Below are positions 1 to 32,594 of a stretch of 32,594 bases of DNA, in pieces (within the stretch, counting starts at the first letter, position 1; the number at the start of each line of letters is the position of its first letter). The notes under the pieces are model-generated. The model did not search any database. It saw only the letters and a list, made by a program, of their open reading frames with translations, and was not told the origin of the DNA. Location: contig JAPLIO010000165.1 in NCBI GenBank assembly GCA_026389055.1, positions 1 through 32,594 of the forward strand. The letters are read 5' to 3'. A program made the translations under genes and the position numbers. The DNA comes from Candidatus Melainabacteria bacterium (lineage in GTDB: Bacteria > Cyanobacteriota > Vampirovibrionia > Vampirovibrionales > JAJTHC01).

Positions 1-225
1 TAGAAGCGATAATAGCGATATGGTCTATTTGGGTAAAAAATTTCATCGGCTCTATTTCCTCAACTATTGCTTGTAAGGGTTACTGGTTTAGTATAACAAA
101 ATCACAATAAAAATGGCGGTTTTCTATGCTTCCTATTGATAGCAATCTTGGCTTGACGTAAGATAGTAGCAACGAATCTTAACCTTCCCTTTTGTAAGAC
201 TGATTTAATATGGAGACCCTTCCCT

Positions 226-798
226 ATGTCCAATTTTTCAGACCCTCAAGCCGTTTTAAAAGACGCTGAAGACCGTATGAATAAAGCCATTGCTTCAACC
301 CAGCATGAGTTAGGCACCCTAAGAACGGGGCGTGCCAACCCAAGTATGTTAGACCGTGTTTCTGTCGATTATTACGGCACGCCAACCCCTGTTCGGCAAA
401 TGGCGAATTGTTCCATTTCTGAAGGGGCAACTATTGTCATTCAACCTTACGATAAATCTACGTTGAGTGCCATTGAACGAGCCATTGCAAAATCTGATTT
501 AGGGTTGACCCCTAACAATGATGGTTCCATTATTCGCCTTAGCATTCCTGCACTTTCAACAGACCGCCGTAAAGAAATTTGCAAATTAGCCGCCAAATTA
601 GGCGAAGAAGGCAAAGTGGCTATTCGTAACGTGCGTAGAGATGCCATGGACGAATTGAATAAACTAAAAAAAGATGCCAACTTGCCTGAAGATGAGTTGA
701 AATCTCTGCAAGAAGTCATTCAAAAGAAAACTGATGCCCATATTAAAGAATTGGAAAAAGTGGTAAAAGAAAAAGAAGAGGAAATCTTACAGGTTTAA
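226..798 (+). CDS. frr: Ribosome recycling factor
   Basis: 190-aa ORF with canonical RRF motifs (LGTLRTGRANPSMLDRVSVDYYGTPTPVRQMA, RRDAMDELNKLKKD, DAHIKELEKVVKEKEEEIL). Confidence 0.97.
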   Translation: MSNFSDPQAVLKDAEDRMNKAIASTQHELGTLRTGRANPSMLDRVSVDYYGTPTPVRQMANCSISEGATIVIQPYDKSTLSAIERAIAKSDLGLTPNNDGSIIRLSIPALSTDRRKEICKLAAKLGEEGKVAIRNVRRDAMDELNKLKKDANLPEDELKSLQEVIQKKTDAHIKELEKVVKEKEEEILQV

Positions 799-799
799 T

Positions 800-1756
800 A
801 TGATGAGCCACCCTGCTGCTTCTGAACCCACCGTACCACACAGTGTAACGCCTTCTTCGTTACCCGCACCCAAAAGCCCTATGGCTCGGGTTAGAACGGG
901 CGTTATTGTTGCGTTGGTGTTTTTATCTGCATTGGCTTTAGGGGGCTGGGTTTGGGCGTTAATGACGTTGGTTGCAATGGCTCAATGCTTTGAAGAACTG
1001 CGTAAAATGTTGCTGGTTCGGGAACAAACGGCTTCACGCATTGCCTTTTATTCGGCGATTGTTCCGCTTGTTATTCTCGCTCAACTAGGCAAGGTGGATT
1101 GGTTCTGGCCCGTACTGATGATGGGTTTTACGCTCAGTTGTTTTCAATGGCTATTTAAAAGCCCTAAACGTACCATTGCAGATTTAGGGGCAACCCTACT
1201 TGCCATGATTTATACAGGGTTTTTACCCCTTCACGCTATTTTAATTCGTAATTTTGATTTACACGCATTGGTTCATCACCCATTTTGGCAACAAACAGGC
1301 GTTCAGCTTTTGTTTCTAATTATTGGCGTGATTGCCTGTTCAGATATTGGTGCCTATTATGTGGGAAAAGCCTTTGGTAAGCATCTGCTTTCACCTGAAC
1401 TAAGCCCTAAAAAAACCCAAGAAGGGGCTTTTGGTGGCTTAATTGCAGGGCTTATTTTTGGGCTAGGCGTTGCCATGGCGATTAACTTTCCCCTACACCA
1501 TGCCTTTATTCTTAGTACGCTGTTGGTTATTTGCGGAGCGTTGGGTGATTTAGTGGAATCAAAACTAAAGCGAGAAGCGGGCGTGAAAGATTCTGGTGGC
1601 TTACTAGCAGGACATGGTGGATTGCTAGACAGATTAGATAGTTACTTGTTTTCTGTAGCTGTGGCGTATTATTATATTCATTGGATTGTACGGGAAGATG
1701 GTATTGCCAAAGAATGGGCATCCCTGCTATCCCAATTACTTTCGGGGCATTGGTGA
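800..1756 (+). CDS. cdsA: Phosphatidate cytidylyltransferase
   Basis: Multi-TM protein with the CdsA C-terminal signature (LGDLVESKLKREAGVKDSGGLLAGHGGLLDRLDS); starts ATGATG directly after the frr stop. Confidence 0.95.
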   Translation: MMSHPAASEPTVPHSVTPSSLPAPKSPMARVRTGVIVALVFLSALALGGWVWALMTLVAMAQCFEELRKMLLVREQTASRIAFYSAIVPLVILAQLGKVDWFWPVLMMGFTLSCFQWLFKSPKRTIADLGATLLAMIYTGFLPLHAILIRNFDLHALVHHPFWQQTGVQLLFLIIGVIACSDIGAYYVGKAFGKHLLSPELSPKKTQEGAFGGLIAGLIFGLGVAMAINFPLHHAFILSTLLVICGALGDLVESKLKREAGVKDSGGLLAGHGGLLDRLDSYLFSVAVAYYYIHWIVREDGIAKEWASLLSQLLSGHW

Positions 1757-1759
1757 ACA

Positions 1760-2578
1760 ATGCACGCCTCTCTACCTTCTTCTACTGAACCTTGGCAGGA
1801 TGAATTTCCGTCTGAATTTGAGATGGAATTATTGTCAGAAGAGCGGTTGGCGGAAATAAACCAATTGCTGGAAAGTCTTCATGCCTGCCCAACGAACCAT
1901 CCGCAGTTATACCATATGGCGTTAACGCATAGTTCTTACACGTATGAAAACAAGCTTTCGCCGTTGTGCAATTTTGAACGGCTGGAGTTTTTGGGCGATG
2001 CGGTACTGAAGTTGACTGTTTCTCAGCTACTTTACGACCGATTCCCCAATTACAGAGAAGGCGAATTAACGAAAATCCGCTCTGTTATTGTAAGCGATGC
2101 CGTACTAGCCAAAGTAGCAGACCGCTTGGGGTTGGGGCACTTCATTGTGTTTGGCATTAGTGAAGCCCGCAGTGGCGGAGCGAAAAAGCAATCAAGCTTG
2201 GCGTGTGCGTTGGAATCGTTATTGGGGGCGTTTTATTTGGATGGGCAGTTTGATACGTGTCAACGCTTGTTGGGCGATGTGTTGGATGAAGAAATTACGG
2301 CGATTGATTTAAATAAGACGAAAGATAATTTTAAGGCGGTTTTGCAGGAACATACGCAGGCTGAAGAATTGGGGCTGCCAGATTATAAAACGTTGGAAGA
2401 AAAAGGCCCTCCGCATAACAAAACGTTTGTGATTGAGTGTTGGGTCAATGAGGAAGTGGTTGGCGTGGGGCGGGGTAAAAGTAAGAAGCAAGCCCAGCAG
2501 GATTCAGCTAAAATGGCACTAATTACCCTAAACGTACTCCCTGCCGAAGAAGACGCTTCGTCGGCTAGTACCGTTTAA
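1760..2578 (+). CDS. rnc: Ribonuclease III
   Basis: RNase III motif NFERLEFLGDAVLKLTVSQLLY and C-terminal dsRBD (GVGRGKSKKQAQQDSAKMAL). Confidence 0.96.
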   Translation: MHASLPSSTEPWQDEFPSEFEMELLSEERLAEINQLLESLHACPTNHPQLYHMALTHSSYTYENKLSPLCNFERLEFLGDAVLKLTVSQLLYDRFPNYREGELTKIRSVIVSDAVLAKVADRLGLGHFIVFGISEARSGGAKKQSSLACALESLLGAFYLDGQFDTCQRLLGDVLDEEITAIDLNKTKDNFKAVLQEHTQAEELGLPDYKTLEEKGPPHNKTFVIECWVNEEVVGVGRGKSKKQAQQDSAKMALITLNVLPAEEDASSASTV

Positions 2579-2647
2579 AAGGTTTTCTGCTTCCAAATCA
2601 AAATACGAAGCAAGCATTATTTATTAGCTTTACTGAAATTTTTAACT

Positions 2648-2868
2648 TCAAACCCTATGCAGTTGGAAATAGGCTGGTGCGAGCGTAGCGAAGCAGGGCA
2701 ATTAGGGAGCCTCTAGCTTCCGCCCAAGCCTATTTTGAACGTGCAAGCAAACCAATCAACCCTTGAGAGGGGTTTATTAAGGGGGCGTGGAGCCCCCTTA
2801 ATTTTGCGGGGGGTGTGGGGGGTGCCCAAATGGTACCCCCATGAAGCCCCAGACCGAAGCGATAACTT
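2648..2868 (+). repeat. Structured dispersed repeat, copy 1 (three-way junction plus three further hairpins)
   Basis: Near-identical in architecture to 7147-7370; paired arms GTTGGAAATAGGCT/AGCCTATTTTGAAC, GGGC/GCCC, GGGAGC/GCTTCC, TTAAGGGGGC/GCCCCCTTAA, GGGGGTGCC/GGTACCCCC. Confidence 0.85.
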
Positions 2869-2875
2869 TAAGATT

Positions 2876-3607
2876 CTAACTAGCTTCCGATGGCACTTCG
2901 GCGGGCTTACCTTCGGGCCATAACCGATACCCACCGCCATAAATGGTTTCAATATAAGTATGTGCTAACTTCAGTTTTTCAAACTTCGCCCGTAAATGCC
3001 TTACATGCACCCGAATAGTCTCCACATCATCATCTGGCTCATAACCCCAAACTTCTTTCAGCAACGTGGCTAAAGAAATGGTCTTCCCATAGTTTTGAAT
3101 CAAACAGTGGACAATCTCAAATTCCGTGGGGGTTAGCTTAATTAACTGCCCTTGCACGGTAATTTCTAAATTATCTGGCATTAAAGTAAAATGCCCAACC
3201 GTGCGAATTTCGCCCTTTTGAAGCGATTCTGGCAAGGCATTCGCCCGCCGTAACAATGCCCGCACCCGAACCAATAATTCAGGTAATTCAAACGGTTTGG
3301 TTAGGTAGTCATCCGCACCCACATCAAAGCCTTTAACCTTGTCTTGCACTTGCCCTAAGGCCGTTAGCATGAGTACGGGCGTATTAGCAATAACAGCATC
3401 TTTCCGAATGCGTTGGCATACGGTGTAGCCATCTACTTCGGGCATCATCAAATCCAGCAACACCAAATTAGGGCGTTCCTGTTGAACTAACGCTAAGCCA
3501 GTAACGCCATCCAAGGCGGTTTTTACGGTATGCCCTTGAATTTCCAAGTTCAGTTTTATCAGTTCTACAATGGAAGGGTTATCATCAATTACAACAATTT
3601 TAGCCAT
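2876..3607 (-). CDS. OmpR/PhoB-family two-component response regulator (receiver + winged helix), RpaA/RpaB-like
   Basis: Receiver domain (IVVIDDNPSIVELIKLNL, LVLLDLMMPEVDGY, GADDYLTKPFE) and OmpR-type DNA-binding domain (DVETIRVHVRHLRAKFEK...IYGGGYRL). Confidence 0.93.
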   Translation of the reverse strand: MAKIVVIDDNPSIVELIKLNLEIQGHTVKTALDGVTGLALVQQERPNLVLLDLMMPEVDGYTVCQRIRKDAVIANTPVLMLTALGQVQDKVKGFDVGADDYLTKPFELPELLVRVRALLRRANALPESLQKGEIRTVGHFTLMPDNLEITVQGQLIKLTPTEFEIVHCLIQNYGKTISLATLLKEVWGYEPDDDVETIRVHVRHLRAKFEKLKLAHTYIETIYGGGYRLWPEGKPAEVPSEAS

Positions 3608-3631
3608 GAGAATGGGGTTTTCCTTCTAATT

Positions 3632-4864
3632 TTAGGGTTTTAAAAGCGAGGGTAATTTATGCTCGGTTTGCCAATTGGGATTTTCAGTTTTATAATCGGC
3701 TACAGCTCTATCTAATTCCAGCTTAAAGGCTTGAAGTGCTTCGGCTTCGGGTACTTTTTGAATGCGGTCTTCCCCACGGAAGATGTAGTACTGCCCAATG
3801 CCACCCGCTATGCCAATATCGGCTTGTTCGGCTTCACCAGGCCCGTTGACGAAACAACCCATAACCGCTACTTTAAGCGGTACATCCAGCTTGGCAATGA
3901 GGGCTTCTACTTGGCTGGTTAGCCCGTGCAAATCCACTTCGCATCTGCCACAAGCGGGGCAACTAATTAAATCGGCACCCGTTTTCCGTAAGCCAACGGC
4001 TTTCAAAATTTCATGCCCAGCTAACACTTCTTCGATAGAATCTGCTGTGAGTGAAATGCGGATGGTATCGCCAATGCCTTCGCTAAGCAACATACCTAAA
4101 GCGAACGCACTTTTAACTAAGCCTCGTTTTAGGGTACCAGCTTCGGTTACACCTAAGTGAAGCGGGTATCCACATCGGCTAGCTACTTCACGGTAGGCGG
4201 CGACGGCTTCCATGGGGTCGCTACCTTTGACGGAAATGGCAAATTGCGTGAAGTCTTCTTGCTCTAAAATTTGAGCGTTCAGCAACGCACTTTCAACTAA
4301 TTGACGCACCATTTGCTTGGGGTACTTCAGTTTAATTGGTTTTTCTATAGAACCCCCATTCACGCCAATACGAATGGGCAAATTGCGTTCTTTGCATTTA
4401 TGAACAACCGCTTTCACAAATTCTTTAGATGATAAATTACCGGGGTTAATCCGAATGGCGTGGGCACCGTTATCAGCAGCTTGTAGGGCTAAACGATAAT
4501 CAAAGTGAATATCTGCCACTACGGGAATGGGGCTTTTGGGCACGATAATTTTCAAGGCTTCGGCGGCTTCTTTATCAGGTACGGCTAGCCGAATAATTTC
4601 ACAGCCTGCATCTGCCAAGCGTTGAATTTGGTAGATGGATTCCTTCACATCTCTGGTATCGTTCACCAACATGGATTGCACGGAAATGGGGGCATTGCCA
4701 CCAATGGCAACAGAACCCACTAAAATTTGGCTACTCTTCCTACGAATAACGGCTTGCGGAAACCGAGGGAAATCGCACGCTAAGGGGGCGTAAATATCGT
4801 CTACAAAACTAGCCTCTTGTGGCAAATTATCTATATTAGGTACCACGGTGGTCATCATCATCAA
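3632..4864 (-). CDS. ispG: 4-hydroxy-3-methylbut-2-en-1-yl diphosphate synthase (flavodoxin/ferredoxin)
   Basis: GcpE motifs (VGSVAIGGNAPISVQSMLVNDTRDV, HAIRINPGNLS, LISCPACGRCEVDL, VAVMGCFVNGPGEAEQADIGIAGG). Confidence 0.97.
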   Translation of the reverse strand: MMMMTTVVPNIDNLPQEASFVDDIYAPLACDFPRFPQAVIRRKSSQILVGSVAIGGNAPISVQSMLVNDTRDVKESIYQIQRLADAGCEIIRLAVPDKEAAEALKIIVPKSPIPVVADIHFDYRLALQAADNGAHAIRINPGNLSSKEFVKAVVHKCKERNLPIRIGVNGGSIEKPIKLKYPKQMVRQLVESALLNAQILEQEDFTQFAISVKGSDPMEAVAAYREVASRCGYPLHLGVTEAGTLKRGLVKSAFALGMLLSEGIGDTIRISLTADSIEEVLAGHEILKAVGLRKTGADLISCPACGRCEVDLHGLTSQVEALIAKLDVPLKVAVMGCFVNGPGEAEQADIGIAGGIGQYYIFRGEDRIQKVPEAEALQAFKLELDRAVADYKTENPNWQTEHKLPSLLKP

Positions 4865-4992
4865 CGGAAGGAATCCTCTACAAAGACAAATAAATTAATA
4901 TAGTTGTATTGTACGACTAGGATTCACCATTGTCGATAGATTACGCCATTTTACTAGTAATATATAACGTTTTATTAATATCTTATGGCGAT

Positions 4993-7035
4993 TTATAAAA
5001 TTTCGGGTTGGCGTTCCAGCGGTAATTCAGAAACCAGCACCACGGTTTTAATCCGATGCCCCTCTAATTCCTGAACGGTGATGGTCATCCCCTCAAAAAA
5101 GATGCTATCGTTAGGTTCGGGTTCACGCCCTAGTTGCCCAAACACAAAGCCCGCAATGGTTTTAAAGTCATCTTCAGGAATGTGTAAATTCAGTTCGGCA
5201 TTCAGGTCTTCAATTAAATACCGCCCCGGTACAATCCAGTGTGTTGGCGAAAGGGAAACTAATTCATCTTCATCGCCTTGTTCGTCGGCATCTTCCCATA
5301 GTTCGCCTACTAGCTCTTCCATTAAATCTGCCACAGTTACTAAGCCTGCAAAGCCACCGTGTTCATCTATCACGGCTGCCATTTGAAATTTAGACCGTTT
5401 TAAATCTTCCAGCAACGCAGTTAGCGTTTTATTTTCGGGGTAAATAGGGATATCTTTTAGCAACCCTGCTAAATTGGGTTTTAACCGCATGGCAGTGTCT
5501 TCATCTGCTAAGCATTTCAGCACTTCTCGTTCATGAATAACCCCTTCCAATTGGTCGATGGTTTCCTTGTAAACGGGCAACTTAGAATGCCGATGTTCCG
5601 TAAATAATTTGGCTACTTCTAGCACGGGCGTATCAAAATCCACCATTACCACATCTGTTCGGGGAATCATCACATCGGAAACTACTCGTTCCGAAAACGC
5701 CATCACGTTGGAAAGCATGACACCTTCTTGGGGGGCTATTACTTGCTGAATTTGCCCTTCTTCCACCAATTTATCGAACGATTCTCGCCAAGTGGCTTCG
5801 CTTTCATCCGCTTCTACTTCAACTACCACATCACGCACCCGAGGATGGGTCGATTGAATGCGTTCCTTGAGGTGGTCAATAATATCATCCATCTGCCGAA
5901 TAGGAATATCGGGGTCTACCTGCACTTTTAGTTGCACAAACAGCCCACTAATGCCTTGGTCAATCGTTTTTAAATCCATAATAGAGGCCACGCCGTGGGT
6001 TTTTGAAACCACATCGCTTAAGCTTTTTTCCGTTTTACTAGAAGCAGAAACCCCTGTTAAAAACGACCGATTATAGCTAAACAGATTAACTGCCAGCACC
6101 ATCAGCAAAATACCAATCACAACCGAAGCAATGGCATCAGGAATTTGAGCTTGTGTTGGGGTTAGCCACTTTGCGTGAACGCCCCATTCACCAATTAACA
6201 AAGCGAACAAGGCAATTAATGCCCCTGTAAAAGCTATTAAATCTTCAAAAAACACAAAGCGGGTGGTGGGGCTGGTTACAAACTTTACTCGTTTAAGGGC
6301 TTTGGGGAACATTGCCCAGACGGAAACTTTTTCTCCGTTGCCTGCTTCTTGCAGTACGGCGTTGGAAGCGGCGGTTAATGCCCCAATTTCAAAGAAAACG
6401 CTCAGCACCAAAATAACAATAGCCCAAGTAATATCGCCCAATTCTTTGCTTGGGTGAACAAGGCGTTCTACCCCCATGTAAACCGAAACCAAGGCACTGA
6501 CAAATAAAATAAAGCTGGCTAATAATGCCCAAAAATTGGCTTCTAATCCGTACCCAAAATGGTGCGAACGGTCTGGGGGGCGTTTACCTTGAATAATACC
6601 AAATAGCAGGGTAAAGCTGTTGAAGGTATCGGCAGCGGAATGCAATCCTTCGCTAAACAAGGCAGCAGAACGGGTAATAGTGGAAGCTACCACTATTTTA
6701 CAAGCTGCAATTAGCCCATTAAATAACATGGCATATAGCACGGCATTCAAGGCGTGCTTGTAGTGTAAATCTTTGGTTTTATCAATGCCCGCTGTGGTCT
6801 CTTGAAAAGTAATACCATCGGTTGAACTGACGGTGGTTTTGGTCTTCGGGGAGGCAATGGCTGAACTGGTAGCGGGTTCAGTTAGTACGGAAGCCCCTGC
6901 TTTTAGGGGGTCAGAAGGCGGAGGTGAAGAAGTAAGCGGGGCAGAAGAGCTACTGTCCATAGGGTCTTTTCGGTACCTGTTAAAATTGAAGGCTCGGTAG
7001 AGCAGTTGGGTAATGATTGTTTTATTATAAGTCAA
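4993..7035 (-). CDS. CDF (SLC30A9-like) cation transporter fused to a CBS pair and a CorC/HlyC domain; start probably nearer 6960 (MDSSSSAP)
   Basis: N-terminal CDF domain (ALFSEGLHSAADTFNSFTLLFGIIQGKRPPDRSHHFGYG), then CBS pair (VSDVMIPRTDVVMVDFDTPVLEVAKLFTEHRHSKLPVY) and CorC_HlyC tail (PGRYLIEDLNAELNLHIPEDDFKTIAGFVFGQLGREP), all in one uninterrupted ORF. Confidence 0.9.
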   Translation of the reverse strand: MTYNKTIITQLLYRAFNFNRYRKDPMDSSSSAPLTSSPPPSDPLKAGASVLTEPATSSAIASPKTKTTVSSTDGITFQETTAGIDKTKDLHYKHALNAVLYAMLFNGLIAACKIVVASTITRSAALFSEGLHSAADTFNSFTLLFGIIQGKRPPDRSHHFGYGLEANFWALLASFILFVSALVSVYMGVERLVHPSKELGDITWAIVILVLSVFFEIGALTAASNAVLQEAGNGEKVSVWAMFPKALKRVKFVTSPTTRFVFFEDLIAFTGALIALFALLIGEWGVHAKWLTPTQAQIPDAIASVVIGILLMVLAVNLFSYNRSFLTGVSASSKTEKSLSDVVSKTHGVASIMDLKTIDQGISGLFVQLKVQVDPDIPIRQMDDIIDHLKERIQSTHPRVRDVVVEVEADESEATWRESFDKLVEEGQIQQVIAPQEGVMLSNVMAFSERVVSDVMIPRTDVVMVDFDTPVLEVAKLFTEHRHSKLPVYKETIDQLEGVIHEREVLKCLADEDTAMRLKPNLAGLLKDIPIYPENKTLTALLEDLKRSKFQMAAVIDEHGGFAGLVTVADLMEELVGELWEDADEQGDEDELVSLSPTHWIVPGRYLIEDLNAELNLHIPEDDFKTIAGFVFGQLGREPEPNDSIFFEGMTITVQELEGHRIKTVVLVSELPLERQPEIL

Positions 7036-7146
7036 ATCAATATAAAAAGGTAGCTATTAAGAAATATCTAACATATTTAAAGGAAGCCTTGCAATTTGAC
7101 AAGAAATTGAACGTTCAATTTTTTTAGATTTTATTGGAATTGTTAG

Positions 7147-7370
7147 TTTAAAACCACATCTAGTTGGGAACAGGCTGGTGCGAGCGTAGCGAAGCAGACC
7201 AATTAGGAAACCCTCTGGTTTTCGGTCAAGCCTGTTTTCAACGTGCGTGGGAACCAATCAACCCTTGAGAGGGGTTTATTAAGGGGGCGTGGAGCCCCCT
7301 TAATTTTGCGGGGGTATGGGGGGTGGCCAAATGGCACCCCCCACGAAGCCCTAGCTCGAAGCGATTAACC
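7147..7370 (+). repeat. Structured dispersed repeat, copy 2
   Basis: Aligns with 2648-2868; long identical core AACCAATCAACCCTTGAGAGGGGTTTATTAAGGGGGCGTGGAGCCCCCTTAATTTTGCGGGGG; stems differ from copy 1 by compensatory changes. Confidence 0.85.
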
Positions 7371-7442
7371 TGTCTGTATTCATTAAACAAAAAACGTTAG
7401 GTGTTAAGCATATCTGCAGGAAACCTTGCAATTTAGACAGGC

Positions 7443-8642
7443 TTGTGGGTTGATAGAACTATCATTATTTATGTTCATACTGTGATGGAGTCTCTAATCT
7501 CAATGAAAAATACCACTAAACCCTATATGCCCAAAAGCTACACGCCTCGTAAAAAAACAGAAGGCTTCAATGGTGGGTCTGTGCCCAATGGCTTCGGTGC
7601 AGGCAAAAAGGCTTCAAATGGCGGAAAAAATAATGCGTTGGCGACGCCTTCCGTTTCACAAAACCCCTTGCTTAACGAAGCAAAAAAAATGCTGGCTAGA
7701 AAACGCTTTGGGCAAAACTTCCTTATTAGCCAATCCGTCATTGATGGCATTGTTCGGTGTTTAGATTTAAACCCCGCTACGGATAACGTCCTTGAAATTG
7801 GCCCAGGTTTAGGGTTTTTAACACAAAGCTTACGTCCAAACGTGAAGCATTTAACTTGTGTTGAATTAGATAAACGCATGGTGGATTATTTAGCTCGGAA
7901 ATTTCAATTGCTCCCTTCGAAAACATCTGAAGGCATTGATGAGCTAGACGTTGAATTCGATGCTGATGAAACAGACACCATGGCAGCGGATGAACCTGAA
8001 GAAACCCCTGCTTATATTAAAGGCGGTAACTTGTTGGAACCCATCCATGTGGAAGGCTTTAGCCTTATTCAGCAAGATATTTTGGCGTATCCGTTAGAAG
8101 CTATTCCCTACGATAAATTTAAAGTGGTGGGTAACATTCCTTATAACATTACTAGTGGCGTACTATTTAAGTTTGCGGGTGAATTAGAAGAAACCATCGT
8201 GCCAATGCGTCAAAAAGTGCAACAGCTAACCTTTATGGTGCAACGTGAAGTGGGTGAACGGATGGTTGCCCCAGCAGGGGGTAAGGCTTACAGTCCGCTT
8301 TCTATTGCCTTACAATATTGGTTTGAAGTACAGCAGGAATTTTTAGTACCCCCTGAAGCGTTTCAACCTCGTCCTAAAGTAACTTCGGTGGTTGTTAGCC
8401 TTATTCCTCGGGCAGAACCCTTGTGCCAAGTGGATGATTTAACGTTTATGAAGAAATTAGTTCGGGCGTCTTTCCAACAACGCCGTAAAACGTTGAAAAA
8501 TTCTTTATTGCATGATACTGGCATTCAGCCTCAAGCGTTGGAACAAGCATTACAAGAAACGGGTATTTCCCCAATGGCACGCCCTGAAACGTTGACCATT
8601 CAACAGTTCGGAGCATTAAGTAATGCCCTTACCCGCCAATAA
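7443..8642 (+). CDS. rsmA: 16S rRNA (adenine1518-N6/adenine1519-N6)-dimethyltransferase with N-terminal extension and internal acidic insertion; start possibly at 7503
   Basis: KsgA motifs (ARKRFGQNFLISQSVIDGIVR, VLEIGPGLGFLT, VVGNIPYNITSGVLFKF, AFQPRPKVTSVVVSL, FQQRRKTLKNSL). Confidence 0.95.
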   Translation: MWVDRTIIIYVHTVMESLISMKNTTKPYMPKSYTPRKKTEGFNGGSVPNGFGAGKKASNGGKNNALATPSVSQNPLLNEAKKMLARKRFGQNFLISQSVIDGIVRCLDLNPATDNVLEIGPGLGFLTQSLRPNVKHLTCVELDKRMVDYLARKFQLLPSKTSEGIDELDVEFDADETDTMAADEPEETPAYIKGGNLLEPIHVEGFSLIQQDILAYPLEAIPYDKFKVVGNIPYNITSGVLFKFAGELEETIVPMRQKVQQLTFMVQREVGERMVAPAGGKAYSPLSIALQYWFEVQQEFLVPPEAFQPRPKVTSVVVSLIPRAEPLCQVDDLTFMKKLVRASFQQRRKTLKNSLLHDTGIQPQALEQALQETGISPMARPETLTIQQFGALSNALTRQ

Positions 8643-9609
8643 GACGGTTACGGTTGCTAGCCCTGCAAAACTGAATTTATCACTTCGCTTGTTGGCTCCG
8701 CGTCCGCAAGATGGCTTTACGGAACTGCACAGCATTGTCGCGTTGATAGATTGGCAAGACACGCTTTCTTTCACACGGTCAGAAGCGGTTTTATCTACGG
8801 GAGAAAATTCGCATGAAGTGGCGTTTACTTGTTCTGTTCCCTCGTTAACAGCTAACCCTGAAGATAATTTAGTGGTTAAAGCTGTTCGTCTGTTTTATCA
8901 GCAAGTGCCCTTTTCTGTTTTGCCTTCATCTTGTCGTCCAACGCAATGGGTAGTAGCATTGCAAAAAAATATCCCTTCCCAAGCGGGTTTAGGGGGCGGT
9001 AGTAGCAATGCGGCTTCAACGCTCCGTTTTTTAAGGGATTGGCATCAGGCTAAAGATGCCGTTACCTGTTACACATTGCCTGCACTACAGCAGCTGGGTA
9101 GCCAGTTAGGGTCAGATATTCCTCTGTTTTTAGCTGCAGAAACGCCCGCTGTGGTTTGTATGACGGGACGAGGCGAACGGGTAACCACCTTACCCCCGTT
9201 GGCATTGAATAGTTTGGCTGGTATTGTTTGTGTGGTTGTTAAACCAAAGGCTATTTCTGTTTCTACTCCCTTGGCATTTCAAGCACTACATAGGCAACAG
9301 GCGTATAGCCAAGTTTCTGAAATGGCTCAACTGGCTTGGTTGGAAGGGTTAATGGCTGGGGTTCCCTTACAGAAATTGACCCCTTATTTAGTGAATGAAT
9401 TTGAACCGTTGGTTTGGCACTTGGAACCAGCTTTACAACCCTTAACAGAAAAATTAAAAAGCTTAGGAGCCTTTCACGCCCTATTATGTGGTAGTGGGTC
9501 TGCTGTAGTGGGCTTGTTTGAAATAGGCAAAGAACCCCACCATGAGGTGCTTAACGCCTTGTTCCCTAAGGCGGATTTTGATTGGATGAGCGTTCCATTC
9601 TTAAGCTAG
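8623..9609 (+). CDS. ispE: 4-diphosphocytidyl-2-C-methyl-D-erythritol kinase
   Basis: GHMP kinase motifs (ASPAKLNLSLRLL, KNIPSQAGLGGGSSNAASTLRFL, SDIPLFLAAETPAVVCMTGRGE, LLCGSGSAVVGLF); overlaps the rsmA end. Confidence 0.93.
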   Translation: MPLPANKTVTVASPAKLNLSLRLLAPRPQDGFTELHSIVALIDWQDTLSFTRSEAVLSTGENSHEVAFTCSVPSLTANPEDNLVVKAVRLFYQQVPFSVLPSSCRPTQWVVALQKNIPSQAGLGGGSSNAASTLRFLRDWHQAKDAVTCYTLPALQQLGSQLGSDIPLFLAAETPAVVCMTGRGERVTTLPPLALNSLAGIVCVVVKPKAISVSTPLAFQALHRQQAYSQVSEMAQLAWLEGLMAGVPLQKLTPYLVNEFEPLVWHLEPALQPLTEKLKSLGAFHALLCGSGSAVVGLFEIGKEPHHEVLNALFPKADFDWMSVPFLS

Positions 9610-9874
9610 ACGTTGTAATTAAGCGATGTTTTTCAATAATCATATTAAAGAAAACAATCGAATTGGCCGACTGTTTTATTAATGCTTAGCATCGTTTACC
9701 TTTGAGTTGGGTTTTATGCTAATAGCCAGTATTCTTTAAAGCTCTGGGGGAAGCCATTTCCCTACATAGGCAAAATTTCAACACTTTCTTTCTTCTCAAT
9801 CTCTCTCTCTTTTATTTATTTGACTTCTCTTTTTTTAAATACGAACAAAACGACATAGGGGACTTTAATTTCCA

Positions 9875-11269
9875 ATGATGATGATGATGATGACTTCTTC
9901 TTCTAAACACCCACAGTCTCAAGGGGCTTCGTTCCAGTTATTAGGCTCTGCTGCAACATCTGAAAAAACGGTTCTTTCAGGTAAAACGACTCAAAACGCT
10001 GCGAATCCAGTCGTTAAAGGTGGCAGATTGTTAGATGGCTTTACCCCTGAGGCAGCGGGTGTGGTAACGGGTAAACCTGCTCAACAGGCGTTTGATTTTA
10101 TTACTTCCAATGATGGGGCAACGGCTAGTAGCAAAACCACCAAAGCCCAATCGTTTTCAGCTGGGTTTGAACGCTTAAGCGTGAAGCAATTGCCTCGTAA
10201 AAAGCCTGAATTTACGGTAGGTGCTGGGTCTAAAGATATGTTAATTGCCACTTGGCTAACCAACTGGATTACCACGGGCTTAGCCAAAGGTACGTTGACG
10301 GAAAACCATTTATTGCCTTTAAAACAGGAAATTGCTGTTTATTTGGGCGTTAGTATTGGTACCGTTCAAAATGCTATTCGCTATGTGGAAGATGACGGCT
10401 TAGTGGAAAGCAAACAACGCATTGGTACGTTGATTCGTGGTACTTCTAACACGGAAACGGGCGAAACCACGCAAGATGAAAGCCGTGTTCGTAAACAAAC
10501 GTCTAAACGAGATACGGCGGTTGTGGCGTTACAACAACACTTTGTCAAAGCGAATTTCCAAGTAGGGCAAGCCTTGCCTGCTTCTCGGGAATTGGCGAAG
10601 GTGATTGGGTCTGCCCCGAATACAACTCGCTTGGCGTTGGAATTGTTGACGGCTCAAGGGTTGCTTTCTAGCAATAATGCCCGAGGTAAAAAAGCCAATT
10701 GGATTTTACAGGCACTCCCCGCATTGGATGAAAACCAGTTGGGTTCACAAATGGTGGTGCAGACGGATACGCTGATTGACCAATTAGAGCGGGATTTGAA
10801 GCAGTTAATTGCTGATGATTACGAAGTGAACATGAAGTTGCCTTCCCACTTGGAATTGGCGGAATCGCTCAAAGTTTCTATTAAAACCGTGCATGATGCG
10901 ATGCAACGCTTGGTTATTCAAGGCTATGTGCATTCTAAACGGGGGCGGTATGGTACGTTTGTTAGCCGTATTCCTAGCAACTTAATTAATGTTTCTGCTA
11001 TTGAACAGTTGTTTGTGCCTGCGGAAGAACATACGGCTCCTGAATCGGCATTTTACCACTATCAACAGGCGGAAGAGCAGTTGCGGGCGTTGTTGAAAAC
11101 GCAGTATAGCGTTGGGCAACAGTTGCAAGCCATGCCAGAATTGGCTGCCCAGTTGGGTGTTTCCAATAATTCGGTTCGCAGGGCGTTACAAACGTTGTCG
11201 GAAGAAGGCTTGGTTTCTTTCAAGCGAGGCAGATTCGGTGGGACTATTGTGGAAAAAATTCCGCAATAA
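9875..11269 (+). CDS. Regulator with four tandem GntR-type winged-helix domains; starts with six consecutive ATG codons
   Basis: Four repeats of the GntR wHTH pattern, e.g. LPLKQEIAVYLGVSIGTVQNAIRYVEDDGLVESKQRIGT; LPASRELAKVIGSAPNTTRLALELLTAQGLL; LPSHLELAESLKVSIKTVHDAMQRLVIQGYVHSKRGRYGTFV; MPELAAQLGVSNNSVRRALQTLSEEGLVSFKRGRFGGTIV. Confidence 0.85.
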   Translation: MMMMMMTSSSKHPQSQGASFQLLGSAATSEKTVLSGKTTQNAANPVVKGGRLLDGFTPEAAGVVTGKPAQQAFDFITSNDGATASSKTTKAQSFSAGFERLSVKQLPRKKPEFTVGAGSKDMLIATWLTNWITTGLAKGTLTENHLLPLKQEIAVYLGVSIGTVQNAIRYVEDDGLVESKQRIGTLIRGTSNTETGETTQDESRVRKQTSKRDTAVVALQQHFVKANFQVGQALPASRELAKVIGSAPNTTRLALELLTAQGLLSSNNARGKKANWILQALPALDENQLGSQMVVQTDTLIDQLERDLKQLIADDYEVNMKLPSHLELAESLKVSIKTVHDAMQRLVIQGYVHSKRGRYGTFVSRIPSNLINVSAIEQLFVPAEEHTAPESAFYHYQQAEEQLRALLKTQYSVGQQLQAMPELAAQLGVSNNSVRRALQTLSEEGLVSFKRGRFGGTIVEKIPQ

Positions 11270-11296
11270 ACCGTCAACATCTACTTTTAATTTTCA

Positions 11297-11339
11297 CCCC
11301 CCGAAGAGTCATTTCGAGATGTCTTCGGGGGGTGTTTTA
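11297..11339. terminator. Strong hairpin terminator between convergent genes
   Basis: CACCCCCCGAAGA ... TCTTCGGGGGGTG, 13-bp perfect stem followed by TTTTAGTTT, placed between the wHTH regulator and the convergent methyltransferase. Confidence 0.85.
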
Positions 11340-11341
11340 GT

Positions 11342-12379
11342 TTAAACTAATGCCAGTTGAAGTGGTCGACTAGTGGTTTCTTGTTGCTCAAAATAAGCGG
11401 TTAAATCTTGCATAATTTTACTAGCCAAAACGTAAGCTAATTGAACTGGCACGGCATTGCCCACCATTTTATATCCATCCACTACTTGCTGATACTTAAA
11501 CAAAAAGTCATCGGGGAACGTTTGAATTCTCGCACATTCCCGAACGGATAATCGCCTGTAGAGATGTTCTTTCCCTCGAGCAAAAATCCGCACGTTTTGT
11601 TCAATAAACGTCATTTTAGGGGCTTGCGGATGAATGGGTGCGTGCCGACCACCTGCTTGAATGGTAAAAGAAGGCTCATCCCATGCCCTTACTCGATTTC
11701 TTGACATGTAAATCGTTGAAAATCCACCCGTCATATATTCATGATTGCCAATGAAACACGCTTCATTGGCATTATTAGGGACTTTTGCAGGTATTGCTGT
11801 TTTCTGTAAATCTGCAATGGCATCAGTTAAGGTTAATTTCTTTTTAAATGGTTTCGGAAACTCAAATTTCAGCCCTAAATCTTCCCTATAGCCGATAAAA
11901 AATACTCGTTTTCTATCTTGAGGCACACCGTAATCTACCGCATTAAGTAGTTCAAAACTGAGTGTATAACCAGCTTCTTTCAATAAGGTTTGGATGTTTT
12001 CTAGGGCTTCACTATGGCGTGAAGCCAGCATGCCAGCCACATTTTCGGCTAAAAAGAAGAGTGGTTTTTTTGCTTTTAACAGGCGGATAAATTCGTAAAA
12101 TAGTTGACCTCTCGGGTCTTCAATCCCTCTTAAAGCCCCCGCTTCGCTCCAACTTTGGCACGGAGGCCCACCAATGATACCAATACAGTCAGGAACGGCT
12201 TCCGCAGGCACATTCCGAATACTTCTTGTGTCTAATGGTGTGTGTGGGAAGTTATGACGGAAAGTAGCTTCAATGCTTTTATCGTATTCATTGGCCCAAA
12301 TAACATTAAAACCCGCTTGTTCAAAGCCTTTATCTAGCCCGCCCGCTCCTGAAAACAACCCGATGATATTTTTATTCAT
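11342..12379 (-). CDS. C5-cytosine DNA methyltransferase, M.HaeIII/M.NgoPII-like (predicted GGCC); true start probably 12379, ORF extends to 12448
   Basis: IGLFSGAGGLDKGFEQAGF, GGPPCQSWSEAGALRGIEDPRGQLFYEFIR, FFLAENVAGM, YGVPQDRKRVFFIGYR, SRNRVRAWDEPSFTIQAGGRHAPIHPQAP, GKEHLYRRLSVRECARIQTFPDDF, GYKMVGNAVP; closely resembles recalled M.HaeIII. Confidence 0.92.
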   Translation of the reverse strand: MNKNIIGLFSGAGGLDKGFEQAGFNVIWANEYDKSIEATFRHNFPHTPLDTRSIRNVPAEAVPDCIGIIGGPPCQSWSEAGALRGIEDPRGQLFYEFIRLLKAKKPLFFLAENVAGMLASRHSEALENIQTLLKEAGYTLSFELLNAVDYGVPQDRKRVFFIGYREDLGLKFEFPKPFKKKLTLTDAIADLQKTAIPAKVPNNANEACFIGNHEYMTGGFSTIYMSRNRVRAWDEPSFTIQAGGRHAPIHPQAPKMTFIEQNVRIFARGKEHLYRRLSVRECARIQTFPDDFLFKYQQVVDGYKMVGNAVPVQLAYVLASKIMQDLTAYFEQQETTSRPLQLALV

Positions 12380-13235
12380 GGCTATAATACTCCATAAAAA
12401 CGGCTTCCAGTAATTGAGCAGGATTATTGGGGTTTTTAATTTTAACAACTCGAATAGAGAAGCCTTTATCTTGCGTTTCTAGTATTTTTAATGCTTGTTT
12501 AGAAGCCTCATCGAAGCTATCCCATTTTTCTTTCTGCATCAAACAAAAGAGTTTAAACCCTTCTTTTTTAGGATGGCTGGGGAGTGTTTCGTATACCTTG
12601 TTGGGGTGAGCAATATGCCACATACCCCGAATACGCAAATCTGTAATACCTAAGGGGTCTACCTTGTGTACTTTTCCTAATTCTTTGGTTTTAGCGTCAA
12701 AATCAATATCAGGTATGGTTTGGATGCCTACAGAAATAGCCGTTTTTATCTTTTCATAGATTTCTTTATCAGCGGTGTAGCAATTTCCGTATACGAACCA
12801 AAGTGTCTTTAAATCAGCACCTTCTACAGTGCCTACAGTGTAAATAATATCTTTCACATCCCAAGTTTCACAAGTGCGGCAAGCTTTGCTTATCATGGGG
12901 CTATCAGCATACAGTTTTGATTTTGGATAGGAACTATTGAGGGCTAAAGCACTATTTTTAGATTCTATTTTCTTAACTTCAATCGCATCACCACCGTGTA
13001 GCATCATATCAGGTGGGTTATTGGCGTTACCTAAATAGGAAAAAATGGCGGTGTAACGTTCTGTTTTGGTGTTGACATCTTCAGCTTGCAATGTACCAGC
13101 AAACGCATCTTTAATGTAGGTTTCTAAAGCCGTTCCCATGTGGTTTGCTCTATTTTTACCCAATGCTTGTTTTTGAGTTTGTCGTTGCGTGCTAGTAATA
13201 ATGTTTTGAATGGCGATTAGAAGAGTTGAAACCAT
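12372..13235 (-). CDS. Type II restriction endonuclease, NgoPII-like
   Basis: Motifs recalled for the NgoPII family (NRANHMGTALETYIKDAFAGTL, FSYLGNANNPPDMMLHGGDAIEVKKIESKNSALALNSSYPKSKLYADSPMISKACRTCETWDVKDIIYTVG); overlaps the methyltransferase start by 8 nt (ATGAATAA). Confidence 0.88.
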   Translation of the reverse strand: MVSTLLIAIQNIITSTQRQTQKQALGKNRANHMGTALETYIKDAFAGTLQAEDVNTKTERYTAIFSYLGNANNPPDMMLHGGDAIEVKKIESKNSALALNSSYPKSKLYADSPMISKACRTCETWDVKDIIYTVGTVEGADLKTLWFVYGNCYTADKEIYEKIKTAISVGIQTIPDIDFDAKTKELGKVHKVDPLGITDLRIRGMWHIAHPNKVYETLPSHPKKEGFKLFCLMQKEKWDSFDEASKQALKILETQDKGFSIRVVKIKNPNNPAQLLEAVFMEYYSHE

Positions 13236-13295
13236 GATAGTGTACCTTTAAAGAAATTTACTATTGTCTGATAGTTATTATCTCATAATCAACGG

Positions 13296-15275
13296 TTATT
13301 TGGTATCTCTTAAATGAGATATTGAACCGTCTTTTTCAGATTGCTTTAACCAGAGCGATTCCACATTGTGGAACGCACCGCCAAGGGGCGTAATATCCAA
13401 GTTCTGCAATTCGGATCGTATGGCAATCAAGCTTTTGTCCGAATACAAATAAATCATCGGCAACTGGTCTGAAACCGCCCGCTGATACCCATCGTAATAA
13501 ACCCGACGCTTCTCTCTATCAAAAAACTTCACGCCCTCATCAAAAGCGGTATCCACCGTCTTTTCCCAAGGCAAGCGGTCGTCAGGCGAAGGTAACGCCA
13601 CTTCAGGGCGAAAATTCATAAAGTGCAACGCTGCCGTAGAACGCCACACATTCACCGCCCCGTTGGGTTCCAGCCCCCCACCAGAAAGCCCCAAAATAAT
13701 GGCTTCCCACTGCCCATTATGCAATTTATCTACCAACGTATTGAATTCCATTGGTTTAAATTGCACGGCAATGCCTAGCTTTTCTAAATCTTGCTTTAGT
13801 TGCACGCCCGTGGCTTCTCTGGCAGCATTACCTGCATTGGTTAGTAGCGTAAAAGTAACAGGCACGCCGTTAGCATCCAGTAGCTTTTGTTGGGCGTTCC
13901 AGCTGAAACCAGCGGTTTTTAGCAGGGCTTTGGCCTTTTCAATATCCTGAGGATGTCCCTTGGCGAGGGTTTTATTCAGATAGACGGAATTCAAGCTTTC
14001 CGCCGTAAACAGCGGTTGCCCAATCCCCCGAAGCACGTTGCTTACAAGCCCTTGCCTATCAACAGCCCAATCCACCGCTTGCCGAAACGCTAGCGTATTA
14101 AACCAAGCGGATTTGGTAGGGTCTACCCACGGTTTGGGGTTGGGCGGAGCCGTTTTTCGTTTGGACAAATTAAACACCACAAAGGTGGGTGAATCATTCG
14201 CCCCTAAATCATACAGGGAAAATGGCAATTGCCTATTATACCGCAAACGGTTCAGCTGGGGCGGATGAAACTCTAACGCATGCACTTGCCCTTGTTCAAA
14301 TTGCAACAGCAAATTGTTTTCATCTTTGGCAAACGTAACCACTTCTTTTTCAACGTAGGGTAGGCGTTTATGGGCAGTATTCACCATAAAATAATGGGGG
14401 TTACGTTTGTATTGTACTCGTTGCCCCGGTTCGTAGTGTTCCAACTGCCAAGCCCCGCACGCAGGGAAGTGTTCAGGGTGTTGTTCCGCTTCTTGGGTAG
14501 ACCACAACTGGCTGAAGGCTTTTTTGCCTCTTTGTTTTAACAACGGTTCAAAATAATGAGCAGGGGCAATGGCTTGCCCTAAATTGGTTAAAAACGGAGC
14601 AAACGGCGTGGGCGTGGTAAATTTCAGCGTATAGTCATCTATCTGTTGAACCGTCGGGAATTGCCCATTGATGGTTACAACGTCTCTCAAACTGGGGTTT
14701 CCCAACCCTTCTTTAATGATGGTATTCCAAGTAAATAGCACGTCTTGGGCGGTTAGGGGGGTATTATCGCTCCAGTTTAAGCCTTTACGAAGGGTTACGG
14801 TAATGGTTTTTTGGTCAGAGGAAATGACAAACTTTTTGGCGACAGAAGGAATGCTTTCACCCGTGTAGGGGTCGGTGGAAATGAGGCTACAGGTTAGTTT
14901 TCCGCCGACCATGCCTGAAGTAGCGTCTCTCGATTCCCACGGATTAAACGTTTTAGGGCCTGTACCTAAGCTGGCTTCTAGCAAGGTACCCCCAAATTGC
15001 CCAACAGGGTAGGGGGAAACAATCACTTCATCGCCATTGGGGAGTAGGGCTTCCGTATAGTGGTGTTGGAGGGGTTTTTGCGGTGTTTGGACGGATATAA
15101 CGGCTTTGCCGAGTCTGTTTTTTTCAGAATCTGCCAGTTTTTGTTGGGTTAATTGGTCAGGCGTAGGTGGTTTGCAACTGGAAAGAAAGCCTAATAATCC
15201 ACCTAAAACAACTAACCCGATGATGACAGGTGAAAGAAAAACAGATTTTTTGGTGGGCGTATTGGATGGGTTCAT
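13296..15275 (-). CDS. Extracellular solute-binding protein family 5 (peptide-binding lipoprotein)
   Basis: Lipobox-like LLGFLSSC; SBP_bac_5 features (TFNPWESRDATSGMVGG, VTLRKGLNWSDNTPLTAQDVLFTW, AFRQAVDWAVDRQGLVSNVLRGIGQP). Confidence 0.9.
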   Translation of the reverse strand: MNPSNTPTKKSVFLSPVIIGLVVLGGLLGFLSSCKPPTPDQLTQQKLADSEKNRLGKAVISVQTPQKPLQHHYTEALLPNGDEVIVSPYPVGQFGGTLLEASLGTGPKTFNPWESRDATSGMVGGKLTCSLISTDPYTGESIPSVAKKFVISSDQKTITVTLRKGLNWSDNTPLTAQDVLFTWNTIIKEGLGNPSLRDVVTINGQFPTVQQIDDYTLKFTTPTPFAPFLTNLGQAIAPAHYFEPLLKQRGKKAFSQLWSTQEAEQHPEHFPACGAWQLEHYEPGQRVQYKRNPHYFMVNTAHKRLPYVEKEVVTFAKDENNLLLQFEQGQVHALEFHPPQLNRLRYNRQLPFSLYDLGANDSPTFVVFNLSKRKTAPPNPKPWVDPTKSAWFNTLAFRQAVDWAVDRQGLVSNVLRGIGQPLFTAESLNSVYLNKTLAKGHPQDIEKAKALLKTAGFSWNAQQKLLDANGVPVTFTLLTNAGNAAREATGVQLKQDLEKLGIAVQFKPMEFNTLVDKLHNGQWEAIILGLSGGGLEPNGAVNVWRSTAALHFMNFRPEVALPSPDDRLPWEKTVDTAFDEGVKFFDREKRRVYYDGYQRAVSDQLPMIYLYSDKSLIAIRSELQNLDITPLGGAFHNVESLWLKQSEKDGSISHLRDTK

Positions 15276-15405
15276 TCGGTTTGTGAAGCTTTCATCAGAA
15301 GGAAATACCCACTATTTTATGGTTAATTTTCAACTAAAGTTAGTTGGTTTTAACCTGAAAAGTAGTTAATTTTAACCTAAAAAATAGTTGGGCAAGTTAA
15401 TGCTT

Positions 15406-16098
15406 CTATTTTAACACGTTGGCCGCCGTTAGACTGATAAACGTGGGGGCATATTTTTCCATAAAGGTTCTACCAATGCCGTGCAACTGTTCTAAGGCTG
15501 GGTAATCGGTCGGTTGATGCACCGCCAAGCTTCGCAATACGGCGTTGGAACAAACACGATAAGCCTTGATGTTTTCTTTTTGAGCAAGATGAAACCGTGC
15601 TTCCCGAAGCGTTTCGTAAAACTGCCATTGGGCTTCCGTTAAGTCTTCTTCGCTAGGCACGGCAAGGGATTCAGCAGTTAGGCTTTTCGTTTTTTTAACA
15701 GGTTTCGTTTCGGGCGATGGTGCTTTTGGGGAACGGATTAAAAACGCAGGCGGTGGTGGTAGAGGTGTTTTTTCTTCGGCTAGGGCTGGTATTGGTTTTT
15801 TTGCAGAAGGTTGTTCGGAAAGCGTTTTTTGCCAGTGCTTTAACGTTTTTAAGCCTAACAGTGTTAAGCTAATGGGGGCTTGCGGATAAGGTTGTTCCAC
15901 CCACTGATTACGAAGTAACGAGGGCATCGTTTCTGCCGAAAGAGGGGCATTGGCAATGCTTGAAAAAGCAGTTTCAATTTCTTGAACCGTCGGTTCCCCG
16001 AGCCATTCCAACAGCAGTTGAAGCACCATCATTTGCTGGAACTGGGTGTGTAGCAAGGTTAATTTTTCAATGGTATTGGGTAATAAAGTCGTGTTCAT
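15406..16098 (-). CDS. Stand-alone HRDC-domain protein
   Basis: C-terminal HRDC-like segment EAQWQFYETLREARFHLAQKENIKAYRVCSNAVLRSLAVHQPTDYPALEQLHGIGRTFMEKYAPTFISL; no helicase motifs in the ORF. Confidence 0.7.
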   Translation of the reverse strand: MNTTLLPNTIEKLTLLHTQFQQMMVLQLLLEWLGEPTVQEIETAFSSIANAPLSAETMPSLLRNQWVEQPYPQAPISLTLLGLKTLKHWQKTLSEQPSAKKPIPALAEEKTPLPPPPAFLIRSPKAPSPETKPVKKTKSLTAESLAVPSEEDLTEAQWQFYETLREARFHLAQKENIKAYRVCSNAVLRSLAVHQPTDYPALEQLHGIGRTFMEKYAPTFISLTAANVLK

Positions 16099-16114
16099 AC
16101 AGAAAGGCTATGGG

Positions 16115-18030
16115 TTAAGGGGCTAGTAATTCAGCTTTAAACGCCGTGGGCGAAGGCATGGCTATTGGAAGAGGTTCTTTAAATTGGGCATTGTATAGGT
16201 TAGCATAAGCCCCACCATCGGCTAGTAGTTGGGCGTGCGTGCCTTGTTCTACAATTTGCCCGTGTGCCATTACTACAATCATATCCGCATTCATCACGGT
16301 GGAAAGCCTGTGGGCAATAACCACCACGGTACGATTTTGCATCAGCGAATCAATCGCCTGTTGAACCACGGCTTCTGATTGGTTATCTAACGCACTGGTG
16401 GCTTCATCTAACACCACCAACGGGGTGTTTTTTAAAAACGCCCGAGCAATCGCAATCCGTTGTTTTTGCCCACCTGAAAGCAATACGCCTCGTTCACCAA
16501 CAGGGGTTTCAAGTCCTTGGGGTAGGCTGTTGACAAAATCTCGTAAATAAGCGGCATCAATTGCCTGCCAAAGTTCGGTTTCCGTGGCTTTGGGGTTGGC
16601 TAATAAAATGTTTTCCCGAATAGAGCCTACAAACATGAAGTTATCTTGAAAAACAGCACATGAAAGGCTGGCTAACGATTCTTTGGTCAATGTTTGAATG
16701 GGGTGGGCATCAAACCGAATTTCGCCTTCAACCACATCATAAAGACGCAACAATAAATGGGCTAACGTGGTTTTACCACTACCTGAAGACCCTACTAAGG
16801 CAATGGTTTTGCCTGTAGGAATCAATAAATCGATATGGTTTAGCACCATCGGTAAGTCTTCACGGTATTGGAAGCTAACATTTTGGAGTGTAATGCCTGT
16901 TTCAATGGCGTGCAACGTCGCCCCTTCGGTGGGGAATTGCAGGGTGGGCACTCTATCCATCAGTTCATAAACCCGTAATAGCCCCAGATAAGAAAGCTGC
17001 AGTTGCGTGCTCATATTTCCCAAGCTTTTAATGGGGGTATACAGTAGCACCAATGAAGTAATAAACGAGGCAAATCCGCCTGCGGTCATTTCTCCGCTTT
17101 GCAGTAAGCCTGTGCCAAACCACAACACCAAGCTAATACCCAAGCCCGAAATGCTGTGCATAATAGGGGTGATGGCTCCCTGAACCGTGGCTAAACGCAA
17201 CGCAATATGCCGAAGCCCTTTAATAGATTCTTCAAACGCTGCTAGTTTGGCATTAAACAAGTGAAACACCGCAATCACTCTGTTTCCCTGTAGGGCTTCT
17301 GTGTAATGCGAACTGAGCAACGACATATTTTGCAACGTGGTTTCACTCACTTTTTTCAGATATTTCCGAGCAAACGCCAAGGGAATGAAAATGGTACTAA
17401 GCACCAATAAGGCAACCGTTGCCAGCTTCCAAGAAATACTTAATAGCGTTAAGGAAAGCCCAATAACGGAAAATGTTCGTACCAGTGAAGACTTCAACAT
17501 ATCCGTAACGCCATTAATGGCTAAATCTACATCGCCCCCAAAGCGGGCTAAAATATCGCCCGTATTGGAACGGTCAAAATAGGCGGGTTCAAAGCTGAGC
17601 AGTTTGGCGTAGAGGTCTTTTTTAACTTGAGTATTCAAACTAACGTTTAGGTGGCAATATAGTTGAAAGCCCCTTGGGTGCACATAAAAATAACAATCCC
17701 CAGCGGAATCATCCAAGCGTTTTTCAGAATATCCACACCCGCTGGCAGAAACGAAATAACCACGCTGGTAAAGGGCTTTGTCCATAGCGGAAAGCCTTCA
17801 AACACTTGGGAAATGCTTTTATGTTCTAGTACTAAATCTAAATAAATTTTAATACCCAACGGCATCAGGGCATCAAAAATACCCACCAGCGAAGCCGCCG
17901 TCATGGAAATGATAAACATCCAGAAAATCGTTTTAAAATAAGGCCACAACCGCATATACGCCCGAATACTCTGGAAGGCGGGTTCTTTTTCGGGTTTAGC
18001 GGGCAGGGAAGCATTAGTAGGGAATGACAA
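16115..18030 (-). pseudogene. ABC exporter (fused TM-NBD, MsbA-like), apparently frameshifted near 17650 into two ORFs (16115-17785 and 17647-18030)
   Basis: Walker A GSSGSGKTT, signature LLSGGQKQRIAIARA, Walker B LVVLDEATSALD; the upstream ORF (MSFPTNASLP...FMCTQGAFNYIAT*) is the missing first TM region and continues in another frame as LNVSLNTQVKKDLYAKLLSFEPAYFDRSNTGDIL. Confidence 0.8.
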
Positions 18031-18097
18031 ACGATTAGTCTTTCTGAAACCTTGTAATATATATTGATAGCATAAGATAAAGTTACCGTTGACTCAA

Positions 18098-18244
18098 GAG
18101 CTTACTGAAAAAGCCTTCATTAGGCGTGCTAGCGTTGTTACTTGCGGTACTCCCTTGGTTATGTAGTTTTGGCTACACGCCCGTCAGTCCGTTCCGCGTG
18201 CCTAGCTATCTCATCCTACTGAAATCTTTTTCCGCAACCTCCTA
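18098..18244. repeat. ~146-bp imperfect palindromic (MITE-like) repeat, subfamily B
   Basis: Terminal arms AGAGCTTACTGAAAAAGCCTTCATTAGG versus revcomp AGGTTGCGGAAAAAGATTTCAGTAGG; shares TGCGGTACTC...GTAG..GGCTAC.CGCCC...CCGTTCC with other copies. Confidence 0.75.
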
Positions 18245-19427
18245 AGCAATTCATTATTTTTGTGATAATTGTTTGCGTGGCTTCGGGTTTAGCTAACCGA
18301 AGGGCATGGTTTTTCATGGTGGTTAATGCTTCAGGTCGTTCGATTAACCGCTTTACTTGGCGAACCAAATTTTCCGCCGAACAAGCGGCATCTAGCAATA
18401 AAATACTCGCTCCCTCTGCTTCGCTTAGCCGAGCATTCGCTTCTTGATGATTAGCCGCTGCGTAAGGGTAAGGCACCAAAATAGAAGGCGTTCCACTTAA
18501 ATACAATTCCGAAAGGGTTAAACTGCCTGCACGGCAAACGGAAAAATCTGCTACTGCCCACAGGGCATCCATCCCATTAAAAAAGGGTTGGCAATGGTAA
18601 GCCGAAGCTATTTTTTCAGCTGTTTCAGCCTCCCACCCCGTGGTAGAGTGTGCTTGATAAAGCGATTGCGTTTCTTCCCATAATTTATCGCCACATTGAT
18701 GAATTACTTGCAAATTACAGTCTGCTATCAACTGCGGTAAAGCTTGAACCACGGCTTTGTTGAGCGTTCTAGCCCCTTGAGACCCGCCCACAATAACCAG
18801 TGTTAGCTTTTCAGCAGACCAGCCTGCTAAGCCTAATTGGTGAAAGGCTTCCGTTTTTGAAAGCGAAGTAAAATTGCCTCGCAACGGGTTGCCCGTAAAG
18901 GTATAGCGGTCTTCTGGAATGCCTAGCCCTTTGGCTCTGTTGGGGAATGCACCCGTTACCCCAGCAGCCCACCGAGCCATCAATTTATTGACTAGCCCAG
19001 GTACGACATCGGGTTCATGAATAAAATAGGGAATATGGAGTTGTTGGGCTGCCGCCAAAACAGGGGCTGCTACATAACCGCCCGTGCCAATAACTGCCGT
19101 GGCATTAAAGGCTTTTAGTTTTTGTTTGGCTTGTTTAATGGCTTGATTGAGTGCCCACAACCAGCCCAGCAACTTGAACGGATTCTTCCCCCTTGGCATA
19201 CCCCGAAACGGCACGGCTTCAAAGGGTAAGCCCGCTTCTGGCACTTTTTTAGATTCCAAACTATCCGCATTGCCAATATACAATAACGCTTCAACGTTGG
19301 GGTGATGTTTTAACGCATCTGCCAGTGCCAGTGCGGGGTAAAGGTGTCCGCCCGTGCCACCGCCTGTTAGCACAATTCGATGCGTTGAAGTAGCTTGTGA
19401 TGTTGTTTTAGGGGTTAGCGTTTCCAT
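18216..19427 (-). CDS. murG: UDP-N-acetylglucosamine--N-acetylmuramyl-(pentapeptide) pyrophosphoryl-undecaprenol N-acetylglucosamine transferase
   Basis: IVLTGGGTGGHLYPALALADAL, VIGTGGYVAAPVL, PYFIHEPDVVPGLVNK, VIVGGSQGARTLN, CRAGSLTLSELYLSGTPSILVPYPYAAANHQ. Confidence 0.97.
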   Translation of the reverse strand: METLTPKTTSQATSTHRIVLTGGGTGGHLYPALALADALKHHPNVEALLYIGNADSLESKKVPEAGLPFEAVPFRGMPRGKNPFKLLGWLWALNQAIKQAKQKLKAFNATAVIGTGGYVAAPVLAAAQQLHIPYFIHEPDVVPGLVNKLMARWAAGVTGAFPNRAKGLGIPEDRYTFTGNPLRGNFTSLSKTEAFHQLGLAGWSAEKLTLVIVGGSQGARTLNKAVVQALPQLIADCNLQVIHQCGDKLWEETQSLYQAHSTTGWEAETAEKIASAYHCQPFFNGMDALWAVADFSVCRAGSLTLSELYLSGTPSILVPYPYAAANHQEANARLSEAEGASILLLDAACSAENLVRQVKRLIERPEALTTMKNHALRLAKPEATQTIITKIMNCLGGCGKRFQ

Positions 19428-19435
19428 TGCAGAAG

Positions 19436-20662
19436 CTAGATTCCTTTAGCGTTTTCTTGAGCCGTTAGCAGGGCTTGTTGTTCTTTGGCGGTTTGTTGGG
19501 AAATATTCATTAAAATGCCAATCATGCCCAGCGTAACCAACACGGAAGTACCCCCGTAACTAACCAATGGTAACGTAACCCCTGTTACAGGAAATAGCCC
19601 TGTAGCCACACAAATGTTAATAACTGCTTGAATAATAATGACCCAAGTTAGCCCAAAGGCTAGCAACTGACCAAACGCATTTTGGCATTGCATGGCGATA
19701 TAGAAGCCTCTAACCGCTAACCATGCGTATAGCCCTAACACTAAGCACGCCCCTACAAAGCCCATTTCTTCAGCCACAACGGCTAAGATGAAATCCGTAT
19801 GTTCAAAGGGTAAGAAATAAAGCTTTTGAATGGAATTACCAAACCCCCTGCCAAAAAATCCGCCCGAAGCAATCGCATAATAAGATTGAATGATGTTATA
19901 GCCCACGTCTTGCGGGTCTTTCCAAGGGTCTAACCAGCCTACAACCCGCTTGAGTTGATAGGGGGTATTTTGAATTTGAATCCACACAAAAATAAAGCCT
20001 AATGGTAAACCAATAGTGAAGCAGGGTAAGGCTAGCCCGCCAATAAATAACATACTTAACCAAGTAGAACCCAGCAATAGGGAAATACTCAAGTTGGGTT
20101 GTTTGAAAATTAAGCCAATCATCACCAAAACCACCAGTGAAAATTTGCCTACCAAGCCCCATTTATTTTTCAGTTGGCTTAACGCCGTTGCCATCAGCAT
20201 AACAACAGCGGGTTTGGCTAATTCAGAAGGCTGAAACTGGAAAGGCCCTAAGGGCAACCAGCGTTCACTACCATTGGTGGTTACGCCTTGGGCTAGGGTT
20301 AAAAATAACAAGCCTGAAACAATTAAGCCAAACGTCCAAGCGATGCTTTTAAGCCGTTGATACGGAAATTGAGCCATCCACCCCATCATACCGATGCCTA
20401 TAACCACAAACACCAACTGCTTTAACACTTGGCTAAAGGCATTACCACTAATCCCCAGCGAATAATTCGCACTGGCACTAAATAGGGCTAACAACCCGAA
20501 CACAATAATGCTATAAGTAACCCATAGTAGCTGAGAATCCGTCCCTTGCTTTAGTAAAAAACCCCCACTAAAGTACTGCAACAGCTTGATAACCAACGGC
20601 ATTGTACCGACTCGTTTTTTGAACGCTTTTTTAAGCCGCTTATTTTTTGCCGTGTAAGCCAT
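19436..20662 (-). CDS. ftsW: FtsW/RodA/SpoVE-family peptidoglycan polymerase (likely start 20662; ORF extends to 20719)
   Basis: SEDS motifs (GSERWLPLGPFQFQPSELAKPAVVMLMA, YNIIQSYYAIASGGFFGRGFGNSIQKLYFLPFEHTDFILAVVAEEMGFVG, LPLVSYGGTS); TAATG overlap with the murD stop. Confidence 0.94.
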   Translation of the reverse strand: MAYTAKNKRLKKAFKKRVGTMPLVIKLLQYFSGGFLLKQGTDSQLLWVTYSIIVFGLLALFSASANYSLGISGNAFSQVLKQLVFVVIGIGMMGWMAQFPYQRLKSIAWTFGLIVSGLLFLTLAQGVTTNGSERWLPLGPFQFQPSELAKPAVVMLMATALSQLKNKWGLVGKFSLVVLVMIGLIFKQPNLSISLLLGSTWLSMLFIGGLALPCFTIGLPLGFIFVWIQIQNTPYQLKRVVGWLDPWKDPQDVGYNIIQSYYAIASGGFFGRGFGNSIQKLYFLPFEHTDFILAVVAEEMGFVGACLVLGLYAWLAVRGFYIAMQCQNAFGQLLAFGLTWVIIIQAVINICVATGLFPVTGVTLPLVSYGGTSVLVTLGMIGILMNISQQTAKEQQALLTAQENAKGI

Positions 20663-22161
20663 TAAAGAACGACCTCCGTGGGTTGGGATGATAAGGGGGT
20701 AATAGGGGCCGTTTGCCATGCCAGCACTTGCTGTTTAAAGGCGTTGCCTCTGGCTTCAAAATGCTTGAATTGGTCAAAACTAGCCGTGGCCGGGGAAAGC
20801 AACACGACTGACTCTTTAGCGGATGTTTCTAACTGGGTTAACGCCAAAGCAACGGCTTCGGGCTGGGTGGCAACACGGTGAATAGTGCCTTCAAACCCAA
20901 TGGCTGTTAAGGCTTCTTGAAAGCAAGTTTGGTCTGCCCCATTTAAAATAACGATTTGGCAGTGGCGTTTAACGGCAGATGCCCATGCTTCTAACGGCGT
21001 TCCCTTGGCTTTTCCGCCTGCAATTAAAATGACGGATTGGGCAGGGAAGCCTTCCAGTGCTTTCATGCACGCTTCAGGGTTGGTGGCTTTGGAATCATTA
21101 TAAATTTGCCAATCTGGGTGGCTGGGCAAGAAAACCCGTTCACACCGATGTGCCACGGCGGTGAATGTTTCAATGCCTGCTTGAAGTGCCGTAGCCGAAA
21201 CGCCCTGCAAATGGGCAATACCCACGGCAACCAATAAATTTTCTAAATTATGAGACCCCTTTAGCTGAAACCCCTCTACCGTGCAAAGAGGCTTCACTTG
21301 TGGGGCTTCCCGAAGCCAAACAGTGTTGCCTTCAATCCACAAGGCAGAGGTTGTTGATGCTAGCAATGGGTTTTCAGGGGTTAAGCTATAAGCCAAAACC
21401 GAAGCGGTTGTTTCCGCAATCCAACCTTTAGCAGTAGGGTCATCAGCGTTTAAAACCACCCACGGTGGGGCTAGTTTTCCCACAAACAAGGTTTTCTTAG
21501 CCTGCTCATAGGCTAGTAGCCCGCCATGCCAATCGAGATGATCAGGCGTGAAGTTGGTGAACCCCGAAGTGGCTAAGTGTGCCAAGGTATCGCTGTATTC
21601 TAGCTGGTAGGAGCTGAGCTCCATTACGGCATAGGTTGTGGGTTGTGGGTTTTCTTGTGTTAAGGCGTTTAAAACTACCGTGGCTACAGGCAACCCAATA
21701 TTCCCACAGGCAACTGAAGAAAGTCCGCCTTGTTGCAGTAGCCACTGGGTTAAGGCGGTAACGGTGGTTTTTCCATTTGTGCCAGTAATGCCCAAGCTGA
21801 TGAGTTTTTCCGAAACAATTTGTTCTAACGCCCATGAAACTTCCGAACAGACCCTAACGGTGGGCTTTTGGGCTTTTAATTGTTGAATAATAGGGGCTTT
21901 AATGGGAATACCTGGGCTAACGACGACGGTTTGGGCGTGCGTTAAGCACTGTTGCGAATGCCCACCTGTTTCCAATGTAACAGTCGGTAGTTGAGCGAAG
22001 GCATCTAGTAGTGCGGGGGCTATTTTTTCTGGTAGGTTAAATTCGCTGACCAAAATAGCGGTATAACCCAGATGGTTAGCTAGTTGTGCCACTGCCAAGC
22101 CTGAGGTGGAAGCCCCTAGAATGGTTAAGTTTTTTGAAGAGGTTGGCATACCAATCAGCAA
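20662..22161 (-). CDS. murD: UDP-N-acetylmuramoylalanine--D-glutamate ligase
   Basis: LGITGTNGKTTVTALTQWLL, ELSSYQLEYSDTL, NFTPDHLDWHGG, NDSKATNPEACMKAL, LIAGGKAKG, LLSPATASFDQFKHFEARG. Confidence 0.96.
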   Translation of the reverse strand: MLIGMPTSSKNLTILGASTSGLAVAQLANHLGYTAILVSEFNLPEKIAPALLDAFAQLPTVTLETGGHSQQCLTHAQTVVVSPGIPIKAPIIQQLKAQKPTVRVCSEVSWALEQIVSEKLISLGITGTNGKTTVTALTQWLLQQGGLSSVACGNIGLPVATVVLNALTQENPQPTTYAVMELSSYQLEYSDTLAHLATSGFTNFTPDHLDWHGGLLAYEQAKKTLFVGKLAPPWVVLNADDPTAKGWIAETTASVLAYSLTPENPLLASTTSALWIEGNTVWLREAPQVKPLCTVEGFQLKGSHNLENLLVAVGIAHLQGVSATALQAGIETFTAVAHRCERVFLPSHPDWQIYNDSKATNPEACMKALEGFPAQSVILIAGGKAKGTPLEAWASAVKRHCQIVILNGADQTCFQEALTAIGFEGTIHRVATQPEAVALALTQLETSAKESVVLLSPATASFDQFKHFEARGNAFKQQVLAWQTAPITPLSSQPTEVVL

Positions 22162-22353
22162 GTATTTCTAGCAGGCAACAGGAGGAAAAAATGGTCATAG
22201 TGCCCTTTTATTGTAGCCTAACAAGGGTATCAAGACAAGGGAGTGCCTTATTTTTTTAGGATAGTAATTTTAGTGCTTTATGGTATCATTTTTTGGTAGA
22301 GGGTCTAGCCTAAGCGTTTCGTTCAATATTTTGGATCATAAGGAGTAGTTTTA

Positions 22354-22650
22354 ATGAAAATGATTGCAGATTTATGTGTGGTTCCTTTAGGGGTAGGTGT
22401 TTCTGTTAGTATTTATATTGCAGAATGTGAGCGGGTGTTGTTAGCCAGTGGGTTAAATCATCAATTACATGCTTATGGTACGAACATTGAGGGCGATTGG
22501 GATGCGGTAATGGCGGCGATTAAGGCTTGCCATGAGGCGGTGCATGCGATGGGGGCACCGAGAATTACCACGACGTTGAAAATGGGGACTCGGGTAGACA
22601 GAGACCAATCGATGGCAGAGAAGGTTTCCAGCGTTCAGGAAAAAATGTAG
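22354..22650 (+). CDS. MTH1187/YkoF-family thiamine-binding protein
   Basis: ADLCVVPLGVGVSVSIYIAECERVL...YGTNIEGDWDAVMAAIKACHEAVHAMGAPRITTTLKMGTRVD. Confidence 0.88.
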   Translation: MKMIADLCVVPLGVGVSVSIYIAECERVLLASGLNHQLHAYGTNIEGDWDAVMAAIKACHEAVHAMGAPRITTTLKMGTRVDRDQSMAEKVSSVQEKM

Positions 22651-22730
22651 TTAGTTTCTTGGCGTTGTTTTATAGCATTTGGATGCCCTTGGTGTTTTTT
22701 TGCCGACCCAAGCCCATAGGGCTTTACTTT

Positions 22731-22750
22731 GGGGGGCTCGCGATCCCCCC
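22731..22750. terminator. GC-rich hairpin abutting the inositol-monophosphatase stop codon
   Basis: GGGGGG CTCGCGAT CCCCCC, with a neighbouring AAGCCCATAGGGCTT hairpin; no long U-tract, so terminator function is inferred. Confidence 0.5.
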
Positions 22751-23610
22751 TAATCCACCTTCACCACGGCGTACGGGGCGGGTTTACTGCAGATGCCCAC
22801 AATGGCATCATGCACGGCTAGGCACCCATTACTACCCACAATATCTATCTTCCGCTGGCTAATATCTAAGGGCTTACCAAACCAATCGGTTACACGCCCA
22901 CCCGCCTCGGTAATCAACAAAACCGCTGCCGCAATATCCCAAGGCGAAAGCCGAAGCTCCCAAAAGCCATCCAGCCTCCCCATCGCTGTATAAGCCAAAT
23001 CCAACGCAGCTGAACCTAACCTGCGGACACCATGGCACTGCTCCATAAACCGCAAGAAATACCCCATATTATCGTGCGAAGTCGTCTTGCTATCGTTGGG
23101 GAACCCTGTAGCTAATAACGATTGCCCTAAACTTTTAATGCTACTAACCCGCAACGCTACCCCATTGAGGTTCGCCCCTTCGCCCTGAATGGCGGTAAAT
23201 AATTCGTTGGTAATGGGGTTATAAACCACGGCTACCACGGGTTGACCGTCTACCATATAGGCAATGCTAACGGCACATTGCGGAAAGGCGTGGGCGAAGT
23301 TGGTGGTGCCATCAATGGGGTCTATCACCCAAGTGTGGCTTAAATCAATGGCGTGGGTTTCTTGAAAACTTTCTTCGGTTAAGAATAAATCTTCGGGGAA
23401 GGCTTCTTGTAGATGGTCTAAAATCAGAAAATCGCAGGCTTTATCGTAGGCGGTTACTAAATCTCGTTGGGTGGCTTTGGTTTCTACGGCACAGGCTTTA
23501 GAAGGGCAAACGAAGCGTTCGTGGAATTGAAGCCCTGCTAATTTGGCAACGGTAACGGCTACTTGCAACCGATGTTGCAGGGTTTGTTTAGAAAGGCTCA
23601 TTATCATCAA
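22750..23610 (-). CDS. suhB: Inositol monophosphatase family protein
   Basis: LFLTEESFQE, TWVIDPIDGTTNFAHAFPQCAVSIAYM, RRLGSAALDLAYTAMGRLDGFWELRLSPWDIAAAVLLITEAGGRVTDW. Confidence 0.93.
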   Translation of the reverse strand: MMIMSLSKQTLQHRLQVAVTVAKLAGLQFHERFVCPSKACAVETKATQRDLVTAYDKACDFLILDHLQEAFPEDLFLTEESFQETHAIDLSHTWVIDPIDGTTNFAHAFPQCAVSIAYMVDGQPVVAVVYNPITNELFTAIQGEGANLNGVALRVSSIKSLGQSLLATGFPNDSKTTSHDNMGYFLRFMEQCHGVRRLGSAALDLAYTAMGRLDGFWELRLSPWDIAAAVLLITEAGGRVTDWFGKPLDISQRKIDIVGSNGCLAVHDAIVGICSKPAPYAVVKVD

Positions 23611-23627
23611 TCCTCTACCTTAAAAAA

Positions 23628-23773
23628 TAGACCTCTTGCATGACTCGATATCTGGGGCATCTTTTTTGTCATTTACGGTACTCCCTCAGGTTAAGTAGTT
23701 AGGCTACATGCCCATCGGTGCGTTCCGCATTCCTCAAATCTGCACCCACCTATCAAGTCATGCAAGAGATTTA
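23628..23773. repeat. 146-bp TA-ended imperfect palindromic (MITE-like) repeat, subfamily A
   Basis: Ends TAGACCTCTTGCATGACTCGATA versus revcomp TAAATCTCTTGCATGACTTGATA; aligns along its length with the reverse complement of 27486-27631. Confidence 0.85.
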
Positions 23774-23795
23774 TTGTAACACGGCATAAAAAAAA

Positions 23796-23825
23796 CCTGT
23801 AATTGAAAAAACCTTCAACTACAGG
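23796..23825 (-). terminator. Rho-independent terminator (minus strand)
   Basis: Minus strand CCTGTAGTTGAA..TTCAATTACAGG followed by a T run. Confidence 0.7.
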
Positions 23826-24039
23826 GGGGACATAGGCTATAGGGTGTGTGTTTCAAGGGAAAATTAAACAATTTCTCTCTTTTTAGGTTGAGGGGTAATG
23901 GGGTAGTTGTCCCTCAACAGGTTAATAAAAACAATCTATCTACCTAAATTGCGTTTGTAACTGAATTGTTACAACGCTAAATGAAAACAACCCCCTCTGG
24001 CTTCTATTTGAAAACCAAAGGAGGTTAATCTATATGAAC

Positions 24040-24110
24040 TGTCATTCCGAGCGAAGTCGAGGAATCTCCTTGCCGTCTAGGGAGATGTTTCGACTACGCT
24101 CAACATGACA
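24040..24110. repeat. 71-bp imperfect palindrome of the GTCATTCCGAGCGAAGTCGAGGAATCT type
   Basis: TGTCATTCCGAGCGAAGTCGAGGAATCTCC ... GGAGATGTTTCGACTACGCTCAACATGACA. Confidence 0.85.
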
Positions 24111-24125
24111 ATATCATTTAAGTTT

Positions 24126-24665
24126 TTAGTAGAACATTAAATCGCCACCACGCTCAAACGCACGCATTTCTTTCCAAGGCGTATGGTCTGGTGTTACGGG
24201 GCGTTTTGTTGGTACAAAGCTTGCCATTGGTTTTAATTTGCCAATATGCCGAGGCATTACAATACTGCTAGCCGTTGTGTTGTAAACCTGCCGTGTGTGG
24301 AAAGTAGTTGCTCTGCTATTATGGCTAGGGGTTGGTGCCATACCATTACCATGGTCAGCTGCCCACTGGCTATCATGTCCTTTGGTGTATAAATCCGGCG
24401 TTTCTTCCATGTAAGTGGTTTTGGCTTCATCTACCATTTGACGAAATGGCTTACCTGAAGTGGTTTTTGATGGAGTGCTGGCTTCTTCACCTTCCATTGC
24501 GGTAGGTGCTTCGGCTTCCCATGGGGCTTGGCTCATTAAGGTATAGGCTGGTTGGGTTTCTTCAGCTTGGGCAACCATGGTGCCAACGTTTACGGAACAG
24601 ATTAGTGCTAAAACAAGTGCAGAGAGGAAATGAGATTTTTTCACGAAATAAGGTGTCCTTTTCAT
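24126..24665 (-). CDS. Hypothetical secreted protein
   Basis: 179-aa ORF with N-terminal signal peptide (MKRTPYFVKKSHFLSALVLALICSVNVGTMVAQAEE); no recognised domain. Confidence 0.7.
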   Translation of the reverse strand: MKRTPYFVKKSHFLSALVLALICSVNVGTMVAQAEETQPAYTLMSQAPWEAEAPTAMEGEEASTPSKTTSGKPFRQMVDEAKTTYMEETPDLYTKGHDSQWAADHGNGMAPTPSHNSRATTFHTRQVYNTTASSIVMPRHIGKLKPMASFVPTKRPVTPDHTPWKEMRAFERGGDLMFY

Positions 24666-24765
24666 CCATTCAGTAACGAAGATTCAGTCAATTAGTCAGA
24701 CCATTTGATAGTCTAACTGTCGATAGGTATCCTTCGTTTCTTTAATGAAAGATGAAAAAGTTTCG

Positions 24766-25935
24766 TTAAACGGCAGAAACTGTTACAGTTTGTAACAAAC
24801 ACTGATGAATCGTTTGCAAAGCCCGTGGGTGCATAGCAAGGGTAACATGGTCTATCGCCCAATCATCTAACAAATGGTTAAACACCATGCCATTAGGCAG
24901 TTGAGGCTTTAAAAATGCTTTGCGAAACGGCACTAAAAAATCCCATGTGGTAACAATACTATGGTAAACAACCCCAGCCCCTTGTTTTACTAAGTTACCA
25001 TTCCACCGAATCAGTTCATCAAACACTTTGGGAATGGGTTTCCCAACATTTCTGGGAATCCAGCCATTTTTGAGGATTTCAACGCCATCGGCACCCAAGA
25101 AACCTGAACCTAAGGCAATCAGCGTTTTAATGGGCGGATTCTTGCCTGCATTTTGTAGCGTGTTAATTAAATGTTGCGTAACAATACCACCCAAAGAATG
25201 CCCGATAACGTGGACTTGAGGCACATTATGCCGTTGCATAATATCTGCTAGTTGGGTATAAACCGCCTCGGCGGATTCTGCTACTTCAGATAAACCTTGA
25301 TTAGGCAGGGTTGCCACATAAACGGGATAGCCTAGCTGAGAAAAATAATCCACCATGGCTCTAAAAAAGACGGGCGGTGTATTTAAACCCGGTACAATTA
25401 AGATAGGTAGCATGGGTTCTTTTTGCCCATCGGTAGCCTGAATGATAGCAGGAACCGATGAGGCTAGGTTCGTTTCTTCAGCAACGGGATGTTCTGCTGA
25501 TTTTGCCCCTTTATCTTCTCGTTCAAAATAGGTTTCTTCTACGGCTTTGGCAATGGTCGGCACGCTTTTGGCAACAAAAGCCCCTCTGCGGTTGAGGGCG
25601 TAATAATCTTGTCTGTTCTGTGGGGAAAGCGTGAACATGCGTAACAGAGCCACCCCATAGGCAATGCACAACGCCCACCATTGGGGAATCCGTCGGCGTT
25701 TGTTGGGGGGTACCCAATCGCTATTCATGTAATCTGTAAAATTATTGGCTTCTTGTTTGATGAGTTTGCGATGAATGGGCGAAAGTTTCATAATTGCCAT
25801 AGCAAACATACTGCCTGCGGTGGAATACATCCAGTTTTTAGGCTGGGCAGGTAGTTTTTTCCATGTTAGGCAAGTTAATCGCCAAATCGTGCTGAAAGAC
25901 GATGTAAAAAATGAAAAAATAGTCGATAGACTCAA
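24766..25935 (-). CDS. Alpha/beta hydrolase, lipase/esterase-like
   Basis: LPILIVPGLNTPPVFFRAMVDYFSQLGYPVYVATLPNQG and nucleophile elbow VHVIGHSLGGIVTQHLI. Confidence 0.87.
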   Translation of the reverse strand: MSLSTIFSFFTSSFSTIWRLTCLTWKKLPAQPKNWMYSTAGSMFAMAIMKLSPIHRKLIKQEANNFTDYMNSDWVPPNKRRRIPQWWALCIAYGVALLRMFTLSPQNRQDYYALNRRGAFVAKSVPTIAKAVEETYFEREDKGAKSAEHPVAEETNLASSVPAIIQATDGQKEPMLPILIVPGLNTPPVFFRAMVDYFSQLGYPVYVATLPNQGLSEVAESAEAVYTQLADIMQRHNVPQVHVIGHSLGGIVTQHLINTLQNAGKNPPIKTLIALGSGFLGADGVEILKNGWIPRNVGKPIPKVFDELIRWNGNLVKQGAGVVYHSIVTTWDFLVPFRKAFLKPQLPNGMVFNHLLDDWAIDHVTLAMHPRALQTIHQCLLQTVTVSAV

Positions 25936-26084
25936 GATATCACCAAGGCTTTGGCCACATTATGGTAACGAAAGTGCCACACTGTACTATAACACGGTTT
26001 GGGGAAAATTTATCAAATTTCAATAAAAATTTACGTTTATCTGCGGATTTCATATCAACCCAAAGATTGAATAGCGTATTGAAT

Positions 26085-26150
26085 GTAGGGGCGTGATTTA
26101 TCACGTCCGCCCCTCAATCCCCAAACGGATGCGATAAATCGCACCCCTAC
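26085..26150. repeat. 66-bp nested palindrome, copy 1
   Basis: GTAGGGGCGTGATTTATCACGTC...GGATGCGATAAATCGCACCCCTAC; reverse complement of 31690-31755 with few differences. Confidence 0.85.
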
Positions 26151-26193
26151 AATTTTAGACTCAATAATATTTTGAATGGATTTTACAACCCCA

Positions 26194-27111
26194 TTACTGC
26201 TTTTTAACAATGCTCATGGCACTAGAAATTAGGCTACTAATGTTGCTTAAATCCGCTGGTACAATCAGTGTGGTGCCTTCTTTGGCTAAGTTTGAAAATG
26301 CGGCAACGTATTGTTCGGCTACCTTCAATTCCACTGCTTTCGCCCCACCATCGGTTGCGATTGCTTTCGCCACGGTGCTAATCGCTTCGGCTGTAGCGGT
26401 TGCCACTACTCGGATTGATTCCGCATCACCCATCGCTTTGTTAATAACGGCTTGCTTTTTCCCTTCAGATTCGGCAATGGCAGCTTGCCGCTCCCCGTTG
26501 GCTCGGTTAATTTGTTGTTGCAAATCGCCTTCTGATTGAGCGATTTTTGCCCGTTTTTCTCGTTCGGCGGTTAATTGCAATTGCATGGTTTTCAGCACGA
26601 TATCGGGCGGTGTAATATCTTTTACTTCATAGCGAATTAGCTTGACGCCCCACTCTTCAGACGCTTCATCTAGCACGCTAACTACGGCAAAATTGATGGT
26701 TTGACGTTCTTCTAATAGGCGGTCTAGTTCTCGTTTGCCCACTTCTGAACGGAGTGTAGTTTTGGCTAATTGCTCAATGGCGAACCGAAAATCAGAGGTT
26801 CCGTAGGAAGCCAGCTTGGGGTCGGTAATTTTGTAGTAAAGAATCCCGTCAATGTGGACTTGGGTGTTGTCTTTGGTGATGCACACTTGGGGTTGCACGT
26901 CCATGGGTATTTCTTTTAGGCTATGCACGTAGGCAATTTTATCGACGAAGGGAATGACGAAGTGCAGCCCTGCGTGCAGGGTTTTTTGGTACATCCCGAA
27001 GCGTTCAATCACGTAGACGGTTTGTTGTGGCACAATTTTCACAATGCTACTTAGCACCCATACTGCCACCCCTGTGGGTATAACCCAAGAAAAATCAGCC
27101 ATTACAAACAA
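26194..27111 (-). CDS. SPFH/stomatin-like (paraslipin/QmcA-type) protein
   Basis: IVPQQTVYVIERFGMYQKTLHAGLHFVIPFVDKIAYVHSLKEIPMDVQPQVCITKDNTQVHIDGILYYKITDP and ERQAAIAESEGKKQAVINKAMGDAE. Confidence 0.93.
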   Translation of the reverse strand: MFVMADFSWVIPTGVAVWVLSSIVKIVPQQTVYVIERFGMYQKTLHAGLHFVIPFVDKIAYVHSLKEIPMDVQPQVCITKDNTQVHIDGILYYKITDPKLASYGTSDFRFAIEQLAKTTLRSEVGKRELDRLLEERQTINFAVVSVLDEASEEWGVKLIRYEVKDITPPDIVLKTMQLQLTAEREKRAKIAQSEGDLQQQINRANGERQAAIAESEGKKQAVINKAMGDAESIRVVATATAEAISTVAKAIATDGGAKAVELKVAEQYVAAFSNLAKEGTTLIVPADLSNISSLISSAMSIVKKQ

Positions 27112-27214
27112 GCTCCTTATTTTTAAAAACGATAATTTAACAGATATAATTTATTGCCATGATACCATATTTTATAAAATTATGGAAAGATCTTCTAATT
27201 GTTCGCATTTTATA

Positions 27215-27243
27215 TTGACAAAGCTCGCTTTAATCGCTATACT
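27215..27243 (+). promoter_or_regulatory. Sigma-70-type promoter of the higBA-like locus 1, possibly giving a leaderless mRNA
   Basis: TTGACA-17 nt-TATACT; ATG at 27250 only 6 nt past the -10; inverted repeat CTTTAATC (27228-27235)/GATTAAAG (27252-27259) overlaps promoter and start. Confidence 0.7.
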
Positions 27244-27249
27244 ATCAAT

Positions 27250-28014
27250 ATGATTAAAGTATTATTTACAAACACCGCTATTAAACAACTAACCAAAATA
27301 CCGCCACTCATTGCCAAAAAAGCGTTGGCTTGGGCAGCAGAGGTAGAGAACAAGGGGCTACTGGCTTCAAGGCTTATTAAAGGAAAGCATGACGAACCCT
27401 TGAAAGGCAAACGCCAAGGACAACGCTCCGTAAGACTAAATAAACAATGGCGATTGATTTATAGCGAAATAACGCTTGAAATAATTAGACCTGTTACATG
27501 GCTCGATAGGTGGGTGCAGATTCTAGGAATGAGGAACGGAGAACCGCAGGTGTACACTTTAGTACATGAGGATTCGAGTACCGCAAATGACAACGAAGAT
27601 GCCCCAGATATCGAGTCATGTAACAGGTCTAGTGAAATACAGGAGATTATCCCCATGATTATAGAACCCGCTAAATTAGATAGCCTCATGGAACAATACC
27701 CTGAAGGCGTACCCGCTGAAGCATTATTTGAGGCGATTGGTTATCAACACCAAGAAGCTTCTTTGGGTAGTATGATGAGGGAATGGCGACAATGTGAGGG
27801 CTGGACTTTAACTGAAACGGCTCAAAAGCTGGGTATTTCGAAGCAATTTTTATCGGAATATGAACGAGGTCATAAATTACCCTCTATCAAAAAAGTAATT
27901 GAAATAGCCACAACCTTTGAAGTAGACCCTGCTTCTTGGCTGAAATTTCGGCTACAAGATGAATTACGCATGAATGGGTATGATGGCACGTTGGATATTT
28001 TTAAAATCGCCTAA
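27250..28014 (+). CDS. HigB-like toxin with MITE-encoded insertion, reading through in frame into a HigA-like HTH antitoxin (fusion ORF; the track start at 27199 overlaps the promoter)
   Basis: HigB/RelE core HDEPLKGKRQGQRSVRLNKQWRLIYSE, then 48 residues from the 146-bp repeat, then antitoxin from internal ATG 27655 (SD AGGAG at 27641) with HTH WTLTETAQKLGISKQFLSEYERGHKLPSIKKVIEIA. Confidence 0.8.
   Translation: MIKVLFTNTAIKQLTKIPPLIAKKALAWAAEVENKGLLASRLIKGKHDEPLKGKRQGQRSVRLNKQWRLIYSEITLEIIRPVTWLDRWVQILGMRNGEPQVYTLVHEDSSTANDNEDAPDIESCNRSSEIQEIIPMIIEPAKLDSLMEQYPEGVPAEALFEAIGYQHQEASLGSMMREWRQCEGWTLTETAQKLGISKQFLSEYERGHKLPSIKKVIEIATTFEVDPASWLKFRLQDELRMNGYDGTLDIFKIA
27486..27631. repeat. 146-bp TA-ended MITE-like repeat, subfamily A, inserted in the toxin coding region
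   Basis: TAGACCTGTTACATGGCTCGATA ... TATCGAGTCATGTAACAGGTCTA, terminal repeats with one mismatch over 23 bp. Confidence 0.88.
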
Positions 28015-28100
28015 AAACCCCTTGCACACACGCCGTGTTTCACTTACTGTATTAAAGAGACATTAGGGTTGCTTTGCCTTCTTTTATTAGAAGCACTGCA

Positions 28101-28130
28101 CTATTAACCCACCAGCCAGTCGGTTAATAG
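28101..28130 (+). promoter_or_regulatory. Candidate hairpin in the rplS 5' leader
   Basis: CTATTAACC-(12 nt)-GGTTAATAG perfect 9-bp inverted repeat in the ~220-nt region upstream of rplS. Confidence 0.4.
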
Positions 28131-28234
28131 ACCACTATTATTATTTTGACCGTGCGCTACTGGAACTGCCCTGCCCTGTATCACGCTCCGCTTTTACTTT
28201 GTAAAAGTGTCAATTCAGAAAAGAGATACCCCTC

Positions 28235-28654
28235 ATGATGAGTCATCATCCGTTAATTGAAGAAATTAACCAAGAATTCCTAAAAACAGACCGCCCCAGC
28301 ATTTTCCCTGGCGATTCTGTGCGTGTAAACGTATTGATTCGTGAAGGCAGCAAAGAGCGGGTTCAAGCCTTTGAAGGCGTGGTTTTGGCTAAACGTGGCG
28401 GTGGTATTAACACCACGTTTGTTGTGCGGAAAGTATTCCAAGGCGTTAGCGTAGAACGCTCGTTCTTCTTGCATTCACCTAAAGTGGAAAGCATCAAAAT
28501 TATTCGCCGTGGTAAAGTGCGTCGTGCAAAACTTTACTTCTTGCGTGAACGGATTGGTAAATCTGCCCGTATTCGTGAAAAAACCACGGGTTACGCAACC
28601 ATCAATAAATTTGGCAACATTTTGTTGGCGAACCCTACTACGCCTAAAAAGTAG
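28235..28654 (+). CDS. rplS: 50S ribosomal protein L19
   Basis: FPGDSVRVNVLIREGSKERVQAFEGVVLAKRGGGINTTFVVRKVFQGVSVERSFFLHSPKVESIKIIRRGKVRRAKLYFLRERIGKSARI. Confidence 0.98.
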   Translation: MMSHHPLIEEINQEFLKTDRPSIFPGDSVRVNVLIREGSKERVQAFEGVVLAKRGGGINTTFVVRKVFQGVSVERSFFLHSPKVESIKIIRRGKVRRAKLYFLRERIGKSARIREKTTGYATINKFGNILLANPTTPKK

Positions 28655-28663
28655 ACTTCTTTT

Positions 28664-28810
28664 TAAGAAAGCTCTGCAAAAGTCTCCATAAGGCGTGCTA
28701 ACTTCGTTATTGTGGTACTCATTTCGGTTATTTACTATTTGTAAACGCCCTTATTGCGTTCCTCATGCCTCGTTATCCCATCCTTCTGAAACCTTTTGCA
28801 AAACTTTCTA
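28664..28810. repeat. ~146-bp imperfect palindromic (MITE-like) repeat, subfamily B
   Basis: TAAGAAAGCTCTGCAAAAGTCTCCATAAGG versus revcomp TTAGAAAGTTTTGCAAAAGGTTTCAGAAGG; shares GGCGTGCTA and GGTACTC....GGTTA motifs with the 18098 copy. Confidence 0.75.
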
Positions 28811-28890
28811 AACCCATTAAAAGTGCGGGTGGATTATTCAATCTCTTCCCGCACTTTTTTTCACTCCCGAAAAAGGGGCTTTTCTTTACA

Positions 28891-29793
28891 ATGATGATGA
28901 TGACACAACAATTGAGCGAAACCAAAACCCACGCCTCGCATAGCGTACAGTGGTACCCAGGGCATATCGCCAAGTGGGACAAACAACTGCTCGAAGCCCT
29001 CAAAAAAGTCGATGTAGTCATTGAGGTGCTAGACGCCCGCCTACCGCTGCTTAGCAGACATCCCGAACTCAATTTACGCCTAGACCGCAAACCCATTATT
29101 ACCGTCCTCAACAAATCCGAATTAGCAGACCCTGAAGCCACAGAAGCGTGGCAACAGTGGTTCAAACGCTTTGGCTGCGGACCTACCGTGCTGTTTGACG
29201 CCCACCACGGAGCGAAATATCGCAATAAATTGATTCAAGCTATTGCCAGTGCAGGAGCGGAAGCCGTGGAAAAATGGCAAGCTAAGGGGCTAAAAGCCCG
29301 CCCCGTGCGAGTGATGGTTGTCGGCATGCCCAACGTGGGTAAATCTAGCATTATTAACTGTTTGGTCGGGCTGAAAAAGGTCAAAACGGGGCATAAAGCT
29401 GGCGTAACCCGCACCTCCCAATGGATTCGGATTCATCCGCAAGTCGATTTACTCGATAGCCCGGGCATCATCCCCCCCAAGCTGGAAAGCGATGAACAGG
29501 GGCATTGGCTGGCACTGGTTAGCTCCATTGGCGAAGCGGCGTTTGATGAAGAACGCGTCGGTTTATTCATTTTGCAAGCACTCCAACAACGGTATCAAGC
29601 CTTGCTACAAGCCCATTTCGGCTTCACGACTGAAAGCCTCAACACCCCATGGACGCTGGAACAAATTGGCGTGCAAAAATGCCTGCTAAAACACGGCGGT
29701 GTGCCAGATGCTAAACGGGCAGCCCAAGTGCTTTTGCGGGATGTTCGGCAAGGCAAAATAGGACGGCTCACCTTTGAAGCACCCCCTGCCTAA
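28891..29793 (+). CDS. rbgA: Ribosome biogenesis GTPase A (circularly permuted GTPase); ORF track start 28765 lies in the repeat
   Basis: VQWYPGHIAKWDKQLLEALKKVDVVIEVLDARLPLLSRHPEL, TVLNKSELAD (G4) before GMPNVGKSSIINCL (G1) and DSPGIIPP (G3). Confidence 0.94.
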   Translation: MMMMTQQLSETKTHASHSVQWYPGHIAKWDKQLLEALKKVDVVIEVLDARLPLLSRHPELNLRLDRKPIITVLNKSELADPEATEAWQQWFKRFGCGPTVLFDAHHGAKYRNKLIQAIASAGAEAVEKWQAKGLKARPVRVMVVGMPNVGKSSIINCLVGLKKVKTGHKAGVTRTSQWIRIHPQVDLLDSPGIIPPKLESDEQGHWLALVSSIGEAAFDEERVGLFILQALQQRYQALLQAHFGFTTESLNTPWTLEQIGVQKCLLKHGGVPDAKRAAQVLLRDVRQGKIGRLTFEAPPA

Positions 29794-30433
29794 CCACCCC
29801 CTGTTTGAATTCGACGAAGCCCACTGCCCACAAGGCTTGTGCCTGTTTGGGGTAGATGAAGTGGGGCGGGGTAGCCTAATGGGACCCGTAACGGCAGGGG
29901 CTTTTTCGTGGAAGTGCCTTGAACAAGCCACACCTGAAGACCTACATCTGCTGGGCTTTTTGAACGATTCTAAAAAACTTTCGCCCGCCAAACGAGCCGC
30001 CTTAGTGCCTGTTTTGCACCGTTTGGGGTGGTGGGGTATTGGCGAAGCGAGTATCGAAGAAATTGCGGCGTTAAACATTCAGCAGGCTTCTTTTTTGGCG
30101 GGTTGGCGAGCTATACAAGCACTGGAAACCCAACAGGGGCGGGCTATTTCGCCTAGCACTCATTTTTTGTTGATGGATGGTCGGTTGAAATTGCCGCAGT
30201 ACCCCCTAAACGCCCAATTGGCGGTGGTTGGGGGCGATGCTCAATCTGCGGTGGTGGCGGGGGCTTCTATTTTAGCGAAAGAATACAGGGATGCTTGGGT
30301 AAAGCAGGTGGCACAGGGCTTTTCGGGGTATGGGTGGGAACGCAATATGGGTTATGCCACGGCGGCACATCGGCTAGCCATTCAGCAATTGGGCGTTACC
30401 CCCCTCCACCGCCCCAGCTATAAACTGGGGTAA
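29774..30433 (+). CDS. rnhB: Ribonuclease HII
   Basis: LFGVDEVGRGSLMGPVTAGAF, LNDSKKLSPAKR, ASILAKEYRDAWV, MGYATAAHRLAIQQLGVTPLHRPSY. Confidence 0.95.
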   Translation: MKHPLPNHPLFEFDEAHCPQGLCLFGVDEVGRGSLMGPVTAGAFSWKCLEQATPEDLHLLGFLNDSKKLSPAKRAALVPVLHRLGWWGIGEASIEEIAALNIQQASFLAGWRAIQALETQQGRAISPSTHFLLMDGRLKLPQYPLNAQLAVVGGDAQSAVVAGASILAKEYRDAWVKQVAQGFSGYGWERNMGYATAAHRLAIQQLGVTPLHRPSYKLG

Positions 30434-30446
30434 ATCCCGTTTCTAA

Positions 30447-30770
30447 TTAAACCCATTGTAGCGGAATGCCTGCTTTTTTCAGCTGTTCGTTCACTACCGC
30501 TTGCACCCAAACTTCCGCAATGCCCCCCAAGGTTAACGCTATTTGATGTGCCAATTTTAAAGTAGGCAACCGCCTGCCTGCTTCATAATCGCAAATGCGT
30601 TGTTTTACTGTACCCAATTGTTGGGCAATTGCTTCTTGGGTTAGGTTGTGTTCCGTGCGATACGCTTCCAACAACGCCCCAAACGTTAGTGCTGGCAAGC
30701 CTAGTTGTTGAAATAATTGCTGGCTACCCGTTGAAGCAGTCGATGGAGTTAAGGCATTTTTAGTAGGCAT
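30447..30770 (-). CDS. HigA-like HTH (XRE) antitoxin, locus 2
   Basis: HTH YRTEHNLTQEAIAQQLGTVKQRICDYEAGRRLPTLKLAHQIAL; start nested in the end of the toxin gene (CATGCCTACTAA). Confidence 0.83.
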   Translation of the reverse strand: MPTKNALTPSTASTGSQQLFQQLGLPALTFGALLEAYRTEHNLTQEAIAQQLGTVKQRICDYEAGRRLPTLKLAHQIALTLGGIAEVWVQAVVNEQLKKAGIPLQWV

Positions 30771-31026
30771 GAGGGGTTAATTCCTCCAATTCTATGAGGG
30801 TTTTGCTGTGTTCACAATAAATAAGACGCCATTGTTGATTGAGCCGAACGCTTCGTTGCCCGAGGCGTTTGCCTTTCAGCGGTTCATCGTGAAAACTAGG
30901 GCGTTTTCGGGTTTCGGCAAGCCCCAATAATTCCACTGCTGTAGCCCATTCTTGAAATTTGGTAACAACCTGCTTGGGTGCTTTGGTAATATCTTTTTTA
31001 AATTGCTTGGTTGTTAAAAAATCCAA
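30760..31026 (-). CDS. HigB/RelE-like toxin, locus 2 (TTG start)
   Basis: HDEPLKGKRLGQRSVRLNQQWRLIYCE...LTPHAY; start codon TTG preceded by AGGAGG. Confidence 0.83.
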   Translation of the reverse strand: MDFLTTKQFKKDITKAPKQVVTKFQEWATAVELLGLAETRKRPSFHDEPLKGKRLGQRSVRLNQQWRLIYCEHSKTLIELEELTPHAY

Positions 31027-31047
31027 AATACGCCTCCTAATACTTAC

Positions 31048-31076
31048 AGTTTAACCATTTTATGGTTACTTGTCAA
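31048..31076 (-). promoter_or_regulatory. Promoter and candidate autoregulatory operator of higBA-like locus 2
   Basis: Minus strand TTGACA-17 nt-TAAACT with perfect palindrome TAACCATTTTATGGTTA (31052-31068) between -35 and -10. Confidence 0.72.
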
Positions 31077-31205
31077 CCCTAATAAACAAGAATAGGCTCT
31101 TCATCGTAAAGTTGTTCAGCTACTTTTTTCGCCTTTTGTAAAAGTTGTCAGCTTTTTAAGCTTATGATAGTATGTATAAATTAGTACCTTAATAAGGAAT
31201 AGATA

Positions 31206-31631
31206 ATGACAACATTAGATTTTTCGGAATTTTCAGATTCTGCCAAATTATATTATGGGCAATTGTGTAATTCAAAAAAGAAAAACTTCCTTCCTGCAGT
31301 GCTATTATGGTTTTTTACTGGTGGTTTGGGGTTACATCTCATTTACATTAATAATTACAACCTGACTTCTTGCTGGGTTATATTTACAGTGATTTGCGTT
31401 TTTTTCCCACCTCTTTTTATTCTATGGGGGATCTTATTGTTCCTTCAAGTCTTTTTCTTATTTAGCTGGATTGAAGATAGAAATATAGCTATAAGTAAAG
31501 AATGTTATCAAGATACCGTTGTTATGTTTTCAATTCAACCTAGCCCAAACCTACTGAATGTGAAACCTGATGACCCACAACCTGAAGGCTTTTACAGCAC
31601 TTTAAACATACCATGGGATAGCCCTCTATAG
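31206..31631 (+). CDS. Small membrane protein with TM2-like hydrophobic segments
   Basis: KKKNFLPAVLLWFFTGGLGLHLIYINNYNLTSCWVIFTVICVFFPPLFILWGILLFLQ resembles the TM2 pattern GGLGLH..Y. Confidence 0.55.
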   Translation: MTTLDFSEFSDSAKLYYGQLCNSKKKNFLPAVLLWFFTGGLGLHLIYINNYNLTSCWVIFTVICVFFPPLFILWGILLFLQVFFLFSWIEDRNIAISKECYQDTVVMFSIQPSPNLLNVKPDDPQPEGFYSTLNIPWDSPL

Positions 31632-31689
31632 TATGTTTTAGCCTTTTGGACGGTAATCCACCAGAAGCTTCTACCACGCCATTATTTTT

Positions 31690-31755
31690 GTAGGGGTGCG
31701 ATTTATCGCATCCGTTTCAGGATTGTGGGGCAGACGTGATAAATCACGCCCCTAC
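31690..31755. repeat. 66-bp nested palindrome, copy 2 (inverted relative to 26085)
   Basis: GTAGGGGTGCGATTTATCGCATC...GACGTGATAAATCACGCCCCTAC. Confidence 0.85.
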
Positions 31756-31912
31756 AGGTTCAAAAATTTTTTAAACTACTATAAATAGCTTCCCACCAGT
31801 AGGAACGACCATCGCATTTGCCCTGCAGCTGCCGATGCGTTCCGTCCACCAGCGGGGCAAAAAGAACATCCCGCCGTCAATGCCCGTAGTGGCATAGGCG
31901 GGTGGCTTTTTG

Positions 31913-31993
31913 GGGGGATTTTAGGGGGTACCCCCCTGAATTTGTGGGGGGTGTCGGGGGGCTGTCAAACGACAGTCCCCTGACGAACCAACC
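31913..31993 (+). repeat. Diverged partial copy of the structured repeat's 3' hairpin module
   Basis: AGGGGGTACCCCCCTGAATTTGTGGGGGGTGTCGGGGGGCTGTCAAACGACAGTCCCC matches the order hairpin / (T)AATTTTG-G6-TGT / hairpin of copies 1 and 2. Confidence 0.55.
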
Positions 31994-32043
31994 AGCTAAA
32001 GCAAGAAACGACAATCGATTATAGAACACGACATTTATTAACC

Positions 32044-32520
32044 CTACCCATTATCTCTTAATTGCCGAAGGGCGTCCCACGGTGCGTGTATTTTTAGCCA
32101 GCGGGCTAGGTCTTCGGGTACTCTCATCCGCACGGTAGGGTCTTTTTTCGGTCTGCCTGCACGAGGTCTGCACCCCCCACGCTTGGTATGAAATTCGCTG
32201 TAATGGCAGTTATTTTTCAAATTGGCTTGTATGCCCACTGCCAACAGTTGCTTGTAATGCTCAAGGGCATCTTCGGCGGTTCGCCCAATGCCTATTTTCC
32301 TAAAACGGTAATGAGTATAAATAAAACTAAGCGACCGCTCATCCCACCACGGTTTTAAATCGCCCACTTGTTTAAGTGTTTTCTCAAGAAAAATTTTCAC
32401 AGTGTCGGAAACATCATCCCAATTGAAAAGGGTTAGGTCAGGAAATCGTCTAAACATAGTTGGTAAAAATCCTTTCGTTAGGTAGTGGATTGGGGGGTTG
32501 ATAGTTGTCCCAGTAATCAT
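32044..32520 (-). CDS. Hypothetical protein with basic CRPRAGRPKKD motif
   Basis: 158-aa ORF, C-terminal KRGGCRPRAGRPKKDPTVRMRVPEDLARWLKIH resembles GARPGAGRP-type DNA-associated accessory proteins; actual start may be MFRRFPD. Confidence 0.5.
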   Translation of the reverse strand: MITGTTINPPIHYLTKGFLPTMFRRFPDLTLFNWDDVSDTVKIFLEKTLKQVGDLKPWWDERSLSFIYTHYRFRKIGIGRTAEDALEHYKQLLAVGIQANLKNNCHYSEFHTKRGGCRPRAGRPKKDPTVRMRVPEDLARWLKIHAPWDALRQLRDNG

Positions 32521-32594
32521 CTATATGCAGAATAAAAGGTTCGGGTCAAATAAACATGAATATGAGCCCAATAATCTAATTTCTTTGTCGATGC

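What the first reader, a model, noticed from the sequence alone, without database searches (positions are those of the whole stretch)
9875..11269. Four tandem GntR-type winged helices with no effector domain
After a ~120-residue low-complexity N-terminus the protein comprises four consecutive GntR-like wHTH units (about 10235-10445, 10508-10715, 10765-10980, 11051-11266), without a FCD/UTRA/aminotransferase domain. GntR proteins normally have one wHTH plus an effector domain and act as dimers; four in one chain suggests a pre-assembled multi-site DNA binder or nucleoid-associated/architectural protein. Unit 2 is the most degenerate at the recognition helix.
Basis: partly seen in the sequence, partly recalled or inferred. 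Interest (0 to 1): 0.68.

Follow-up and report, generated by a model that had tools for sequence, protein, structure and literature searches.

The report
Four-winged-helix GntR regulator of Vampirovibrionia
This gene encodes an unusual DNA-binding protein made of four GntR-type winged-helix units in a row and no sensor domain; it is conserved as a single copy in two related groups of non-photosynthetic cyanobacteria and probably controls its own promoter and, in one group, a set of promoters that look alike.

Summary
The 464-aa ORF at 9875-11269 has four GntR wHTH units. Each alone passes Pfam's GntR cut-off (37, 33, 47, 51 bits against 27), and AlphaFold gives four separate wHTH folds after a disordered N-terminus. 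No effector domain was found.

It is not a one-off. Single-copy orthologs with all four units occur across the window's order (Vampirovibrio and relatives) and in a second family of the class (f6, probably Gastranaerophilaceae), and not in the rest of the phylum sample. Unit 2 is not degenerate: its recognition helix is the best conserved of the four.

The gene's promoter carries an element (TAGCAnCAAA-N10-TTGTTTTxATATAAAYA) kept in both groups. In f6 it lies in a ~65-bp conserved block and occurs only at this gene. In the window's order it recurs in sense orientation upstream of many genes, some encoding low-complexity proteins.

Best reading: an effector-less, multi-site, autoregulating transcription regulator. 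Direct binding is inferred, not shown; an order-specific sigma factor is the main rival. In the window's own genus the element at this gene has decayed.

The parts
9875..11269 (+). ORF, 464 aa, four-unit GntR wHTH protein
   Evidence: orthologs open in relatives
9875..10231 (+). N-terminal 119 aa, mostly disordered, no domain; begins with six ATG codons; this extension is much shorter in f6 orthologs
   Evidence: searches (no Pfam match; pLDDT <50 over residues 1-94), alignment
10232..10444 (+). wHTH unit 1 (recognition helix IGTVQNAIR, 10355-10381)
   Evidence: (37.2 bits)
10490..10711 (+). wHTH unit 2 (recognition helix PNTTRLALE, 10616-10642; invariant K-x-T-S-K-R at its start)
   Evidence: (32.5 bits)
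10760..10972 (+). wHTH unit 3 (recognition helix IKTVHDAMQ, 10880-10906; wing RGRYG)
   Evidence: (47.4 bits)
11045..11257 (+). wHTH unit 4 (recognition helix NNSVRRALQ, 11165-11191; wing RGRFGG)
   Evidence: (51.0 bits)
9857..9861 (+). AGGGG, Shine-Dalgarno-like
   Evidence: sequence; AGGGGA(C/G) kept upstream of several orthologs
9671..9687 (+). decayed copy of the promoter element (CTGTTTTATTAATGCTT), where other genera have TTGTTTTAATATAAACA; does not score above chance in this genus
   Evidence: read by eye against the other promoters; scores
11295..11339 (+). terminator-like hairpin followed by a T run, closing the gene
   Evidence: sequence, read by eye; no terminator scan was run

Best explanation
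The protein is a sequence-specific transcription regulator in which four different GntR-type winged helices are covalently linked, replacing the usual dimer of one-wHTH-plus-effector-domain subunits. It most likely binds an extended promoter region (~65 bp in f6) as one multi-site reader and autoregulates. In the window's order the same promoter signature (AGCA box, then TTGTTTTTATATAAAYA) has spread to many promoters, some in front of genes for Ser/Asn/Pro/Gly-rich proteins, which would form its regulon. Shown: four wHTH folds (predicted), conservation, single copy, and the promoter element and its distribution. Inferred: that this protein is what reads the element, that one molecule uses several units at once, and whether it activates or represses (overlap with the -35/-10 region in f6 suggests repression there; the lack of a good -35 at the order's sites suggests activation).
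For: Four units and folds. Single-copy ortholog throughout the order and nearly all of f6. Recognition helices are more conserved than the rest of each unit. The gene's promoter carries the element in both groups: a PWM trained only on non-self sites of G004 scores 13-21 upstream of 19 of 24 orthologs, p 0.002-0.0075 each against 400 dinucleotide shuffles (the orthologs are not independent of each other). In f6, 31 distinct promoters share a ~65-bp conserved block, and the element is exact only at this gene, other matches being at control level, which suits autoregulation. Order-wide: matches exceed the reversed control in all 17 genomes (e.g. 56 v 5, 50 v 0, 51 v 3; weakest 5 v 2) and show no consistent excess in 21 genomes of five other families of the class. 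In G001, sites scoring >=18 are 11 in sense upstream DNA (252 kb), 1 in coding (3.35 Mb), 0 elsewhere. A GCA box lies at -18/-19 in 11 of 28 sites (p 5e-11, offsets chosen after looking at the sites). TTGT-N10-ACAA fits the general GntR operator form NyGTNxACNy (PMC4494728).
Against: No binding data. G008 (same order, 92% complete) has the element 51 v 3 but no detectable gene, although a MAG gap is possible. f6 has the gene but no genome-wide element. In the window's own genus (L001, L002) the element at this gene is not convincingly above chance (12.0 and 6.3; p 0.04 and 0.5; the 12.0 is at another place). The strict sense orientation would also fit a core promoter read by a sigma factor. 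The G001 set is only mildly enriched for low-complexity N-termini (38% v 18% of genes; Mann-Whitney p 9e-4), with many other kinds of gene among the sites.
Confidence: 0.5

Rival explanations
1. The promoter element is read by a sigma factor (for example the order's FliA/WhiG-like sigma or a second RpoD-like sigma); the four-wHTH gene is just one member of that sigma's regulon, and its own targets are unknown.
For: The element is strictly sense-oriented and upstream. A sigma family at 63-68 bits is present in all five order genomes whose sigma genes were compared, G008 included, and had no close counterpart among the f6 sigmas compared, which fits the element's genome-wide range better than the wHTH gene does.
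Against: The element resembles no sigma-28 promoter that I know. In f6, where no counterpart of that sigma was seen, the element is still present at this one gene, with a normal-looking TTGATG-N17-TATTAT promoter and a conserved spacer, which sigma recognition does not explain. The AGCA box 15-16 nt upstream fits a regulator site.
Confidence: 0.3
2. The protein is a nucleoid-associated or architectural protein that uses four wHTH units to bridge or compact DNA with low specificity.
For: Four DNA-binding units, no sensor domain, one copy per genome.
Against: The recognition helices differ from each other and are each highly conserved, and a specific conserved promoter block exists at the gene; low-specificity packing would need neither. 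Not tested directly.
Confidence: 0.1
3. The wHTH array binds RNA, as the four winged helices of SelB bind SECIS RNA.
For: The best fold match in the PDB is the SelB C-terminal winged-helix array (1lva, E 7.8e-07; 2uwm with SECIS RNA).
Against: TM-scores normalised by the query are low (0.12-0.15) because only the repeated small fold is shared, and the same list holds GabR, BusR, DhdR and FadR, some with DNA. The sequence family is GntR in all four units.
Confidence: 0.05

Closest known systems
GntR family (PF00392; FadR, HutC, MocR, YtrA, AraR, PlmA subfamilies)
   Same: Every unit is a GntR wHTH by Pfam score; TTGT-N10-ACAA fits the family's loose operator form.
   Different: Four units in one chain instead of one, and no C-terminal effector/oligomerisation domain.
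MocR/GabR
   Same: Best sequence match in the PDB (GabR, 4n0b and 4mgr, E 1.3e-05).
   Different: GabR has one wHTH and an aminotransferase-like domain; here there is none.
SelB C-terminal domain (four winged helices)
   Same: Array of four winged helices in one chain; top Foldseek hit.
   Different: SelB is an elongation factor whose array binds SECIS RNA; no sequence relation was seen here.
BusR
   Same: GntR-type wHTH regulator with DNA-bound structures, among the fold matches.
   Different: From general knowledge: one wHTH per chain plus a ligand-sensing domain, reaching several sites by oligomerising.

Membership tests
GntR family of transcription factors | GntR-type wHTH domain (PF00392 above its curated cut-off) | tested here: met
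   All four units pass alone: 37.2, 32.5, 47.4, 51.0 bits v 27.
GntR family of transcription factors | C-terminal effector-binding/oligomerisation domain (FCD, UTRA, aminotransferase or the short YtrA type) | tested here: not met
   No such Pfam or NCBIfam domain; the chain ends three residues after unit 4 in the window, and in a short tail predicted mostly unstructured in other families.
GntR family of transcription factors | Binds DNA specifically, typically a palindromic GT..AC operator | not testable with these tools
   Only indirect: conserved promoter element with TTGT-N10-ACAA.
GntR family of transcription factors | Acts as a dimer | not testable with these tools
   No oligomer prediction was made.
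SelB | Elongation-factor GTPase domains in front of the winged-helix array | tested here: not met
   The N-terminal 119 aa match no Pfam family and are mostly disordered.
Nucleoid-associated proteins | Abundant, low-specificity binding across the chromosome | not testable with these tools
   Needs expression and ChIP data.

The most novel reading that the evidence does not exclude
A lineage-specific master regulator: one protein that reads four adjacent DNA boxes with four different wHTH units, autoregulated since the common ancestor of the two groups, and rewired in Vampirovibrionales to control tens of promoters, many of low-complexity (perhaps surface or secreted) proteins.
Probability: 0.3. 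Interest if true: 0.8.

Novelty: new variant of a known kind. Interest (0 to 1): 0.6.

Why it matters
Little is known of gene regulation in these non-photosynthetic relatives of cyanobacteria, which include gut bacteria and an algal predator. A near-universal single-copy regulator with a computationally defined promoter element gives a direct, testable entry point. It would also show a second way to build a GntR regulator: linking wHTH units covalently instead of dimerising through a sensor domain.

Tried and rejected
Phage origin: tblastn against phage records gave only single-domain GntR hits; phrog_9285 aligns best through its first ~97 positions, so it looks like a one-wHTH protein. Plasmids: no match at E 1e-6. 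Link to the neighbouring NgoPII-like restriction-modification genes: they lie next to the gene in the window only. A shared operon: no constant immediate partner in the order; in most f6 loci the gene lies between infB/rbfA/truB genes and pyrH-frr-cdsA-rnc. Anti-phage defence: PADLOC hits cover only wHTH parts, mostly of CARF-type regulators. An f6 regulon: not found, matches to its element are at control level. The element differs a little between genera, so the counts may understate some of them.

Full report
OBSERVATION. The ORF at 9875-11269 (+) encodes 464 aa. Pfam GntR scores 145.7 bits over four stretches, and each unit alone passes the family cut-off: 37.2, 32.5, 47.4 and 51.0 bits against 27. 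AlphaFold, with 22 orthologs, gives four separate three-helix-plus-wing units (pLDDT about 75-91) after a disordered residue 1-94; overall pTM is 0.38, so the arrangement of the units relative to each other is not known. A model of a distant f6 ortholog gives the same four units. No effector domain is present.

RELATIVES. The window lies in a MAG of 2.2 Mb. The contig of G001 that holds the ortholog has the same length as a named record, Vampirovibrio sp. DET50b (1,488,955 bases), so the window's genus is Vampirovibrio as that record uses the name. Orthologs with all four units were found in families f1-f3 of the same order and in f6 of the same class. In a sample of 386 genomes of the phylum, 170 have it at E <= 1e-20, almost all in f6, with a few in f11, f1 and f3; two f6 genomes show a second match and three nearly complete f6 genomes none. 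Genomes of f4, f5, f7, f8, f9 and the photosynthetic members that were searched have only short, single-domain matches or none.

ANATOMY. Mean column identity of the recognition helices is 0.85, 0.93, 0.84 and 0.79 for units 1-4, against 0.63-0.70 for the rest of each unit. The four units differ from each other (unit-to-unit identity 0.18-0.32, units 3 and 4 closest). So each unit looks selected for its own contact, and unit 2 is specialised, not degenerate. Most families carry a C-terminal tail (FxWhxhNPxxxxxY) that the window's family f1 lacks.

PROMOTER. Upstream of most orthologs in the order stands TAGCAnCAAA-N10-TTGTTTTAATATAAACA; in f6, TAGCAAAAAA followed by TTGATGTTTTTTTATAAATAGTGTATTATT, which contains a normal-looking -35/-10 pair with 17-nt spacing. 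In 31 distinct f6 promoters a block of about 65 bp is conserved, spacer included, while flanks drop to about 30-60% identity. Searching four f6 genomes for the 20-base core found exact matches only at this gene, other matches being no more frequent than the reversed control. A PWM made only from non-self sites of G004 gives 13-21 for 19 of 24 ortholog promoters, with shuffle p values of 0.002-0.0075. L011 scores low because its start was placed too far upstream; a start further down puts TTTGTTTTTATGCTTACA in the promoter. L013 (11.5) keeps both boxes at the usual spacing. In the window's genus (L001, L002) the element is not convincingly above chance: it has decayed or moved.

GENOME-WIDE ELEMENT. 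In G004 the 16-base pattern gives 41 matches against 10 for the control, mostly intergenic and often in front of genes for Gly/Ser/Asn/Pro-rich proteins; the next base, outside the query, is A in all 18 distinct sites aligned. Across 44 genomes the element exceeds its control in all 17 genomes of the order, weakly in some of genus g11 (5 v 2), and not consistently in the other families. In G001, which was not used for training, sites scoring >=18 are 11 in sense upstream DNA, 1 in coding and none elsewhere, with a GCA box at -18/-19 in 11 of 28 sites. Judged by eye from their sequences, genes behind the sites include an MscL-like channel, an SPFH-like protein, a response regulator and several proteins with Ser/Asn/Pro-rich starts.

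INTERPRETATION. The simplest account is autoregulation by a covalent four-unit reader, spread to a regulon in the order. The main doubt is whether the protein reads the element at all. The order has a FliA/WhiG-like sigma (named from its sequence by eye) in all five order genomes compared and with no close counterpart among the f6 sigmas compared, whose range fits the genome-wide element; and G008 has the element without a detectable gene. Against a pure sigma account is f6, where the element persists at this single gene with a conserved spacer.

NOVELTY. None of the family libraries showed a four-GntR architecture; matches are to wHTH domains. Eight literature searches were run on this topic: Vampirovibrio + GntR, tandem GntR or winged helix, GntR + Gastranaerophilales, multiple/two GntR domains and related phrases, Vampirovibrio chlorellavorus + transcriptional regulator, Melainabacteria + GntR, tandem winged helix + GntR, and GntR subfamily names. 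The first seven turned up no such protein by title and abstract; the last was for reviews, one of which (PMC4494728) supplied the family definition. The second of them was shown only to its top five of 3,508 papers. The library holds only open-licence papers, and I did not read the other hits, so this is weak evidence of absence. I could not survey all bacteria for other chains with several GntR units.

Noticed in passing
window 9875-9892; also 28891 (+), 3025 and 4853 (-); G001 genome-wide: Runs of ATG at gene starts: in G001, 279 of 1093 predicted genes of 100 aa or more that start with ATG (26%) begin with two or more Met codons and 152 (14%) with three or more, against 1.9% Met inside proteins. 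Small samples of neighbouring genera do not show it.
   Followed up: partly
window 11342-13235 (-): NgoPII-like restriction endonuclease and C5 cytosine methyltransferase next to the gene; not seen there in relatives.
   Followed up: partly
window 30447-31026 (-): YafQ-like toxin (30760-31026) next to an HTH protein, probably a toxin-antitoxin pair.
   Followed up: no
G004 and G011 loci, e.g. L117, L144, L145, L108, L109: Genes for Gly/Ser/Asn/Pro-rich low-complexity proteins of unknown function stand behind the promoter element.
   Followed up: partly
window 4993-7035 (-): Cation-efflux transporter joined with CBS and CorC/HlyC domains in one ORF.
   Followed up: no
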